From Oscillospiraceae bacterium (lineage in GTDB: Bacteria; Bacillota; Clostridia; Oscillospirales; Oscillospiraceae): 64,000 bases of DNA. Positions 1 through 64,000 of this stretch are shown one piece after another; the first letter of the stretch is position 1; each line of letters begins with the position of its first letter. The notes below the pieces were generated by a model that saw only the letters and a program-made list of their open reading frames with translations, was not told the DNA's origin and made no database searches. Location: NCBI GenBank assembly GCA_017469795.1, contig JAFUFT010000049.1:1-64000 (forward strand), read 5' to 3'. A program made the translations under genes and the position numbers.

Positions 1-166
1 ATTGGCAGACTTGACAACGGACGGATATCCTTGGGTATTTCCGCCAGACCGATTGCATCCTCATTCTATCAGCTTGAGCAACGAGATGGAAGATCGCCTG
101 ACTGGATGCCAGGGAGATCTACCAAATACATTGTAGTAGGGGTATTTATAAAAATACAAAAAAGAC
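1..166. other. No gene supported at window edge
   Basis: Frame 1 stays open from the first base to about 216 and frame 2 to about 135, but neither translation resembles a protein I recognise and no ribosome site precedes an internal start. It may hold the 3' end of a gene that begins outside the window. A weak AT hairpin (GTATTT/AAATAC) lies near 142-157. Confidence 0.3.
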
Positions 167-195
167 TTGACAAATGTTTCGCTTTGTATTATTGT
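167..195 (+). promoter_or_regulatory. Promoter of the GntR/ABC operon
   Basis: TTGACA at 167-172 and TATTGT at 190-195 are separated by 17 bases. The -35 is a perfect sigma-A match, the -10 matches 4 of 6. It lies just upstream of the regulator gene and overlaps an inverted repeat, as expected for an autoregulated YtrA-type operon. Confidence 0.6.
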
Positions 196-221
196 ACTAT
201 TGTACTAATTGTTTAATACAA
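184..221. repeat. Inverted repeat, probable GntR operator
   Basis: TTGTATTA (184-191) and TAATACAA (214-221) are perfect inverted copies 22 bases apart. Between them lies a tandem TTGTACTA pair. The site covers the -10 region and the start of transcription of the following regulator gene, so the neighbouring YtrA-type protein is the natural candidate to bind it. That binding is inference. Confidence 0.5.
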
Positions 222-237
222 TTCTGTGAGGTGCCAT

Positions 238-612
238 ATGGAGTGGAAATTTGACAACAATACTCCGATCTACGCACAGCTTGTGGAACAGCTGACCCTG
301 CGGATCGTCACTGCAGTCTATGTCCCGGGACAGCGCATCCCGCCGGTGCGGGAGCTGGCTGTAGAGGCCGGGGTCAACCCGAACACCATGCAGCGCGCCC
401 TTGGGGAACTGGAGCGGCTGGGACTGGTCTATTCCCAGAGGACCAGCGGCCGGTTTGTCACGGAGGATACAACGATGATTGAAACAGCCAAACAGGACCT
501 GGCGTCCCGCCAGATCCGGGAATTCTTAGGAGCCATGAAGGACCTGGGCTTCTCCGGCAGCGAGATCGCCGCCCTGGTTGCCGCGGCTCAGGATGAGGAG
601 GAATCACAATGA
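238..612 (+). CDS. GntR-family (YtrA-type) transcriptional regulator
   Basis: A 124-residue protein with an N-terminal winged helix (IYAQLVEQLTLRIV, then RIPPVRELAVEAGVNPNT and the recognition stretch) and only a short C-terminal helix, with no FadR- or HutC-type ligand domain. That small layout is typical of YtrA repressors, which control neighbouring ABC exporters. I chose ATG 238 because GAGGTG precedes it at good spacing; an in-frame GTG at 226 is possible but has no such site. The gene overlaps the ABC ATPase gene by 4 bases, so the three genes form one operon. It probably represses its own promoter through the inverted repeat just upstream. Confidence 0.85.
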   Translation: MEWKFDNNTPIYAQLVEQLTLRIVTAVYVPGQRIPPVRELAVEAGVNPNTMQRALGELERLGLVYSQRTSGRFVTEDTTMIETAKQDLASRQIREFLGAMKDLGFSGSEIAALVAAAQDEEESQ

Positions 613-1307
613 CACCGATTTTGGAATGCAGAGATCTCTGCAAACGGTATGGCAGCGTGCAGGCGCTGGACCATGTCAATCTGAGCCTGGCGCCTGGCCG
701 CATTGTGGGGCTGCTGGGTCCCAACGGCAGCGGCAAGACCACGCTCATCAAGATGGCGAACGGGCTCCTGCCCTGGGAGCGGGGAGATCTGCTGATCGAC
801 GGCATGGTGCCGGGAGCCGCCACAAAAAGCATCGTCTCCTATCTGCCGGAGCGGACCTATCTCTCCGACTGGATGACCGCCGGCCAGACCCTGGACTTCT
901 TTCAGGACTTCTATCCGGACTTCCGCCGGGAACGGGCCGAGGAGATGCTTCTGCGGCTGAACGTACCCCTGAACCTGAAGATCCGGCAGATGTCCAAGGG
1001 CACCCGGGAAAAGGTGCAGCTGATCCTGGTCATGAGCCGGAGGGCAAAGCTCTACCTGCTGGACGAACCCATCGGCGGCGTGGATCCGGCCACCCGGGAC
1101 TATATCCTCAGCACCATCATCAGCAACTACGATCCTGGAGCCACCGTCCTGATCTCCACCCACCTGATCGCGGACGTGGAGCAGGTACTCGACGATGTGG
1201 TGTTCATCAGCCAGGGACAGATCGTCCTGCAGAAATCTGTGGATGAAATTCGGGAGGAACAGGGAAAATCGGTGGATCAGCTGTTCCGGGAGGTGTTCAG
1301 ATGCTGA
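609..1307 (+). CDS. ABC transporter ATP-binding protein (YtrB-like)
   Basis: A 232-residue ABC ATPase. Walker A is GPNGSGKT near residues 38-45, Walker B is LYLLDEP and the H-loop is STHL. The signature motif is unusual: it reads MSKGTREK instead of LSGGQ, a variant common in exporter ATPases of the YtrB/EcsA group. The start has GAGGAG a few bases upstream and overlaps the regulator gene. It should power the permease encoded by the next gene, which overlaps its 3' end by 7 bases. Together with a YtrA-type repressor this suggests an exporter for a cell-envelope-active compound or peptide; the substrate is unknown. Confidence 0.88.
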   Translation: MTPILECRDLCKRYGSVQALDHVNLSLAPGRIVGLLGPNGSGKTTLIKMANGLLPWERGDLLIDGMVPGAATKSIVSYLPERTYLSDWMTAGQTLDFFQDFYPDFRRERAEEMLLRLNVPLNLKIRQMSKGTREKVQLILVMSRRAKLYLLDEPIGGVDPATRDYILSTIISNYDPGATVLISTHLIADVEQVLDDVVFISQGQIVLQKSVDEIREEQGKSVDQLFREVFRC

Positions 1308-2122
1308 GAAAACTGTTAAAACATGAATTTGTGGCCACAGGGCGGGTCATGTGGGTGATCTACGTGGCCATGCTGGGATTCGCTGTCGTGGCGAACCTGG
1401 CCTTCCGCGCCATGGATCTCACCACGCTGCCCCAGGCCATCCGTGCGCTTTTCATGCTGGTCCTTCTGGGCTGGGGCCTCTCCATCTTTGCCGGGAGCGC
1501 CGCGGTGGTGGTTCTGCTGGTCCGGCGCTTCCACAAGAACCTGCTCACGGACGAGGGCTATCTGATGTTCACCCTGCCCTGCTCGGTGCATCATCTGACG
1601 GCGGCGAAGCTCATTGCCGCAGCGGTGTGGCTGGCCGTCAGCGTGGTCGTCGTTTTACTGGACGTTTCCATCGCCGTTATGGGCGAGGAATTCGGTCTCT
1701 CCCTGCAGGAGGTATTCGGCTTCGTGTTCTTTGGAAATATGACCGCTCTGCAGGCCATAAACGGCGTGGCAATCATTCTGGAGGTGATCGTTCTGATGCT
1801 GGTGGGCTGTGCGGCCAGCTGCCTGCAGTTCTACAGCGCCATGGCCATCGGCCACGGATTTACAAACCACAAGGTCCTCTGGTCCGTGATTTTTTACTTC
1901 ATCGAGCAGTTTGTCCTTCAGCTTTTGGGCGGACTCTCCATCGCGCTCCTTGTGAACTTTGGGGAAAACGTCACGAACGTACCGCTGTGGATCATGAACA
2001 TCACCGCCGCACAGGCGTGGCACGCCGGCATACTTCTGGTCCTCCTGATAGAGGTGATCATCGGTACGGTCCTGTATGTGCTGACTGCGGTGAATCTGAA
2101 AAAACGCCTGAATCTGGCATGA
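1301..2122 (+). CDS. ABC transporter permease, six-helix type
   Basis: A 273-residue integral membrane protein with about six hydrophobic segments, including VMWVIYVAMLGFAVVANLAF near the N-terminus and a last one ending before VNLKKRLNLA. It has no recognisable enzymatic domain. It overlaps the ATPase gene and ends 5 bases before a strong terminator, so it is the membrane half of the exporter and the last gene of the operon. Many homologues in Firmicutes occur in this same three-gene arrangement. The transported compound cannot be read from the sequence. Confidence 0.8.
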   Translation: MLRKLLKHEFVATGRVMWVIYVAMLGFAVVANLAFRAMDLTTLPQAIRALFMLVLLGWGLSIFAGSAAVVVLLVRRFHKNLLTDEGYLMFTLPCSVHHLTAAKLIAAAVWLAVSVVVVLLDVSIAVMGEEFGLSLQEVFGFVFFGNMTALQAINGVAIILEVIVLMLVGCAASCLQFYSAMAIGHGFTNHKVLWSVIFYFIEQFVLQLLGGLSIALLVNFGENVTNVPLWIMNITAAQAWHAGILLVLLIEVIIGTVLYVLTAVNLKKRLNLA

Positions 2123-2126
2123 AAAA

Positions 2127-2154
2127 CCGGCGCGCTGCCATGGCAGCGCGCCGG
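2127..2154. terminator. Bidirectional terminator, perfect 28-bp palindrome
   Basis: CCGGCGCGCTGCCA is followed directly by its exact reverse complement. AAAAA precedes it and a T-rich tract follows, so it can stop both the plus-strand exporter operon and the convergent minus-strand importer operon. Confidence 0.85.
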
Positions 2155-2164
2155 AACTTTTTGA

Positions 2165-2887
2165 TTACAGCACTTTGGACAGGAAGGACTGGGTTCTGGG
2201 ATTCTGGGGATTGCCGAAGATCTCCTCCGGGGTTCCCTGCTCGATGACCTCACCGGCATCCATAAACAGCACCCGGTTGGCCACTTCCCGGGCAAAGCCC
2301 ATCTCGTGGGTGACCACCACCATGGTCATACCGTCGTCGGCCAGCTTCCGCATGACCTCCAACACCTCGCCCACCATCTCCGGATCCAGGGCGGAGGTGG
2401 GCTCATCAAAGAGCATGACCTCCGGATGCATGGCCAGTCCCCGGACAATGGCGATCCGCTGCTTCTGGCCGCCGGAGAGCTGGGCGGGATAGGCATAGGC
2501 CTTGTCCTCCAGACCCACCCGCTTGAGCAGCATGATGGCCTCTTCCTGAGCCTGAGCCTTGGTCATGAGCTTGGTCCTGACCGGCGCAAGGGTCATATTA
2601 TCCATGATGTTGAGGTTGTTGAACAGGTTGAAATGCTGGAACACCATGCCCATCTTCTGGCGCATCTTGTTGATGTCCGTCTTGGGATCGGTCATCGACA
2701 CGCCGTCGAAGATAATCTCTCCGGAGGTGGGCGTTTCCAGAAGGTTCAGGCACCGCAGGAACGTGGATTTGCCGGATCCGGAGGGTCCGATGACCACTAC
2801 CTTCTCGCCGCGGTTTACATGCTCGTTGATGCCCTTGAGCACCTCGGTATCGCCAAAGCTTTTGTGCAGATCCTTAACGTCGATCAC
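2165..2887 (-). CDS. Polar amino acid ABC importer, ATP-binding protein
   Basis: A 240-residue ATPase of the GlnQ/ArtP/HisP family. It shows Walker [10 protein letters not shown], signature LSGGQKQR, Walker [16 protein letters not shown] and the H-loop VVTHEMGFA. The GTG at 2887 gives the normal family length (start [12 protein letters not shown]) and has GGAGG upstream. The reading frame stays open further upstream but there codes for shadow of the permease gene. It overlaps the permease gene by 14 bases. It powers import of a polar amino acid; its position just downstream of the arginine operon and behind ArgR-like sites suggests arginine, ornithine or citrulline. Confidence 0.92.
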
Positions 2888-3641
2888 TCTGACGCAGCCT
2901 CCTCTCCAGTTTGCCCAGCAGCCATGTGAATGCCATGACCAGGACCAGATAGATAAACGCCGTTCCCAGGAAGGGATACATGGCCTCATAAGTACGGCTG
3001 ACCACGCCCCGGGCAGCGTAAAGCAGTTCCTTTCCGCCGATCACAGAGATCAGGGAGGTGTCCTTCAGCAGCACGATAAACTCGTTGCCCAGCGCAGGCA
3101 GAATGGCCTTGATGGCCTGTGGGATCACCACGAAGCGCATGGTATCAGCATAGTTCATGCCCAGGCTCCGGCCGGCCTCCATCTGTCCGCCGTCCACCGC
3201 CATCAGCCCGCCCCGGATGATCTCCGAGACGTAGGCGCCGGAGTTGATGCCGAGGGTCAGCCCGCCGACCAGGGAGAAATTCTTACTGCTGGCAAAGATG
3301 ACAAATCCCATGATCAGCAGCTGAACCATCATGGGCGTGCCGCGGATCACGGTCACATAGACCTTGAAGATCGCATTAATGACACCCAGGATCGGATTGT
3401 GATGGCCGGGACGCTGCTGGTCGTGGGCCGTGCGGACCACCGCGACGATCACGCCCAGGATCACGCCCAGGATCAGCGCCATGGCGGTCACATACAGCGT
3501 GGTGCCGACGCCCTTGATGTACTGCAGCCAGCGGTCTCCCTCAATAAACGCCTGATAAAATTTGACGAAAAACTCCTGCCAGAAGCTCAGATCCCCTCCG
3601 GAGGACAGGATCGGCTTCCACTGGGTATAGAGTTGCTCCAA
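2874..3641 (-). CDS. Polar amino acid ABC importer, permease
   Basis: A 255-residue permease of the HisM/GlnP family (HEQRo/PAAT). Several membrane segments are evident ([29 protein letters not shown]). The conserved cytoplasmic loop that contacts the ATPase reads [20 protein letters not shown], the expected EAA motif. One permease serves the importer as a homodimer. It lies between the binding-protein gene, from which a hairpin separates it, and the ATPase gene, which it overlaps. Confidence 0.9.
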
Positions 3642-3674
3642 GGCTCTCTGCTCCTCTCAAAGAAAAATGGGAAA

Positions 3675-3706
3675 CGGAAAAGGGCGGTAATGGCCGCCCT
3701 TTTCCG
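3675..3706. terminator. Intra-operon attenuator hairpin between binding protein and permease
   Basis: CGGAAAAGGGCGG and its exact complement form a 13-bp stem with a 6-base loop. It lies between the binding-protein gene and the permease gene. Such hairpins usually lower expression of the membrane parts relative to the binding protein, or stabilise the upstream mRNA. There is no strong T-run, so read-through is likely. Confidence 0.65.
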
Positions 3707-3722
3707 GTCCAATCGCATGTAT

Positions 3723-4559
3723 TTACTCGCTCATGTACTTATCCAGGATGCTCTGGACGGTACCGTCAGCGATGAGCTCCTGCAGCGCGCCGTTAACCGC
3801 GGCCACCAGATCCTCATTGCCCTTGAAGAAGCCGAAGGCGTAGTTTTCCGGCTCATAGGTGGTGGGTCCCATCTCCAGGCCGGGGTTTGTCTCCAGATAG
3901 GATTTGGCCACAGCGTCGTCCATGACGATGCAGTCCACCTGATTGTTGTTCAGGGCCTGGAAGACCATGGAGTAGGTGTCATAGGCCACGACCTTGTCGC
4001 CGAAGTCCTCTTCGGCATAGATATGGCCGGTGGTGCCCCGCTGTACGCCGATGGTGTAGTCGCCCAGATTCTCCATGGTGATGCCGGAGCCTTCCTTGGA
4101 GACGATGGCCTGGGTGATGGTGGTGTAGCTGTCGGCAAAGTCCATGACCAGCTTCCGATCCTCAGTGACGGTGACGCCGGAAACCACGGCGTCCACCTTG
4201 CCCTGTTCGGCAGCCAGAAGGGCGCCGTCAAAGTCCATGGCCTGAATGTCCAGCTCCAGACCGATCTTCTGGCAGATCAGCTCCATAATCTCCGGCTCGA
4301 TGCCCACCACCGCGCCGCTGTCGTCGGTGAACTCAAAGGGCGGGAAGTCAGGGCTGGTGGAGATCGTCAGCTTGCCGGCGTTAACGGTCGTCAGGGCGCC
4401 GTCCGCAGGGGCGGCTTCCGAAGCGGCGGCCTCAGCAGGCGCAGCCTCGGATGCGGCGGCCTCAGAAGCGGGGGCCGCGGAAGAAGCGGCGCTGCTGCCG
4501 CAGGCGGCCATGCTCAGGCACAGGGCCAGAGCCAGCAGAATCGCAAGATACTTTTTCAT
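3723..4559 (-). CDS. Polar amino acid ABC importer, solute-binding lipoprotein
   Basis: A 278-residue lipoprotein. A signal peptide (KKYLAILLALALCLSMAAC) ends in a lipobox, and an Ala/Glu/Pro-rich linker leads into a type-2 periplasmic fold with the family hallmarks FPPFEFTDDSGAVVGIEPEI, KVDAVVSGVTVTEDR and VQRGTTGH. I prefer the ATG at 4559 because GGAGG lies 9 bases before it; the ATG at 4568 is only one base from that site. It captures the amino acid outside the membrane for the permease and ATPase genes downstream. ArgR-like half-sites in its promoter region favour arginine or ornithine as ligand; this is inference. Confidence 0.9.
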   Translation of the reverse strand: MKKYLAILLALALCLSMAACGSSAASSAAPASEAAASEAAPAEAAASEAAPADGALTTVNAGKLTISTSPDFPPFEFTDDSGAVVGIEPEIMELICQKIGLELDIQAMDFDGALLAAEQGKVDAVVSGVTVTEDRKLVMDFADSYTTITQAIVSKEGSGITMENLGDYTIGVQRGTTGHIYAEEDFGDKVVAYDTYSMVFQALNNNQVDCIVMDDAVAKSYLETNPGLEMGPTTYEPENYAFGFFKGNEDLVAAVNGALQELIADGTVQSILDKYMSE

Positions 4560-4568
4560 CGTAATCAT

Positions 4569-4675
4569 TCCTCCAAATGAGTCTTTGTATTTACATTCAC
4601 AATGTTACCACTGTAAATGAATAAAATCAAGAAATATTCAAATATTCTCGCGAATATTCACTTTTTTATGCAACC
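4569..4675 (-). promoter_or_regulatory. Importer promoter with ArgR-like half-sites
   Basis: On the minus strand TTGATT and TAACAT are 17 bases apart and serve the binding-protein gene. The AT-rich DNA upstream carries repeated TGAAT/ATTCA and TGCATA half-sites, the elements of ARG boxes, plus the dyad AATATTC-TCGC-GAATATT at about 4643-4660. None is a textbook 18-bp ARG box, so ArgR control is probable but not proven. No clear terminator follows argF, so some read-through into the importer is possible. Confidence 0.5.
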
Positions 4676-5590
4676 TCACGCACCCATAAGCAGGCACAGC
4701 ACGGCTTTTTGTGCATGAAGCCGATTCTCCGCCTCCTCGAAGATCTCCTTCGCGTGGGCCTCCATCACCGCATCAGTGATCTCCTGCCCCCGGTGCGCCG
4801 GCAGACAGTGCAGAACCATGGCGTTTTCCTTTGCGCCAGAGAGCAGTTCTTCGCTGACCTGGTAGACGCCGCCGAAGACCTGTTGCCGCCGGGCGGCCTG
4901 GTCTTCCTGTCCCATGGAGGTCCAGACGTCTGTGTATACCACGTCCGCGTCCCGGACCGCCTCTTTCGGGTCCCGGCACAGCTGGAATCCCGCGCCGAAA
5001 CACTCTGCGAACCGGAGAACCTCCTCCGGCGGTTCATAGCCCTCCGGGCAGGCCACGGAGACCTCCATGCCCACCTTCAGGCATCCCACGATAAGACTGG
5101 AGCAGACATTGTTCCCGTCTCCCACATAGCACAGCTTCAGACCGTCCAGCAGCGCCTTTTCCTCCCGGATCGTCATCAGCGCGCTGAGGGCCTGGCAGGG
5201 GTGGGCAGAGTCGGTCATGCCGTTGATCACCGGTACGGTGGCATAGCGCGCCAGCTCTTCCAGCTCCCGCTGGTCGAAGGTCCGGACCATGATCCCGTCA
5301 CAGTAACGGCTCAGAGCCCGGGCGGTGTCCTTGACCGGCTCTCCCCGGCCAGCCTGGGTATCCGCAGCGGTGAGGTAGATGGCGTGGCCGCCCAGCTGGA
5401 ACATCCCGGTCTCAAAGGAGGCCCGGGTCCGGGTGGAGTTCTTGGCGAACACCATGGCCAGCACCTTGCCCTCCAGCTGCCGGTGGGGAATGCCGTTCTT
5501 CACGTCGTATTTCAGCTGATCCGCCAGATCCAGGATCGTAAAGATCTCTTCCCGGCTCAGTTCCGTCAGCTTCAGCAGATCTTTTTTCAC
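4676..5590 (-). CDS. argF: Ornithine carbamoyltransferase
   Basis: Makes citrulline from ornithine and carbamoyl phosphate in the cytoplasm. The 304-residue protein has the carbamoyl-phosphate loop NSTRTR, the HPCQ motif, DVWTSMGQE (ornithine side) and HCLPAHRGQEI with the catalytic Cys. The start is GTG 5590 (VKKDLLKLTELS), which overlaps the argD stop by 4 bases and gives the normal family length. The open frame continues upstream as far as 5701, but that part is argD read in another frame. It is the last gene of the arginine operon and is probably translationally coupled to argD. Confidence 0.96.
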   Translation of the reverse strand: MKKDLLKLTELSREEIFTILDLADQLKYDVKNGIPHRQLEGKVLAMVFAKNSTRTRASFETGMFQLGGHAIYLTAADTQAGRGEPVKDTARALSRYCDGIMVRTFDQRELEELARYATVPVINGMTDSAHPCQALSALMTIREEKALLDGLKLCYVGDGNNVCSSLIVGCLKVGMEVSVACPEGYEPPEEVLRFAECFGAGFQLCRDPKEAVRDADVVYTDVWTSMGQEDQAARRQQVFGGVYQVSEELLSGAKENAMVLHCLPAHRGQEITDAVMEAHAKEIFEEAENRLHAQKAVLCLLMGA

Positions 5591-6771
5591 AGAGCCGCCT
5601 CCATCACCTGGCGCATCACCGCAACGCCCTGATCGATCTCCTCCCGGGAGATGGTCAGCGGCGGCAGCAGACGAATGGTATTGTGGCCCGCCGTCAGGCA
5701 CAGGACGCCGGATTCCACCATGGCCTTGACCAGCGCGCCGGCATTGCAGCCTTCCCGAAGTCCGGCGCCGAGCATCAGTCCCATACCGCGGACCTCCACC
5801 ACCCCGGGCAGCTCCAGAAGCAGATTCCGCAGATACTCGCCCATTTCCTTCACTTCGGCGAGCATATCGTCATCCAGCTGTTCCAGCACGCTCAGGGCCC
5901 CGGCACAGCACACGGGGTTTCCGCCGAAGGTGGTGGCGTGGGTGCCCGGAGTCAGGACCTCCGCGGTCTTCTCCCCGCCCAGGATGCCCGCCAGCGGCAG
6001 GCCGCCGCCGATTCCCTTGGCAAAGCTCATCACGTCCGGCAGGATATCATACTGCTGGAAGCAGAACAGGCTGCCGGAACGTCCTACGCCGGTCTGCACC
6101 TCGTCCACCGCCAGAAGCCAGTCCTTTTCCTCACACAGAGCCTTCACCTGCTGCACGAACTCATAGGAAAGGGGCAGAACGCCGCCTTCTCCCTGGATCA
6201 GCTCCATCATCACCGCGCAGACCGTGCCGTCGTCCATGGCCCGGACAGACTCGATATCATTGGCCACCGCGTACCGGAATCCTTCGGTAAAGGGGAAGAA
6301 GTACTGATGGAACACGTCCTGTCCCGTGGCGGCCAGTGTAGTGACCGTGCGGCCGTGGAAGGAATCCCGGAGGGTGATGATCGTGCTGCGGCCCGTCCCG
6401 TATTTGTCAAAGGAATACTTCCGGCAGAGCTTGATCATGCCCTCGTTGGCCTCGCCGCCGCCGTTGGCGAAGAAGGCCCGCTTCATGCCGGTGCGGGCGG
6501 TGAGCTGCTCCGCCAGGCGGATGTAGGGCTCCGTATAAAAGAGGTTGGAGGCGTGCTGGAGCTTTGCCGCCTGTCCGCAGACGGCCTCCAGCCACTTCTC
6601 GTTGCCGTAGCCCAGGCAGTTCACGCCGATGCCGGAGGCAAAATCCACATAGGCCTTTCCTTCCGGAGAGTATAGCGTCGCGCCGGTTCCATGGTCGATG
6701 GCGAGAGGAAACCGGCCGTAGGTCTGCATGACAGCCTGGCTGTCCAGAGCGAATAATTCATTGCTGGTCAT
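5587..6771 (-). CDS. argD: Acetylornithine aminotransferase
   Basis: A 394-residue class-III PLP aminotransferase that converts N-acetylglutamate semialdehyde to N-acetylornithine. It shows YVDFASGIGVNCLGY, FFANGGGEANEGMIKLCRKY, the pyridoxal-ring Asp in LLAVDEVQTGVGRSG, and the Schiff-base Lys in MSFAKGIGGGLPLAG. It lies between argB and argF with a 25-base gap before it and a 4-base overlap after it. ArgD enzymes often also act in lysine synthesis, and no separate lysine aminotransferase is seen here. Confidence 0.96.
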   Translation of the reverse strand: MTSNELFALDSQAVMQTYGRFPLAIDHGTGATLYSPEGKAYVDFASGIGVNCLGYGNEKWLEAVCGQAAKLQHASNLFYTEPYIRLAEQLTARTGMKRAFFANGGGEANEGMIKLCRKYSFDKYGTGRSTIITLRDSFHGRTVTTLAATGQDVFHQYFFPFTEGFRYAVANDIESVRAMDDGTVCAVMMELIQGEGGVLPLSYEFVQQVKALCEEKDWLLAVDEVQTGVGRSGSLFCFQQYDILPDVMSFAKGIGGGLPLAGILGGEKTAEVLTPGTHATTFGGNPVCCAGALSVLEQLDDDMLAEVKEMGEYLRNLLLELPGVVEVRGMGLMLGAGLREGCNAGALVKAMVESGVLCLTAGHNTIRLLPPLTISREEIDQGVAVMRQVMEAAL

Positions 6772-6796
6772 AGAAATCTTCCTTTCCGGCGCGCGA

Positions 6797-7660
6797 TCAA
6801 TAGATCATGGTACCGACGCCTGCGTCAGTCAGCAGTTCGATGAGGACGGAGTGCTCGATGCGTCCGTCCAGGATATGGGCCCGGTTGACGCCCCGGCGCA
6901 CCGCGTCCACGCAGCACTGGATCTTCGGGATCATGCCGCCTTTGATGACGCCCTCCTTCACCAGCACCGGAACCTCGGATACCCGGCACTTGGAAATCAG
7001 GCTGTTCGGATCATTCACGTCCCGCATCAGCCCCAGTACGTCTGTCAGGATAATGAGCTTTTCCGCGCCCATCTCCGCGGCGATCCGGGCCGCGGCCGTA
7101 TCGGCGTTGATATTGTAGCACTTTTCTCCGTCGGCGCCGGCGGCCACCGTAGAGATCACAGGGATGTACCCCGCCTCCAGCACGTCCCGGACCGGCCCGT
7201 CGTGGATGGCGGTGATCTCGCCCACCAGGCCGTAGTCGAATCCGTCGCCGGACTTCTTCACCGCCTCGATGATCCGTCCATCCATGCCGCACAGGCCCAT
7301 GGCCCTGCCGCCGTAGTCGTGGATCAGCGACACCAGATCCTTGCTGACCTTGCCGCAGAGTACCTGCTGGACGATCTCCATGGTCTCCGGGTCGGTATAG
7401 CGCAGGCCGTTGACAAACCGGCCTTCCTTACCGATCTTTTTCAGCATGTCATTGATCTCCGGCCCGCCGCCGTGGACCACCACCACCCGGATGCCCATCT
7501 GATGGAGCAACACGATGTCGGACAGCACCGCCCGGCGCAGGTTCTCGCTGATCATGGCGTTGCCGCCGTATTTGACCACCACGATCTTGCCGCTGAATTC
7601 CTGGATATAGGGGAGCGCCTCGTTGAGGACTCTGGCGCGCTCCATGATACTAAGGCTCAT
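6797..7660 (-). CDS. argB: Acetylglutamate kinase
   Basis: A 287-residue amino-acid kinase that phosphorylates N-acetylglutamate. The N-terminal KYGGNAM and VVVHGGGPEIN loops bind ATP and substrate, and INADTAAARIA and ILTDVLGL follow the family pattern. It carries an N-terminal helix (SIMERARVLNEALPYIQEF) of the kind found in hexameric, arginine-inhibited kinases, so feedback control by arginine is likely. This also fits the acetyl-cycling pathway implied by argJ. AAGGAAGAG lies before the ATG. Confidence 0.96.
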   Translation of the reverse strand: MSLSIMERARVLNEALPYIQEFSGKIVVVKYGGNAMISENLRRAVLSDIVLLHQMGIRVVVVHGGGPEINDMLKKIGKEGRFVNGLRYTDPETMEIVQQVLCGKVSKDLVSLIHDYGGRAMGLCGMDGRIIEAVKKSGDGFDYGLVGEITAIHDGPVRDVLEAGYIPVISTVAAGADGEKCYNINADTAAARIAAEMGAEKLIILTDVLGLMRDVNDPNSLISKCRVSEVPVLVKEGVIKGGMIPKIQCCVDAVRRGVNRAHILDGRIEHSVLIELLTDAGVGTMIY

Positions 7661-7675
7661 AACGTCTCTTCCTTC

Positions 7676-8896
7676 TCAGGTACGGTAATCCCCGTTGATC
7701 TTCACATAGTCATAGGTCAGGTCACAGCCCCAGGCCGTGACGGAGTGCTCGCCCTCATTGACGTTGACGCGGATCTCCACCTCGCTCTGGGTCAGGATCT
7801 TCTTGGCCAGTTCTTCGTCGAAGGCCAGCCCTTCTCCCGCCCGGCAGACCTGGATCTCCCCGGCGGCGGAGGCAAAGGACACGTCCACGTACTCAGGGCG
7901 GAAGGGCGCCTTGGAATAGCCCATGGCGCACAGGACCCGGCCCCAGTTGGCGTCGGCGCCGAACATGGCCGCCTTCACCAGGGAGGATTTAATGACCTCC
8001 ATCGCCAGCTTCTCCGCCGCCTCGTCGCTGCGGGAACCGGACACCGTACAGGTCACCAGCTTGGTTGCGCCTTCGCCGTCTCCGGCGATCTTCTTGGCCA
8101 GCTCCGTGCAGACATACCGGAGGGCCTCCGCAAACACCTCGTAGTCCTCGCTCTTCCAGTCGATCACGGGATTTCCCGCCTGGGCGGAGGCCAGAATCAC
8201 GCAGGAATCATTGGTGGAGGTGTCGCCGTCCACGCTGACCCGGTTAAAGGTGATCTTCGTGATGTCGTAGAGGGCGCTCTGCAGCACGTCCGGCGTGATG
8301 GCGCAGTCCGTGGTCAGGAAGCAGAGCATCGTCCCCATATTGGGGTGGATCATGCCGGAGCCCTTGGCGATGCCGCCCAGCCGCACCTCCTTGCCGCCGA
8401 TCTCGAAGGAGACCGCGATCTCTTTGGGCACCGTATCCGTGGTCATAATGGCGTGGGCAGCCTCCATGGAGCCGTCCCGGCTCAGAAGCGACGAGAGCGT
8501 GGGACACGCCGCCTCGATGGCGGCCACATTCAGCGGAACGCCGATGACGCCGGTAGAGGCCACGATGAAGTCCTCCGGCCGGAGGCCTGTGGCCGATGCG
8601 GCAGCCTCGCACATCTTCACTGCGTTTTCGTGGCCCATGGGCGCGCAGGCGTTGGCGTTGCCGGAGTTGGCGATGATTCCGCGGGCGACGCCGTTCTCCA
8701 GATGCTCCATGGTCACATAGATGGGGGCCGCCTTTACCCGGTTCATGGTGTAGACGCCGGCAGCGGCCGCCTCCGTATCACAGAGGATCATGGCCAGATC
8801 GTTTTTGTCCGGGCTGCTGCCCGCCTTGACCCCGGCATGGACGCCGGAGGCCCGAAAACCCTTGGCGGCCGTCACGCCGCCGGAAATCAGTTTCAT
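7676..8896 (-). CDS. argJ: Glutamate N-acetyltransferase / ornithine acetyltransferase
   Basis: A 406-residue protein of the self-cleaving ArgJ family. It moves acetyl from N-acetylornithine to glutamate and so recycles it; bifunctional forms also use acetyl-CoA. The self-cleavage motif reads KGSGMIHPNMGTML, where the Thr after the cut is the nucleophile and Gly stands where most homologues have Ala. No argA or argE is seen nearby, so this enzyme probably supplies N-acetylglutamate as well. GGAGG precedes the ATG, and the gene follows the acyltransferase gene at once. Confidence 0.95.
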   Translation of the reverse strand: MKLISGGVTAAKGFRASGVHAGVKAGSSPDKNDLAMILCDTEAAAAGVYTMNRVKAAPIYVTMEHLENGVARGIIANSGNANACAPMGHENAVKMCEAAASATGLRPEDFIVASTGVIGVPLNVAAIEAACPTLSSLLSRDGSMEAAHAIMTTDTVPKEIAVSFEIGGKEVRLGGIAKGSGMIHPNMGTMLCFLTTDCAITPDVLQSALYDITKITFNRVSVDGDTSTNDSCVILASAQAGNPVIDWKSEDYEVFAEALRYVCTELAKKIAGDGEGATKLVTCTVSGSRSDEAAEKLAMEVIKSSLVKAAMFGADANWGRVLCAMGYSKAPFRPEYVDVSFASAAGEIQVCRAGEGLAFDEELAKKILTQSEVEIRVNVNEGEHSVTAWGCDLTYDYVKINGDYRT

Positions 8897-8897
8897 A

Positions 8898-10001
8898 TCA
8901 GGTTCCTCCCGTATGTCGATTCGCGTATTGCTTTTTGATATACCTGCCCAGGAAAATCAGTCCCATGCTGCCCGCCGCAGCCAGAAACAGCCGCGGCATG
9001 GAGAACAGGAAATACCGGGCCGTTCCGAAGGCTGGCCGGGCGCCCAGCAGAAGATCCCAGAGCCGGTTGTAATAGGTGATGATCGTTCGGTGCAGGGCCA
9101 GAATGGGGATCGTGCTCCGTCCCAGCTCCATAAACACCCCGGAGATCCGGGTTCCCTCCAGGAAGCGGCACAGCCGCAGCAGCACACAGGGTCCCATCAC
9201 GCCGCCCACAAAGTAGATCAGCGGTCCCCAATAACCGTGGGGCCCGTAGGCGCTCATAAGCATGGAGGTGGTCATGGCCTCGTTCCAGATGCCGATGGCC
9301 AGCACCGCGCCGGCCGCCGCCAGATACACAAGGGGCTCCAGCCACCTGTGCTTCCACTGCCGCTCCAACAGGTCCGCTTGCCGGATCCCCCAGCCCGCCG
9401 CCATCAGTGCCGCCGCCAGAAAGCAGTTGCTTAGATTCCAGGGCAGCCGGATGGGCAGCGTATTGAGCGCGATGGTGACCAGAATACAGGGCACGATCAT
9501 GACCTTCAGGGGGCATCCAAACCGACGCCGGATCAGCAGAAGCAGCAGGAACGCCGCCGAGGCGGTGACCATAGCCGTCAGGAACCACAGGGGATAATTG
9601 AACTGGGTAAAGTAGTTCAGCAGCGTCCCGCTCTGGTCATTCATGAAGATCTGTCCTTCGGAATACAGAACCCCAAAGATATGCCGCAGCAAGTCCAGGC
9701 AGGTCGCTCTGGTCCGGGGGATAAAGCCGGGCAGCAGATCGATGATATACAGCACCATCAGCGCCGCGTTGTAGCCGAAGTAGGGCCGCAGAAGCGGCTT
9801 CATCCGTTTTTTCAGCTGCGCGAGGTAGGGCTCGTCCTTATCCTTCCACAGGAACCCGGCCGTCAGGAAAAACAGCGGGATCAGCAGCACATAGCCCACC
9901 GTCCCCGTATAGGGCGCGCCGTCGGCGTGGACCGCGATGATCCAGATCATGGCGATGCCCTTGGCGATGTCCAGATAATCCTTGCGCTTTTTCTCAGCCA
10001 T
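8898..10001 (-). CDS. Acyltransferase 3 family membrane protein inside the arg operon
   Basis: A 367-residue multi-spanning protein of the acyltransferase-3 (OafA/WecH/YrhL) type. It begins RKDYLDIAKGIAMIWIIAVH, the usual start of these proteins with the conserved His in the first membrane segment, and has about ten hydrophobic segments ending in a basic tail. These proteins move acyl groups onto sugars, peptidoglycan or other exported molecules. It is packed between argC (29-base gap) and argJ (about 1 base), so it is surely co-transcribed, yet it has no known part in arginine synthesis. Its substrate is unknown. Confidence 0.85.
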   Translation of the reverse strand: MAEKKRKDYLDIAKGIAMIWIIAVHADGAPYTGTVGYVLLIPLFFLTAGFLWKDKDEPYLAQLKKRMKPLLRPYFGYNAALMVLYIIDLLPGFIPRTRATCLDLLRHIFGVLYSEGQIFMNDQSGTLLNYFTQFNYPLWFLTAMVTASAAFLLLLLIRRRFGCPLKVMIVPCILVTIALNTLPIRLPWNLSNCFLAAALMAAGWGIRQADLLERQWKHRWLEPLVYLAAAGAVLAIGIWNEAMTTSMLMSAYGPHGYWGPLIYFVGGVMGPCVLLRLCRFLEGTRISGVFMELGRSTIPILALHRTIITYYNRLWDLLLGARPAFGTARYFLFSMPRLFLAAAGSMGLIFLGRYIKKQYANRHTGGT

Positions 10002-10030
10002 CTAACTCACTCTCTTTCAGAGCGATTGTA

Positions 10031-10957
10031 TCACAGTCCGTAATTTTCGTCCACACCCATCATAATGTTCAGGTTCTGCACCGCCGCGCCGGAGGCGCCT
10101 TTTCCCAGATTGTCGAACCGGGATGAAACGATGGCCTGGGTCTCGTTGCCGGAGACAAAGATCTGCAGATCATTGGTCCCCACCACGTTGTTGCTGCCCA
10201 GGAAGCCGCTGTCGGGCGTGTCCATCACCCGGATGTTCCTCTGTCCGGCGTAAAAGTCCCGATAGGCCTGCCGCAGAGATTCCAGCGTCACGCTGCCGGG
10301 CAGCAGGTCCAAATGCAGCGGCACCGTCACAAGCATTCCCTGGGGGAAGTCACAGACGATGGGACAGAAGATGGGCTTTCTCGTCAGGCCGCAGACCTTC
10401 ATCATCTCCGGGATGTGCTTGTGACTGAGGGTCAGGCCGTAGTGCCGGGGGGAGACATATTCCGCATCCCGCTCCGGGGCCTCATACTGCTCGATCATCT
10501 TCTTTCCGCCGCCGGTATAGCCGGTGAGGGAGTGGACCGAGAGGGGATAATCCGGGGGCAGGATGCCCACCTTCACCAGCGGGTACACCAGGGAGATGAA
10601 TCCCGTGGCGTGACAGCCGGGATTGGCCACAAACTGCGCCGTTTCAATGGCTTTTCGGTGTTCCTCCGACAGCTCCGGGAAGCCATAGGCCCAGGCAGGA
10701 TCTGTCCGGTGGGCAGTGGAGGCGTCAATGACCCGGGTATGGCTGTTTTCCACCATGGCCGCCGCCTCCCGGGCCGCCGCGTCCGGCAGACACAGAAACA
10801 CAAAGTCCGCGGCGTTGATGGCATCCTTCCGGGCGGAGGGATCTTTTTTCAGCTCCTCCGGCAGAACGATCAGCTCTGTCTCCTGCCGCAGGGCCATACG
10901 GCTCTCGATCTGCAGACCCGTGGTGCCTGCCCGGCCGTCGATAAAGATCTTCGTCAT
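10031..10957 (-). CDS. argC: N-acetyl-gamma-glutamyl-phosphate reductase, type 2
   Basis: A 308-residue NADPH-dependent reductase acting on N-acetylglutamyl phosphate. It is the shorter type-2 ArgC: it opens KIFIDGRAGTTGLQIESRM, and the active-site Cys lies in VANPGCHATGFISL. SLTGYTGGGKKMIE is also conserved. It starts 3 bases from the end of argH, and the two are clearly co-transcribed. Type 2 occurs in some Clostridia and alphaproteobacteria and differs from the 345-residue type 1 of Bacillus. Confidence 0.95.
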   Translation of the reverse strand: MTKIFIDGRAGTTGLQIESRMALRQETELIVLPEELKKDPSARKDAINAADFVFLCLPDAAAREAAAMVENSHTRVIDASTAHRTDPAWAYGFPELSEEHRKAIETAQFVANPGCHATGFISLVYPLVKVGILPPDYPLSVHSLTGYTGGGKKMIEQYEAPERDAEYVSPRHYGLTLSHKHIPEMMKVCGLTRKPIFCPIVCDFPQGMLVTVPLHLDLLPGSVTLESLRQAYRDFYAGQRNIRVMDTPDSGFLGSNNVVGTNDLQIFVSGNETQAIVSSRFDNLGKGASGAAVQNLNIMMGVDENYGL

Positions 10958-10960
10958 GGC

Positions 10961-12358
10961 TCAGCCCTCTTGGAGCATGGCGTCATGCTCCTGTACGAAA
11001 TTTTCGATATAGCCGATCTGCCGGAGGACCTCCTCCTCTGCGGGGCCGCCGTAAACCTTCCGGCCGTTGACGCAGGTCTGGAGCGCCAGCGCGTCGTAGA
11101 TGTCGTTCTGGAACAGGCTCGAAACCGCCTGGAAATCCCGGAGGGTCAGGGTGTCGAGCGTATCTCCGGACTTGATGCAGTTGTTCACCAGCCGGCCCAC
11201 GATCATATAGGCCTCCCGGAAGGGCATGCCCTTTCTGGTCAGATAGTCGGCGCAGTCCGTGGCGTTGATGAAGCCGCCGGAGGCCGCCTTCGCCATATTC
11301 TTCGGCAGAACCGTCATGGTCTTAATCATGGCGGCAAACACGGGGATGCAGAGCTCCACGGTGTCAATGGCGTCGAACACCGGTTCCTTGTCCTCCTGCA
11401 TGTCCTTGTTGTAGGCCAGGGGCAGGCCCTTCATCACCGTCAGAAGCGTGATCAGGGACCCGTAGACCCGTCCGGTCTTGCCCCGGACCAGCTCCGCCAC
11501 GTCGGGGTTCTTCTTCTGGGGCATGATGGAGGAGCCGGTGGAGTAGGCGTCGTCCATCTCCACGAACTTGAACTCCCAGGAGCACCAGAGGATGATCTCC
11601 TCAGAGAACCGGCTCAGGTGCATCATCAGGATCGAGCAGGCCGACAGGAATTCCAGCGCGAAGTCCCGGTCAGACACGGAGTCCATGGAGTTCTCCGTGG
11701 GCTTTTTGAATCCCAGCAGCTGCGCCGTGCGCCACCGGTCGATGGGATAGGAGGAGGTGGCCAGGGCGCCGGAGCCCAGGGGGCTCTCGTCCATCCGCTC
11801 CAGGCAGTCCTCCAGCCGGGTGATGTCCCGGCGGAGCATGTTGGCGTAGGCCATCATGTAGTGGGCGAAGGTGGTGGGCTGGGCCCGCTGCAGGTGGGTG
11901 TAGCCGGGCATGACGGTTTTGGTGTTTTCCTTTGCCTTGTCGATGAGCACCCGCTCAAAGTCCAGCAGCATGCCCAGGATCTTCGGGATCTCCTGCTTGA
12001 CATAGAGCCGGAAATCCACCGCCACCTGATCGTTCCGGCTCCGGCCCGTGTGGAGCCGTTTGCCGTCGGGGCCGATGCGCTCTGTCAGCATGGCCTCCAC
12101 GTTCATGTGGATGTCCTCATTCTCCAGGGAGAACTCCACCTTGTCGTCCTCGATGTCCTGCAGGATCGCCTGAAGTCCCTGGATGATATCCAGAGACTCC
12201 TCCCGGGTGATCACGCCCTGCTCGCCCAGCATGGTGGCGTGGGCGATGGAGCCCTGGATGTCCTGCCGGTACATCCGCACGTCAAAGGAAATGGAGGAGT
12301 TGAAGTCGTTTACCAGCGTATCGGTCTCCTTCTGGAACCGTCCCGCCCAAAGTTTCAT
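10961..12358 (-). CDS. argH: Argininosuccinate lyase
   Basis: A 465-residue member of the fumarase/aspartase superfamily that splits argininosuccinate into arginine and fumarate. It begins KLWAGRFQKETDTLVNDF and carries HTGRSRNDQVAVD, TYLQRAQ-like YTHLQRAQPTTFAHY, and the signature loop GSSIMPQKKNPD, which holds the catalytic Ser. Length is normal. It follows argG after 66 bases that hold a stem-loop, and precedes argC by 3 bases. Confidence 0.97.
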   Translation of the reverse strand: MKLWAGRFQKETDTLVNDFNSSISFDVRMYRQDIQGSIAHATMLGEQGVITREESLDIIQGLQAILQDIEDDKVEFSLENEDIHMNVEAMLTERIGPDGKRLHTGRSRNDQVAVDFRLYVKQEIPKILGMLLDFERVLIDKAKENTKTVMPGYTHLQRAQPTTFAHYMMAYANMLRRDITRLEDCLERMDESPLGSGALATSSYPIDRWRTAQLLGFKKPTENSMDSVSDRDFALEFLSACSILMMHLSRFSEEIILWCSWEFKFVEMDDAYSTGSSIMPQKKNPDVAELVRGKTGRVYGSLITLLTVMKGLPLAYNKDMQEDKEPVFDAIDTVELCIPVFAAMIKTMTVLPKNMAKAASGGFINATDCADYLTRKGMPFREAYMIVGRLVNNCIKSGDTLDTLTLRDFQAVSSLFQNDIYDALALQTCVNGRKVYGGPAEEEVLRQIGYIENFVQEHDAMLQEG

Positions 12359-12391
12359 AGCCTATGTCCCCTTTTGTCATGGATGATTTTT

Positions 12392-12415
12392 GCAGCAGGG
12401 CTTTCGCCCTGCTGC
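12392..12415. other. Stem-loop between argG and argH
   Basis: GCAGCAGGGC and its complement form a 10-bp stem with a TTTC loop. On the minus strand an A-tract, not a T-run, follows it, so it is not a normal terminator for argG. It may protect or process the argG mRNA end. Confidence 0.5.
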
Positions 12416-12424
12416 GTGATCGGA

Positions 12425-13645
12425 TCAGATTTTCCCCTGCTCCCGGAGGGCCTGGACCTTGTCCGGCAGGCCCCAGAGGTTAATGAAGCCCTGGGAGTCC
12501 TTCTGGTCGTAGTCGCTCTCGTTGAAGGTCACCAGCTCCTCGGAGTACAGGGTGCAGGGAGAGGAAACGGAGGAGGTGATGATATTGCCCTTGTAGAGCC
12601 TCAGCTTCACCGTACCGGTGACATACTTCTGGGTGTCCACCGCAAAAGCCTGGAGAGCCTCCCGCAGGGGGGTGAACCACTTGCCGTTATAGACGAGGTC
12701 GGCAAAGTCCACCGCCAGCTTGGTCTTCATGTGCTTGGTATCCTTGTCCAGGGTGATCATCTCCAGCACCTCGTGGGCCCGGTAGAGGATGGTGCCGCCG
12801 GGGGTCTCATAGAGGCCCCGGTCCTTCATGCCCACCAGCCGGTTCTCCACGATGTCCAGGAGGCCGATGCCGTTGGCGCCGCCCAGAGCGTTCAGCTTCC
12901 GGATCACGTCGCTGGCCTTCATCTTCTCTCCGTCCACGGCCACGGGCCAGCCCTTTTCGAAGTCGATGGTCACATAGGTGGGCGCGTCGGGGGCCATGGC
13001 CGGAGACACGCTCATCTCCAGGAACCCGGGCTTGTCGTACTGGGGCTCGTTGGTGGGATCTTCCAGATCGAGACCCTCGTGGCTCAGGTGCCACAGGTTT
13101 TTGTCCTTAGAGTAGTTGGTCTCCCGGGAGATCTTCAGAGGCACGTTGTGGGCCTCGGCGTAGTCGATCTCCTCATCCCGGCCCTTGATGTCCCACTCCC
13201 GCCAGGGGGCGATGATGGTCATCTCCGGGGCAAAGCGCTTGATGGCCAGCTCAAAGCGGACCTGATCGTTGCCCTTTCCGGTGCAGCCGTGGGCGATGGC
13301 GTCCGCGCCCTCCGCCTTGGCGATCTCCACCAGACGCTTGGCAATGATGGGCCGGGCGAAAGCGGTGCCCAGCAGATAGTCTTCATATTTCGCCCCCATC
13401 ATCATGGAGGGGATGATCACGTCGTCCACCATCTCGTCGGTCAGGTCCTCCACATACAGCTTGGAGGCGCCGGTCTTGATGGCCTTTTCCTCCAGGCCGT
13501 CCAGCTCCGTTCCCTGACCCACGTCGCCGGACACGGCGATGATCTCCGGATCGTTATAGTTCTCCTTCAGCCACGGAATGATGATGGAGGTATCCAGGCC
13601 GCCGGAATAGGCCAATACCACTTTTTTGATCTCTTTCTTCGCCAT
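12425..13645 (-). CDS. argG: Argininosuccinate synthase
   Basis: A 406-residue enzyme that joins citrulline and aspartate using ATP. The N-terminal P-loop reads [18 protein letters not shown], and [14 protein letters not shown]-like [14 protein letters not shown] and the EWD/IDYA region match the family. It is the first gene of the arginine operon. GGAGG lies near the ATG, and a promoter with a TTGAAA/TACAAT pair stands about 55-80 bases upstream. Arginine (ArgR) repression is likely from the AT-rich half-sites further upstream. Confidence 0.97.
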
Positions 13646-13817
13646 AATAACTGCCTCCTGTATCGCGCCGGAACGCGCAGATTTTCATTGTGGAGATATT
13701 GTACCGCTGTTTTTCTGTATTTTCAAGGGCCAATATGCATAAAAGTCGTTGTTTATACGTTTTTATTTCGGTAATATGCACATATATTCATTAATATTCA
13801 TAATGTAATGAATATAT
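13646..13817 (-). promoter_or_regulatory. arg operon promoter with ArgR-like sites
   Basis: The promoter is TTGAAA (13726-13721) and TACAAT (13703-13698), 17 bases apart, on the minus strand. Upstream, at about 13730-13820, lie several TGAAT, ATTCA and TGCATA elements, including TGAATATATTCA at the end of the neighbouring desulfurase gene. These resemble ARG-box halves, so a hexameric ArgR could bind here. The spacing is not the classic 18-bp box. Confidence 0.6.
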
Positions 13818-14936
13818 TCACTGCAGCTCCCGGATCGCTTCCCGCAGCCCGGACAGGAATCCGTCCACATCCTGCGGACCTGTCTCGAAGCCAAGGCTCA
13901 CCCGGATGGCGCCGTCGATGACCGGCCCGGGAACCTCCATGGCCTCCATCACGTGGCTCCGGTGGCCCCGGGAGCAGGCGGACCCGGCGGACACATAGAT
14001 CTCCCGCTGCTCCAGCGCGCCGATCAGGCCCTGACTCCGGACGCCGGGCACCGCCAGGGAGATAATGTGCGGGGCGGCGTGGGCTCCGATCACCTCCACC
14101 CCCGGGATCTCCGCAAGTCCGGCAAGGCAGCTGTTCTTCAGTGCCTCCATTTGGCGGATCTTTTCCCGCCAGTCCTTCCTGCACGCCCCGCAGGCCGCGC
14201 CGAATCCCACGATCCCGGGCACATTTTCCGTTCCGGACCGCATGTTTTTCTCCTGTCCGCCTCCATAGAGAAGCGGCGGCAGATGGACACTGCCCGACAC
14301 GTACACTGCCCCGACGCCTTTTGGACCACCGATCTTGTGGCCGCTGACGGTGATCAGATCCGCCCCCAGAGAGGAGGCTCGGAAGGGCACCTTCAGGAAG
14401 CCCTGCACCGCGTCCGTGTGAAACACCGCCGAGGACCTCTGATGGACGAGCTTCGCCATACCCGCGATGTCGTTGACCGCGCCGGTCTCGTTGTTGACCA
14501 TCATCACCGATACCAGAATGGTGTCCGGCCGAAGGGCGGCGAGCACATCCTTTTTTGAGATCGACCCATCGGGCATGGGCTTCAGATACGTCACCTCAAA
14601 TCCCTGCTCCTCCAGCGCCCGTACCGGGTTCAGAACGCCGTGATGCTCCACGGCGGTGGTGATGATGTGGCGGCCGCGCTTGCCGTAGCGCCGGGCCACG
14701 GAGGATACGGCAAAATTGTCCCCCTCCGTGCCGCCGGAGGTGAAAAACACCCGTTCCGGCTCACAGCCCAGCGCCTCGGCCACCTGCCCTCTGGCAGCCT
14801 TTACCGCCTGCTCTGCCCGAAGGCCCAGTCCGTGGACTGCGGAGGGATTGCCCCAGTTTTCCGTCAGCGCCTGCGTCATAGCCGCCACAGCCTCCCGGCA
14901 GGGTTTTGTGGTGGCGGCGTTGTCCAGATAGATCAA
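13818..14936 (-). CDS. Cysteine desulfurase (NifS/IscS group)
   Basis: A 372-residue PLP enzyme that takes sulfur from cysteine for Fe-S clusters or tRNA thiolation. TTG 14936 gives the usual start MIYLDNAATTKP and has AGGAG 7 bases upstream; a GTG at 14945 sits too close to that site. The PLP Lys is in TVSGHKIGGPKG (about residue 201) and the sulfur-carrying Cys is in SAGSACSRG (about 321). It lies 17 bases after a HAD gene on the same strand. No iscU or thiI is adjacent, so the acceptor is unknown. Confidence 0.9.
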   Translation of the reverse strand: MIYLDNAATTKPCREAVAAMTQALTENWGNPSAVHGLGLRAEQAVKAARGQVAEALGCEPERVFFTSGGTEGDNFAVSSVARRYGKRGRHIITTAVEHHGVLNPVRALEEQGFEVTYLKPMPDGSISKKDVLAALRPDTILVSVMMVNNETGAVNDIAGMAKLVHQRSSAVFHTDAVQGFLKVPFRASSLGADLITVSGHKIGGPKGVGAVYVSGSVHLPPLLYGGGQEKNMRSGTENVPGIVGFGAACGACRKDWREKIRQMEALKNSCLAGLAEIPGVEVIGAHAAPHIISLAVPGVRSQGLIGALEQREIYVSAGSACSRGHRSHVMEAMEVPGPVIDGAIRVSLGFETGPQDVDGFLSGLREAIRELQ

Positions 14937-14953
14937 ATACAGCACTCCTACTC

Positions 14954-15640
14954 TTATAATCTCTTCAGCAGCGCCGGAAACTCCTCCAGCACCTCAATCG
15001 TATGGTCCGGTATGATATCCGCCCGTGCCGGTTTTCCCCGGCCGTTAAACCAGCAGGTCCGGATCCCGGCGTTTTTCCCGCCCAGAATATCCGATATCAG
15101 GCTGTCTCCCAGGATGATCGTCTCCTCCCGGCGGAAATCCGGAATGGCGGAAAAGCAGAGATCAAAAAACGCCGGACTGGGCTTGTCCGCCCCCATGCGC
15201 TGGGAGATAAAGATCCCGTCGAAATACCGGCAGATCCCTGCGATCTCCAGCCGGCTGTCCTGAATCTCGCCGGACCCGTTGGACACCAGATACAGCCGGT
15301 ATCGTCCATACAGCGTCTCCAGCAGCTCCAGCGCCCCCGGCAGAAGAAACCCGCCCCGGCGCAAAAGGCCCTCGTAGACCTTCTGGGTCCGGCTGCTGTC
15401 CTGCTCCACGCCCAGCTCCGCGAACAGGATGTCAAACCGGTTTTGAAGCACCTGCGCCCGGGTGATCTCCCTTCGCTCCAGCCGTTCCCACTGGGATTGG
15501 TTGATGGCGCTGTAGCGCGCCACAATGGCCGGCGTGGGTTCCACCCCCAGATATGTCAGGGCCGCCCGAATGGCCTCGGACTCTGCCCGCCGGAAATCCA
15601 GCAGCGTGTCGTCCGCGTCCAGCAGTATTGTGGTGATCAC
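14954..15640 (-). CDS. HAD-superfamily hydrolase, YjjG type
   Basis: A 228-residue phosphatase-like protein. HAD motif I is ILLDADDTLLDF (both Asp present), motif II is LVSNGSGEIQ, the Lys lies in GADKPSPAFF and motif IV is IILGDSLISDILGG. The cap between motifs I and II is of the YjjG (pyrimidine nucleotidase) kind. Start GTG 15640 has AGGAGGG at good spacing and matches family length; the frame is open far upstream but without sense. A well-formed promoter lies just upstream. Substrate is probably a noncanonical pyrimidine nucleotide, by family resemblance only. Confidence 0.85.
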   Translation of the reverse strand: MITTILLDADDTLLDFRRAESEAIRAALTYLGVEPTPAIVARYSAINQSQWERLERREITRAQVLQNRFDILFAELGVEQDSSRTQKVYEGLLRRGGFLLPGALELLETLYGRYRLYLVSNGSGEIQDSRLEIAGICRYFDGIFISQRMGADKPSPAFFDLCFSAIPDFRREETIILGDSLISDILGGKNAGIRTCWFNGRGKPARADIIPDHTIEVLEEFPALLKRL

Positions 15641-15670
15641 AGGCAGTCCCTCCTGAATACAGATAAAAAT

Positions 15671-15699
15671 ATTATACCGCTCCCGCCCTGGAAAAGCAA
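15671..15699 (-). promoter_or_regulatory. Promoter of HAD/cysteine desulfurase genes
   Basis: TTGCTT (15699-15694) and TATAAT (15676-15671) on the minus strand are 17 bases apart, about 30 bases before the GTG start. Confidence 0.7.
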
Positions 15700-15740
15700 T
15701 ATTTCCGATCCCCCGCATACACTGCAGTGAGGTGATCCAT

Positions 15741-16229
15741 TTGCAGGAATCCGTCCATGAATCCGCCGTCTGGGACCGGGTCACAGCCGCCTCCCGGAAC
15801 GCCGCGGAAAAAGCCCCCGCCCCGGCGCCCATCGGGCCGGAGCTGCTCTCGGCGCTGGAGCGGCAACAGGTGATCAGGCAGCAGTACCTTTCCCTGCGGA
15901 GCCGGACCGGCGGAGAGTTCCGGCAGAGCACACAGGAGGTCCTGCGGCGCAATCAGGCCCAGATCCGCACGCTCTCCGCGCTTTACTTCTATCTGAACGG
16001 CCGGCGTCCCGCCCTCACGCCCGCCTCCCCCGCCGGGACGACTAGGGAACCGGCGGTGGAAAGCATCCGGCGTCTGCTCCGGGAGGAAGAGCTGTCTATG
16101 GGAAGGCTGGAGTCCCTGGCAGCCCGCTCCACCGGGGAGACCCGGGAGACGCTGCTGCTTTTGAGCCGGCAGTGCCGCCTGCAGTTTCAGGCGCTGCTGA
16201 CGCTGCTGGGCCGGGCGCTGGAGCAATAA
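15741..16229 (+). CDS. Hypothetical helical protein
   Basis: About 162 residues, with no family I can name. It appears almost fully helical and built of two similar halves: each has a long amphipathic helix rich in Gln, Arg and Leu (ALERQQVIRQQYLSLRS and IRRLLREEELSMGRLESL), a short TGG/STGE turn, and a second helix, split by a Pro/Ala linker around residues 90-105. This recalls four-helix or ferritin-like bundles, but no metal-binding ExxH pattern is seen. TTG 15741 follows GAGGTG by 6 bases; GTG 15732 is the alternative. It diverges from the HAD gene and is followed by a hairpin. Confidence 0.65.
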   Translation: MQESVHESAVWDRVTAASRNAAEKAPAPAPIGPELLSALERQQVIRQQYLSLRSRTGGEFRQSTQEVLRRNQAQIRTLSALYFYLNGRRPALTPASPAGTTREPAVESIRRLLREEELSMGRLESLAARSTGETRETLLLLSRQCRLQFQALLTLLGRALEQ

Positions 16230-16232
16230 AAG

Positions 16233-16261
16233 GATCCCGGCAGGCTCCGCCTGCCGGGATC
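16233..16261. terminator. Terminator between convergent genes
   Basis: GATCCCGGCAGG, a 5-base loop and the exact complement form a 12-bp stem. Read on the minus strand it is followed by CTTTTATT, so it ends the solute-binding gene to its right. It may also stop the plus-strand helical gene, though no T-run follows in that direction. Confidence 0.75.
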
Positions 16262-16275
16262 GGCGTATTCAGATC

Positions 16276-18093
16276 TTATCTGGCGTAGTAGCGGTCCACC
16301 GCCTGCTGATAAAGCGCGATGCAGTCCTCAATGCCCAGATCATAGAGCTGGTCAATGAAGTCGTCCCACTCGGCCATATCCCGATCGCCCACGGCGAACT
16401 TGGTGAGGTTCTCCTCCACCACAGTGCGGATGTCGGCATAGATGGCATCGCACTCATACTGCTCGTCGGCGTTCAGTTTCACATCGGGGAGCTTCCATGC
16501 GTCGTCGGCGTTCAGATCCCAGACGTCGGCGCACTCATACTGCACGTCATAGTAGTAGGTAGTGGGCGTCTTGGGGCAGAGCATGGGAACCACGGAGTAG
16601 ATCCAGTAGGTGGGCTTCTCCATCTCGTTGAGCTCGGAGTTGTTCCAGGTGTCGGAATAAGCCAGCTCGCCGTTCTCGTCCCAGATATAGGAGCCTTCCT
16701 GATCGGCGGTCTCTTCCACGCCCATGGCGGAGAGCAGCGCGCCCTCCTCGGTGAAGAAGAAGTCCAGATAGGTGCCCAGCTTCTCCAGATCCACGGGGGT
16801 GGTGGTCACGGAGATACCGGCAAGACGGCCGGAGATGGGGGACTTGGAGGTGCCGAAATGGGTGGCCTCGCCCTCAGTCTTGGTGATGGGCGGAACAGGC
16901 GTGATCTCAAAATCAGGGTCGTTGGACTGGCCCACAGAGTAGTAGCTGGGGACCATGTTGGTCTCGCCGAAGAACACGCCGGTGTTGCCGGAGCCGATGG
17001 TGCCAGCGAACTCCATGGGGTTCTGGTTCTTGGAGATGAAGTCAGGGGAGATGATGCCGTCGGCATACCACTTGTGGAACATCTCCATGTACTCTTTGTA
17101 GCCGTCCTCAATGATGCCGTACTTTACTTCCTTATCCACGCAGTAGTAGGGATCGGAGTTGAAGGGGAAGGTGGAGAAGCCGCCCCACACGCCCAGGCCG
17201 GAAACCAGCGCGTTGGAGGTGTGGACCAGGCCCGCCACGGCCATCAGGGACTCGCTCAGACCCAGCTCGTCCTTGAAGGCGTAGAGCACTTCTTCCAGCT
17301 GGTCATAGGTCTTGGGAACATCCAGACCTACCTTTTCCAGGTAGTCGGTCCGGACGAACATGCCCTCACCGGCGCCGGTGGGGTAGTTGTTGATGGAGAT
17401 CAGACGGGGAATGTTGCCTCCGTCAGTGTGCAGATCCAGCTTCACGGACTCGGGAAGCTGATCGTAGCACTCCTTATAGGCGGGCATATAGTTCTCGATC
17501 ATATCGGTCAGATCGATGAACACCTCGTCGTCAATGGCGGCGTCATAGGAGCCGGTCCACAGCTGGGCTACGTTGGTGATCACGTTGGGCAGGTCGTTGG
17601 AGGCCACCCGCAGCTGGAACTGTTCGGAGTTGGAGCTGGTGGAGATACACACCATGTCCACGTTGACGCCTGTCATCTCGCAGGCCTTCTGGAATGCCCG
17701 GTTGTCCGCGTACTGGTTGGGCATATAGTTGGAGGCGTTGTCGGAGAAGCTGACCCACATGGAGAATGTGAAGTCGGGATCATCCGGGAACAGGGGCAGA
17801 TCATAGGTGTAATCTGTGGAGATCAGGCCGCCCGCCTCGGCAGGAGCTTCCTCTGCAGGGGCCTCTTCAGCGGCGGATCCCGCCTCTTCCGCGGGTGCAG
17901 CAGCCTCTTCTGCGGGTGCAGCGGCTTCCTCCGCAGGAGCAGCGGCCTCTTCCGCGGGCGCAGCAGCTTCCTCGGCGCCGGATGCGGCGGCCTCAGGTGC
18001 GGTGGAAGGAGCAGCGGTGCTTCCGCAGGCGCTCAGGACGCCGGCGACCATGGCCAGGCAGAGCAGCAGGGCAAGCAGTTTCTTTCCTTTCAT
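16276..18093 (-). CDS. Extracellular solute-binding lipoprotein (LipO-like), orphan
   Basis: A 605-residue lipoprotein. The signal MKGKKLLALLLCLAMVAG ends in a lipobox (SAC) and is followed by a linker of repeated AAAPAEE units, then a large binding fold (WVSFSDNASNYM, VASNDLPNVI, IPRLISINNYPTGAGEG). Length and motifs fit the LipO group of oligosaccharide- or peptide-binding proteins. The start at ATG 18093 has GAGG upstream; open frame further upstream lies beyond the -10 box. No permease or ATPase is adjacent, so it depends on transport parts elsewhere or works as a sensor partner. Two similar lipoproteins lie at 27.3 and 32.6 kb. Confidence 0.85.
   Translation of the reverse strand: MKGKKLLALLLCLAMVAGVLSACGSTAAPSTAPEAAASGAEEAAAPAEEAAAPAEEAAAPAEEAAAPAEEAGSAAEEAPAEEAPAEAGGLISTDYTYDLPLFPDDPDFTFSMWVSFSDNASNYMPNQYADNRAFQKACEMTGVNVDMVCISTSSNSEQFQLRVASNDLPNVITNVAQLWTGSYDAAIDDEVFIDLTDMIENYMPAYKECYDQLPESVKLDLHTDGGNIPRLISINNYPTGAGEGMFVRTDYLEKVGLDVPKTYDQLEEVLYAFKDELGLSESLMAVAGLVHTSNALVSGLGVWGGFSTFPFNSDPYYCVDKEVKYGIIEDGYKEYMEMFHKWYADGIISPDFISKNQNPMEFAGTIGSGNTGVFFGETNMVPSYYSVGQSNDPDFEITPVPPITKTEGEATHFGTSKSPISGRLAGISVTTTPVDLEKLGTYLDFFFTEEGALLSAMGVEETADQEGSYIWDENGELAYSDTWNNSELNEMEKPTYWIYSVVPMLCPKTPTTYYYDVQYECADVWDLNADDAWKLPDVKLNADEQYECDAIYADIRTVVEENLTKFAVGDRDMAEWDDFIDQLYDLGIEDCIALYQQAVDRYYAR
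17883..17972 (-). repeat. 21-bp coding tandem repeat (AAAPAEE linker)
   Basis: Four near-identical 21-bp units encode the seven-residue unit AAAPAEE in the linker after the lipobox. Third codon positions vary between units, so the protein repeat is conserved more than the DNA. Such a stretch is prone to length change by slippage and probably acts as a flexible spacer from the membrane. Confidence 0.75.
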
Positions 18094-18156
18094 AGCTGAA
18101 CCTCTTTTCCTAAAAGATGTACGAATCACGCAAAACAGTGTGACTTCGTACTTTCG

Positions 18157-18185
18157 ACTATAGCACAAAAGAAAAAGAACTGCAA
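18157..18185 (-). promoter_or_regulatory. Promoter of the orphan solute-binding lipoprotein
   Basis: TTGCAG (18185-18180) and TATAGT (18162-18157) on the minus strand are 17 bases apart, with a TG extension before the -10. Confidence 0.7.
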
Positions 18186-18243
18186 TACTTTCTTAAAATT
18201 TACATGTGTACATTTGCAACACTTTCATCCAAATGTTTTCGGG

Positions 18244-19641
18244 TCAGGCGGACAGTTTCCCTGTCTCCGCCTGACGGAACTGCCGGCACTGGTGGATCAT
18301 CAGGCCAAGGGCCGTGGAGGAAGACACTACGTCGGCCACAGGCAGCGAATACAGCACGCCGTTCTGACCGAAAATCGAGCCCAGGATCAGCACCATGGGA
18401 ATCAGGCAGAGCACCTGCCGGCTCAGGCTGATGAGGATCGCCTTTTTCGGCTGGCCGATGGACTGGAAGAACCCGGACCCCACGTTGGAGAAGGGCACCA
18501 GCGGCAGCAGCAGGTTGTACACCCGCATGGTGTAGGCGGCGTGCCGCAGATCGTCCCCCTCGGAGCCGAAGATCCGGCAGAGCGGCTCGGCAAAGATCAG
18601 GATCAGGACCCATCCCACGGTGAGCATGGCAATGGCAAAGGCCGTGGCGGTTTTCAGGGTGTCCACCACCCGGTGGTAATTCCCCGCGCCATAGTTATAG
18701 CCGATAATCGGCTGAATGGCGGAGGCGATCCCGATGGCGGGCAGGAGGAAAAACAGACCGATGCTGATCGTAATGCCCACAGAGGCCTGAGCCACCGCGC
18801 CGCTGACCGTCTGGGCCGTGGCGAAGATCGCCAGGCAGGAGAGCAGAATGGACTGGCTCAGGCTTCCGGTAAACTGCTGCAGAAACGAGGAGAAGCCAAG
18901 CTCCGTGGATTTCCGCGTGATGGCCCAGTGGAGCCGCAGCTTGCTCAGCCGCAGCTTCATCGTGCTCCGCTTGCTCAACGTGAAGTAGTGGATCACCATC
19001 AGACCCGATACGATCTGGGACGCGGCCGTGGCAACGGCGGCGCCTGCGATTCCCCAGTTGAGCACATAGATGGCCAGCGGATCCAGGATGATATTCAGTA
19101 CGCAGCCGGTAATGGAGCAGAGCATCATCCGCTTGGGACTGCCGTCCACCCGGACAAACAGGCCGAAGCTGTTGGCCGTGGCATTGAAGAAGGAGCCGCA
19201 CAACACGATCCGGAGATAGGTCAGCGCATAGGGCATTACCCCGTCCTCCGCGCCGAAGGCCCGCAGCAGCGGCACCGGGAACAGATAGCCCAGCAGGATC
19301 AGGCCGGCGCACAGGACGAGCATCAGAAGAAAGCTGTTGTTCAGGATGTCCTCCGCCTCTTCGCTCTTTCCCTCTCCCAGCCGCAGGGCCAGCAGCGTGG
19401 AGCCGCCGGCTCCCACCAGCATAGCAAAGGCATCCACAAACCGCATGGCCGGATGGGCCACGGTGGTGGCTGTAATGCCGATCTGTCCCACGAAGTTGCC
19501 CACAAACACCTTGTCGACGATATTATATAGCGAGCTGATCAGCATCATGGCAATGGCGGGCAGCGCATACTGCAGGATCAGCTTGAAGATCCGCTCTGTT
19601 CCCAGCGACTCCGCCCGCTGGGCGGTTTGATCCTTTCCCAT
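18244..19641 (-). CDS. MATE family efflux transporter
   Basis: A 465-residue transporter with about 12 membrane segments in two related halves. It shows ALPAIAMMLISSLYNIVDKVFVG at the start and PAIGIASAIQPIIGYNYGAGN in the second half, both typical of MATE drug/metabolite:cation antiporters. ATG 19641 is chosen for its GGAG 8 bases upstream and normal family length. Transcription appears to start some 190 bases upstream, and the leader can fold into a three-way structure, so a small molecule may control it. The exported compound is unknown. Confidence 0.92.
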   Translation of the reverse strand: MGKDQTAQRAESLGTERIFKLILQYALPAIAMMLISSLYNIVDKVFVGNFVGQIGITATTVAHPAMRFVDAFAMLVGAGGSTLLALRLGEGKSEEAEDILNNSFLLMLVLCAGLILLGYLFPVPLLRAFGAEDGVMPYALTYLRIVLCGSFFNATANSFGLFVRVDGSPKRMMLCSITGCVLNIILDPLAIYVLNWGIAGAAVATAASQIVSGLMVIHYFTLSKRSTMKLRLSKLRLHWAITRKSTELGFSSFLQQFTGSLSQSILLSCLAIFATAQTVSGAVAQASVGITISIGLFFLLPAIGIASAIQPIIGYNYGAGNYHRVVDTLKTATAFAIAMLTVGWVLILIFAEPLCRIFGSEGDDLRHAAYTMRVYNLLLPLVPFSNVGSGFFQSIGQPKKAILISLSRQVLCLIPMVLILGSIFGQNGVLYSLPVADVVSSSTALGLMIHQCRQFRQAETGKLSA

Positions 19642-19678
19642 GGAGAGGACTCCTTTCTGATGGTGTGAATAGAGACAA

Positions 19679-19789
19679 ATCGGAGTTTGTCGAGGTCTTT
19701 CCGGGAAGCCTCCGGCGGCCAATCCCGTTTCGTTCCCACGCTCGGGGGTACGTCTAAAAAACGGGAGAATACAGTAGACAAACTCCGAT
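19679..19789 (-). ncRNA. Structured mRNA leader of the MATE gene, candidate riboswitch
   Basis: A perfect 13-bp inverted repeat (19777-19789 with 19679-19691) closes 85 bases. These can form at least two more hairpins: CCCGTTT with AAACGGG, and a GC-rich one around CCGGAGGCTTCCCGG. Another hairpin (GGCGGAG/CTCCGCC) precedes it. The result is a three-way junction in the 190-base leader. It does not show the conserved core of any riboswitch class I know, and there is no T-run after the closing stem. A ribosome-site or processing mechanism is therefore more likely than termination. Confidence 0.45.
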
Positions 19790-19837
19790 CGATCCATCTC
19801 CCGGCGGAGCGCTTACCCGCATCTCCGCCGCCATTTC

Positions 19838-19866
19838 AGTATACCATATTCAGAATCCAAAGTAAA
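19838..19866 (-). promoter_or_regulatory. MATE promoter
   Basis: TTTACT (19866-19861) and TATACT (19843-19838) on the minus strand are 17 bases apart. Transcription would begin near 19831, leaving a leader of about 190 bases. Confidence 0.55.
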
Positions 19867-19913
19867 TTGTTTCCTTCCCGGCAGCAGACCGGCCATGCCC
19901 TCACAATTCCCCC

Positions 19914-19942
19914 TTGAAAAATATAATAAAATATAGTATACT
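19914..19942 (+). promoter_or_regulatory. SRP RNA promoter
   Basis: TTGAAA (19914-19919) and TATACT (19937-19942) are 17 bases apart, just upstream of the SRP RNA and embedded in A/T-rich DNA suited to strong expression. Confidence 0.8.
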
Positions 19943-19961
19943 GATTGCGCTTTGTTCCGGA

Positions 19962-20261
19962 TTCGGCCCGGGACAAGGCCGCACTAGTCGGGGAGTCAGC
20001 GGTGCCTTGTAACCTGCAATCCGCTACAGCAGGGATGAATTCCCGTCCCGAGGAGCGAACTGTGTTGTCTGCCCCATATAAGCGGCGATGAGGAATCGGT
20101 CCCGCGCAACGGAATCCCATGAACCATGTCAGGCGGGGAACCGAGCAGCATTAAGTGGATCATTTCGTGTGCCGTGGGCTCGCCGCTTCCGAGCTGGCTG
20201 TATGGGTTCCGAGCATATCTTCGTTTTCGAAGGCGGGTGTGCGGTCTTGTCCCGGGCCGAA
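19962..20261 (+). ncRNA. ffs: Signal recognition particle RNA, large bacterial type
   Basis: About 300 bases. The two ends pair over 22 bases (CGGCCCGGGACAAGGCCGCA with its complement near 20239-20260). The Alu part is plain (GCGGTGCCTTGTAACCTGCA, then TCCGCTACAGCAGGGATGAA). Domain IV reads AACCATGTCAGGCGGGGAA, then CCGAGCAGCATTAAGTGG, with the Ffh-binding loop. This is the 6S-sized SRP RNA of Bacillus and Clostridia, and it sits before dnaX as in B. subtilis. Exact ends are estimated from the pairing. Tail-anchored reading frames overlapping it are not genes. Confidence 0.95.
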
Positions 20262-20304
20262 TTTCATTTCTCCGGGCCGCACCCCGGAACAGGAGGTTTG
20301 GATC

Positions 20305-21903
20305 ATGTATCAGGCACTCTATCGCAAATACCGGCCCCAGACCTTCGACGACGTCGCAGGCCAGACCTCTGTCACCCAGACCCTCCGGAACCAGATCATC
20401 ATCGGCAAGCTCAGCCACGCCTACCTCTTCACCGGCTCCCGGGGCACCGGCAAGACCACCTGCGCCAAGATCCTGGCCAAAGCGGTCAACTGTGAAAACC
20501 CCATCGATGGCAACCCCTGCAACTGCTGCGCCTCATGCCGGGGCATCGACAGCGGCGCCGTCATGGACGTGCAAGAGATCGACGCCGCCTCCAACAACGG
20601 CGTGGACAACGTCCGTTCCATCCGGGACGAGGCGGTCTATCCCCCCGTGGAAGTCAAGAAGCGGGTCTATATCATCGACGAGGTCCACATGCTTTCCATG
20701 TCGGCCTTTAATGCCCTGCTCAAAACCATCGAGGAGCCGCCGGAGCACCTGATGTTCATTCTGGCCACCACAGAGCTCAACAAGGTCCCGGCCACCATTC
20801 TCTCCCGCTGTCAGCGCTACGCCTTCCGGCGGCCTACAGCGGAGGACATCACCGGGCGGATCCGGTATGTGGCCTATCAGGAGGGCATCGATCTGGAACC
20901 CGATGCGGCAGAGCTGCTGGGGCGGCTGGCAGACGGCGCTTTCCGGGACGGCCTGAGCCTTCTGGATCAGTGCGCCAGCGCCGCGGTGGGAACGCTGACC
21001 GTGGATCACATCTACCAGACGCTTGGTCTGGCCGGCCAGCAGCAGACGCTGGAGCTGATGACCGCCATCGCCGACCGGAATTCGGGCCGGGCGCTGCAGC
21101 TCTTTTCCGAGCTGTACAGCGCCGGAAAGGACGCCGCCGCGCTGCTGGGCGAACTGTCCACCCTGGCCCGGGATCTGCTGATCCTCAAGACCGCCCCGAA
21201 GAGCGGCATTGGCATGATCTCCAGCGTCTGCACCGGAAAAGAGGCCACAGCCCTCTCTCCCCGGTTCACAACAGAGGAACTGATCCGCATGGTGGACATC
21301 CTGCAGGAGACCACGGCCAGCTTCAAGACCAGCGTCAATCAGCGGGTGGACGGGGAGCTTTGCCTGATCCATCTGTGCCAGCCGGAACTGAGTCTGGACG
21401 CCAGGGACCTGTCCGCCCGGATCGCCCGGGTGGAGGGTGAGCTTTCCGACAAACTGGTTCTGCTGGAGCAGCAGCTGCAGAGCGGCCATTTCACCATTGC
21501 GTCCGCGCCGGCAGCATCTGCGCCGGAATCTGTTCCGGTATCGGAGCCGCCGTCCCCGGCGGAGGAGCCTGCTCCGGATCCGGTTCCCGTCTCCGACGAC
21601 GCATGGCTTTCCATTGTGGAAAAAGCCAAACCGGAGCTGGAACCCATGGTTCGTCCGTTTCTGGATCAGGTCACCGGCAAGTTCCGCGGGACTGATCTGC
21701 ACCTGACGCCCGCAAACGATACCATGCGGGCCCTTGTAAACAAGCCGGAGGTCATGGAGACCCTGCGGGAAAAGGGCTCCGTAGTCATGGGCCGTCCCAT
21801 CCGGGTGATCCTGGAGGAGCCCGGTGTCTTCGGCAGCGGAACGGACAATCTGCGCCAGCTCAAGGAGCAGTTCGGCGGACTGGACAACATCACTTTTAAA
21901 TAA
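20305..21903 (+). CDS. dnaX: DNA polymerase III subunits gamma/tau
   Basis: A 532-residue clamp-loader ATPase. Walker A is GSRGTGKT (about residues 44-51). Four zinc-binding Cys follow in VNCEN and CNCCASC, Walker B/sensor is YIIDEVHMLS, and the C-terminal part holds a Pro/Ala/Glu-rich linker (about 420-450) and a tau-like tail. ATG 20305 has AGGAGG 8 bases upstream and gives the family start MYQALYRKYRPQTF. Frame is open upstream through the SRP RNA but is not coding. It heads the dnaX-ybaB-recR operon. Confidence 0.97.
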   Translation: MYQALYRKYRPQTFDDVAGQTSVTQTLRNQIIIGKLSHAYLFTGSRGTGKTTCAKILAKAVNCENPIDGNPCNCCASCRGIDSGAVMDVQEIDAASNNGVDNVRSIRDEAVYPPVEVKKRVYIIDEVHMLSMSAFNALLKTIEEPPEHLMFILATTELNKVPATILSRCQRYAFRRPTAEDITGRIRYVAYQEGIDLEPDAAELLGRLADGAFRDGLSLLDQCASAAVGTLTVDHIYQTLGLAGQQQTLELMTAIADRNSGRALQLFSELYSAGKDAAALLGELSTLARDLLILKTAPKSGIGMISSVCTGKEATALSPRFTTEELIRMVDILQETTASFKTSVNQRVDGELCLIHLCQPELSLDARDLSARIARVEGELSDKLVLLEQQLQSGHFTIASAPAASAPESVPVSEPPSPAEEPAPDPVPVSDDAWLSIVEKAKPELEPMVRPFLDQVTGKFRGTDLHLTPANDTMRALVNKPEVMETLREKGSVVMGRPIRVILEEPGVFGSGTDNLRQLKEQFGGLDNITFK

Positions 21904-21934
21904 CGGAAACATATTCATACAGGAGGATACAATC

Positions 21935-22291
21935 ATGGCAAAGGGATATCGCGGCGGAAGCCCCATGGGCGGTGCCAACATGAAGAACATGATGAAGCAG
22001 GCCCAGCAAATGCAGCAGCAGATGATGCAGATGCAGCAGGAGCTGGAGGAGAAGGAATACGAAGCCACCGTGGGCGGCGGCGTGGTCAAGGCGGTGGTCT
22101 CCGGCAAGAAGCAGGTCAAGGCCATTGAGATCGACCCGGAGGCCGTGGATCCGGAGGACGTGGAGATGCTCCAGGATCTGGTGGTGGCCGCGGTGAACGA
22201 AGCCCTGCGGAAGTGCGAAGAGGATGTGGCCGCGTCCATGAACCGCTTTACCGGCGGCATGAACCTGGGCGGCCTGGGCGGGCTTCTGTAA
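21935..22291 (+). CDS. YbaB/EbfC nucleoid-associated protein
   Basis: 118 residues. A Met/Gln-rich N-terminal helix ([20 protein letters not shown]) leads into [20 protein letters not shown] and the C-terminal helix of the EbfC fold. These small dimers bind DNA and are found between dnaX and recR in most bacteria, as here. The ATG follows AGGAGG. The Gly-rich first 14 residues and the tail [10 protein letters not shown] are typical of Firmicute versions. Confidence 0.95.
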
Positions 22292-22292
22292 G

Positions 22293-22895
22293 ATGAAGGC
22301 CTATCCGGTTAGTTTGGAACGGCTTGGTGAACAGTTCGCCAGGCTTCCCGGCATCGGCAACAAGACGGCCCGCCGGCTGGCTTTCTTCGTGCTGGGTATG
22401 AGCGACGAAGACGCGGAGGCCTTCGCCTCCGCTATCCTTGAAGCCCGGAAAACGGTCCACACCTGTCCCGTCTGCCAGAATCTCACGGATCAGGAGACCT
22501 GTCCTATCTGCGCCGACGAGACCCGCGACGGCGGAGTCATCTGCGTCGTGGCGGACCCCAAGGACGTGATTGCCATGGAAAAGGCCCGGGAGTACCGGGG
22601 CAAGTACCACGTCCTCCACGGCGTCATCAGTCCCTTGGGCAACGTGGGGCCGGAGGATCTGAAGATCCGGGAACTGCTGCAGCGGGTCGCGGATGAGGAC
22701 ATCCGGGAGGTCATCATGGCCACCAATCCGGACACCGAGGGCGAAGCCACGGCCATGTATCTGAGCCGTCTTCTGCGGCCTTTCGGCGTGAAAGTCACCC
22801 GCCTGGCCTACGGCATCCCCGTGGGCGGCCAGCTGGAATACGCCGACGAGGTGACGCTGACCCGCGCTCTGGAGGGCCGGATCCTCATGGAATAA
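22293..22895 (+). CDS. recR: Recombination protein RecR
   Basis: 200 residues, normal length. It has the helix-hairpin-helix [15 protein letters not shown], the zinc finger CPVC-x8-CPIC, the Toprim motif [15 protein letters not shown], and the C-terminal [20 protein letters not shown] with the conserved glutamate. RecR acts with RecO and RecF to load RecA at gaps. It starts 1 base after ybaB ends, so the two are coupled. Confidence 0.97.
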
Positions 22896-22910
22896 TACCC
22901 GTAAGACACA

Positions 22911-22938
22911 AAAAGGGAGGGCGTCAGCCCTCCCTTTT
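22911..22938. terminator. Bidirectional terminator after recR
   Basis: AAAAGGGAGGGC, loop GTCA, and its complement ending TTTT. The 12-bp stem with A and T flanks stops both the recR operon and the convergent degV gene. Confidence 0.9.
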
Positions 22939-22960
22939 CCGTTTCTCCGAGACTCCGGGA

Positions 22961-23836
22961 TCACCCAATCCTCTGCTCTCCCAGGAACGCGATCACCACA
23001 AGGCTCGGCCCGGTATGGGTGCCGATCATGGGACCCACGTTGCCGATCATGATGTTTTCAAATCCGAACCGGCTCCGGAGCAGTTCCTCCGTAAAGGCTG
23101 CATCCTCCGGCACGTTTCCGTGGTGGATCATCACCATCTGCCGGTTCTGATCCCGGTAGCTGCCCATGTGCTGCTCCATGTAGTCCGCCAGATAGCAGAG
23201 AGACTTCTTCCGGCCGCGGATCTTTTTGGTCACCTGGAGTTTTCCCTGATCGTCCACGATCAGGAAGGGCTTGATAGAGATCAGCGATCCCAGAACCGCA
23301 CTGGACCGGCTGACCCGGCCGCCCCGCCAGAGGTCGAACAGGTTGTCCACCGTGATCGCCAGCAGTACGTGCCCGGCGTTTTCCCGGAGCCATTCCGCCG
23401 TCTCCTCCAGACTCTTTCCCTCCGCCCGGAGGGTGACCGCATAGTAGACCAGCAGCGCCTCGCCGGGAGAGCCGGTCAGGCTGTCCACCACTTCGATCTT
23501 CTTCTCCGGGTATTTTTCCATGATCTCCTCCGCGGCAGTCCTTACGCTGCCGACGGTACCGGACAGGCCGGAGGACAGCCCCACATAGAGGAACTCGTCT
23601 GCCTCCCCGATGTGCCGCTCAAAATAGGCGTATGCCTCCTCCGGATTGATCTGAGAGGTGGTCGGTTTGGCGCCGTTTTTCAGCATCTCGTAGAAATCCC
23701 GGGCGGACAGTTCCTTCTCCGCGCCGGCGATCACCTTGCCCTCCAGGATCGTGGACAGATACATGCATCCGACATCATTTTCCTCCAGAAACGTTCTGGA
23801 GAGGTCCGCGCCGTTGTCTGTTATAATCTTGAACAT
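22961..23836 (-). CDS. DegV family fatty-acid-binding protein
   Basis: A 291-residue two-domain DegV protein. It opens MFKIITDNGADLSRTFLEEN, contains KPTTSQINPEE (the lipid carboxylate site includes Thr/Ser here), FLYVGLSSGLSGTVGS and LWRGGRVSRSSAVLGSL. DegV/FakB proteins carry exogenous fatty acids for phosphorylation by FakA, which then feeds phospholipid synthesis. No fakA is adjacent. Its promoter overlaps a hairpin at 23915-23947. Confidence 0.92.
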   Translation of the reverse strand: MFKIITDNGADLSRTFLEENDVGCMYLSTILEGKVIAGAEKELSARDFYEMLKNGAKPTTSQINPEEAYAYFERHIGEADEFLYVGLSSGLSGTVGSVRTAAEEIMEKYPEKKIEVVDSLTGSPGEALLVYYAVTLRAEGKSLEETAEWLRENAGHVLLAITVDNLFDLWRGGRVSRSSAVLGSLISIKPFLIVDDQGKLQVTKKIRGRKKSLCYLADYMEQHMGSYRDQNRQMVMIHHGNVPEDAAFTEELLRSRFGFENIMIGNVGPMIGTHTGPSLVVIAFLGEQRIG

Positions 23837-23898
23837 AGTGGGTACTCCTTTTCTGTGGTCTGGGCCGCGCTCTTTGCGGTCGGATTCTAATCGGCCCT

Positions 23899-23947
23899 AT
23901 TATAGCACAAAAATATACCGTAAACAACATCTAATTGTTTACGGTAT
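23899..23947 (-). promoter_or_regulatory. degV promoter overlapping a terminator-like dyad
   Basis: TTGTTT (23927-23922) and TATAAT (23904-23899) on the minus strand are 17 bases apart. The -35 lies inside a perfect 13-bp inverted repeat (23915-23927 and 23935-23947, loop 7) that has T-rich tracts on both sides. The repeat can end transcription of the membrane-protein gene upstream. It could also be an operator on the degV promoter. Confidence 0.65.
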
Positions 23948-23987
23948 TTTGTAATATAATTATGAATACGAAATTAAGTCGCCGAAT

Positions 23988-24641
23988 TCAGTGTTTCCCT
24001 TCCCCCGCCTTTTCCAGGGTTCGGCGTCTGGCCGTCCCGCCGGACAAGAGCCGGAGCAGGAGAGCCAGCGCCAAGGTGACCAGCAGGATCACCGCTGCGG
24101 TGATCACCGACCCGACCACGCCGCCGGCGGCAAATCCGTACCAGTCCTTCTCCGGAAAATGCACGCCCCGCACCAGCAGCACGGCGGTATAGTAGGTCCC
24201 GTACAGCACCGTCGGAATCAGTGCAGCCGCTGTTTCCCCCATGGAGATCGGACGATTCCGCAGGAAGACGCACAGATGCGCCGCCGCCAGCAGCGGAATG
24301 ATCAGATGGAAGAACAGATTCGCCCCCCGGAACAACTCGCCATACCCCAGGGACGGCCCGAAAAACAGCACCACTACCGTGAATGTCAGCATGACCGCCG
24401 TCGTGGCCACATAGCTGAGCCGGTCCAGCCACAGCCTTCTGCCGGGCAGAAGCAGAGCAAGAAGATGTACGATCCCCACCAGCAGATTGGACTGCACCGT
24501 GAAGAATTTCAGATTGCTCAGACCATATACCGTCAGGATCCCCGTATCGTGATTCGTCAGCATGATCCCGGTGCCCAACACGGTCAACGCGGCAATCAGT
24601 CCGGACAGCAGCCGGGCGCCTCTAAAACGATCCATCTTCAT
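23988..24641 (-). CDS. Pr6Pr-like membrane protein
   Basis: A 217-residue protein with about six membrane segments. It has YGLSNLKFFTVQSNLLVGIV after helix 1, FFHLIIPLLAAAHLCVF and TVLYGTYYTAVLLV, the pattern of the Pr6Pr (FAR-17a/AIG1-like) family of unknown function in Firmicutes. The ATG at 24641 overlaps the stop of the reductase gene (ATGA), so I chose it; ATG 24635 has a better distance to GGGGAG. It forms a two-gene operon with the flavodoxin-like gene. Function unknown. Confidence 0.75.
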   Translation of the reverse strand: MKMDRFRGARLLSGLIAALTVLGTGIMLTNHDTGILTVYGLSNLKFFTVQSNLLVGIVHLLALLLPGRRLWLDRLSYVATTAVMLTFTVVVLFFGPSLGYGELFRGANLFFHLIIPLLAAAHLCVFLRNRPISMGETAAALIPTVLYGTYYTAVLLVRGVHFPEKDWYGFAAGGVVGSVITAAVILLVTLALALLLRLLSGGTARRRTLEKAGEGKH

Positions 24642-25201
24642 TGCTCCCCTGACCTCATCGCATCTATGGCCTGCCGCAGGATCTCCTCCGCGTCCGCGCC
24701 ATCCAGATCCAGTCCCACCGCCCGGATCAGCTCTGTCTCCGGGATGCCGTAAAAGCTCTGCGCCAGGGCCTTGACATATCCGTATCCGTATTCCTCCGGG
24801 CAATACAGTCCGCCCGCCGTCATGACATAGTACAGCTTCTTCGCCCGGCACAGTCCCTCCGGGATCCCCTCCGGCGTGTACCGGAAGGTGACGCCCACCA
24901 CGTTGATCTGCTCCAGATACTGTTTCAGAGCGGCCGGAAAGGACAGATCCCAATAGGGGGCGGCGATCACGATCTCGTCCGCAAGAGCAAACTGCCGGGC
25001 CATCTCAAACACCGGCGCTTCAAACATCCCTTCCGCGCACAGCCGGTCCCGCTCCCGCAGGAACTCCTCATTCACCGCAGGGAACCGCTGCTCCTCCAGA
25101 CGCAGCTCCACGACGGGCCGGCCGATCTCGCTGAGCAGGCAGTCCGCCAGCCGCTTCGTTCTGGAGTCTCCCCGAACGCAGGCATTCACAAACAGAACCA
25201 T
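24638..25201 (-). CDS. NAD(P)H-dependent oxidoreductase, flavodoxin fold
   Basis: A 187-residue FMN protein of the YwqN/AzoR-like flavodoxin_2 group. It opens VLFVNACVRGDSRTKRLADC and has AAPYWDLSFPAALKQYLEQI and YYVMTAGG, where the flavin phosphate and ring would bind. ATG 25201 follows AAAGGAGG. Such enzymes reduce quinones, azo dyes or nitro compounds with NAD(P)H. It overlaps the membrane-protein gene by 4 bases. Substrate unknown. Confidence 0.85.
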   Translation of the reverse strand: MVLFVNACVRGDSRTKRLADCLLSEIGRPVVELRLEEQRFPAVNEEFLRERDRLCAEGMFEAPVFEMARQFALADEIVIAAPYWDLSFPAALKQYLEQINVVGVTFRYTPEGIPEGLCRAKKLYYVMTAGGLYCPEEYGYGYVKALAQSFYGIPETELIRAVGLDLDGADAEEILRQAIDAMRSGEQ

Positions 25202-25290
25202 ATCCGCGCCTCCTTTTTCTCTTACAATCAATATGCCGATTATAGCACCGTCCCGGCGCAAGTTCAATTCCCCCGCCCCGAAAAGCGGCA

Positions 25291-25323
25291 GAAACAGGCA
25301 CAGCCCAGCGCTGTGCCTGTTTC
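25291..25323. terminator. Terminator after the SnoaL/binding-protein operon
   Basis: GAAACAGGCACAG, a 7-base loop and the exact complement form a 13-bp stem. It lies just downstream of the 25340 gene on the minus strand and upstream of the reductase gene. Confidence 0.75.
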
Positions 25324-25339
25324 CTTTTCAATCCATGTT

Positions 25340-26563
25340 TCAGTAACCGTAATCCGGGTCATATACCCCGTATTCCCACGGCACCGCCGGTTCATAGGGA
25401 TACACAGAATCCTCAGACAGGGAAAACGGTGTGGTCGGCGGTCCTCCGGCCGGGAGAGTCAGCGTCCCGTCCAGCGCGCCTGCCGTCCGGATCTCCCCGC
25501 TGCCCCAGACAGAATCAAACAGGCCGTACTCATGCAGATGCCAGATCCGAAGGCCTGCTCCGGTCACGATAAAATCCGCGGCATACTTCCGCCATGCGAA
25601 AATCCCTTCCGTCGTCCCGTCTCCGCGCCGGATGGTCCGGTAGCCGGGACTGACCCAGACGCCTTTGGCAGTCTGACAGTCTCCCGCGGCTCTGATCACC
25701 GGCGTCTCCAGCGACTGCGCTCCTTCCAGGATCGTTTCCCCGGCTGGAAGCAATGCGGCATAGGCATTTCGGATCTCCTCCGGCCCGGCATATACCCCTG
25801 AGAGAAGCTCTGCCCGGACCGTGGGGGTCTCCATGGCGAACAATCCGGGGATCTCGTCAAATCTTCCGGATGACAGATACTCCGCGTAGATGCCCATTAA
25901 ACGCTGCGCCTCCGCGGCCAGCTCCAAGCGCGTGATCCGAGCCTCGTCCGATCGGTCCCAGGGGGCGATCTGCCGGGGTGCAAGCGGGATCCCCGCCGGA
26001 TCCGGCGCAGGCGGCACTTCCTCCGGAGGACTGTCCGGCGTGAACTCCGCCGGAATGCCGTCCCACGGAAGCATCTGCGTCTCCGCCCAGTTCTTCTCAA
26101 AGGTCGTGGTAAAAAGCGGGGTCACCTGCAGATGCCGGAGTCTCCACCCCGCCTCCTCCCGAACAAATATGCCGCAGACCTTCTGCCAGGCCCAATAGGA
26201 GCGCAAGCCATTGGGCGCGCCGTTCTCCTGCAGGGTAAACACGCCTGGAGAGATCCAGCTGCCTACGGCGGTACAGCAGTCCTCTCCCACCGTGATGACC
26301 GGGGTGTTGGCGCCATGCACCGTCAGCAGGCCGGGTCTTCCGTCCTCATCCCCGTAAAGGGCGCGATACAGTCCGCCAAAGAGCCTCTCCAGGCCCTCCC
26401 GTCCCCGATAAGTTCCCCAGGGCGTGGACACCCAAATCTCATCCTCTTCCGCAAACAATTCCGGGATCTTTTGGTACTGTCTCCCCGACAGATATCCGGA
26501 CAGGGCGGCGATAATCCGCTGCAGTTCCGCGTTTGCCTGCAGCCTTTTGATTCGTTTTTCCAT
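25340..26563 (-). CDS. Tandem SnoaL-like (NTF2-fold) protein
   Basis: 407 residues in two related halves. Each half has a helix-turn unit (LSGYLSGRQYQKIPELFAEE; YAEYLSSGRFDEIPGLFAME), a strand ending in a Gly-x-Trp core (AVGSWISPGVF; AKGVWVSPGYR) and a C-terminal strand (GWRLRHLQVTPLF; GLRIWHLHEYGLF). This is a duplicated NTF2/SnoaL fold. Against my recollection of bile-acid dehydratase BaiE, the Tyr and Asp of the active site are mostly not kept in either half. It ends in a Tyr/Pro-rich tail like the next gene. It is in an operon with a single-domain SnoaL protein and a binding lipoprotein. Enzyme or ligand binder: unknown. Confidence 0.75.
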   Translation of the reverse strand: MEKRIKRLQANAELQRIIAALSGYLSGRQYQKIPELFAEEDEIWVSTPWGTYRGREGLERLFGGLYRALYGDEDGRPGLLTVHGANTPVITVGEDCCTAVGSWISPGVFTLQENGAPNGLRSYWAWQKVCGIFVREEAGWRLRHLQVTPLFTTTFEKNWAETQMLPWDGIPAEFTPDSPPEEVPPAPDPAGIPLAPRQIAPWDRSDEARITRLELAAEAQRLMGIYAEYLSSGRFDEIPGLFAMETPTVRAELLSGVYAGPEEIRNAYAALLPAGETILEGAQSLETPVIRAAGDCQTAKGVWVSPGYRTIRRGDGTTEGIFAWRKYAADFIVTGAGLRIWHLHEYGLFDSVWGSGEIRTAGALDGTLTLPAGGPPTTPFSLSEDSVYPYEPAVPWEYGVYDPDYGY

Positions 26564-26578
26564 CCTCTTCCTCCTGTC

Positions 26579-27253
26579 TCAGTTCGCGGTTTCCGGATCG
26601 AATTCCCGGTAGGGTTCCGGCACCTCCGGCGCATAGGGCACCGTCGTGCGGATGTCATACCGGTATCCGGAGGTGGGCGGCAGATCCGGCGGGAACCGGT
26701 CCGGCGGCGGTCCCATCTCCGCACCCGCTCCCTCCGGCGGCATAGGCCGGGGAGCCGGATCGGACCAGGGCCGGCAGCCATCCGTCATAAATCCGTCGTA
26801 GACCTTCAGGTGCCAAATCCTCCAATGTCCGTTCTCAAAGACAAAGTCCGCACCGTAGCGGAACATCCCCCAATGCTGCTCCCGGCGCTCCGTCCGGAGG
26901 AAAAATGCGAAGCCCAGGGAGATCCAGGTTCCTTTCGCCGTTGTTCCGTCCTGCCCCACCATAACACAGGGCGTATTCTGCGGATGCTTTGCCACGATCC
27001 CCCGGCCCTCAAAGCCCGGATAATGTCCTCCCGCGTGCTGGTCATAGTGCTTTCCCAGATAAAGCCGGGCAATGCTGTCAAGACCCACATATACGCCGCC
27101 CAGCTCCACCCGAACGTCCTCCCGGGTTTCGGAAAAGAGTCCCATCAGCTCGTCATATTTTCTTCCGTCCAGAAAAAAGGAATAGGAGCCCATCAGATTC
27201 TGGATCTCCTGAATGGCCTCCAGCTCCCATATTTCCCGTTCCATCATTTCCAC
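26579..27253 (-). CDS. SnoaL-like protein with BaiE-like active-site positions
   Basis: 224 residues. An NTF2-fold core (residues about 5-135) is followed by a Pro-rich tail ending YAPEVPEPYREFDP. Tyr24 and Asp29 in SYSFFLDGRKYDEL and His90 in AKHPQNTP align, from memory, with Tyr30, Asp35 and His83 of bile-acid 7-alpha-dehydratase BaiE, but the fourth catalytic residue, Asp106, corresponds to Gly114. So it may be a dehydratase or isomerase of a small cyclic substrate, not necessarily a bile acid. GTG 27253 follows AAGGA at 9 bases; ATG 27247 is possible. It lies 15 bases from the tandem SnoaL gene. Confidence 0.75.
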   Translation of the reverse strand: MEMMEREIWELEAIQEIQNLMGSYSFFLDGRKYDELMGLFSETREDVRVELGGVYVGLDSIARLYLGKHYDQHAGGHYPGFEGRGIVAKHPQNTPCVMVGQDGTTAKGTWISLGFAFFLRTERREQHWGMFRYGADFVFENGHWRIWHLKVYDGFMTDGCRPWSDPAPRPMPPEGAGAEMGPPPDRFPPDLPPTSGYRYDIRTTVPYAPEVPEPYREFDPETAN

Positions 27254-27324
27254 GTCATCACATCCTTTGCTTCAATGCGAGGCCACCCGTCCGAGAACGG
27301 ATGGCCCCAGGAAAAGAGGATCGA

Positions 27325-29133
27325 TCAGCCTTCAAACAGGGCCTCGATCTTGGCCCGATTCTCCGCATCGGCCTCATATGCCGTTTCATACAGCTCGATC
27401 AGCCGGTCAGCGCCCATGTCTCTGAGTTCCTGCCGGAAGGAATCAAAGGTGTCCTCCGTGACCGGGATATCGCCGATAATAAACTTCACCTGATGCTCCA
27501 CCAGATAGGTGGCCAGATCGGTCTTCAGGGAGTTGATCTCGTAGACCGTCTCCTGATCCATGGTCAGGTTGACAAACGGAGCCTCGTTGTCGCTCCAGAT
27601 TGCCATGGCCTCCTGCTGCATATCGTTGTAGCAGATCTGAGTCCGCAGCGGCGTCTGATAGTAGGGCCCGTCTGTGAATCCGTAGCAGGCGATGATCGGA
27701 TCGAAGGGCAGCCCCATGGGATTGTTGGTCACGAACTCAGTATAGGCGATCCTGCCGTCCGCGTCCTCCGTATAGGTGACTCCCTCCAGACCGTAGTTGG
27801 CGAACTTGGTGCCCTCCTCGGTATAGAACAGGTCAATCATCCGCATGGCTGTCTCCAGCTGTTCCTGCGGGCAGTTGCCGGTGATGCTCCAGGCTCCTCT
27901 GGTGGAGGCGCCGGAGGCCTTCTGCCGGCCCAGATACAGGGTGTCGCCGGCATGGAGCCGCGGCGCACTGATGCCGATTGGATCGTACGTGGATCCCTCG
28001 TCATAGTAGTTGACCGTCGATGCCAGTTCTCCCACCGTACCGGTAAATACACCCAGCCGCTCCTGCGTGTGCAGGCTGGAATCCGGGAAATCCTCTTCCG
28101 TTGCGCTGTAGAAATCCCGGAAGATCAGGTCCTCCTGATACCACTGGCTCAGCATCTGCAGATAGTCGAAGTAGGCGTCCTCCAGCGGGCCGAACTTCAC
28201 CTTCATATTATCCTGGGCATCGAAATAGACCGGAACATCCCCGTGGGTCAGATTGGAAGAGATCCCATAACCCGCGGACAGGCCCTCGTTGGCCGCCGCC
28301 CCGTGGTAGGGAAGCCAGAGGGCATTCGGGTGGCCATGCTCCTTGAAAGCGGCCAATGCGTCGTGCCAGTCTTCAAAGGTGACGGGCGTCTCAAGCCCTG
28401 CCTCCTCCAGCCAGTCCCGGCGAATGATCCATCCGCCGTCTGTGCCGATGTTTTCATCAATCACGCCCACCGCATAGGGCAGATACCCTTCCGTGGTGTA
28501 GGCGGTGGTCAGATAGTCCAGTTTGCTGTTGAGGAGCTCATAGTAGAAGGGCATATACTCCTTATAGTTCGGCGCCAGATCCAGGATAATGTCCTCGTCC
28601 ACCGCCGCGGACATCCCCGCCGGATAGTATTCAGACAGGTCAAAGGTCAGTATTTCGGGCAGATCTCCGGAGGCAATGTCCAGCGGCACTGTTGTCGCCA
28701 TGCTGTTGGTTCCGTACACCTTATATTCCAGATCCATCCCGGTCTGCTCTGCGAGCCACTGATACCATCCCACTGCCGTAGGGTCACTTCCCAGGATCAT
28801 GTCGTAGAGCATATCGAACCATTTGATTGCCACCGTGACGGTGGGCGTGTCCGGATCTGCCGGGAAGTAAGACAGCGTGGCCTCCTTGGCGGCCTCCAGT
28901 TCCTCATCCACTGCTTCTTCCGGCTCCACTGCGGATTCCACGATCTCTTCGGAAGATTCCGCCTCTGCCGTCTCCGCAGCCGGTTCCGGTTCCGCATTCT
29001 CCTGGACCGGAGCCTCCGCCGCAGATACTGAGCCCTCCACCGCAGGTGTCTGCGGGGCGGAACCGCAGGCCGCCAGCATGGAAACCGCCAGCGCCAGGCA
29101 CAGCAGAATACTGACGTATTTCATCATTTTCAT
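27325..29133 (-). CDS. Extracellular solute-binding lipoprotein (LipO-like), orphan
   Basis: A 602-residue lipoprotein. The signal MKMMKYVSILLCLALAVSML ends at a lipobox (AAC), then comes an acidic Glu/Ala/Pro linker and a binding fold with DIASGDLPEILTFDL, EGYLPYAVGVIDENIG and KASGASTRGAWSITGN. AGGAGG precedes the ATG. It is transcribed with the two SnoaL genes downstream and follows the PucR gene after a terminator. No permease is present, as with the other two lipoproteins of this type in the window. Ligand unknown; an extended -10 promoter (TGCTAAAAT) lies near 29175. Confidence 0.85.
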   Translation of the reverse strand: MKMMKYVSILLCLALAVSMLAACGSAPQTPAVEGSVSAAEAPVQENAEPEPAAETAEAESSEEIVESAVEPEEAVDEELEAAKEATLSYFPADPDTPTVTVAIKWFDMLYDMILGSDPTAVGWYQWLAEQTGMDLEYKVYGTNSMATTVPLDIASGDLPEILTFDLSEYYPAGMSAAVDEDIILDLAPNYKEYMPFYYELLNSKLDYLTTAYTTEGYLPYAVGVIDENIGTDGGWIIRRDWLEEAGLETPVTFEDWHDALAAFKEHGHPNALWLPYHGAAANEGLSAGYGISSNLTHGDVPVYFDAQDNMKVKFGPLEDAYFDYLQMLSQWYQEDLIFRDFYSATEEDFPDSSLHTQERLGVFTGTVGELASTVNYYDEGSTYDPIGISAPRLHAGDTLYLGRQKASGASTRGAWSITGNCPQEQLETAMRMIDLFYTEEGTKFANYGLEGVTYTEDADGRIAYTEFVTNNPMGLPFDPIIACYGFTDGPYYQTPLRTQICYNDMQQEAMAIWSDNEAPFVNLTMDQETVYEINSLKTDLATYLVEHQVKFIIGDIPVTEDTFDSFRQELRDMGADRLIELYETAYEADAENRAKIEALFEG

Positions 29134-29244
29134 TTTTCACCCTCCTGTGATTTCAAGTTTCCTTCCAATAATCGTATTTTAGCACAGAGAAAACGTAAAA
29201 TCACCGGACTGAAAACTAATAAAACTCCGGCAAATCGTGCCAGA

Positions 29245-29279
29245 GCACAAAAAGTGCCGGGCAGCTATGCTGCCCGGCA
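29245..29279 (-). terminator. Terminator of the PucR-type regulator gene
   Basis: TGCCGGGCAGC, a 3-base loop and the exact complement form an 11-bp stem, followed on the minus strand by CTTTTTG. Confidence 0.85.
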
Positions 29280-29287
29280 TCTGCTTT

Positions 29288-30454
29288 CTACCGGTGGAAA
29301 TATCGGTTTCGATCCATACAGGCAAGGATCCGGAGTGATGTCTCCAGCTGGGCAAAGGCCCTCGGGTCATCCAACGAGATCTCCAGTAGCTCCATTGCCT
29401 TTGCGATCCGATAGTTTACTGTATTGCGGTGCAGATGCATCTCCTGCGCCGTTGCGCTGACGCTTCGGCCGTTTCGGATATAGTGATCCAGCGTGTACAT
29501 CAGCCCCAGTTCCTTGGCCTGATCCAGCGTGGCAAGCTCCAGCAGCTTCGGCATCACATAGTCCATGGCCGTACCGCTGCGTACACATTCCCAAACGGGC
29601 ATATACTCCAGATAATGGTCATACAGATGGATCCGCACCTCCGGCTCCACCCGCCGGCCCACATCCAGCGCATTGCGGGCCTGCACATATGCGTTCCGAA
29701 TCTCGGAAAGCCGTCCGAACATCCGGCTTATGCCAAACTCCAGATCTCCGGGCGGCTCCGGCAGCGACCGGTCTTCGGGAAGCAGGAGCAGCAGGTTGCT
29801 CTTATAGCGTACGGTACGGCTGTCCTGCCCCAGCTGCCGGCTGTCAAATCCATAAAACTCCGCTCCCTGCAAGAACGCATCTGCACAGCAGAGGTACAGG
29901 GCACTCCCCGGTTCCCAGCCGCTCAGGCAGGCCTGGGCCAAAATCTCCTCCTCGGAAAGAGCGTTCCCATCCAACAGGTATTCCACCAGCCGGTCCAGCC
30001 CGCTGGAGGACAGAGAACCATCGTCCGGAAGCATGGCGGCGCCGCAGACCCGGCTCATGACCTCCACCACCAGGGCGTCTTCTTCCGTAAAGGGCCGGAA
30101 ATAGTCGATGATTTCCATCTGCCCCAAAGTCCGTCCGCCGACCTTCAGAACCTTGTGCATATGGGCGTTGGAGTCCAGCTTTTCCACATGGAGCTGATCA
30201 TCCCGAAGCATATCCCGGACCCGGTTCTGCCAGCCGGGCTCTTTCGTGAAGTCCCGGGAGGGAAACCTGTTTTTCTGCAGGTAGACGAACTCATCCTCCT
30301 GCACGTCACAGTCTGTGATCGCCGTCACGTGCATATTCCCATCGAACACGATCATGGGATTTCCCAGGAGTTCAAGGCTTCGGTCCGCCAGTTCCTGCGG
30401 CGTCGCACACCGGTTGATCATCCTGAGCTTTTCCTGCAAGGTCAGTTCCCTCAC
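29288..30454 (-). CDS. PucR/CdaR-family transcriptional regulator
   Basis: 388 residues. The C-terminal helix-turn-helix ATAQEMHLHRNTVNYRIAKA is the PucR/CdaR signature. The middle region (about 150-300) looks like a GGDEF-related domain, and the N-terminus (NPMIVFDGNMHVTAITDC, then a GAF/PAS-like part) probably binds the effector. Start GTG 30454 has GGAGGAG at good spacing. It sits between the SnoaL/binding-protein operon and the dehydratase/binding-protein operon, so it most likely controls these genes when the imported compound is present. Effector unknown. Confidence 0.85.
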   Translation of the reverse strand: MRELTLQEKLRMINRCATPQELADRSLELLGNPMIVFDGNMHVTAITDCDVQEDEFVYLQKNRFPSRDFTKEPGWQNRVRDMLRDDQLHVEKLDSNAHMHKVLKVGGRTLGQMEIIDYFRPFTEEDALVVEVMSRVCGAAMLPDDGSLSSSGLDRLVEYLLDGNALSEEEILAQACLSGWEPGSALYLCCADAFLQGAEFYGFDSRQLGQDSRTVRYKSNLLLLLPEDRSLPEPPGDLEFGISRMFGRLSEIRNAYVQARNALDVGRRVEPEVRIHLYDHYLEYMPVWECVRSGTAMDYVMPKLLELATLDQAKELGLMYTLDHYIRNGRSVSATAQEMHLHRNTVNYRIAKAMELLEISLDDPRAFAQLETSLRILACMDRNRYFHR

Positions 30455-30529
30455 TGTGTTTCTCCTCCGTTCAGACGCTATTTCCGCAACAAAAATCGCT
30501 GTCCGGCTGCCGACCGCTCGGTTTACATC

Positions 30530-30850
30530 TCAAGACATACAAAGGGGCTTTGGCGTTTTCGTCTCCGTTTCTCGCTGCAGTCTGCTGTCCGTCCCGGATT
30601 CCGGCAGAATCTCCGGAAGGGTATACCCCTCCACACAGGGAAGCGAAAACAGCTCCCGCACCGTCTCCTCGCCGACCCCGTCGAAGATGTCGAAAAACGC
30701 GCGGCCCAAACAGGCCGGATCCGGGTCAGTCCGCCACAGGCTCAGGTAGTTCCACCCCTTGTTGTTCTCCTGCTGGATCAGATACGCCTTGTTCTGCCAG
30801 GTGAACTCCACGATCTCTCCGGCCAGCAGCTTTTCGGTGACTGTCATCAT
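30530..30850 (-). CDS. Small hypothetical protein
   Basis: 106 residues, no known domain. The first 75 residues look like a compact alpha/beta unit (VEFTWQNKAYLIQQENNKGWNYLSLW, then LGRAFFDIFDGVGEETVRELF); the last 30 are polar and may be disordered. GGGAG lies before the ATG pair at 30850. It is the second gene of a two-gene unit, 22 bases after the CxxC protein. Similar small proteins accompany Cys-rich ones in Clostridia, but I know no function. Confidence 0.6.
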   Translation of the reverse strand: MMTVTEKLLAGEIVEFTWQNKAYLIQQENNKGWNYLSLWRTDPDPACLGRAFFDIFDGVGEETVRELFSLPCVEGYTLPEILPESGTDSRLQRETETKTPKPLCMS

Positions 30851-30872
30851 GTTCCGTCTCCCGTTCAGCTTC

Positions 30873-31142
30873 CTACAGGATCTCCATCCAGGTGCTGTTT
30901 TTCAGCGTCCGGATCGCGCAGTCGGCGCACATCTCGTCCCGAAAGGAGTCCATGGCGAAGAAGGGGCCGTTCCGCTCCTCGATAAACGCCTCGAACCGAT
31001 TCAGAGCCTCCATATAATCAAAGCTTCTTCCGCAGCAGAAGCACTTCCCGGTCCGTTCCGCAACTTCCGACGCATGGGCCTCGTATCTGTCCCGAAACGC
31101 AGAGTTCTTCCTCCGTTCCAGAATCTCATCCGCGTATGACAT
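30873..31142 (-). CDS. Small CxxC zinc-binding protein
   Basis: 89 residues with two CxxC pairs, GKCFCCGRSF and DEMCADCAIR, about 35 residues apart, which probably hold one zinc. The rest is helical and charged. GGAGGAGG before the ATG is a strong ribosome site. A TTGCTT/TAAGAT promoter lies 30-60 bases upstream on the minus strand. Function unknown; a nucleic-acid or protein adaptor is possible. Confidence 0.65.
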   Translation of the reverse strand: MSYADEILERRKNSAFRDRYEAHASEVAERTGKCFCCGRSFDYMEALNRFEAFIEERNGPFFAMDSFRDEMCADCAIRTLKNSTWMEIL

Positions 31143-31172
31143 ATCGTTTCCTCCTCCCGTTTGTTCCCACTT

Positions 31173-31201
31173 ATCTTATCACACACGGGACCAACAAGCA
31201 A
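31173..31201 (-). promoter_or_regulatory. Promoter of the CxxC/hypothetical pair
   Basis: TTGCTT (31201-31196) and TAAGAT (31178-31173) are 17 bases apart on the minus strand. The divergent dehydratase gene starts at 31307, so both promoters share about 160 bases. Confidence 0.6.
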
Positions 31202-31306
31202 CGAAATCCCTCGCCGCAGAAGGGATGAAATCAGCATCAAAGGCGAAAACAATTTGCATTTGGCACAAAACTTGCTGTTAATAACTGTCAGAAGGAGGTA
31301 ATACTT

Positions 31307-32599
31307 ATGATGATTCCAGAAAAATATGAGGTCTTCTACCCGAACGTCTACACATCTGAGGAGCAGGCCGCCATCGACCGGATGCTCTCCGGCAGGCAGG
31401 GTCCTCCTGGCGGCCCCGGCGGCCCCGGAGGTCCTCCTATGATGAAAGAGCAGGTCTATCAGAAAGAAAAGCTCCATGAGATCATCATGCGGATGTACGC
31501 CGAACGGATCATTCCGGATAATCCGCTCTACAACGACCCTGACTATGCAAAAACCACCTGGTACGGCGGTCTGCCCATCATCCCCGGCTACATTGAAGCG
31601 CTGGCCATGGCCATGCTGCCCCGGGAATTGGGGGATATGTGTATGCCGGACCGGCAGATGCCCGGAGACGCATACGACCACGAGGTCCAGTACTATGCAC
31701 CAATTCTGGCAGGAGACAGGCTGACAGACAGGCCCGGCCCCGTGGAGCTGATCGACATCACGCCCGCTGAGGGCAGCATCGTCCGCAGCTTTATCGTCAT
31801 TGCCCAGGCGGATATCGTCAATCAGCGGGGAGAGACTGTGGGAAAATCCATCACCCGATTCCCCAATTTCCGCTGCCGTCTGAAGCCCGGATACGAGCCG
31901 GACCCCTTCATCCATCCCTTCAACCGCTATATGCATCCCGCTCATATCTACACGGACGCGGACTACGACTACCTGAAGTCGATCTGGAAAAAGGAGACCA
32001 TCCGAGGCGCGGAGCCCCTCTACTGGGACGATGTGAACGTAGGCGACTATACGCCCGTCACCGCCGAGCCGCCCTTCACCCAGATGGATATGATCCGTAT
32101 GTACGGACAGGAACTGATCGGATGCGAGAGTGTCCGGGGTCAGGTGCTCTCCGGACGCATCCGGGGCCAGAAGAACGAGTACGGCGTCTATGAGAATGTC
32201 ATCAGTCACTACAAGCCGGGCCGCAGTCCCTTCTACAACTACTCCGGGCGGGATTTCTGCGTGCGGAACGTGACCAACTGGGCCGGCGACCTGGGTTTCA
32301 TTACAAAGCTCAACTGGCGTATGGTCAACGACTTTGAACCGGACCTGCAGGCGCAGCCTTTCCCGGAGGGTTTCTATCGGGAGAGCTATCTTCTGAATGT
32401 ACCGGAGCTCAAAGCCAGCGGCGCCCACATCAATACCCACGGCATGGCCCCGGACTGCGCCGTCACCCACGGCTACGTCTACGACAAATACGAAAAGGAC
32501 GGCCAATACTATGTGGATCTGGCCTGCTGGTGCACAGATCTGGACGGCAACTATCACACAGAGTGCGGCGTCACCGTCCGTCTGCCCAAAAAGCCCTAA
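31307..32599 (+). CDS. Double-hotdog (MaoC/FAS1-like) dehydratase-related protein
   Basis: 430 residues. The N-terminal hotdog follows the FAS1/MaoC-N pattern (DNPLYNDPDYAKTTWYGGLP, DHEVQYYAPILAGDRL, ADIVNQRGETVGKSITRFPN). A second hotdog follows (DDVNVGDYTPVTAEPPFTQMDMIRMY, then RNVTNWAGDLGFITKLNWRM). Neither half keeps the Asp-x-Asn-Pro-x-His dyad of active hydratases: the first has DNPLY, the second QELIG. A Gly/Pro tract (GPPGGPGGPGGPP, about residues 32-44) interrupts the start. GGAGG precedes the ATG. It is in an operon with a binding lipoprotein. It probably acts on or binds an acyl or cyclic compound; unproven. Confidence 0.78.
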   Translation: MMIPEKYEVFYPNVYTSEEQAAIDRMLSGRQGPPGGPGGPGGPPMMKEQVYQKEKLHEIIMRMYAERIIPDNPLYNDPDYAKTTWYGGLPIIPGYIEALAMAMLPRELGDMCMPDRQMPGDAYDHEVQYYAPILAGDRLTDRPGPVELIDITPAEGSIVRSFIVIAQADIVNQRGETVGKSITRFPNFRCRLKPGYEPDPFIHPFNRYMHPAHIYTDADYDYLKSIWKKETIRGAEPLYWDDVNVGDYTPVTAEPPFTQMDMIRMYGQELIGCESVRGQVLSGRIRGQKNEYGVYENVISHYKPGRSPFYNYSGRDFCVRNVTNWAGDLGFITKLNWRMVNDFEPDLQAQPFPEGFYRESYLLNVPELKASGAHINTHGMAPDCAVTHGYVYDKYEKDGQYYVDLACWCTDLDGNYHTECGVTVRLPKKP

Positions 32600-32632
32600 A
32601 GCGCATCCCGCGTCTGAAAGGAGAGAACAGAC

Positions 32633-34393
32633 ATGAAAAAGACATTAGCCACGCTTCTGACCATCGCGCTACTGCTTGGCCTGACGGCAGCCTGCGGCAC
32701 ACCGGACGCGCCCGCGGCCTCCGGCATGTCCGCGCAGGAACCCTCCGTTGCCGCCTCCGGTGCCGAGGCGGAGCAGGAACCTCCCGCTGCGCCGGAAGCT
32801 CCCGAAGCCGAACCCCCGGCGTCTTCCGTGGAGGAGCTTGCCGAAGACACTGCGGAAGCGCCCGCGGAACCCATGCCCGCAGACTATGTTCTCCCGATTT
32901 TCGGGGAGCCGGTGACGCTGGACATCTTCTACCCGGTCCGTTCCGGAAGCCACCCCTCCAAGAGCGACGAGAAGTCTGTGTACTGGCGCAGGCTGGAGGA
33001 GAATCTGGGCTATCGCTTCAACTGGACGGAGCCCTATCAGTCCGCCGCTTCGGAGCAGTACAACCTGGTCATTGCGGCGGGAGATCTCCCCCACATCTTC
33101 TTTGAATCCCTTCTCGCCCGGGAGGGCAGCGCCTATACCGGCGGCTACGACGCGGCGGTGGACGACGACGTGTACATGGATCTGACTCCCTATCTGGAGG
33201 AATACGCCCCGCATTACAGCTATCTGCTTCAGGATCCCCAGATCTACAACCACATCGTCACCGAAGAGGGCCGCATCGTCCCCTTTGCCACCATCAACTC
33301 CGAGCCCGCCAGGACCGGCATGGGTCCGGTGGTGAACAGGGACTACTGGGAGGCAACCGGCCTGGGGATCCCCGCTACGGTGGAGGAACTGCACGAGCTG
33401 GGCGAGGCCATGAAGGCCGGCGGCGTGGAGAAACCGCTGGCGGTCTCTGCGGAGGGCGACATCGTGGAGGGCATCGTATCCCAGGCTATGGGCGCGTCTT
33501 TCACCGGCATCCCCATCCTCGACAACGCCTCCGGCAAGCTGATCCTTGACGTGACCACCGACGAAACAAGGGCCTACATCGAGCTGTTCCGGCAGTGGTA
33601 CGACGAGGGCCTCCTCGATAAGGATTTCACCTCCATCACTGAAATGGACTTCACGCCCTTCAACAGCGGCACCGTCGGCACTTCCTCCGGCATGGGATTC
33701 ATGATCGACGACTATTACAGCTTCTACGGCATCTACCAGCAGCCGCTGGGCGTACTTCACGCCGACGGTCTGGGCGACAAGGAAGTCCTTCTGGCCTCCT
33801 GGCCCGCCTCTCCTGTCAGCGCCATGCCGGGCATCTCTCTGACCACCGCCTGCGAGCGGGATGATCTGGTGGAGCCTGCCATGCGTCTGTGCGATTTCTT
33901 TTACAGCGACTACGGCTATCTCGTCAGCAATTACGGCTGGGTGGAGGGCGAGACCTATGACATGGTGGACGGAAAACCCATGACCAACGCCTTCTTCGAC
34001 GACCGGGATCCGGATCTGAACGTGGCCAACAAGTCCATGTACACCTCGGACGGGGATTTCGGCTATGTGTATCCCAACTTCAACTTTGACAACGCCACCG
34101 GCACACTGCTGGAGGCGGCAGAGCTCTGGACCGTTCCCGAGGACCAGCCCAACGCCAAGTACACGAAGCTGCCGGACAACATGAAGCTCAACGCCGCCGA
34201 GACCGGACAGGCCACCGGCCCGCTGCTGGATCTCCAGACCTATGTGGAGAGCACCGTCCTGCTCTGGATGACCGGTCAGACTGAGCTGAACGACAAGACC
34301 TGGGAGGAGTTCGTGACCAACTGCAATTCCATGGATCTAGACGCCATTCTGGACGCCTACACCAGCGCCTTTGAGCGGTATACCGGAAAGTGA
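32633..34393 (+). CDS. Extracellular solute-binding lipoprotein (LipO-like), orphan
   Basis: A 586-residue lipoprotein. The signal MKKTLATLLTIALLLGLTAAC ends in a lipobox and an Ala/Glu/Pro-rich linker follows. The binding fold includes VIAAGDLPHIFFESLL, GIPATVEELHELGEAMKAGG and MPGISLTTACERDD. GAAAGGAGAG precedes the ATG. It lies 33 bases after the double-hotdog gene in one operon and is closed by a strong terminator. It shares layout with the lipoprotein at 27.3 kb on the other side of the PucR gene, so both may bind related compounds. No permease nearby. Confidence 0.85.
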   Translation: MKKTLATLLTIALLLGLTAACGTPDAPAASGMSAQEPSVAASGAEAEQEPPAAPEAPEAEPPASSVEELAEDTAEAPAEPMPADYVLPIFGEPVTLDIFYPVRSGSHPSKSDEKSVYWRRLEENLGYRFNWTEPYQSAASEQYNLVIAAGDLPHIFFESLLAREGSAYTGGYDAAVDDDVYMDLTPYLEEYAPHYSYLLQDPQIYNHIVTEEGRIVPFATINSEPARTGMGPVVNRDYWEATGLGIPATVEELHELGEAMKAGGVEKPLAVSAEGDIVEGIVSQAMGASFTGIPILDNASGKLILDVTTDETRAYIELFRQWYDEGLLDKDFTSITEMDFTPFNSGTVGTSSGMGFMIDDYYSFYGIYQQPLGVLHADGLGDKEVLLASWPASPVSAMPGISLTTACERDDLVEPAMRLCDFFYSDYGYLVSNYGWVEGETYDMVDGKPMTNAFFDDRDPDLNVANKSMYTSDGDFGYVYPNFNFDNATGTLLEAAELWTVPEDQPNAKYTKLPDNMKLNAAETGQATGPLLDLQTYVESTVLLWMTGQTELNDKTWEEFVTNCNSMDLDAILDAYTSAFERYTGK

Positions 34394-34396
34394 AAC

Positions 34397-34429
34397 AACG
34401 TCCCGGATTTCGGAGAAATCCGGGACGTT
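34397..34429. terminator. Bidirectional terminator
   Basis: AACGTCCCGGATTT, a 5-base loop, and the exact complement form a 14-bp stem with TTT after it. It separates the plus-strand lipoprotein operon from the convergent zinc-ribbon gene. Confidence 0.9.
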
Positions 34430-34444
34430 TCCTGTTCCATTGCG

Positions 34445-35410
34445 TTACCGGGTCATCCGGTCTGTCAGACGGTAATCCTGATCCGAGGAGATCTCCGTCT
34501 CCATTTCCTCCGCAGTCTCCCAGCCATAAACGGCGGAAGAGGGCGCGAATCCAAAGTAATATCCCAGCCTCCAGGCCTCCAGGTCCGCAGAAGAGAACTC
34601 TGCCGACATGGTTCCGTCCCCTTTGCGCATCACGTTCGGGTATCTGACCGCCTGCCAGAACGTGATCTGGGAACCATCTTCCCTGGTAACCACAGTCTGG
34701 TAGCAGTCAAGCAGCAAATTCCGGTTTCCGGGCCAGCTGCCCTCCCCCTCCAGCAGGAACACCGCATACGGCGTGGTTTCCCATGTGACTGTTTTCCCGG
34801 CCTCGGAGACCTCTTCCCAGGAGCGGTCGATCAGCGTTTTAGAATATTGATAGATCGTTTCCAGATCCTGCTCTGACAATTCCGAAACCGCCGTGACGGC
34901 CTGGGTCAGGCCGCTGACCGTATATTCTTTCGACTCCGGTTTCCAACGCCAGCCCGGAATCTTTTCCGCGGTGACCACGATCACGTCCCCGTTGGAAAGA
35001 TCCTCCTCCGGGGCGCCGCGGAAATCCACGTCGGCCAGTTCGCCCGAATTCCTGTTTTGCAGCGTCAGATACCCCTCCCCGCTGGTCCCGCTGAACTGCA
35101 CTTCCAACCCGGCAAAGGGATCTGCCGTTTTGGGAAACAGCATCTGCCGCCCCGTCTCGCTGAGGAGGAAACACAGGACAACAAAGGCTATGACAGCCAC
35201 CGTCGCCACGACTCGATAGTTGATTTTGGCAACGGTTTTTGCCGCCGATATGCCTTCCTGTGCCGCCTCGTGCCGCGGTTTGGCCTGTTTTTCTTTGATC
35301 AGGACCGTATGGCCGCAGTAGGGGCATTTCGCGCTGGTTTCAGACGCGGAAACCTCCATGGTCCCGCCGCAGTCCGGGCACTCCAGGGAAATCAGGTCGT
35401 ATTCGTTCAT
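34445..35410 (-). CDS. Zinc-ribbon membrane-anchored protein
   Basis: 321 residues. A cytoplasmic zinc ribbon (CPDCGGTMEVSA then CPYCGHTVLI, residues about 10-36) is followed by a single membrane segment (VVATVAVIAFVVLCFLLSE, about 67-86). The outer part of some 230 residues contains a sequence like an Ig or bacterial beta-sandwich (AEKIPGWRWKPESKEYTVSG) and a region with an acidic end. Zinc-ribbon/TM proteins of this type occur widely in Firmicutes without known role. It is 27 bases downstream of the MFS gene, on the same strand. Confidence 0.7.
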   Translation of the reverse strand: MNEYDLISLECPDCGGTMEVSASETSAKCPYCGHTVLIKEKQAKPRHEAAQEGISAAKTVAKINYRVVATVAVIAFVVLCFLLSETGRQMLFPKTADPFAGLEVQFSGTSGEGYLTLQNRNSGELADVDFRGAPEEDLSNGDVIVVTAEKIPGWRWKPESKEYTVSGLTQAVTAVSELSEQDLETIYQYSKTLIDRSWEEVSEAGKTVTWETTPYAVFLLEGEGSWPGNRNLLLDCYQTVVTREDGSQITFWQAVRYPNVMRKGDGTMSAEFSSADLEAWRLGYYFGFAPSSAVYGWETAEEMETEISSDQDYRLTDRMTR

Positions 35411-35437
35411 CCGTCCGCTCTCCTTTTTCTGAAATAA

Positions 35438-36610
35438 CTACACATCAATCGTACCTCCGGCAATGATCCGATAGGCAATTTCCAGCAGTCCGAGATTGGC
35501 AGCTGCAAAGATCAGCAGATATACAGGCATAACGCCGATGCCTACCGCCTGCTGGATGTTTCCGAAAACCATCGGCATGAGGGTGCTGCCGAGATACGCG
35601 GAGGCCATCTGCAGCCCGATCACCGCGGCGCTGTATCGCTTCCCGAAATTCGATGGCGCCATATGCTGAATGGAAGGGTAGACCGGTCCCATTCCCGACC
35701 CGATCACCACAAAACCCGCCGCCGTGATGATATACCCCTGTACCGGCAGGAACACCAGCAGGATGCCAAGCAGTTCCACGCCGATGCCGATGCGGATCAG
35801 GCGCCTGTCCCCCAGCCGGTCAGAGACAAACCCGGAGATCAGCCGGCCCAGCATCAGCCCTCCGAAGATCAGTGACCCGAACGACGCAATGATCTCATCG
35901 CTCAATCCCGTTTTCGTGCCGGCAAAAAAGCTCGGCGTCCACAGGAAACAGGTAGCCTCTCCCGCGCAATAGGCAAAGAAAGCGATCAGCGTCAGGAGGA
36001 CGCCGGGAACCTTCAGCGTCTCCCGGATTCCGGCACCGTCCCCGCGATCCTCCTCCGTCTGCTCCTCATTGCGTTTCCAGAGCGGCAGCGCCAGCAGGCA
36101 GACCAGAAGGATCGCCATCTGGATGTATGACGTCCAGCGGTATCCTTCGTTCCAACGGGCCACCCTCAGCGCAAGGGACATGATCGCGGGACTGACGACC
36201 GCGCCGACGCCGTAAAAGCAATGCAGGAAGTTCATCACGGATGACGGATAGTGGCTGGCCACATAGTGATTGACCGCAGAATCAATGGATCCCGCCCCAA
36301 GACCATAGGGGACCGCAAACAGAAAGAGCATCCAGTAACTGCCGGACACGGAGAAGCCCAGCAGCCCCAGAACCGTCATGGCAATGGATACGATTACGAT
36401 CCACTTTGTATGAAATCTGCGGATCACGCGGGGACTCAGCAGTGCAGAGACGACCGTCATACAGGAGATCGTCATGGATACATATCCGGCATAGGATGAC
36501 GGCACGCCAAATACCATCTGCATCTTCGGCCATCCCGCGCCAAGCAGGGAATCCGGCAGCCCCAGACTGATAAAAATCAGGTAGATTACCGCCAACAGCA
36601 AAGAACCCAT
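35438..36610 (-). CDS. MFS transporter
   Basis: A 390-residue transporter with about 12 membrane segments. It opens MGSLLLAVIYLIFISLGLPD, the usual start of this MFS subgroup, and includes GLGAGSIDSAVNHYVASHY and FGGLMLGRLISGFVSDRLGDRR (MFS loop between helices 8 and 9). I chose ATG 36610: the promoter TATAAT at 36686-36681 overlaps the earlier ATG at 36682, so that one would not be in the mRNA. No strong ribosome site precedes 36610. Substrate unknown, possibly linked to the neighbouring catabolic region. Confidence 0.85.
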   Translation of the reverse strand: MGSLLLAVIYLIFISLGLPDSLLGAGWPKMQMVFGVPSSYAGYVSMTISCMTVVSALLSPRVIRRFHTKWIVIVSIAMTVLGLLGFSVSGSYWMLFLFAVPYGLGAGSIDSAVNHYVASHYPSSVMNFLHCFYGVGAVVSPAIMSLALRVARWNEGYRWTSYIQMAILLVCLLALPLWKRNEEQTEEDRGDGAGIRETLKVPGVLLTLIAFFAYCAGEATCFLWTPSFFAGTKTGLSDEIIASFGSLIFGGLMLGRLISGFVSDRLGDRRLIRIGIGVELLGILLVFLPVQGYIITAAGFVVIGSGMGPVYPSIQHMAPSNFGKRYSAAVIGLQMASAYLGSTLMPMVFGNIQQAVGIGVMPVYLLIFAAANLGLLEIAYRIIAGGTIDV

Positions 36611-36680
36611 CGAACCATGTCGCGGCGTTCCCTCTGACGGAGGAGAACGTCCGCTTTTCCTTTCCAGATTTCTCACCAGC

Positions 36681-36710
36681 ATTATACTCGCTTTCCATGC
36701 AGTATATCAA
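36681..36710 (-). promoter_or_regulatory. Promoter of the MFS gene
   Basis: TTGATA (36710-36705) and TATAAT (36686-36681) on the minus strand are 18 bases apart. Position of the -10 decides the start codon of the MFS gene. Confidence 0.65.
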
Positions 36711-36841
36711 GTAAAACAAATGTAGATCCCTGCGTTTTTTCCCGAAGACAGTTCCGAAGTACGCAGGTCCTTCTCCATGGCTCCGGCCGTCCCTCCGTGC
36801 CAGCCCCGGAACAAAAGCTGTTATTTCCCTTTCGACTTTCC

Positions 36842-36870
36842 TTGACAAACCAAATCTTCCAATATATTCT
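36842..36870 (+). promoter_or_regulatory. Promoter of the broken carboxypeptidase gene
   Basis: TTGACA (36842-36847) and TATTCT (36865-36870) are 17 bases apart, about 55 bases before the ATG. A working promoter in front of a broken gene suggests that the break is recent. Confidence 0.6.
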
Positions 36871-36923
36871 ATATTATGTTGCTTTGTATGCACGAAAGAA
36901 GCAGACAGAATAGAGGGAGAAAA

Positions 36924-37262
36924 ATGAGCAAAAACAGTACTATTTTCCGTTTTCTTTGGTGTTTGACTCTGGCCGCAATGCTGGTCAGCGCGTTCGGGTT
37001 GTCCGCGCTGGCCGTGGATGCCGTCCCCAATCCGGAAGCCGGCGGAATTGAGGTCCTTGCGCCTTATGAGGAGGAAATCGAAGGTTCTTCGATAAACGCC
37101 ATCCGGCTCGACGCATCCGCCGCACAGCCCACCATTTCCTGCAGGTCCGCAGTCGTGGTGGATATGGACAGCGGGAAGGTCATCTATGATTACAACGGCA
37201 GTAAGGCGATCTATCCCGCCAGCACCACGAAGATCATGACGGCATATTCAGTTTTCAAGTAG
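36924..37262 (+). pseudogene. Truncated D-alanyl-D-alanine carboxypeptidase (peptidase S11)
   Basis: Only the first 112 residues remain. A signal peptide (FRFLWCLTLAAMLVSAFGLS) precedes the start of the S11 penicillin-binding domain: RSAVVVDMDSGKVIYDYNGS and the SxxK motif in YPASTTKIMTAYSVFK. A stop follows at once. A working enzyme needs about 300 more residues with the SxN and KTG motifs, which are not in the following sequence in any frame. The AGGGAG ribosome site and promoter are intact. The missing end was probably lost when DNA was inserted or deleted at the guaA side. Confidence 0.85.
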
Positions 37263-37608
37263 CGCGAAGTGGCGCTCCTTGTCGGGAGGAGAACCCCTTC
37301 AAAAGGTAATGGGAATAACTCGATCATTTTTTAGGGTCCCTCCAAAAAATTTTTTGGCATAAAAAAGAGCCAGTCCGTCGTCAAAACGAACTGGCTCAAA
37401 TAGCAATTTATATACGTTTTCCGGCTTTTCGCGGTTAGCCACTGGCTACCATTAAAATCGCCTCTGTGCAACCAAACGGCCTTTTCCCGGCTCTCGCGGT
37501 TGCACGGCGGTTGCACGGCACCATTCCCGCTAACTCGTCAAAACCCTAAATTGCCTGTAATTACAGGGCTTTTCGGCGTTTTTTGTGCAACCAGCAAGCC
37601 TTTACGTT
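37263..37608. other. Non-coding scar next to guaA, possible island attachment site
   Basis: 346 bases without a supported gene. It holds a palindrome CCAAAAAATTTTTTGG (about 37342-37357), a minus-strand terminator, the palindrome CCTGTAATTACAGG near 37554-37567, and repeats of GTTGCACGG. ACTCGATCATT at 37318-37328 nearly repeats ACTCGATCGTT at 37617-37627 inside the guaA 3' end. Island integration at guaA 3' ends is well known, so this may be what an element left behind. No integrase gene remains. Confidence 0.45.
37361..37397 (-). terminator. Terminator downstream of guaA
   Basis: GAGCCAGT and ACTGGCTC pair around a 15-base loop; on the minus strand TTTTTT follows. It is the nearest good terminator for guaA, over 200 bases beyond its stop, which fits DNA having been inserted between them. 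Confidence 0.7.
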
Positions 37609-39150
37609 CTACTCCCACTCGATCGTTCCGGGCGGTTTGCTTGTGATATCGTAGACGATCCGGTTGATGCCGGCAACCTCATTGACGATGCGCACCGAGA
37701 CCCGGTCCAGCACGTCATAGGGGATCCTGGCCCAGTCGGCTGTCATGAAGTCCGACGTGGTTACGCCCCGGAGCGCCAGGGTATAGTCGTAGGTCCTGCC
37801 GTCGCCCATGACGCCCACGGACCGGGTGTTGGTCAGCACCGCAAAATACTGGCTGATCTCCGTGTCCAGGCCGGCGTTCGCGATCTCCTCCCGGAAGATG
37901 GCGTCCGCCTCCCGCAGGGTATCGGCCTTTTCTTTGGTGATGTCCCCGATGATCCGGATGGCAAGTCCCGGCCCGGGGAACGGCTGTCGCCGGACCAGAT
38001 ACTCCGGCAGGCCCAGTTCCCGGCCCAGCTGCCGGACCTCGTCCTTGAACAGCATCCGCAGGGGCTCGATGATCTCCTTGAAGTCCACGTAGTCCGGCAG
38101 ACCGCCCACATTGTGGTGACTTTTGATCACCGCCGCGTCTCCCGCTCCGGACTCGATCACGTCGGGGTAGATCGTTCCCTGGACCAGATAATCCACAGAA
38201 CCGATCTCCTTTCCCACTTCCTCAAAGACCCGAATGAATTCCTCGCCGATGATCTTGCGCTTGTGCTCCGGCTCGGATACCCCCGCCAGCTTCACCAGGA
38301 ACCGGGTCTCCGCGTTGACCCGAATAAAATTGATGTTCCAGCGGGAAAAGGCGGCCTCCACCTCGTCGCCCTCGTCCTTCCGCATGAGACCGTGATCCAC
38401 GAACACGCAGGTGAGCTGTTTGCCCACCGCTTCCGCCAGCAGCGCCGCCGCCACGGAGGAGTCCACGCCGCCGGAAAGCGCCAGAAGCACCTTGCCGTGT
38501 CCCACCTTTTCCCGGATCTCCCGGATGGCAGTTTTGCAGTAATCCCCCATGGTCCAGTCTCCGGCCGCGCCGCAGACCTCATAGAGGAAATTCCGGATCA
38601 TCTGCACCCCATTTTCCGTGTGGTTGACCTCCGGGTGATACTGGACGCCGTAAAAGCCTCTCGCCTCGTCGCAGATGGCCGCCGTGGGGCAGGCGTCGGT
38701 GTGCGCCGCCAGAGAAAACCCTTCCGGCACCTTGGCCATGTAGTCCCCGTGGCTCATCCAGGTAACGCCCTCCGCCGGGAGGCCCCGGAACAGCCGGCAG
38801 TCCGTGTCAAAGAAGGTCTTTGTCTTGCCGTATTCCCTGGCCGTGTCCGCCTGGGCCGCCGTGACTCTGCCCCCCAGCGTGTGGGCCATGAACTGACAGC
38901 CGTAGCAGATCCCCAGCACCGGCACGCCCAGGTTGAAGATCTCCGGATTGCAGAGCGGCGCGTCCTCGGCATAGACGCTGCCCGGTCCACCGGTGAAGAT
39001 GAATCCGATGGGCTCCATGCCTTTAAGTTCCTCCAGTGGCGTGGTGTAGGGCTTTACCTCGCAGTACACCCCGCATTCCCGGACCCGCCGGGCGATCAGC
39101 TGGTTATACTGACCGCCGAAATCCAGAACGATAACCATTTGGTGCTTCAT
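37609..39150 (-). CDS. guaA: GMP synthase (glutamine-hydrolysing)
   Basis: A 513-residue enzyme that aminates XMP to GMP. The class-I glutamine amidotransferase part has [13 protein letters not shown] with the catalytic Cys and [13 protein letters not shown] with His and Glu. The ATP pyrophosphatase part has [19 protein letters not shown], and the C-terminal dimerisation domain ends in the conserved PPGTIEWE. It has its own TTGCGT/TATGAT promoter. Its 3' end is a known integration site for genomic islands, and the DNA beyond it is disturbed. Confidence 0.97.
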
Positions 39151-39206
39151 GCGCTTTCTCCCGCCTTCGCTGCGCGGCCTGCGGAGACCGTGCCGTGTTT
39201 TTTGTT

Positions 39207-39235
39207 ATCATACCCGATTGCGGAAAAAAACGCAA
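39207..39235 (-). promoter_or_regulatory. guaA promoter
   Basis: TTGCGT (39235-39230) and TATGAT (39212-39207) on the minus strand are 17 bases apart. No purine riboswitch core is visible in the short leader. Confidence 0.65.
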
Positions 39236-39311
39236 TGACGGATCTTATGGATTTTTCCCGCTTTTTTCATCTGTTTTTGTAAGGATTTCCCGCGCCATGT
39301 CCCGAAAAAAT

Positions 39312-39344
39312 CCGGGGACCGGAGGCCCCGCCTCCGATCCCCGG
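39312..39344 (-). terminator. Terminator of the tagA-to-U32 operon
   Basis: A 14-base arm (CCGGGGACCGGAGG) pairs with its complement with one C-A mismatch around a CCCCG loop. TTTTTT follows on the minus strand. Confidence 0.88.
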
Positions 39345-39350
39345 GAATCG

Positions 39351-40580
39351 TCATTTTCTGGTTTTCTCATCCGCCTGCCGCCGCAGGATGGAATACTCCG
39401 GCGCGGGGACCGGCAGGGTCATGCGGATTTCCATCTCCGGATGGGGGCAGTAGTCGATGGACTCGCCCTCCGCGTTTTTCATCTCCCCCACCGTAAACGC
39501 CACAGGCTTCCGTCCAGGAATCAGCAGCTCCAGGGTATCGCCCTTCCAGAACCGGCCCCGCTGAGTCAGTACCGCGTTCCCCGCCTCGTCGCAGGAGACC
39601 ACGTAGGCTGCCACGTCCCAGTCCCGGATATACCGGGCGTCGTCGTAGAACTGCCCCGCCTGGGGCTGGCCGTAGTAAAATCCGGTGTAATAGTACCGGT
39701 GGCTGATCTTGTCCACCTCGGCCCGCCAGACCGGGTCCAGCGGTTCGCCGACCGCAGCGGCATCGATGCCGTGCCGGTAAGCGTTTGTGACGCAGGCCGC
39801 GTAATAGGCGGACTTGGCCCGGCCCTCGATCTTGAAGGAGTCGATGCCCGCCTCGATCAGCTCCGGAATATGGTCGATCATGCAAAGGTCCCGAGAGTTC
39901 ATGATGTAGGCTCCGCCGTCGTCTTCCTCGATGGGGAAATACTCCCCGGGGCGCTTTTCCTCCATCAGCGCGTATTTCCACCGGCAGGGCTGGGCGCAGG
40001 CGCCGTGGTTGGCGTCCCGTCCCGCCAGGTAGTTGCTCAGCAGGCACCGGCCGGAAAAACTCACGCACATGGCGCCGTGGACGAAGGCCTCGATCTCCAG
40101 GTCCTTCGGGATGTTCTCCCGGATCTCCCGGATCTCGGGAAAACTCAGCTCCCGGGCCAGCACCACCCGGGTGGCGCCCATGTCGTACCAGGCCCGGGCT
40201 GTGTCCGCGGAAACGACGCCCATCTGGGTGGAGATGTGCCGTTCCACCTTCGGTGCGTACCGTTCCGCGGTTTTGAACACGCCCAGATCCCCCAGGATAA
40301 AGGCGTCCACTTCCGCATCCTGGCACAGCTCCAGGAAGGGCGGCATCTGCCGGATCTCCCCGGTCCGGGCCAGAATGTTCGCGGTCACATAGACCTTCAC
40401 GCCCCGACTGTGGCAGAACCGGACAGCCTCCCGCAGATCCTCATCGCTGAAATTGCCGCACTTGGCACGCATACCGTAGGACTTTCCCGCCAGATACACC
40501 GCATCGGCCCCGTAGCGCACCGCCATCTGCAGCCGTTCCGGGTCTCCCGCCGGCGAAAGCAGCTCGGGTTTATTCCTCAT
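39351..40580 (-). CDS. Peptidase U32 family protein
   Basis: 409 residues. It starts MRNKPELLSPAGDPERLQMA, then AVRYGADAVYLAGKSYGMRA, and has the U32 core (FVHGAMCVSFSGRCLLSNY and CAQPCRWKY) with the Cys set that may bind an Fe-S cluster. Family members include collagenase-like proteases and the RlhA-type enzymes that hydroxylate 23S rRNA. ATG 40580 overlaps the mltG end by 11 bases and has GGAGAGGAG upstream. Last gene of its operon. Confidence 0.88.
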   Translation of the reverse strand: MRNKPELLSPAGDPERLQMAVRYGADAVYLAGKSYGMRAKCGNFSDEDLREAVRFCHSRGVKVYVTANILARTGEIRQMPPFLELCQDAEVDAFILGDLGVFKTAERYAPKVERHISTQMGVVSADTARAWYDMGATRVVLARELSFPEIREIRENIPKDLEIEAFVHGAMCVSFSGRCLLSNYLAGRDANHGACAQPCRWKYALMEEKRPGEYFPIEEDDGGAYIMNSRDLCMIDHIPELIEAGIDSFKIEGRAKSAYYAACVTNAYRHGIDAAAVGEPLDPVWRAEVDKISHRYYYTGFYYGQPQAGQFYDDARYIRDWDVAAYVVSCDEAGNAVLTQRGRFWKGDTLELLIPGRKPVAFTVGEMKNAEGESIDYCPHPEMEIRMTLPVPAPEYSILRRQADEKTRK

Positions 40581-42027
40581 CCTCCGGCTCCTCTCCGTCA
40601 TCCGGCACCTGTTCAAAACCTTCCTCGTCTTCATCCTCCTGCTCCTCCGTCTCGGGTTCAGACACAGGCTCCGGCTGCGGCTGCGTCTCCGCCAGATCCG
40701 TCTCGATCCCCATCAGGAAGTCCTGCTGCTCCATATAGGTCTCGAAGAACTCGTGGTCGCCGTCCTCGGACAGGGCGTAGAAGAAGAAATCGGTATCCTT
40801 GGGATAGAGGGCGGCCATAATACTGGCCAGACCGGGATTTGCAATGGGTCCGGGGGGCAGGCCCTTGTTGCGGTAGGTGTTATAGGGGCTGTCCACCTCC
40901 AGGTCCGCCTCCGTCAGCGCGCCCTCGTGCTCGCCCAGGGCGTATTCCACGGTGGCGTCGATCTGCAAAAGCTCATGGACATGGGTGGTCAGACGGTTGT
41001 AGATGACAGACGCGATCAGGGAACGCTCCGATTCCGATCCGGCTTCCTTCTCGATGAGGGACGCCAGCGTCACGATCTTATACATATCCATCATGGCACC
41101 CTGGATCTCCTCTTCGGAGAAGGTGCCCTCTTCCTCCATCCGGCTGCGGATGTCGGCGTTGCGGTCCTCGATGGCGGCGATCATGTCCTCGCTGAATTTG
41201 TCCTCGAAGTTCCCCAGCAGACGGTTGATGACCCGCTCCGGATCATCGTCCATATAGAACTCATAGGTGTCCGGGAACAGATAACCCTCCAGCCGGTTTT
41301 TCTCCCCGTAGGGCCGGTCCGCCAGGAAGTCATAGTCGAATTCATAATTGGCCGCGGCGTCCTCCAGCTCCTCCAGGGAGCAGACGCCGTTGGCGTCCAG
41401 CATGGAGAAGATCTGATCGCAGGAGTAGCCCTCCGGGAAGGTCAGCGTCACCGTCATGCGGGTCTCGCTGGTGTCAGACAGGCCGTTGACCAGCGCGTGG
41501 TAGTCAAACTGCTGATTGAGCTCAAAGGTGCCCGCGTGAATGTCCTCCTCCGCGTGGCTGAACTTGCCGTAGAGCAGGAACAGCAGCTTATAGCGGATCA
41601 GTCCGTGGTCCTTGAGGTTCCGGGCCACGTCGCCCAGATCGTCATCCTGACCGATGGTGATGGCGATGACGTTGTCCGGCTTGGTCAGTGCCAGTACGTC
41701 ATCCGCGGCGAACCACCCGACGACAGCCAGGATCACTGACGCCACCAGCACTGCCGCCATATAGATGGCCGTCCGGCGCAGGGTCCGGTTCTGAGGCGAC
41801 TCCTCGTCGTCCTCATAATACTCGTCGTCCTCGTATTCTTCGTCGTCATAGTACTCGTCATCGTAGTACTCGTCGGTCTCGCCGTCGTATTCCTCATAGG
41901 CGCCGTCGTAGCCGCCGTTCTCCTCTTCATAGTAGAGCCCGTCGTCGTAGTACCGGTCGGTATCCAGATACTCCAGCTCGCCGTTTTCCAGCGGTTCCTC
42001 CGCGCCGTTTTTGCGCTTCTTTTTCAC
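40570..42027 (-). CDS. mltG: Endolytic transglycosylase MltG
   Basis: 485 residues. A cytoplasmic N-terminal region of about 75 residues is extremely rich in Asp, Glu and Tyr (runs such as DDEYYDDEEYEDDEYYEDDE), then one membrane segment (AIYMAAVLVASVILAVVGWF), a LysM-like part and the YceG domain with the catalytic Glu in ASLIEKEAGSESER and LQIDATVEYALG. A second acidic tail ends the protein. MltG cuts nascent glycan strands outside the membrane. GTG 42027 overlaps the 5-FCL stop by 4 bases. Confidence 0.9.
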   Translation of the reverse strand: MKKKRKNGAEEPLENGELEYLDTDRYYDDGLYYEEENGGYDGAYEEYDGETDEYYDDEYYDDEEYEDDEYYEDDEESPQNRTLRRTAIYMAAVLVASVILAVVGWFAADDVLALTKPDNVIAITIGQDDDLGDVARNLKDHGLIRYKLLFLLYGKFSHAEEDIHAGTFELNQQFDYHALVNGLSDTSETRMTVTLTFPEGYSCDQIFSMLDANGVCSLEELEDAAANYEFDYDFLADRPYGEKNRLEGYLFPDTYEFYMDDDPERVINRLLGNFEDKFSEDMIAAIEDRNADIRSRMEEEGTFSEEEIQGAMMDMYKIVTLASLIEKEAGSESERSLIASVIYNRLTTHVHELLQIDATVEYALGEHEGALTEADLEVDSPYNTYRNKGLPPGPIANPGLASIMAALYPKDTDFFFYALSEDGDHEFFETYMEQQDFLMGIETDLAETQPQPEPVSEPETEEQEDEDEEGFEQVPDDGEEPEDEE

Positions 42028-42578
42028 TTCGCGCCGCCCTCCGTTCTGCAATGGATCACGGTGTCCTCTGTGACCACCGCATCCACCGAAATATCGTGTT
42101 CCTCCACCGGCACCGCGTCCGCCGCGTGCCAGCAGATCCCCATGGTCCTGCCGGAACACTCCGACAGGAACCGGTCATAATAGCCCTTGCCCCGGCCCAG
42201 CCGCCGGCCCCGGCCGTCAAAGGCCATCCCCGGCACCAGGATCAGGTCGATGCCCGCCGGATCCGCCTCCGGCAGCTCCGGTCCCGGTTCCCGGATCCCG
42301 AATACGCCGGGAATCAGCCGGTCCGGATCCTCCACGATCCGGGCGGAGAGCCGGAATCCCTCCTCGCACCGGGGCAGGACCAGACGTTTGCCCTGTTTCA
42401 GGATCTCCCGGATCACCAAATCCAGATCCGGCTCCGAGGGCATGGCCACAAACGCCATGACTGTTTTTGCCCCGGCAAACCAGGGATCCTCCAGGATCCG
42501 GGCACAGACCGCCCGGTCGTCTCCATGGAAGCCCTCGTCCCGAAGGCGCTGCCGCATGGCCTGCTTAGCGCCGGGCAT
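42024..42578 (-). CDS. 5-formyltetrahydrofolate cyclo-ligase
   Basis: 184 residues. It has the substrate and ATP motifs KTVMAFVAMPSEPDLD, LPRCEEGFRL and PGMAFDGRGRRLGRGKGYYD, the last being the family signature. It turns 5-formyl-THF into methenyl-THF. ATG 42578 overlaps the DJ-1 gene by 14 bases and lacks a strong ribosome site, so translation is probably coupled. The same gene order beside mltG is common in Clostridia. Confidence 0.9.
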   Translation of the reverse strand: MPGAKQAMRQRLRDEGFHGDDRAVCARILEDPWFAGAKTVMAFVAMPSEPDLDLVIREILKQGKRLVLPRCEEGFRLSARIVEDPDRLIPGVFGIREPGPELPEADPAGIDLILVPGMAFDGRGRRLGRGKGYYDRFLSECSGRTMGICWHAADAVPVEEHDISVDAVVTEDTVIHCRTEGGAK

Positions 42579-43113
42579 AGACCATATATCCGGCCACCTC
42601 GTCCGGGGCAAAGCTCCCCGGGAGCGCCCCCGCCAGACGAAGACCAAACTCGATGGCCGCACCGGGAGCCCGACCGGTGATGAGCTTTCCATCCGCCACC
42701 GCTTCCTGCTCCGGATGGACGATGGCCTTGCCCATCTGTGCTTCCATGCCGGGGTAGCATACCGCATGCTTTCCGTCGATCCAGCCCCGCTTGCCCAGGA
42801 TCGTGGGCGCGGCGCAGATGGCGGCGACATACCGGTCGTTCTTCAGAGCGTATTCCACCGCAGCCATGGCTTCGGCGCTGGCCTCGATGGACTCCACGCC
42901 GCCCATGCCGCCGGGCAGGACGATCATATCCATGTTGCTGAGATCCATCTCCTCCGCGGTGATGTCCGCCTGGAGGGTGATGCCGTGGGCACCCTCCACC
43001 AGCCGTCCGCCAATGCCCACATACTGCATGGGGATCTGGGCCCGCCGGAGCACGTCGCCAGGGGCAACGGCTTCTGTCTCTTCAAATCCGGTTCCAAGCA
43101 TAATATAAACCAT
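42565..43113 (-). CDS. DJ-1/PfpI family protein
   Basis: 182 residues of the DJ-1/ThiJ class-I amidotransferase-like fold. VYIMLGTGFEETEAVAPGDV carries the conserved Glu, and the nucleophile-elbow Cys is in YVAAICAAPTILGKRG. ATG 43113 overlaps the tmk stop by one base (TAATG) after AAAGGAG. Members act as glyoxalases or deglycases or in oxidative stress; the precise reaction cannot be told. Confidence 0.88.
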   Translation of the reverse strand: MVYIMLGTGFEETEAVAPGDVLRRAQIPMQYVGIGGRLVEGAHGITLQADITAEEMDLSNMDMIVLPGGMGGVESIEASAEAMAAVEYALKNDRYVAAICAAPTILGKRGWIDGKHAVCYPGMEAQMGKAIVHPEQEAVADGKLITGRAPGAAIEFGLRLAGALPGSFAPDEVAGYMVYARR

Positions 43114-43775
43114 TACAAGATCTCCTTTACCGCACTGTACACCTCGTTGTGGATCTCCTCGATGGAGCGCATGACTCCGTCTCTGACACAGGGGATCCGC
43201 CGCCAGCCGAACTGTTCCGCTGCCGCCATGGCTGCGGTCCGGCACTGACGGAGATACTCTGTGTCCCGTTCATGAATGTCGGCGGAGGTATTGGTCTCGG
43301 CCTCCCGCCGCTGCATATTCTCCTCGGTCTGCTCCACCGGCACATCCAGATAGATCACCAGATCCGGCGCGGGCAGACCCATGAGCCTGTATTCAAAATC
43401 AAACAGCCACCGGAAGTATTCCTCCCGCTCCCCGGGGGCCAGCTTGCCGCCCTGGTGGACGGCGTTGGAAGTGGTGTACCGGTCCGCCAGGACCACGCCG
43501 CCGTCCTCATAAAAACCGCCCCAGTCCTGCTTGAAGGAGGCATAGCGGTCCACCGCGTAGAAAGTAGACGCGGCGTAGGCGTTCACGTCTGAGGGCCGGT
43601 CCCCGAACTCGCCGCCCAGATACATCCGGATCAGGGCGGAGGATTCCTCCTTGTACCGGGGAAACTCCACCGTCCGGCATCGGATACCCTCCGCTTCCAG
43701 CCGCTCCAGCAGCCGTCTGGTCTGCGTGGCCTTTCCGGAGCCGTCCGTACCCTCCAGCACGATCAGTTTTCCCAT
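43113..43775 (-). CDS. tmk: Thymidylate kinase-like protein
   Basis: 220 residues. The P-loop reads VLEGTDGSGKATQ, the substrate-binding motif is VLADRYTTSNAVHQG and the lid region is EENMQRREAETN. It phosphorylates dTMP. The P-loop GSGKAT (in place of GSGKTT/ST) and the FPRYKEESSALIRMYLGGEF part fit the clostridial subgroup. It sits between tagA and the DJ-1 gene. Confidence 0.9.
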   Translation of the reverse strand: MGKLIVLEGTDGSGKATQTRRLLERLEAEGIRCRTVEFPRYKEESSALIRMYLGGEFGDRPSDVNAYAASTFYAVDRYASFKQDWGGFYEDGGVVLADRYTTSNAVHQGGKLAPGEREEYFRWLFDFEYRLMGLPAPDLVIYLDVPVEQTEENMQRREAETNTSADIHERDTEYLRQCRTAAMAAAEQFGWRRIPCVRDGVMRSIEEIHNEVYSAVKEIL

Positions 43776-43779
43776 GGTC

Positions 43780-44499
43780 TCATCCTCTCATTCGACGGGC
43801 AAGCACCCGAAGCATGAATTTCGGCAGCCGCATCATCCGCCCGATCCGCCAGGGCTCCTTGATGAGCCGGTAAAACCACTCCAGATTGCAGCGGATCATC
43901 CAGCGGGGCGCCCGTTTAACATTGCCCGCGAAGCCGTCGAGGCTGCCGCCCAGGCCCACCGCGAAGGACGCCTGCAGCGCCTGCCGGTTCCGGACCATGA
44001 ACCGCTCCTGCTTCGGGGCGCCGAGGCACACGAACAGCACGTCGGGTCTGACCCGGTTGATCTCATCGATCACCGGACCATCCTCCTGAAAGTAGCCGTC
44101 CCGGGTGCCGCAGATCCTCAAGCCCGGGAACCGGGCCTTCATGTTTTCCGCGGCCTGCTCCGCCACACCGGGCTTACCGCCCAGAAAGTAGAACGTCCGC
44201 TCCGTGCCGGCCAGCCGCTCCATCAGATGGGTGCCGAACTCGATGCCCGCCACCTTCTCCTTCACCGGAGTCCCGAGAATCTTCGCCGCCAGTACCACAC
44301 CGGCCCCATCCGGCAGCACCAGCTCCGCCGAGGAAAGGGCCTCCCGCAGCGCCGGATCATCCATGGCCTCATAGACGATCTCCGCGTTGGGCGTCACACA
44401 CAGGGCGCAGCCCGGCTCCGCCATCAGTTCCAGGGCCCGGTCCAGAGCCTCCTCCATGGTCACGCTGTCGAAGGGGACTCCCATTATATCCGTTCTCAT
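43780..44499 (-). CDS. tagA: WecG/TagA/CpsF-family glycosyltransferase
   Basis: 239 residues of the GT26 family. TPNAEIVYEAMDDPALREAL and LPDGAGVVLAAKILGTP hold the conserved catalytic Asp, and the domain includes FYFLGGKPGVAEQAAENM and VCLGAPKQERFM. The C-terminal basic helices (LEWFYRLIKEPWRIGRMMRL) dock on the membrane. TagA adds the second sugar of the wall teichoic acid linkage unit. It is the first gene of its operon, behind a TGGACA/TACAAT promoter. tagD is at 48.6 kb, but no other tag genes are near. Confidence 0.88.
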   Translation of the reverse strand: MRTDIMGVPFDSVTMEEALDRALELMAEPGCALCVTPNAEIVYEAMDDPALREALSSAELVLPDGAGVVLAAKILGTPVKEKVAGIEFGTHLMERLAGTERTFYFLGGKPGVAEQAAENMKARFPGLRICGTRDGYFQEDGPVIDEINRVRPDVLFVCLGAPKQERFMVRNRQALQASFAVGLGGSLDGFAGNVKRAPRWMIRCNLEWFYRLIKEPWRIGRMMRLPKFMLRVLARRMRG

Positions 44500-44542
44500 C
44501 GGCTACCAGCACCCCTTGACACATAATTTCATAGGTCAAAAT

Positions 44543-44571
44543 ATTGTATCATACTTTCCGGGCAATGTCCA
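44543..44571 (-). promoter_or_regulatory. Promoter of the tagA operon
   Basis: TGGACA (44571-44566) and TACAAT (44548-44543) on the minus strand are 17 bases apart. Confidence 0.7.
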
Positions 44572-44600
44572 CGAAAAAATCCCGGGGCGCCGGGCGAAAA

Positions 44601-44633
44601 GAGGCTGCCGCAAACCCCGTTTGCGGCAGCCTC
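44601..44633 (-). terminator. Terminator of the lysine importer operon
   Basis: GAGGCTGCCGCAAAC, loop CCC and exact complement form a 15-bp stem. TTTT follows on the minus strand. Confidence 0.9.
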
Positions 44634-44644
44634 TGAAATTTGGT

Positions 44645-45385
44645 TCAGCCGTTGAGGAACCGGCTCAGGAATTCCTGGGTCCGGACCTGCTGCGGATGCT
44701 CGAATACCGCCTCGGGTGTACCCTCCTCGCAGATCACACCCTCGGACATGAACACCACGTGGTTGCTCACGTCCCGGGCAAAGGCCATCTCGTGGGTCAC
44801 CACGATCATGGTCATGCCCTCCCGGGCCAGATCCCGCATGACCGAAAGGACTTCGCCCACCATCTCCGGGTCCAGGGCGGAGGTCGGCTCGTCGAAGAGC
44901 AGCAGCTCCGGTTCCATAGCCAGGGCCCGGGCGATGGCCACCCGCTGCTTTTGGCCGCCGGAGAGCTGCCGGGGCCGGGCGTTGATATAGGGCGCCATGC
45001 CCACCTTTTCCAGGTACTTCATGGCATTCTCTCTGGCCTCCTCCTTGTTCTTCCGGAGGACTTTGGTCTGGCCCACCATGCAGTTTTCCAGCACGGTCAT
45101 GTTGTCAAAGAGGTTGAAGGACTGGAACACCATACCCACCTTAGTCCGGTAGGCGGATGCCTTCACGCCCTTGCCGGTGACCGATCTGTCGTGGAAGAGG
45201 ATCTCGCCGCTGGTGGGCGTCTCCAGCAGATTGATACAGCGGAGCAGGGTGGACTTTCCGGAGCCGGAGGCCCCGATGATGGTGGTCACATCGCCCTGAG
45301 ACACGGTGAAATCGATGTCCCGAAGCACCACGTTGGCGCCAAAGGACTTGGACAGGTGGTTCACCTGCAGGATCTTCTCTCCCAT
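44645..45385 (-). CDS. Lysine ABC importer, ATP-binding protein
   Basis: A 246-residue PAAT-family ATPase: Walker [10 protein letters not shown], signature LSGGQKQR, Walker [17 protein letters not shown]-loop [12 protein letters not shown] 45385 ([16 protein letters not shown]) gives the family length; the earlier in-frame start lies inside the permease gene. It ends 12 bases from the terminator. The riboswitch on the operon leader points to lysine as substrate. It is about as long as its arginine-side relative at 2.2 kb, and very similar in motifs. Confidence 0.93.
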
Positions 45386-45386
45386 C

Positions 45387-46229
45387 TCAGCGGTCCCCTC
45401 CTTCCGTGTACTCCAGATTCCGCTCATCGAAGTTGCTGCCCTTGCCGGGGTGGTTCATCATGCCGGAGGTGGTGGCCAGCTGGTCGCTTGTGGCCAGGGC
45501 GTAGCTGTCGTCCCCGTCCAGCTTCTTCTCCCACCGCCGCAGCAGGAACGAGGCGATCAGCGTCATGCACAGATAGCCCGCCATCTCGATGGTGGCCGAC
45601 GGGAAATAGAGATAGGTGGCTCCCACAGCGCCCCGGTGGGCGGCGAAGAAGTCCGTGAAGGAGATGATGAACATGACAGAGGTATCCTTCACGTTGATGA
45701 TGAAGTTGTTGCCGATCTGGGGCATGATGTTCCTGAGGGCCTGGGGCAGGATCACATGGAGCATGGTCTGGAAATGGTTCATGCCGATGGCCTTGGCCCC
45801 TTCGGTCTGGCCCGGATCGATGGACAGGATGCCGCCCCGTACTGTCTCGGCCATATAGGCGCCGGTGTTGATGGAAACCACCAGAATGGCCGCCAGCCAG
45901 ACATTCTTGAACTGCATGGCGCCGCCTGTGAAATAGGGCAGTCCGTAGTAGACGAACACCGCCTGCAGCACCATGGGGGTTCCGCGGAACACCTCCACAT
46001 AGACCCGGACGATCACCCGGATCAGGGCCAGGATGAACCGCTTGATCGGGTTGTCGGTCTTGGCGTGGGGAATGGTGTTGAGTACGCCGCAGATAAAGCC
46101 GATGATACATCCGATGATCGTGGCCACCAGGGCCAGTACCAGCGTATTGCGGACGCCGCTGAGATAGGAGCTGGCGTAGCGGCTCCAGAGCTTGGCAATA
46201 TCCGCGCCAAGCTGCGCGATCTGATTCAC
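45387..46229 (-). CDS. Lysine ABC importer, permease
   Basis: A 280-residue PAAT permease with about five membrane segments. The EAA loop reads [20 protein letters not shown]. It has a C-terminal tail of about 45 charged residues ([19 protein letters not shown]) beyond the usual end, which homologues of 220-240 residues lack. GTG 46229 is the start, with GAGAGGAGAG upstream. It ends 1 base before the ATPase gene begins. Confidence 0.9.
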
Positions 46230-46271
46230 GACAGACTCTCCTCTCTTTTCATTCTTCCCGAACAGGGACTA

Positions 46272-46297
46272 AGGCGAGAGGATTCCTCCTCTCGCCT
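46272..46297. terminator. Attenuator hairpin between binding protein and permease
   Basis: AGGCGAGAGGA, loop TTCC and exact complement form an 11-bp stem between the lysine-binding and permease genes. The first importer operon carries a similar hairpin at the same place. Confidence 0.65.
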
Positions 46298-46318
46298 GGC
46301 CCTATGGATTTTTGTCTC

Positions 46319-47248
46319 TTATTCGCCCACAGGCTGGATCTTGATGGCCTCGGCCATGAGGCTGTTGAAGTCGTCGGCGGTCATCTTGGACAGCACGGCG
46401 TTCAGAGCCTCCACCAGAGCAGTGTTGCCCTTCTGGACAGAGATGCCGATGTTGACGTTCTCGGCCCGCTCCTCCTCGGAGAACTGGAAGTCGCCGTCGG
46501 TGCCGGAGAAGTCCAGGATCTTCAGGTCGGGATAGGCCGCCACAGCGCCCTGGGCGGTGGGCATGTCGGTGCAGACGAAGTCCACCTGGCCGCTCTCCAG
46601 AGCCATGAGCATGGCGGGCGCGGTCTCCGCAGCGGGCTGGATGTTGGCGCCCTCGATCTGAGGCAGGCAGGTATCATACCAGATGGTGGCCAGCTGGGCA
46701 GTGCAGGAGCCGCCGGACAGATCGGCGATGGCCTTGGCTTCGGCGTAGGGGCTGTCAGCCTTGGTCAGGCACACGATGGTGGCGTAGAAGTAGGGGCCCG
46801 CAAAATCCACCTGCTCAGCGCGCTCAGCGGTCATGGACTGGCCGGCGATGGCCGCATCGATGGTGCCGGTCTGAACCGAGGGAACCAGGGAATCCCAGTC
46901 AGAACGGATGACCTCCAGCTCCCAGCCGTTGGCCTCGCAGAGCTTCTTGGCGATCATGATGTCGTAGCCGTTGGCAAAGTCGCTGGAATCCTTGATGGGC
47001 ACGGCGCCGTTGGCGTCGTCGGTCTGGGTCCAGTTGTAGGGCGCGTAGGCGCACTCCATGGCGATGGTGAACACGCCGTCCTCCAGACCGGGGATCGCGG
47101 CGCTCTCCTCCGCGGCGGAAGCAGGCGCTTCGGCGGAAGCGGCGGAAGCGGCCTCCTCTGCGGCAGGTGCGGAAGCCTCACCGGCGCCGCAGGCTGCCAT
47201 CGCCAGAAGCATGGCCGCGGCCAGCATCAGGGCAAACAATCTTTTCAT
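46319..47248 (-). CDS. Lysine ABC importer, solute-binding lipoprotein
   Basis: A 309-residue lipoprotein. The signal KRLFALMLAAAMLLAMAAC ends in a lipobox; an Ala/Glu linker leads to a type-2 binding fold (FTIAMECAYAPYNWTQ, VQTGTIDAAIAGQSMTAERA, LESGQVDFVCTDMPTAQGA). GGAGG lies before the ATG. The lysine riboswitch in its leader, with terminator, sets expression by lysine level. First gene of the importer operon. Confidence 0.92.
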   Translation of the reverse strand: MKRLFALMLAAAMLLAMAACGAGEASAPAAEEAASAASAEAPASAAEESAAIPGLEDGVFTIAMECAYAPYNWTQTDDANGAVPIKDSSDFANGYDIMIAKKLCEANGWELEVIRSDWDSLVPSVQTGTIDAAIAGQSMTAERAEQVDFAGPYFYATIVCLTKADSPYAEAKAIADLSGGSCTAQLATIWYDTCLPQIEGANIQPAAETAPAMLMALESGQVDFVCTDMPTAQGAVAAYPDLKILDFSGTDGDFQFSEEERAENVNIGISVQKGNTALVEALNAVLSKMTADDFNSLMAEAIKIQPVGE

Positions 47249-47274
47249 GTTGATATTCCTCCAATTATGAATTT

Positions 47275-47503
47275 TAAAAATAAAAGTCAGTCATGGGCGA
47301 GGCCATGGCTGACGATACGACTGCAGGTATCCGTGCCAATAGCGCTCCACATTCCGTGGCAGTCCGCCGGATCTTCTCCGACGGCCCAGGCAACCGCGTT
47401 TTCAGGCATTTCGCGGCCCTTCGGCGAATTTCCCTTTCCCCCACGGGATGCCTGTCCCGGACCAGGGGTACTGATGATCTCCGCGCCTCAATCAGCTTAA
47501 TTT
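47275..47503 (-). promoter_or_regulatory. Lysine riboswitch with transcription terminator
   Basis: The minus-strand leader has the L-box core: TTGAGGCGCGGAGATCAT then CAGTA, GGGGGAAAGGGAAATTCGCC then GAAG, GGACTGCC, and GGAATGTGGAGCGCTATT. P1 can pair GCTGAT (47496-47491) with ATTGGC (47340-47335). Downstream, GTCAGCCATGG and CCATGACTGAC (47313-47286) form a stem followed by TTTTATTTTT. When lysine binds, transcription should stop here, so the importer is on only when lysine is short. Confidence 0.93.
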
Positions 47504-47509
47504 GCAAGT

Positions 47510-47539
47510 ATCTTATCACGTTCTTGCACAGCCTGTCAA
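47510..47539 (-). promoter_or_regulatory. Promoter of the lysine riboswitch transcript
   Basis: TTGACA (47539-47534) and TAAGAT (47515-47510) on the minus strand are 18 bases apart, placing the RNA start near 47503, just before the riboswitch P1 stem. The DNA from 47540 to 47660 holds no further feature that I can support. Confidence 0.75.
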
Positions 47540-47660
47540 GGCATCCCCGGATTTTTGTGAAAAGGCCACAGAAAACCCGGCGGGATCCCCTGCTTTCCCG
47601 CCAAATCGCACATCGGCAAAAGATGTGCCCGGAAGCCCTGCTCCCGGACACATCCGTTCT

Positions 47661-48512
47661 CTATTTTCGCCGGGCTCCGTCCCCGGTGCGGGACCGCTCC
47701 CGGACCGAGTCCCCGCCGCAGCCGCAGCCGTCCCGGTCGCCGCACAGCGCGGTCTCTTCGTCCACCGGGAAAAAGGCGCTGACGGGAAACTGCATTCTGG
47801 CAAAGGCCTCGCATGGATCCTCCGGGCAGCCGCAGTCCCCGGAAAGACACGCCTTCTCCGGCATGCAGTAGTCGTAGCTGGGCATCAGAAGCTGGGTCTG
47901 CCGCTCCAGCCGCATGAGGCTGAACTGGCCCAGCGTCACCTGAAGCTGGCTCTCCATGCCTTCCAGCACCAGGCTGTCATCGAAGGCAGCGGCTACCGCT
48001 TCCGGCAGCTCTCCCACCGCAATCGCCTGGGGCTGGCCAGGCTCGATCTCCGCGATCCCGGCGGATAGCACCATGGGATCCACCGCCTCCACCACGCCGA
48101 CGGGCTGCTGCATCGCGGGGGTGCCGTCGCTGGTAAACGTCCCGGCGGTCCCCGCGCCGCCGTAAAGCATAGCCTGCTTGCAGGTGGTGGCCAGCCCGTA
48201 GATGGTCACCGGACGGACTCCGCAGGTCACCGCGTCGGCGATGACCCGGTAGAAAAACTGGCAGCTGACACAGTAGTAGCCCTCCTGATACGGAAGGGGC
48301 TCCACCTCCACTTCGGCGAGGAGCAGCTCCGCAGACCGGGCCTTGACGGATGTAGCGTTTTCCAGTGCCTGCTGGCTGTCCGCGGTGAGAAATACCGGTA
48401 CGTTCTCCGAGCAGTCCTGATCCCGGCAGGCGTCCATGATCTTCCGCACATTGACGCAGACCGCCTCCCGCACATTGGTAAAATCGGAAACTGTATTCAT
48501 GCAATCAGACAT
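47661..48512 (-). CDS. Cys-rich conserved clostridial protein, unknown function
   Basis: 283 residues with no named domain. The N-terminal AVCVNVRKIMDACRDQDCSE is a pattern I know from a family of Clostridia proteins of unknown role, often considered sporulation or envelope linked. The middle is rich in beta residues. The C-terminal part has Cys clusters (CLSGDCGCPEDPCE and CGDRDGCGCGG) and a basic end. ATG 48512 has AGGAGG upstream. It stands alone, just upstream on the minus strand of the lysine promoter. A cell-surface or spore-coat role is only a guess. Confidence 0.65.
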   Translation of the reverse strand: MSDCMNTVSDFTNVREAVCVNVRKIMDACRDQDCSENVPVFLTADSQQALENATSVKARSAELLLAEVEVEPLPYQEGYYCVSCQFFYRVIADAVTCGVRPVTIYGLATTCKQAMLYGGAGTAGTFTSDGTPAMQQPVGVVEAVDPMVLSAGIAEIEPGQPQAIAVGELPEAVAAAFDDSLVLEGMESQLQVTLGQFSLMRLERQTQLLMPSYDYCMPEKACLSGDCGCPEDPCEAFARMQFPVSAFFPVDEETALCGDRDGCGCGGDSVRERSRTGDGARRK

Positions 48513-48613
48513 TCTGGTTCCTCCTGTCGCGCATATCGTGGATGGCATCCACTGCATTCTATGCGCCGGGAGAAAACAGGTTCCGTTTTCGGCAAATATT
48601 TCCCCGGCCGGAG

Positions 48614-48646
48614 AAAAAAAGGACCGGCGCCCTGCCGGTCCTTTTT
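48614..48646 (-). terminator. Terminator of tagD
   Basis: GGACCGGC and GCCGGTCC (48621-48628, 48634-48641) flanked by seven A on the left and five T on the right, so it also works on the plus strand. It touches the tagD stop codon. Confidence 0.88.
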
Positions 48647-49046
48647 ATTTCTCGGACTTGTTGAGATCCGACTTGATCTGCGTGGAGCTGATCTCCGGCG
48701 TCCGGGCCAGGTAGACCACCTCTACGCCCTCGTCCTTCAGAAAATCGAATTTCCCCCGCCAGTCGTCACCCATCACAAAGGTATCAATGTGGTATTCGTG
48801 CATATCCGTTTTCTTCTGTTCCCAGTTCTCCTCCGGTATCACCAGGTCCACATAGCGGATCGCCTCCACCAGAGACTTGCGCTGCTCATAGGTGAAGTAG
48901 CACTTCTTGTGTTTCTCATTCCAGTTGAATTCATCCGTGGACAATGCCACGATCAGATAGTCCCCCAGGGCCTTGGCCCGCCGGAACAGATTGATATGTC
49001 CGTAATGGAGCAGATCAAAGGTCCCATAGGTAATCACTCGTCTCAT
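48645..49046 (-). CDS. tagD: Glycerol-3-phosphate cytidylyltransferase-like
   Basis: 133 residues. The nucleotidyltransferase motif HYGH is in TYGTFDLLHYGHINLFRRA, followed by FVMGDDWRGKFDFL and the RTPEISSTQIK motif. It makes CDP-glycerol for wall teichoic acid. The length matches TagD. It stands alone between terminator and divergent lipid-enzyme operon. tagA is at 43.8 kb. Confidence 0.92.
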   Translation of the reverse strand: MRRVITYGTFDLLHYGHINLFRRAKALGDYLIVALSTDEFNWNEKHKKCYFTYEQRKSLVEAIRYVDLVIPEENWEQKKTDMHEYHIDTFVMGDDWRGKFDFLKDEGVEVVYLARTPEISSTQIKSDLNKSEK

Positions 49047-49124
49047 GCCGCCATTCCTTTCTGCGCGTTTCCTCTACTGTACACGATACCGCACCGGATG
49101 TCAAAGCGTTTTTCGCCGTTTTCA

Positions 49125-49153
49125 TTGCGGAATCCCGGGAAATGTGGTATAGT
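49125..49153 (+). promoter_or_regulatory. Promoter of the three-gene lipid-enzyme-like operon
   Basis: TTGCGG (49125-49130) and TATAGT (49148-49153) are 17 bases apart. A small repeat (GGCCTTTCGTGCC-like, about 49170-49190) lies before the ribosome site. Confidence 0.6.
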
Positions 49154-49218
49154 AACGCTATTCTATGGAATCCCGGCCTTTCGTGCCGGGATCCTTCACC
49201 GTAAAGGAGATGCTTTCT

Positions 49219-50085
49219 ATGGCAAGAAAATGGGGAGACCGGCGGGATGGAACCCTGCTCCGGAATATTGACTCCATGCATTACATCATGCCCCTGATGT
49301 ATCCCAACCGCTGCGACAACGAGGCCTTTGTCTCGGAACAGATCGACCTGACCGCAGCTAACGCCTATCTCGCGCGGAAAAATGCGGATGGCCCGGAATA
49401 CCGATACAATCTGTTCCAGCTCATCGTCACCGCCATTCTGAAAACCATCACCTTGCGGCCGAAAATGAACTACTTTGTGGCAAATTATAATATGTACGAA
49501 CGCAACGAGGTCTCCGCCGCCTTCACCATCAAGAAGATCTTCGCGGACAACGGCGGCGAGGCGCTGGCCTTCCTCCACTCCAAGCCCACCGACACCATCG
49601 ACACCATCCACGACGAGATCTTCCGTCAGGTATCCTTCTGCCGGGGCGACGAGAACAAAGACCCCTCCACCGCCAGCATGGATGCCCTGCAGCGGCTGCC
49701 CCTGTTCCTGAAGAAATGGCTGGGCCGGTGCGCCCGGTTCCTGGACCGCCACGGCTGGATGCCCAAAAGCGTGGTGGCCACGGACCCCTACCAGTCCTCC
49801 TGCGTCATCGCCAATCTCGGCTCCATCAAGCTCCATTCCGGCTACCATCACCTGACCAACTGGGGCACCACCTCGGTCATGTGCATCATCGGGGAGAAGA
49901 AGCCCCGGCCCTTCTATGACGAAGCTGGGAATTTCGAGATGCGGGACAGCATCGACCTGGGCCTGACCATCGACGAGCGGGTGGCCGACGGATACTACTA
50001 CTCCAAGACCATCCGGCTGCTGCGGCACCTTCTGGAGCATCCGGAACTGCTGGAGACGCCGCTGTCGGAGCCGGTGGATTTCTGA
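49219..50085 (+). CDS. Chloramphenicol-acetyltransferase-fold (E2-like) protein
   Basis: 288 residues. It resembles the catalytic core of 2-oxoacid dehydrogenase E2 enzymes and CAT: an N-terminal strand pair, FQLIVTAILKTITLRPKMNY, and the C-terminal motif. That motif normally reads DHRxxDG with the catalytic His; here it is TIDERVADGYYYS, so the His is replaced by Glu while the DG stays. Acyl transfer by the usual route should not work. ATG 49219 has AAAGGAG at good spacing. It heads an operon with a PlsC-like and a PAP2-like protein, so an acyl-lipid role is likely. Confidence 0.78.
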   Translation: MARKWGDRRDGTLLRNIDSMHYIMPLMYPNRCDNEAFVSEQIDLTAANAYLARKNADGPEYRYNLFQLIVTAILKTITLRPKMNYFVANYNMYERNEVSAAFTIKKIFADNGGEALAFLHSKPTDTIDTIHDEIFRQVSFCRGDENKDPSTASMDALQRLPLFLKKWLGRCARFLDRHGWMPKSVVATDPYQSSCVIANLGSIKLHSGYHHLTNWGTTSVMCIIGEKKPRPFYDEAGNFEMRDSIDLGLTIDERVADGYYYSKTIRLLRHLLEHPELLETPLSEPVDF

Positions 50086-50086
50086 T

Positions 50087-50848
50087 ATGGCCCGCAGAAA
50101 AGACTATCCCCTGTTCCGGCTGATCAAATTTCTGGTCTGGGTGTTCTATCCAAAGACCACTGTGGAGGGCGCCGGGCATCTGCCGGAGGAGCCCGCCCTG
50201 ATCGTCGGCAACCACAGCCAGATGAACGGCCCCATCGCCTGTGAGCTGTATTTCCCCAGAAAGCGCTACACCTGGTGCATCGGGGAGATGATGCATCTGA
50301 AAGAGGTACCGGACTACGCCTTCCGGGACTTCTGGTCCCGGAAGCCACGGTCGGTCCGCTGGTTTTTCAGGCTTCTGTCCTATGTGATCGCGCCGCTGTC
50401 GGTGTGCGTGTTCAACAATGCCGACACCATCCCGGTCTATAAGGACGCCCGGCTCATCCGCACCTTCCGGACCACCATGGACACGCTCTCCGCGGGATCG
50501 GACGTGGTCATCTTCCCGGAGGAGGACGCCCCGTACAACCACATCCTCTGTCAATTCCAGGATAAATTCGTGGATACCGCCCGGTTCTATTACAAAAAGA
50601 CCGGTAAGGAGCTGTGCTTCGTGCCGCTCTATCTGGCCCCAGCCCTGCATAAAATGTTCCTGGGGGAGCCCGTCCGGTTCCGGCACGAAGCCCCCATCGA
50701 GGAAGAGCGGCAGCGGATCTGCACATATCTCGCGGAGGAGATCACCCGGATGGCCGAGGCCCTTCCCCGCCATCGCGTGGTCCCCTACAACAACATCCCC
50801 AAACGGGATTACCCCTACAGCAGGATCGAAGAGGTGAGTTCGAATTGA
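50087..50848 (+). CDS. PlsC-like lysophospholipid acyltransferase
   Basis: 253 residues. It has an N-terminal hydrophobic anchor (LIKFLVWVFYPKTTVEG) and the acyltransferase region ALIVGNHSQMNGPIACELYF; the normal NHxSxxD box keeps Asn-His but ends in Asn-Gly instead of Asp. Later VVIFPEEDAPYNHI stands where FPEGTR would be. So it is a diverged PlsC relative, probably on a different acceptor. It starts 2 bases after the E2-like gene. Confidence 0.75.
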   Translation: MARRKDYPLFRLIKFLVWVFYPKTTVEGAGHLPEEPALIVGNHSQMNGPIACELYFPRKRYTWCIGEMMHLKEVPDYAFRDFWSRKPRSVRWFFRLLSYVIAPLSVCVFNNADTIPVYKDARLIRTFRTTMDTLSAGSDVVIFPEEDAPYNHILCQFQDKFVDTARFYYKKTGKELCFVPLYLAPALHKMFLGEPVRFRHEAPIEEERQRICTYLAEEITRMAEALPRHRVVPYNNIPKRDYPYSRIEEVSSN

Positions 50849-51519
50849 AACGTCCCTTGGTCGACTACCGGGGATTCCGCCCGAACCGCATCCGGGAGCC
50901 GGAATACCGTCATCTGCTTCTGATCGTCGGCTGGATCGTCTATTTTATCTTCTTTTTCCTGACGGAAAACCTGATCCCCCTGGAGCGCTGCCATCTGGTT
51001 CACTGCCGGTTGGATGATCTGATCCCCTTCCGGGAGGAATTCGTGATCTTCTATTGCTTCTGGTATGTGCTTGTGTTCGGCTCCCTGCTGTATTACCTGC
51101 TGTTTGACGTGGAGCGGTTCTCCCGCCTGCAGGTCTATATCATCATCACGCAGGTCGTGGCCATGGCGGCGTATATCCTCTGGCCCAGCCGGCAGGATCT
51201 CCGGCCGGAAGTCTTCCCCCGGGAGAACTTCTTCACCTGGGTGCTGTCCCTCATCTATGCCTTTGACACACCCACGGGGGTCTGCCCCTCGCTGCACGTG
51301 GCCTACTCCATGGGCATTGCCTCCACCTGGCTGGGAGACCGCCGCGCCTCCCCGGCCTTCAAGGTCTTCGTCACCGCCTCCGCAGTGGTGATTTCCCTGT
51401 CCACCATGTTCGTCAAGCAGCACTCGGCGGTGGATGTGATCGCCGCCGTGGGCCTGGGGATCCTGACGGAGATCGCCGTCCGGTATCTGATGCCGAAGCT
51501 GCCCTTTCAGTCCGCATAA
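50845..51519 (+). CDS. PAP2-like phosphatase/phosphotransferase
   Basis: 224 residues with about six membrane segments. The PAP2 motifs are VCPSLHVAYSMG (the SGH motif, as SLH) and MFVKQHSAVDVIAA (the third motif with His and Asp). The spacing and the CPSLHVAY form match the inositol-phosphoryl-ceramide-synthase-like subgroup of PAP2. TTG 50845 overlaps the upstream stop (TTGA) and has GAGGTGA upstream. Together with the preceding two genes it suggests acyl and phosphate steps on a lipid. Confidence 0.78.
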   Translation: MKRPLVDYRGFRPNRIREPEYRHLLLIVGWIVYFIFFFLTENLIPLERCHLVHCRLDDLIPFREEFVIFYCFWYVLVFGSLLYYLLFDVERFSRLQVYIIITQVVAMAAYILWPSRQDLRPEVFPRENFFTWVLSLIYAFDTPTGVCPSLHVAYSMGIASTWLGDRRASPAFKVFVTASAVVISLSTMFVKQHSAVDVIAAVGLGILTEIAVRYLMPKLPFQSA

Positions 51520-51544
51520 AAAGCCGCCCGCCGGGCGGCTTTTT
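51518..51544. terminator. Bidirectional terminator
   Basis: AAAAAGCCGCCC, loop GCC, and complement ending TTTTT. Separates the lipid operon from the convergent hydrolase gene. Confidence 0.92.
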
Positions 51545-51548
51545 CGCG

Positions 51549-52373
51549 TTACAGACCGGGGATCTCCATTCCGCTGTGCAGCGGATGGAGCTTCGGGCCC
51601 ATGATCTTTTCCATAATCTCAAAGGCGGGGATTCCGGTGCAGTGGCCGGTGTAGAACTCCGTATCCATCTCCCCCAGTTCCCGGGCGGTATCCTCGATGT
51701 CCCGGATCTCCTCCGTCGTGTAGGCGCTCCCCTTCATGAAGTGGAAACCGCTGATGACCAGGTCCGGATCCCTGCCGTACACCGCCCGAAACCGGTCCAG
51801 GAAATTCAGGATCCCGTTGTGGGCGCAGCCGGAAAACAGCAGATATTTCCCGTTCTGCCGGACCACCAGCGCCTGCTCATGGTCGAAGCTGTCCTGCACC
51901 ATCCGGTCCCCCTCCCGGCGCATCAGCCGCAGGTTGCTCTTTGACCAGCAGCGCCGTCCGGTGATCCCCGAGAGAATGGAGACCTCCTCGTCCACCTCCA
52001 CACTGCCCTCCAGCAGATGGAGCCGGGGAAGATCCAGAATGGCCTTATCGATGCCGATATAGCGCGGCCCCTCCTGGTCCAGACCGTAGTAGTCCAGTCC
52101 GGCGGCCTTCTGCATATAGATTTCCGCGCCGGGGCAGGCCGCCGAAAAGGCCAGGATCCCGCCTGCGTGGTCATAGTGGCCGTGGCTCAGGAACAGCAGA
52201 TCCACCGCCCCCGGATCCACCCCTGTCAGGGCGGCGTTGTGCGCAAACGCGTCGCTGGCTCCGGTGTCCGCCAGGATCCGGTGCCGCTCCGTCTCCAGAT
52301 AGACGCTCAGTCCGTGCTCAAATCTGCATCCCGGCTTCCCGGGAGAATTCTCGATCAGGCAGACGATCCGCAT
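51549..52373 (-). CDS. Metallo-beta-lactamase-fold hydrolase
   Basis: 274 residues. The metal motif LFLSHGHYDHAGG is complete, and LLFSGCAHNGILNFLDR and FYTGHCTGIPAFEIM supply later His ligands. The fold and length match MBL proteins annotated as 7,8-dihydropterin-6-yl-methyl-aminobenzene-phosphate synthase-like, common in archaea and clostridia, with no settled reaction. ATG 52373 lies 12 bases after a NifX-like gene, and this pairing of MBL and NifX-like genes is common in anaerobes. Confidence 0.85.
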   Translation of the reverse strand: MRIVCLIENSPGKPGCRFEHGLSVYLETERHRILADTGASDAFAHNAALTGVDPGAVDLLFLSHGHYDHAGGILAFSAACPGAEIYMQKAAGLDYYGLDQEGPRYIGIDKAILDLPRLHLLEGSVEVDEEVSILSGITGRRCWSKSNLRLMRREGDRMVQDSFDHEQALVVRQNGKYLLFSGCAHNGILNFLDRFRAVYGRDPDLVISGFHFMKGSAYTTEEIRDIEDTARELGEMDTEFYTGHCTGIPAFEIMEKIMGPKLHPLHSGMEIPGL

Positions 52374-52385
52374 ACCTCCGCCTCC

Positions 52386-52745
52386 TCAGGGACAGCCGCG
52401 GCTGCCGCAGCCGTCCTCGTGGTGATGCTCGTGATGGCCGCAGGTGGCCACGGAGTTCTCCAGGAGCGTTCCGTCCAGCAGAGCCCGTACTGCCCCGTCC
52501 GCATCGCCGGAGGCCCCGGCGTTGGCCATGGCCATCTGGGCGCCGGGTCCGATGCCGCCGCAGATCAGGACATCCGCCTCCAGCGACCGGAGGAAGCCAC
52601 CCAGGGCGCTGTGTCCTGCGCCGTTTGTCTCCACCACCCGGCTGTCCCGGATCTCTCCCTCCTCCACGTCATAGACCTTGAACGCCGGCGACCGTCCGAA
52701 ATGCTGGAACACCTGACCGTTTTCGTAAGTCACTGCAATCTTCAT
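52386..52745 (-). CDS. NifB/NifX-like Fe-Mo cofactor-domain protein
   Basis: 119 residues. A dinitrogenase-iron-molybdenum-cofactor (NifX/NafY/YedF-like) domain (KIAVTYENGQVFQHFGRSPA, LEADVLICGGIGPGAQMAM) ends in the His/Cys tail ATCGHHEHHHEDGCGSRG, which could bind metal. Nothing else points to nitrogen fixation. It probably carries a metal or Fe-S cluster for the neighbouring hydrolase. Confidence 0.85.
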   Translation of the reverse strand: MKIAVTYENGQVFQHFGRSPAFKVYDVEEGEIRDSRVVETNGAGHSALGGFLRSLEADVLICGGIGPGAQMAMANAGASGDADGAVRALLDGTLLENSVATCGHHEHHHEDGCGSRGCP

Positions 52746-52780
52746 GCTGTATCATTCTTTCCGGAATCGATTCGATCTGA

Positions 52781-53683
52781 TTATTCAAAGAGAGTAATGT
52801 CCTGCTTTGCCGCGTATTCCAGCAGCGGGGCAAGGGCAAATACGCAGGTATCTCCGGGATCGCCGTCGGCAGCGATGGTCAGCGTCTCCCCCGAGGCGTA
52901 CTCCACATAGAGGTAGTAGCCGGACTTGTTCACCGCGTTGGTCATATAGTAACCGTTGAATCCGGCCAGGTCCTGTTCCCGGATCAGCGCCGCAAGACCT
53001 TTCACATAATCCGGATCCACGCTCTGATGGAACTGGGCCACCATATAGGAATCCCCGGAGATGGAGAAGTCCATGACATAGCCCTCGTCCCGCCGGTCGA
53101 TCTGCCAGCTGTAAAAACCCGATTCCCATTCGTCTCCCAGGTCATACCGGAGGTATCTGAGATCAAAGGTCAGAGAGAAATACTCGATCTCCTCAGACCG
53201 GATCTCCTTGGGCGCATCGGGATCTGAACGGTCCTCCGCTGCCAGCGCCGCTGCCACATCCTCTTCCCGCATGAACTTGAAGGTATAGGAGGGTCCGTCC
53301 AGGACCATCTCATAGGCCTCCAGCGTGCCGTCGTCGCAGACTCTCAGATCCGACATGATCCCGAAGCCTTCGGGCGCTTCTCCCACTAAATACTCATAGC
53401 TGCCCTGCCGCTCCGCCTCGAATTTGTAGGTATCCGACCACTCCCCGTAGGACAGGGTCAGTTCCTTCCCATCGATGTCCAGGGTGTGATCCCCGTTGAG
53501 ATCCACCCAGTGGCCCTGGACGGCCTCCAGCGTGCCGGAGGCTTTGGCCGGCGCAGACGCTGCAGGGGCCTCCGCCGTGGGTTCGGGCGTGGAAACGGCG
53601 GGCGCGGGGCGCTGTTCCCAGGCGCATCCGCTCAAAAGAATCAGGACTGCCAGCAGCATGGCCGCTTTGATCTGCCTTCTCAT
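52781..53683 (-). CDS. Putative lipoprotein, unknown function
   Basis: 300 residues. The signal MRRQIKAAMLLAVLILLSGC has a clear lipobox; a Pro/Ala-rich linker follows. The body looks like beta strands with Asp/Glu-rich turns (QGHWVDLNGDHTLDIDGKEL, YSYWQIDRRDEG-like and FHQSVDPDYVKGL) and may be a META/lipocalin-like barrel, without firm match. ATG 53683 has the better signal; the frame is open upstream to 53758 without use. No operon partner is visible. Confidence 0.7.
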   Translation of the reverse strand: MRRQIKAAMLLAVLILLSGCAWEQRPAPAVSTPEPTAEAPAASAPAKASGTLEAVQGHWVDLNGDHTLDIDGKELTLSYGEWSDTYKFEAERQGSYEYLVGEAPEGFGIMSDLRVCDDGTLEAYEMVLDGPSYTFKFMREEDVAAALAAEDRSDPDAPKEIRSEEIEYFSLTFDLRYLRYDLGDEWESGFYSWQIDRRDEGYVMDFSISGDSYMVAQFHQSVDPDYVKGLAALIREQDLAGFNGYYMTNAVNKSGYYLYVEYASGETLTIAADGDPGDTCVFALAPLLEYAAKQDITLFE

Positions 53684-53774
53684 GTGATCGCCTCCCTCAC
53701 GGCTATTATACGGAAGCGGAGCGCCCCTGTCAAACCCGGCGGCAAAAGCCGTAGCCACTTGGCGCGGTTTGTGC

Positions 53775-53780
53775 TATAAT
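53775..53780 (+). promoter_or_regulatory. Extended -10 promoter of the macro-domain gene
   Basis: TATAAT with TGC just before it (TGCTATAAT). The -35 is poor (TAGCCA, 17 bases upstream), so the extended -10 is the main signal. Confidence 0.6.
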
Positions 53781-53801
53781 GCAGAAAAAGGAGGTGCCGC
53801 A

Positions 53802-54932
53802 ATGCCCTTTCAAATCGTGCGGAACGATATCACCCGAATGAACGTGGACGCCATCGTCAACGCAGCCAACAGCTCCCTGCTGGGGGGCGGCGGCGTGGAT
53901 GGGGCCATCCATCGGGCGGCGGGTCCCGGTCTGCTGGAGGAATGCCGTACCCTCCGCGGATGTCCTCCCGGTCACGCAAAAATCACCGGGGGATACGACC
54001 TGCCTGCGAAATATGTGATCCACACCGTGGGCCCCATCTGGCAGGGAGGCGGCAGCGGCGAAGCGGAGCTGCTGGCCGACTGTTATCGAAACGCCCTGTC
54101 TCTGGCGGCGGAATATGGCCTGGAAAGCGTAGCCTTCCCGCTGATCTCTGCCGGGGCCTATGGGTATCCGAAGGCAGAGGCACTGGAGATCGCCGTGCGA
54201 TCCATGGAGACCTTCCTCCGGGATCACGAGATGGAGATCTATCTGGTGGTATTTGACAAGGCCAGCTTCCGGCTCAGCCGGGAGCGGATGCAGGACATCC
54301 GGGAATATATCGACCAGCGCTATGTGGATGAGCATCCTGCGGACCGGTCCAATCGGAACATCTGGTCAGAGATGCGCTTCGGCGGGGTCCCTTCCGCCGC
54401 CCATGCCCCACAGGCCCCACAGGCTCCGCAGGCACACCAGGAGCCCCAGACCGCATCCGGGCGCAAATCTTCCAAAAAGTCCGGCTTTTCCCTGCCCTTC
54501 GGCGGGCGAAAAGAGAAGAGGGAAGAGGATGAGATCTGCGATTCCGCCCTGCCGGAGAATGCGGATCTGGAAGCTCTGCTGTCACAGGTCGACGAGAGCT
54601 TTTCCCAGATGCTGCTCCGGAAAATCGATGAGTCCGGCATGACCGACGCCCAGTGCTACAAAAAGGCCAACATCGACCGGAAGCTCTTCTCCAAGATCCG
54701 GGGAGACGTCAACTACCGGCCCAGCAAACCCACCGCCATTGCCTTCGCCATCGCCCTGGAGCTGAGCCTGCCGGAGACCCGGGACCTGCTGTCAAAAGCG
54801 GGGTTTGCCCTGTCCCACAGCAGTAAGTTCGACATTATCATCGAGTATTTCATCCAGCGCCGGAACTTCAATATCTTTGAGATCAATGAGGCCCTCTTTG
54901 CCTTTGACCAGAGCCTGCTGGGGGCCGGATAA
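53802..54932 (+). CDS. Macro-domain protein with C-terminal extension
   Basis: 376 residues. The N-terminal macro domain (about 1-165) shows [32 protein letters not shown], and [16 protein letters not shown], the full ADP-ribose pocket. Then comes a Pro/Gln/Ala linker ([10 protein letters not shown]) and a C-terminal all-helical domain (about 260-376: [25 protein letters not shown]) that looks like a helix-turn-helix protein of the XRE type. It could remove or bind ADP-ribose and DNA. ATG 53802 has AAGGAGG. It precedes a vWA gene by a hairpin. Confidence 0.85.
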
Positions 54933-54963
54933 AATGTCGCCTGCCGGGCGACCATACCAAGCG

Positions 54964-55023
54964 AAAAACCTCCTATACTATAGCCGTAAGAACAAAACAC
55001 ACGGCTTAGTACAGGAGGTTTTT
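54964..55023 (+). promoter_or_regulatory. Long hairpin that buries the vWA ribosome site
   Basis: AAAAACCTCCT, then TACTA, a bulged T and AGCCGT, pair with ACGGCT, TAGTA and AGGAGGTTTTT across a 13-base loop: a 22-bp stem with a single bulge and a mismatch. The ribosome site AGGAGG of the vWA gene is in the closing stem and the ATG follows 8 bases later. TTTTT at the end could also end transcription of the macro-domain gene. Expression of the vWA gene then depends on opening of this hairpin, or on a promoter within it (TATACT at 54974-54979). Confidence 0.8.
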
Positions 55024-55026
55024 ATC

Positions 55027-55671
55027 ATGAAAAAGAATCTGACGGAACTGGTTTTCATCCTCGACCGCAGCGGCTCCATGAGTGGACTGGAGCAGGACAC
55101 CATCGGCGGCTTCAACGCCATGATCGAGAAGCAGAAGCTGGAGCCCGGCGAGGCATATGTCTCCACGGTCCTCTTTGACAATGTGTCCGAGGTGCTCCAT
55201 GACCGGGTGAAGCTCCCGATCGTGCCGAAGATGACGGACCGGGATTACACCGTCCGGGGCTGCACCGCTCTGATCGACGCCCTCGGCGGCGCCATCCATC
55301 ACATCGCCAACATCCACAAATACGCCCGTCCCGAGGACGTACCGGAAAAGACCCTGTTCGTCATCACCACCGACGGCATGGAGAACGCCTCCCGCCGTTA
55401 TACCAGCGACGAAGTCAAGAAGATGATCGAGAAGGAGAAGAACCAATACGGCTGGGAGTTCCTCTTCATCGGCGCCAACATCGACGCGGTGGAGACCGGC
55501 GCCCGCTTCGGCATCGGCCGGGACCGGGTGGCCAACTACGTCTCCGACAGCCAGGGCACCGGCATCCTCTACGACAGCGTCAGCGAAGCGGTGAGCCAGG
55601 TGCGCAGCTGCGCTCCGCTTTCCGCGGATTGGAACCGGCTCATGGAAAACGACAAGAAGAAGCGGGGTTAA
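55027..55671 (+). CDS. von Willebrand factor A-domain protein
   Basis: 214 residues, a single vWA domain. The metal-ion site is LVFILDRSGSMSGLEQD (DxSxS), with the Thr in YTVRGCTALIDALGG and the Asp in FVITTDGMEN. It has no signal peptide, so it is cytoplasmic; such stand-alone vWA proteins work as adaptors. ATG 55027 has AGGAGG 8 bases before it, hidden in a hairpin. Its 3' end overlaps rarA by 4 bases on the opposite strand. Pairing with the macro gene suggests a joint stress role. Confidence 0.88.
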   Translation: MKKNLTELVFILDRSGSMSGLEQDTIGGFNAMIEKQKLEPGEAYVSTVLFDNVSEVLHDRVKLPIVPKMTDRDYTVRGCTALIDALGGAIHHIANIHKYARPEDVPEKTLFVITTDGMENASRRYTSDEVKKMIEKEKNQYGWEFLFIGANIDAVETGARFGIGRDRVANYVSDSQGTGILYDSVSEAVSQVRSCAPLSADWNRLMENDKKKRG

Positions 55672-56999
55672 CCCCGCTTCTTTTCCTGTTCCTTTTTCCA
55701 TGCCTTGATCTGCTCCAGCCGGGCCTTGCACCGGGCCTCGGCTCCCTGCTCCGTGGGACGGTAGTATTCCCGTCCCAGTAGGGAATCCGGCAGGCACCGC
55801 ATGTCCGTGAGCTTTTCCTCCGTATCGTGGGCGTACTGGTATCCCTTGCCGTAACCCTCCTCCCGCATGAGCGACGTGACGGCGTTGCGAATGTGCAGAG
55901 GCACCGGCTCGGAAAGCTGGGTCATGGCGTCCTTTTTGGCGGATTCGTAGGCCATGTACAGGGCGTTGGACTTGGGGGCCAGAGACAGATACACCACCGC
56001 CTGGGTCAGGTGGACGGTACACTCCGGCATGCCGATGAGATGGCAGGCCTGATAGGCCGCCACCGCCAGCTCCAGGGCCCGGGGATCCGCCAGTCCCACG
56101 TCCTCGCTGGCAAAGCGGGTCACCCGCCGGGCAACATACAGGGGGTCCTCCCCCGCCTCCAGCATCCGGGCCAGCCAGTACACCGCCGCGTCCGGATCGG
56201 AGTTGCGCATGGATTTGTGCAGGGCGGAGATCAGGTTGTAGTGCTCCTCCCCGGTCTTGTCGTAGAGCAGGGATTTCCGGGAGGTGCACTGCTCCACCGT
56301 CTCCGTTGTGACCCGGGTGATCTCCCCGTCCATATCTCCGTTCAGGACTGCCATCTCCAGGGTGGAGAGGGCGGTCCGCGCGTCTCCGTTTGCAAAGACT
56401 GCGATGAGCCGCAGCACGTCCTCGGAAATGTCGATTTGCTCGTCTCCGAATCCCCTGGGACTTTCCACCGCCCGGCGGAGCAGGACCATCAGCTCCTCCT
56501 CGCTCAGCGCCTTCAGAACAAAGACCTTGCACCGGGACAGCAGCGCCCCGTTGACCTCAAAGGACGGATTCTCCGTGGTAGCGCCGATGAGGATGATGCT
56601 GCCCTTTTCCACAAAGGGAAGGAACGCGTCCTGCTGGGCCTTGTTGAACCGGTGGATCTCGTCCACAAAGACGATGGTCTTTTCCCCGAAGCGGCGGTTG
56701 TCCTCCGCCTGCTGCATCACTGTGCGAATCTCCTTGATGCCGCTGGTGACGGCGGAGAAATTGATGAAGCTGGCCCGGGTGTGGTTGGCAATGACATTCG
56801 CCAGTGTAGTCTTTCCCACCCCCGGCGGGCCCCAGAAGATCATGGAGGACACCGCGTCCTGCTCGATGATCCGCCGGAGGATCTTTCCCGGCCCCAGCAA
56901 ATGCCGCTGCCCCACGATCTCGTCGATGGTCCGGGGCCGGAGCCGGGCCGGCAGGGGCTGGGGAACAGTATGCTCCATCATGGTAATCTGTTCGTTCAT
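55668..56999 (-). CDS. rarA: Replication-associated recombination protein A (AAA+ ATPase)
   Basis: 443 residues. Walker A is FWGPPGVGKTTLANVIA, Walker B is IVFVDEIHRFNKAQQDAFLP, sensor 1 is ILIGATTENPSFEVN, and the C-terminal half (GQRHLLG at the start; MRNSDPDAAVYWLARML) follows MgsA/RarA. It acts at stalled replication forks with the sliding clamp. AAGGAGG lies before the ATG. It lies 19 bases downstream of the LysR gene, so the two may be transcribed together. Confidence 0.95.
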   Translation of the reverse strand: MNEQITMMEHTVPQPLPARLRPRTIDEIVGQRHLLGPGKILRRIIEQDAVSSMIFWGPPGVGKTTLANVIANHTRASFINFSAVTSGIKEIRTVMQQAEDNRRFGEKTIVFVDEIHRFNKAQQDAFLPFVEKGSIILIGATTENPSFEVNGALLSRCKVFVLKALSEEELMVLLRRAVESPRGFGDEQIDISEDVLRLIAVFANGDARTALSTLEMAVLNGDMDGEITRVTTETVEQCTSRKSLLYDKTGEEHYNLISALHKSMRNSDPDAAVYWLARMLEAGEDPLYVARRVTRFASEDVGLADPRALELAVAAYQACHLIGMPECTVHLTQAVVYLSLAPKSNALYMAYESAKKDAMTQLSEPVPLHIRNAVTSLMREEGYGKGYQYAHDTEEKLTDMRCLPDSLLGREYYRPTEQGAEARCKARLEQIKAWKKEQEKKRG

Positions 57000-57018
57000 G
57001 GCGTACCTCCTTCTGCCG

Positions 57019-57900
57019 TCAGATCTGCACGATCTCCTGCCGGCGGATCCTTTGGATTATGTTCCGGATCTCCTCCCGTTCCCCCTCCCGGCAGATGCAG
57101 ACGATCTCCGCATGGGCCTCGGGGAAGGGCACGTCCCAGTAGCACAGATTTGGGGCGTCATGGCCCTCGATCACCTTGGTCAGAAGGGCAAAGCCCTCAC
57201 CCAGCTCCAGATGCACCATCAGCGTGGCGATGTCGGGACAGCGCACCGCCCGCCGGAAGGGGATCTTTCTGCCCCACTGCTCTACGCCCTCCAGCAGGTT
57301 GTCCCCCGGCAGGATCAGCTGGGTGAACTCCGCCAGATCCTCCACCCTGATCTCCTCCCGCTCCGAGAGGGGATGCCGGGTGGAGAACACCACCTGAAAC
57401 TGCTTTTTCTGCAAAACCGTGGCCTGAACGCCGGGCCAAAGCCGCCAGTCGTTGGAGGTGGTCAGGCAAAGATCCAGCTTGCTGTCCAGCAGGCCGTTCC
57501 GGAGGGCCACAAAATCCATCAGCTGGATGTCCAGCTCCATCCGGGGGTACTGCTGTTTCAGGTATTCCGTCACGGGCAGGATGATATCCTTCCGGGACAG
57601 GGCGGACAGGAACCCCACCCGCAGCAGTTCCTTCCCGGAGGCGTCCAGCTCTCTGGCCCGGCGGATGCTCCCGGCGATCTGCCGGTTGATCTGGGTGAAG
57701 TCGTCCCGGAGAATGCTGCCCGCCGGGGTCAACTCAACCCGCCGGGTGGTCCGGTAAAACAGTTTGACCCCCAGCTCCTCCTCCAGCGCCGCGATCTGCC
57801 GGGTCACCGCCTGCTGGCTGATATACAGATTCCGGGCCGCGGTGGAAAAGCTCAGGCAGGCCGCCACCTCCAGAAAACACCGGATCCGCTGATACAACAT
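57019..57900 (-). CDS. LysR-family transcriptional regulator
   Basis: 293 residues. The N-terminal helix-turn-helix reads FLEVAACLSFSTAARNLYIS, then QQAVTRQIAALEEELGVKLF, with a periplasmic-binding-like ligand domain behind it. ATG 57900 has GGAGG 8 bases upstream; an ATG 15 bases earlier lacks this. It diverges from the fucose-isomerase-like gene, so this gene and the desulfurase fusion are its likely targets. Effector unknown. Confidence 0.9.
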   Translation of the reverse strand: MLYQRIRCFLEVAACLSFSTAARNLYISQQAVTRQIAALEEELGVKLFYRTTRRVELTPAGSILRDDFTQINRQIAGSIRRARELDASGKELLRVGFLSALSRKDIILPVTEYLKQQYPRMELDIQLMDFVALRNGLLDSKLDLCLTTSNDWRLWPGVQATVLQKKQFQVVFSTRHPLSEREEIRVEDLAEFTQLILPGDNLLEGVEQWGRKIPFRRAVRCPDIATLMVHLELGEGFALLTKVIEGHDAPNLCYWDVPFPEAHAEIVCICREGEREEIRNIIQRIRRQEIVQI

Positions 57901-58080
57901 CCAACCTGCCTCCAATTCCTATCATTCTTCTATGATTAACAACTCTGTTCTGTCAATTTACCCTCGAATATAGTATATATCAACAATTATTATTTGTAAA
58001 TAGGACTGCAGATTGTTTCTCTTTTTCAGGATTTCCCGGTACAATGGAATCAGGAATTTATAAAACAGGAGGAGTACATT
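57901..58080. promoter_or_regulatory. Divergent intergenic region, LysR control region
   Basis: AT-rich and lacking a gene. The minus strand has TTGACA (57956-57951) for lysR. The plus strand shows TACAAT at 58042-58047 with no good -35, as expected of an activator-dependent promoter. Imperfect dyads (TATAGTATATATC, ATTTGTAAAT) could be LysR sites, but none is a clear T-N11-A box. Confidence 0.4.
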
Positions 58081-59628
58081 ATGATTCATCTTGGCAAAGA
58101 CGTAACGCTGAACATCTGTCCCATTCTTGTGACGTTGCACCACGACTATGTTTTTGAAGGCCCCTGCCGCATGGGCAAGGACTTTGAGCTCACCAAGGAG
58201 TTCGACGACATGGCCAACGCCCAGCTCATCAAGGACGCCCACGAGGAGATCGCAGAGAACCTGACGAATCCCCACTTCCATGTGACGGAGCCCATCTGGA
58301 TCGACCGGAACGAGGAATTTCTGGTGACCCCCGGCATCCTCGACACCATGCTCCAGGGCAAGGACGACGTGGACATCTATCTGGTGGGACCCATGGGCCG
58401 GCTCTCGGATCTGATCATCGACTTCGCGCAGAAGGCCAAAAAGCCCGTCATCACCATTCCCGGCCCCCAGTGTATGCAGACCATCCTCATCGCCTCCATG
58501 CGTTCCCGGGGCCTTGAGAGCTACGCCTACCGGACCTGGAAGGAGACCGTGGACTTCCTGGAGGTCCTCCGAGTGGCGAAAATGCTCCGGCAGACCCGGG
58601 TGCTCTGCGCGGCCCGGTTCGGTACCGCCCGCTCCGTCAGCGACATGGGCAACTTCGTGAATCTGGAGCAGGTGACAGATGTACTCGGCACCCAGTTCAC
58701 CTTTGTGAACCTCCATGAGCTGCTGGACCAGACCCACATTGGGGACTCCGGCAAGAACTATACCCTCCCTGGCCGGGCCGCCCTGAACCCCACCGAGGAG
58801 GACGTTCAGGAGATGGAGGCTCTGGCCGACGATCTGATCGGAAACGCCGTGGAGTGCGACATGGAACGCAAAGAGGTCCTGAACTCTGAGCGATTCTACG
58901 TCACCGTCAAGAAGATGCTGGACTACTATGGCTGCAACGCCTTCGCGGCCCCCTGCCCGGACGCCTGCGCCACCCGGCGTCTCAATGAGGAGCGCATGAC
59001 CTTCTGCCTGACCCATTCCCTGCTGGGCGAGATGGGCGTACCCTCCGCCTGCGAGTACGACATCCCCGCCTGCCTGTCCATCGCCATCCTCTCCTGCATG
59101 GCCGACAAGCCCGCCTACATGGGCAACACCACCCATGACGCCAAGGCCATTGCCACCGGCCGCTACGGTCTGTCCCCCTTCTTCCACACGGACATCAACG
59201 ACAAGTGCCTGGACGTGGTGAAGGCGGATCCTGACAACGTGGTGCTGACCTGGCACGCGGTGCCCCGCCGGAACATGCAGGGCTGGGACGCCCCTAAGGC
59301 GCCCTACGCCATCCGTCCCTTCGCCGCCAGCGGCTTCGGCGTGACGCTCCGCTACGACTGGAACCGGGACGTGGGCCAGACCATCACCATGGCCCGGATC
59401 TCTCCGGACTGCAGGACTCTGTTTGTGGCGAAGGGCGAGATCGTCGGCGGCGTGGGCTTCGGCGACTACTCCTGCTCTGAGGGCGTGTTCTTCCGGGTGG
59501 CCGACGGCAACGATTTCTTCCAGAAGCAGCTGGAGGTGGGCAACCATGTACCGCTGGTCTACGGCGACTGCTTTGACCAGATCTGCGCCCTGGGCCGTCA
59601 TCTTGGCCTGAAGGTCATCACAGCCTGA
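58081..59628 (+). CDS. L-fucose/L-arabinose isomerase-like protein
   Basis: 515 residues, in the FucI/AraA-like fold. The Glu of the metal site is in SACEYDIPACLSIAIL, the Asp in GNTTHDAKAIATG and the His in GNHVPLVYGD; the three metal ligands of sugar isomerases therefore seem kept. Overall similarity to true FucI is low, and no fucose pathway genes lie nearby. GGAGGAG precedes the ATG. Its stop overlaps the start of the desulfurase fusion (TGATG), so both act together. The substrate may be a sulfur or amino-linked compound, but this is open. Confidence 0.75.
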   Translation: MIHLGKDVTLNICPILVTLHHDYVFEGPCRMGKDFELTKEFDDMANAQLIKDAHEEIAENLTNPHFHVTEPIWIDRNEEFLVTPGILDTMLQGKDDVDIYLVGPMGRLSDLIIDFAQKAKKPVITIPGPQCMQTILIASMRSRGLESYAYRTWKETVDFLEVLRVAKMLRQTRVLCAARFGTARSVSDMGNFVNLEQVTDVLGTQFTFVNLHELLDQTHIGDSGKNYTLPGRAALNPTEEDVQEMEALADDLIGNAVECDMERKEVLNSERFYVTVKKMLDYYGCNAFAAPCPDACATRRLNEERMTFCLTHSLLGEMGVPSACEYDIPACLSIAILSCMADKPAYMGNTTHDAKAIATGRYGLSPFFHTDINDKCLDVVKADPDNVVLTWHAVPRRNMQGWDAPKAPYAIRPFAASGFGVTLRYDWNRDVGQTITMARISPDCRTLFVAKGEIVGGVGFGDYSCSEGVFFRVADGNDFFQKQLEVGNHVPLVYGDCFDQICALGRHLGLKVITA

Positions 59629-61265
59629 TGGAGACCCGGGAGAAGATCATCGCCCGCATCGCCCGAGCCAATGAAACCATCACCCGGTACGCGCCCGCGT
59701 ACCGGGCTTTGGAGCGTCGGGACTTCGATTCCGTCTATCCCCTGGTGTTCGGCTATATCCGGGACCGGTTTCTCCTGACCCGGGATATGTGCCGGAGCGA
59801 AGACCTGCTGGATCTGGCAGATGCGAGTCTGCGGCAGCTGCTGGAACTCAAGCGCCGGGGCATTGACGCCGGAGAAATCGCCCGGTCCTGTTCCGGCGCC
59901 TCCTCGGTGATCGCCAAAAAGGTGCTGCTGATGAAGGCGGTCCAGGATGTGTTTTCCGTGTCCATGACCCCGCAGGAATTCGCTGACATCGCCACGGTGT
60001 CGGATCTGGCCCGGTTTCTCTGTGCCGGCGGCGGGAACGCCGTGCCGGAGACGGAGGCGCCCTCCGGTTCCGGCCTCACGGATGGCTTCGACCCGGAGCG
60101 CGTGCGCGGGGACTTCCCCGCCCTGTCCGAGACAATCTACGGTCACCCCCTTGTTTATCTGGACAACGCCGCCACGGCCCAGTGTCCCCGGACGGTGCTG
60201 GAGGCCGTCCAAAGGATCGAGTCCTGCCGGGGCAACGTCCACCGGGGGATCCACACCCTGTCAGACCACTGTACCGAGGTCTTTGAGCAGGCCAGGCGCA
60301 CCTGCGCCGCCTTCCTCGGCGCCCAGCCGGGGCGCCTCACCTTCACCTCCGGTGCCACCGACGGCATCAACCGGGTGGCGGCGGCCATGGCGGGACAGCC
60401 CGGCGGCATTGTGGTCACCGCTCTGGAGCACCACTCCAATTTTGTGCCCTGGCAGCAGCTGTGCCTGCGGGAGGGCCGGCCCTTCCGGGTCTGCCCGGTC
60501 CTGGCGGACGGCTTGCTGGATCTCAACGCGCTGGACCGGATGCTGGACGGGGACATCTCCCTGCTGGCCATCACCGGATGCTCCAACGTTCTTGGGACCG
60601 TTCCGCCGTTGGAGAAGATCATTCCCCTGGCCCACAGCCGGGGCGTCAGGGTGCTGGTGGACGGTGCCCAGTCCGTCTGCCATATAGACATTGACGTGGA
60701 GGCGATGGACTGCGATTTCTTCGCCTGTTCCGGCCACAAGCTGGGCGGCCCCTTCGGCATCGGCCTGCTCTACTGCAGGGAGCCCATTCCGCCCGCAGTT
60801 TTCGGCGGCGGGATGGTGGAAACCGTCACCCAAAGCCACACCGATTTTCTCCCCACTCTGGAGGCCGGAACACCCAATGTCTCCGGCGCGGCGGGACTGG
60901 CCGCCGCCATCGAATACCGGTCTGCCCTCCCCCGGGGCTGGCAGGCCCATGAGGCCGCCCTGCTCCGTAGGGCGGAGACGCTCCTTTCGGAGCTGCCCGG
61001 AGTCCGCATTCTCGGGTCAGGGCCCAGGACCGGCTGTCTCTCCCTGGCGCTGGAGGGTCCCTCTGTGTTGGAGGCCGCCGCTCTAATGGACCAGACGGGC
61101 ATCGCCCTCCGTTCCGGCAATCACTGCGCCCAGCCCCTCCACGCCGCCATGGGAACGCCTTTTTCCCTGCGGATCTCCCCGGCGTTCTACAACACCTTTG
61201 GGGAAATCGAAGCCCTCTGCGCGGGACTGCGGCAGATCCTTTCCGGCCGCATCGCCGGCCTCTGA
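59628..61265 (+). CDS. Cysteine desulfurase (SufS group) with an ACP-like N-terminal region
   Basis: 545 residues. From about 155 on it is a group-II cysteine desulfurase: LVYLDNAATAQCPRTVLEAV, PLP Lys371 in CSGHKLGGPFGIG and sulfur-carrying Cys500 in SGNHCAQPLHAAMG. The first 150 residues are extra. Residues about 84-132 read like the second half of an acyl carrier protein (GASSVIAKKVLLMKAVQDVF, then TVSDLARFL), with Ser92/Ser93 where phosphopantetheine would attach. A Gly/Pro linker follows. No suf genes are adjacent. It overlaps the isomerase-like gene by one base. Role unknown. Confidence 0.8.
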   Translation: METREKIIARIARANETITRYAPAYRALERRDFDSVYPLVFGYIRDRFLLTRDMCRSEDLLDLADASLRQLLELKRRGIDAGEIARSCSGASSVIAKKVLLMKAVQDVFSVSMTPQEFADIATVSDLARFLCAGGGNAVPETEAPSGSGLTDGFDPERVRGDFPALSETIYGHPLVYLDNAATAQCPRTVLEAVQRIESCRGNVHRGIHTLSDHCTEVFEQARRTCAAFLGAQPGRLTFTSGATDGINRVAAAMAGQPGGIVVTALEHHSNFVPWQQLCLREGRPFRVCPVLADGLLDLNALDRMLDGDISLLAITGCSNVLGTVPPLEKIIPLAHSRGVRVLVDGAQSVCHIDIDVEAMDCDFFACSGHKLGGPFGIGLLYCREPIPPAVFGGGMVETVTQSHTDFLPTLEAGTPNVSGAAGLAAAIEYRSALPRGWQAHEAALLRRAETLLSELPGVRILGSGPRTGCLSLALEGPSVLEAAALMDQTGIALRSGNHCAQPLHAAMGTPFSLRISPAFYNTFGEIEALCAGLRQILSGRIAGL

Positions 61266-61286
61266 CCGGGCGTTTTTGTTTCCCCA

Positions 61287-61315
61287 TTGCGCCCGGCCCG
61301 GCTTTTTGCTAAAAT
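61287..61315 (+). promoter_or_regulatory. Promoter of the membrane sensor pair
   Basis: TTGCGC (61287-61292) and TAAAAT (61310-61315) are 17 bases apart. Confidence 0.6.
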
Positions 61316-61360
61316 GAATACGGAATGATACACCCCCGTCTGCGGAGAGGAGGTCCGTCT

Positions 61361-62998
61361 ATGCTGCGCCACCGGGCAATAGACCCCCTGTGGCCCTTTT
61401 TGGGCTTTCTCCTGCTGGCGGGGGTGATGTATTCTTTTGAGACCTCGTTTTCTTCCTTTGGAAGGACCGTCCTGTTCTGTCTGGAAAACGTCATCTATAT
61501 GGGTCTGCTCCTGTTCTGGACCCAGTCTCTGCGGGAGCGGTTGCTCCCCTCTCTGGCCCGGCAGAGCATGCTGGCCGCGGCGGGATTCATGATCGCCTTC
61601 CTTCTGATCCGGATCATCAAATACCGCGTTCTTCCCTCCGATTCTGTCCTGATCCGCTACGCCTGGTACTGCTTTTATATTCCCCTGCTGATGATCCCCA
61701 CTCTGTTCTTTACCAGCTGCGTCGGCGTCCTTCGTCGGGATCACCCGGGACGGTTTTTCCCGCTGATCTTCCTGCCGCCACTGCTGCTGGCCGCCGGGAT
61801 TCTCACAAACGACCTGCACCACCTGGCCTTTATGCCCTTCCCGGGCGTTGACCCATTCCTCGGCGATGTGGGCAATTACGCCTACGGGATCGTATATTAC
61901 GCGGTCTGCGTGTGGATTTCCCTGACTGTAGCGGGGGGCGTGGCAATGCTGGTCCGGTTCTCCCAGTGGACCGAGAACCGGATCGCCGCCATCCTGCCCC
62001 TGTGCTTTCTTCTGATGATCCCGGTTTCGGTGTATTTGCGGGCGCTGCTGCGCACGCATACGCCCCGCTGGCCCTTCGCAGACCCGGAGGCCATGATCTT
62101 CTGCCTGCTGGGCGTGTTCGAGTCCTGTATCCGGCTCCGGCTCATTCCCCACAACGACAACTACGGGGCCTTCTTTGAGAACCTGCAGGCCCCCGCCATC
62201 ATCACCAATCAGGATTTTGTCCCTATATACCGGACCGCAACACCGGTGGCGGCAGAGCAGGCGGATCTGCCCAAAGCGCTGAACTCCACTGTCTATATCC
62301 GCGAGGGAGTCCGTCTGTCCGGCATGGATATCCCCGGCGGACATGTGTTCTGGGAGGTGGATGAACGGGAACTGCACCGGATGAACCAGCAGCTGGAGGA
62401 CGCCAATGAGATGATCGCCACGGAGACAGAACTGATCCAGGCTGAGGCAAAGCTGAAAGAGGAGATCGCCCGGGTGGAATCCCGGGGGCGGATCTACCGC
62501 CGGATCGCCGAGGAGATGTATCCCACCCAAAAGCGGATCGGGGAACTGCTCTCCGCCGCCCGTCCCGGCGAGGATTCCTTCCCGGATATGATCGCCTCCG
62601 TCGCGCTGCTCAACGCCTATGTTAAGAGAAAGTCCAATCTGCTGCTTCTGTCGGACGAGGCGGAAACCGTAGACTCCAGGGAGCTGTACCTGGCCCTGAA
62701 CGAGTCGGCCAGGTATCTCAGGTACCGGGGCGTGGAGGCCTCCGTGCAGGATCTGTCCGCCGGGGAGATTCCCTGCGGCGCGGCCCTTTCCCTCTACGAC
62801 ACCTTTGAAATCCTGACGGAGGCGCTGCTGCCGGAGATCACGCAGCTGATGATCTCCCTTTCCGACGGCGGACTGCGGCTGACGTCGGACCTCAGCGGGA
62901 TCCCCGCTCTGCCGGAAACGCCGCTGCCTGTAACGGCGCTGGTGGATGAAGGTCTCCTCTATCTGACCGTATCTCCCGGGAAAGGAGGCGCGGCATGA
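61361..62998 (+). CDS. Seven-helix membrane sensor, degenerate histidine-kinase-like
   Basis: 545 residues. Seven or eight membrane helices (LWPFLGFLLLAGVMYSF to AMIFCLLGVFESCIRL, residues about 9-255) are followed by a PAS-like segment (FFENLQAPAIITNQDFVPIY), a coiled coil (RMNQQLEDANEMIATETELI) and a region laid out like a kinase core. Where a phosphorylated His is expected it reads RRIAEEMYPTQKRI, and no clear N or G boxes are seen. So it is probably not an active kinase. ATG 61361 has GAGGAGG upstream. It overlaps the next gene by 4 bases (ATGA), a likely partner. Confidence 0.7.
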   Translation: MLRHRAIDPLWPFLGFLLLAGVMYSFETSFSSFGRTVLFCLENVIYMGLLLFWTQSLRERLLPSLARQSMLAAAGFMIAFLLIRIIKYRVLPSDSVLIRYAWYCFYIPLLMIPTLFFTSCVGVLRRDHPGRFFPLIFLPPLLLAAGILTNDLHHLAFMPFPGVDPFLGDVGNYAYGIVYYAVCVWISLTVAGGVAMLVRFSQWTENRIAAILPLCFLLMIPVSVYLRALLRTHTPRWPFADPEAMIFCLLGVFESCIRLRLIPHNDNYGAFFENLQAPAIITNQDFVPIYRTATPVAAEQADLPKALNSTVYIREGVRLSGMDIPGGHVFWEVDERELHRMNQQLEDANEMIATETELIQAEAKLKEEIARVESRGRIYRRIAEEMYPTQKRIGELLSAARPGEDSFPDMIASVALLNAYVKRKSNLLLLSDEAETVDSRELYLALNESARYLRYRGVEASVQDLSAGEIPCGAALSLYDTFEILTEALLPEITQLMISLSDGGLRLTSDLSGIPALPETPLPVTALVDEGLLYLTVSPGKGGAA

Positions 62999-64000
62999 CG
63001 GCACTGATCCTATCCCCCCTGCTTCTGCTCCGGATCCTGACCGTTTTTCAGACGGTTCTGACCCTGTTCCAGCTCTATCTCTGTATCACGGCCTTCCATC
63101 AGCACAGGACGCGGGGCTTTACTGTCCTTGTGACGGCCCATTTTCTGGCCGGTCTGGCCTTTTACTTCGTCCTGCTGGAGGGTGTTCACCCCCTGTACCT
63201 GCAAGGGAACTTTGTTTCGCCTCCCGCCCAGGTGACACGGATCCTCGCGCTGCCCTGGCTTTTCTTTACGCTGACGGAACTTCTGTCGGCGATCCTGTGC
63301 CTGCTGTGCGCCGGAAGCGGTCTTTGGTACACCCGTTCCCATCTCTCCTCAGGCAGCATCAAGCGCGCCATCGATCTGCTTCCCGCCGGGATCTGCTGCG
63401 GGGAAAAGGACGGCGCTGTGTGTCTGGCAAATCTCCGGATCAACGAGCTGTGCCAGGCCATCACCGGCCATGCTCTGACCAACACCCACCGGTTCTGGGA
63501 GCAGCTTTGCATGGAGGGAGAAGCCCGGAACGGAAGTCTTTTGGTGCGTCTGAAGGACGAAAGCGTCTACCAGTTTGAACGGCAGAACATGACCGCTGGC
63601 GGGGTGACCTACGATCAGATCACCGCTTCTGACGTGACGGAGCAGTACCGCATCACAGCTGCCCTGCAGGCCAGAGGCGCCCAGCTGCGGGACATCCAGC
63701 TCCGAACGAAGACCTATCACGCCATGGCCGCGGACATGGTGATCTCCCAGGAGATCCTGAACGCCCGCCGCACCGTACACGACGGCGTGGGCCACGCGCT
63801 GCTGACCCAGCAGTACTATCTGGAGCATCCGGAGAAAATAGACGAAGCCACACTGCTTCAGCTGCTCCGGCAGACCAACACCTTCCTGCTGCGGGAGGCG
63901 GAGGAGACCGATGACCAGGCCCGGGACGGCTATCTCGAGTCTTTGAAGCTGTCCGCCGCCATCGGCGTGGAGGTCCGGCTCGACGGCCCGGTTCCGGAAT
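62995..64000 (+). CDS. Membrane sensor histidine kinase, HisKA_3-like (partial)
   Basis: The first 335 residues lie in the window and the rest runs off it. Three or four membrane helices (LTVFQTVLTLFQLYLCITAF to TELLSAILCLLCAG) precede a PAS-like part (GICCGEKDGAVCLANLRINE) and the dimer/phosphotransfer helix ARRTVHDGVGHALLTQQYYL, whose HDxxGH is like DesK/NarX-type kinases. The ATPase domain should follow beyond the edge. GGAGG lies before the ATG at 62995. A response regulator probably follows. Confidence 0.75.
   Translation, partial: MTALILSPLLLLRILTVFQTVLTLFQLYLCITAFHQHRTRGFTVLVTAHFLAGLAFYFVLLEGVHPLYLQGNFVSPPAQVTRILALPWLFFTLTELLSAILCLLCAGSGLWYTRSHLSSGSIKRAIDLLPAGICCGEKDGAVCLANLRINELCQAITGHALTNTHRFWEQLCMEGEARNGSLLVRLKDESVYQFERQNMTAGGVTYDQITASDVTEQYRITAALQARGAQLRDIQLRTKTYHAMAADMVISQEILNARRTVHDGVGHALLTQQYYLEHPEKIDEATLLQLLRQTNTFLLREAEETDDQARDGYLESLKLSAAIGVEVRLDGPVPE

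Follow-up and report, generated by a model that had tools for sequence, protein, structure and literature searches.

The two coupled genes under study form part of a conserved four-part module, in which a protein with the fold of the L-fucose and L-arabinose isomerases (gene A) is accompanied by an ACP-like protein, a SufE and a SufS-type cysteine desulfurase. In the window, i.e., the whole stretch of 64,000 nucleotides of an Oscillospiraceae bacterium that was analysed, the ACP-like domain and the desulfurase are joined in one protein (gene B). We tentatively propose that the module acts as a dedicated relay, which would carry sulfur from SufS, by way of SufE where this is present, to a cysteine of the ACP-like domain and from there to a sulfur centre in gene A, itself possibly an inducible catabolic enzyme.

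Organization of the Locus

Both open reading frames lie exactly where the preliminary description had placed them (58081-59628 and 59628-61265; Table 1), and the stop codon of gene A overlaps the start codon of gene B by a single base (TGATG, 59626-59630). The genes had also been described as lying under a LysR gene. Such a gene does indeed adjoin them but, since it is on the minus strand, it is divergent and not upstream in an operon. The spacer of 165 bases between the LysR gene and gene A contains a block with the pattern TATATA..AACAA...TTTGTAAATA...TTGTTTCTCTT, in which AACAA and TTGTT are in inverted orientation. The block has invariant columns and is nearly unchanged over five genomes, whereas the flanking spacer has diverged. 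Downstream of it a -10-like TAnAATG occurs at approximately 58040-58046. Judged from the sequence, the block and this motif may represent an operator and a promoter, and a LysR-controlled divergent promoter would be the natural reading of the spacer. LysR-type regulators are also recurrent elsewhere, i.e., in 32 of the loci clustered.

Table 1. Features of the locus (positions are those of the window).
Feature	Position	Strand	Basis
LysR-type regulator, 298 aa	57019..57915	-	PF00126 E 9.5e-24, PF03466 E 4.4e-25
Conserved block between LysR gene and gene A, putatively regulatory	57974..58023	.	Five-genome alignment
Gene A, predicted L-fucose/L-arabinose isomerase fold, 515 aa	58081..59628	+	AF2 model, fold search, 68-row alignment
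Gene B, ACP-like helical domain (residues 1-135)	59628..60032	+	Stand-alone homologues, profile matches, hhalign
Gene B, linker (residues 136-149 with pLDDT <50)	60033..60086	+	pLDDT
Gene B, SufS-type (type II) cysteine desulfurase domain	60087..61265	+	PF00266 E 4e-97, Foldseek, alignment

The earlier statement that no Suf genes lie nearby is correct for this locus: sufBCD are not encoded with gene B, and a housekeeping sufCBDSU-like cluster (gene names assigned by inspection of the translations) is located on a separate contig, C1, of the same genome. This genome also possesses a second, unfused copy of the module on contig C18, where the isomerase-fold protein, the ACP-like protein, SufS and SufE are separate genes accompanied by a divergent LysR gene. 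The SufE of this copy (PF02657, 107 bits against a cut-off of 27) is the only one in the genome, and the sulfur-acceptor cysteine of SufE, C51, is invariant in 42 sequences.

Gene A: an Isomerase-Fold Protein

Gene A alone has no Pfam match, and Fucose_iso_C is detectable in 25 of 68 of its relatives. The AlphaFold model (pLDDT 92.9, pTM 0.93) matches, along its full length, the isomerases of L-arabinose and L-fucose (Foldseek E 1e-18), with a VIA Z of 28 and an rmsd of ~3 A over ~430 residues at 10-13% identity, and settles the predicted fold as that of the three-domain FucI/AraA proteins. Comparison with canonical isomerases of neighbouring genomes places the metal site at E325, N349 and H489. 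The ligands E325 and H489 are kept, but the canonical Asp is replaced by Asn (N349) in 66 of the 68 relatives, and the Glu/Asp/His triad of FucI (E337, D361 and H528, with Asp361 at the position of N349) is incomplete.

In the 68-row alignment, C29, C285, C292, C296, C309, C324, C465, H21, H312 and H392 are invariant or nearly so. C29, C285, C465, H21 and H312 are specific to the gene-A family when compared with two canonical isomerases, and C292 occurs in one of these two. The seven cysteines do not represent a family-specific cluster as a whole, since C296, C309 and C324 are common to canonical isomerases. No obvious CxxC-type Fe-S motif was seen in gene A.

Two assignments of gene A to a known enzyme were considered and rejected. 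Against the sulfoquinovose isomerase model it scores 26.2 bits, far below the cut-off of 700. Dihydrophloroglucinol cyclohydrolase, an idea derived from the list of hosts, belongs to the ‘cyclase’ / isatin hydrolase family (PMC10470551), a family other than that of a protein with the FucI fold. A plasmid search with gene A as the query gave no match.

Gene B: an ACP-Like Domain Fused to SufS

Gene B (545 amino acids, 59628-61265, plus strand) carries an extra helical domain, residues 1-135, N-terminal to its desulfurase. Nearly all of the best matches of this domain to PDB profiles are ACPs (best E 0.0026), and hhalign aligns it with E. coli AcpP (E 6e-5; GASS with GADS); it is the C-terminal half of the domain that shows this resemblance. 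Cys88 and Lys97 are invariant in the 70 sequences counted, while Ser93, at the position of the phosphopantetheine serine, is a Ser in 59 and T, A, D or G in the other 11. A reading as an ordinary phosphopantetheine ACP was set aside, because PF00550 scores 17.2 bits, under its gathering score of 20.8, and because this serine is not invariant.

The remainder of gene B (residues ~154-541) is Aminotran_5/SufS-like, with 43% identity to E. coli SufS (Foldseek E 5e-41), and keeps the catalytic residues H268, K371 (the PLP lysine) and C500 (the persulfide cysteine), the latter in the short RxGxxCAxP loop typical of type II desulfurases. At 375.7 bits it falls below the TIGR01979 subfamily cut-off of 475, whereas the C18 paralogue, at 515.6 bits, is above it. 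The beta-hairpin of SufS contacts SufE (PMC10011822), and the beta-hairpin region of the window SufS is three residues shorter than that of the C18 paralogue. In the fused SufS of a related locus, L039, this region is not shortened. Loss of the beta-latch proline in fused SufS is not claimed, since the gap placement is ambiguous. Fold, profiles and linkage (see below) bear out the original picture, in which a protein of the sugar-isomerase fold is coupled to an enzyme that releases sulfur and has an additional domain at its N terminus.

A different role for this domain should be considered here, i.e., that of a regulator or true phosphopantetheine carrier which tunes SufS for the general Fe-S assembly of flavo- and molybdoenzymes in the neighbourhood, gene A being a separate isomerase of the same regulon. 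In E. coli, ACP binds to IscS and stimulates it (PMC13343975), an observation that also speaks for the relay proposed below; Ser93 is present in most sequences, and many of the Eggerthellaceae copies of the module have Fe-S- and Mo-dependent enzymes nearby. However, it is Cys88 and Lys97 that are invariant, and not the serine; the number of ACP-like copies tracks that of gene A (see below), and gene A has invariant cysteines specific to its family. This role, therefore, seems unlikely to us.

Linkage and Distribution of the Module

A scan of bacterial genomes yielded 77 loci, and profile annotation of these revealed the four-part set throughout the annotated loci. Since the extra domain of gene B is mostly a separate protein (~140 amino acids in most genomes), the usual layout comprises an isomerase-fold protein, an ACP-like protein, SufE and SufS. 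The ACP-like protein lies within 2.5 kb of gene A for 83 of 91 gene-A relatives, and SufE and SufS lie within 5 kb for 64 and 58 of them, respectively; many of the remaining gene-A loci among the 91 end at contig ends. The coupling of gene A to its partners is thus not peculiar to the window but holds in most genomes. Across the order, gene A was found in six of 395 genomes and the ACP-like protein in five, all five being shared (p 8e-11, a statistic that, like those given below for copy number and SufE, ignores shared ancestry). The module occurs in both Bacillota and Actinomycetota, its gene order varying, and one Spirochaetes locus (L091) also has the pair of gene A and ACP-like protein. 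That the two genes are neighbours by accident might be argued from the few genomes that possess gene A alone but, with such linkage and co-occurrence across two phyla and a pair even in the Spirochaetes, it is strongly disfavoured.

Genomes with more copies of gene A also have more copies of the ACP-like protein (Spearman 0.84 over 22 genomes, up to six each), whereas the same 22 genomes contain one to three SufE genes. This is the pattern to be predicted for gene-A proteins that each possess a separate ACP-like partner but draw on a common sulfur source, and the module seems to be organized in this way. SufE was present in all 22 tested genomes with gene A and an unfused ACP-like protein and in none of the 23 tested genomes without the ACP-like protein.

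Gene A does occur without an ACP-like protein or SufE, i.e., in three Spirochaetaceae genomes (L037, L060, and L061) and in a distant relative, G359. In a further Spirochaetaceae genome, L059, it lacks the ACP-like protein and only a distant SufE match is present. Gaps in MAGs could be behind some of these cases. In G359 gene A abuts a desulfurase of the NifS/IscS type, which is an independent pairing of gene A with a desulfurase. Gene A keeps all its cysteines in genomes without the ACP-like protein and SufE and, therefore, the relay is not obligate in these few genomes, which argues for a role in maturation or recharging and not for sulfur as an obligatory co-substrate.

Fusions and the Absence of SufE

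Fusions exist in every pairing, i.e., ACP-SufS, ACP-SufE and SufS-SufE, while gene A is never fused. The ACP-SufS fusion of the window type occurs in the clade of the window, which includes three loci (L033, L034, and L039) and two congeneric relatives with gene A. None of the five genomes holding only this type of fusion possesses SufE (p 1e-5). Because type II desulfurases need a transpersulfurase partner to pass their persulfide on (PMC10011822) and SufE is absent, a direct transfer of the sulfur to the fused domain is the simplest explanation, and this fits a fusion that bypasses SufE. However, fusion as such does not always replace SufE: two other loci (L074 and L075) contain a second, independent ACP-SufS fusion and keep SufE.

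Genomic Neighbourhood, Hosts, and Substrate Class

The recurrent neighbours of the module are regulators (LysR and PucR-type) and importers (SSS and DASS; others were recognized by eye), next to OYE, FMN and FAD reductases and an amidohydrolase. Three loci of Lachnospiraceae/Clostridia have neighbours of a flavonoid type (two phloretin-hydrolase-like proteins and one chalcone isomerase), and molybdoenzymes resembling catechol dehydroxylases flank many of the Eggerthellaceae copies. The hosts include gut and rumen anaerobes known for polyphenol metabolism, namely Eubacterium ramulus, E. oxidoreducens, Gordonibacter, Ellagibacter, and Raoultibacter. This suggests that the module serves an inducible anaerobic catabolism of polyphenol-like compounds, although the loci concerned are few and the association is statistically unestablished. 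A link at the level of whole genomes to proteins of the phloretin-hydrolase type was rejected, since their enrichment (five of nine genomes vs. seven of 31) is not significant (p 0.07).

Making or breaking a sulfur-containing sugar, one of the two roles initially suggested, finds no support in these neighbourhoods. No sugar gene is recurrent in those that were read, where the recurrent genes are for regulation, transport and flavin oxidoreductases, together with a few for flavonoid degradation and, in Eggerthellaceae, for molybdoenzymes, and the low score of gene A against the sulfoquinovose isomerase model points the same way. The other suggested role, mobilising sulfur for a cofactor, comes close to the best-supported reading, the persulfide relay to gene A.

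The sulfur could also be a substrate, with gene A as a thiolating isomerase that introduces sulfur from SufS into a sugar- or polyol-like metabolite and the ACP-like protein as the sulfur carrier. Alpha-hydroxy-carbonyl compounds are the substrates of the isomerase fold, delivery to such a fold by a sulfur carrier would be in keeping with this, and gene A does show a weak similarity to the sulfoquinovose isomerase model. Nevertheless, we consider it rather unlikely: up to six pairs of gene A and ACP-like protein in a genome share the one to three SufE genes, the neighbours look catabolic and include importers but nothing that is clearly biosynthetic or meant for export, and a few lineages retain gene A although they lack the relay.

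Other neighbours hint at selenium or molybdenum-cofactor metabolism, which the module would serve by delivery of selenide or of a sulfido ligand. The module of Ellagibacter and that of a close relative adjoin selA, selB, yedF, selD and formate dehydrogenase (identified by eye), and a selD relative occurs in L052 and L055. Again by eye, moaA, mobB and moaC lie ahead of one copy (L107), and one copy in E. ramulus is followed by molybdate ABC genes. A SelD match is, however, limited to two loci and most loci lack such a gene. Furthermore, this proximity is weak evidence because Eggerthellaceae are rich in molybdoenzymes, and we regard this role as very unlikely.

Proposed Mechanism and Implications

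In the relay that we tentatively favour, SufS would draw sulfur from cysteine and carry it as a persulfide on its own catalytic Cys, and SufE, or a direct hand-over within the fused protein of the window, would move it to Cys88 of the ACP-like domain. This domain would then dock on its own gene-A protein and deliver the sulfur there, where it may build or recharge a centre, of the persulfide or Fe-S type, among the invariant cysteines beside the metal site. The matured enzyme would then act on a polyhydroxylated compound, either cyclic or aromatic, as a step of an inducible catabolic pathway in gut anaerobes. We infer the direction of the relay, the sulfur acceptor, the nature of the centre and the class of substrate from the conserved residues, the gene content and the neighbourhoods described above.

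The module thus points to an enzyme family that needs delivered sulfur, probably for the breakdown of plant-derived compounds. As a unit, this family is absent from Pfam, and genomes contain up to six copies of it. If the relay is real, it would open a way into anaerobic transformations that still lack an explanation, and would be an example from nature of a gene fusion that takes the place of a transpersulfurase. More speculatively, and with rather little expectation on our part, gene A could be the founder of a class of enzymes in which the sugar-isomerase fold has become sulfur-dependent, served by an ACP-derived cysteine carrier. Gut anaerobes would use them to open, isomerise or dehydroxylate rings of the polyphenol type, and the sulfur would take part in catalysis itself and not in a standard Fe-S cluster.

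Comparison with Known Systems

Gene A shares its whole-chain fold and the Glu/His ligands with the L-fucose/L-arabinose isomerase superfamily (FucI, AraA, and COG2407-type proteins). It differs from FucI and AraA in its low identity, the Asn in place of Asp, the family-specific Cys and His residues, the partners of a sulfur relay and the lack of sugar genes nearby. The curated family model nearest to gene A is that of the sulfoquinovose isomerase SftI (NF048012), although it gives 26-41 bits against 700 and no sulfoquinovose pathway genes were seen near gene A.

The desulfurase and transpersulfurase belong to the same families as those of SufS-SufE and CsdA-CsdE, with the catalytic residues kept. 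Unlike these systems, the module lies outside the suf operon and serves ACP-like and isomerase-fold proteins, and the window departs further from SufS-SufE, since its SufS carries the ACP-like domain as a fusion and genomes that have this form alone lack SufE. The cargo cysteine desulfurase of Family 2A encapsulins (NF041166) is, like gene B, a SufS-type protein with an N-terminal extension, but gene B scores 377.7 bits against a cut-off of 800 and the match covers the SufS part only.

ACP-IscS of E. coli and the eukaryotic NFS1-ISD11-ACP complex likewise combine a protein of the ACP fold with a cysteine desulfurase. The ACP-like protein of the module is distinct from those ACPs in its invariant cysteine, its extra N-terminal helices and the non-invariant phosphopantetheine serine; it is, moreover, sometimes fused to SufS or SufE and tracks an isomerase-fold enzyme. 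A literature search, sparse in subscription journals and preprints, returned nothing on this combination of genes. Dedicated desulfurase relays are known systems, but no description was found there of one that reaches a target of the sugar-isomerase fold by way of an ACP-like cysteine carrier.

Variants of the module and its gene surroundings

At one module locus (L035), gene A, the L-fucose/L-arabinose isomerase fold protein, is followed by a truncated ACP-like gene from which the SufS part is missing. This gene is a copy, in decay, of the window-type fusion of an ACP-like domain with a SufS-type cysteine desulfurase (gene B), and another contig of the same genome carries an intact ACP-like protein and SufE. 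A distant relative of gene A (L112, genome G359), in which the metal-ligand glutamate (E325 in the window's gene A) is replaced by alanine, adjoins a NifS/IscS-type desulfurase, with neither an ACP-like protein nor SufE present. The window itself holds a further desulfurase-like gene, the product of which shares 31% identity with the SufS domain of gene B.

Features of module variants and neighbouring genes
Feature	Location	Strand	Basis or context
Truncated ACP-like gene, 89 aa	L035:11550-11819		behind gene A
Distant gene-A relative and adjoining NifS/IscS-type desulfurase	L112 (G359:C5) 7773-8906, 9107-10549	-	
Class V aminotransferase/cysteine-desulfurase-like gene	window 13818-14945	-	sequence comparison with gene B
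Leucine-rich-repeat-variant/HEAT-type protein	L049:12652-14139; L106:3908-5392		Coriobacteria modules
Macro-domain and sirtuin-like genes	L010:5506-7318; also L048, L049, L051, L056		
Macro-domain protein, long C-terminal extension	window 53769-54932		PF01661, E 2e-47

In some Coriobacteria, a leucine-rich-repeat-variant/HEAT-type protein separates the SufS gene from the ACP-like or SufE gene. In Ellagibacter and a relative (L052 and L055), the module lies, as judged by eye, amid apparent selenium genes (selB, selA, yedF, and selD) and a formate dehydrogenase gene that carries an in-frame break. The second, unfused module of the window's genome (contig C18, L010) is adjoined by a macro-domain gene (PF01661) and then by a sirtuin-like gene, so named by eye from a motif, relatives of which repeatedly occur close to modules in Lachnospiraceae and Coriobacteria. 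The window's own macro-domain protein is encoded 4 kb upstream of genes A and B.
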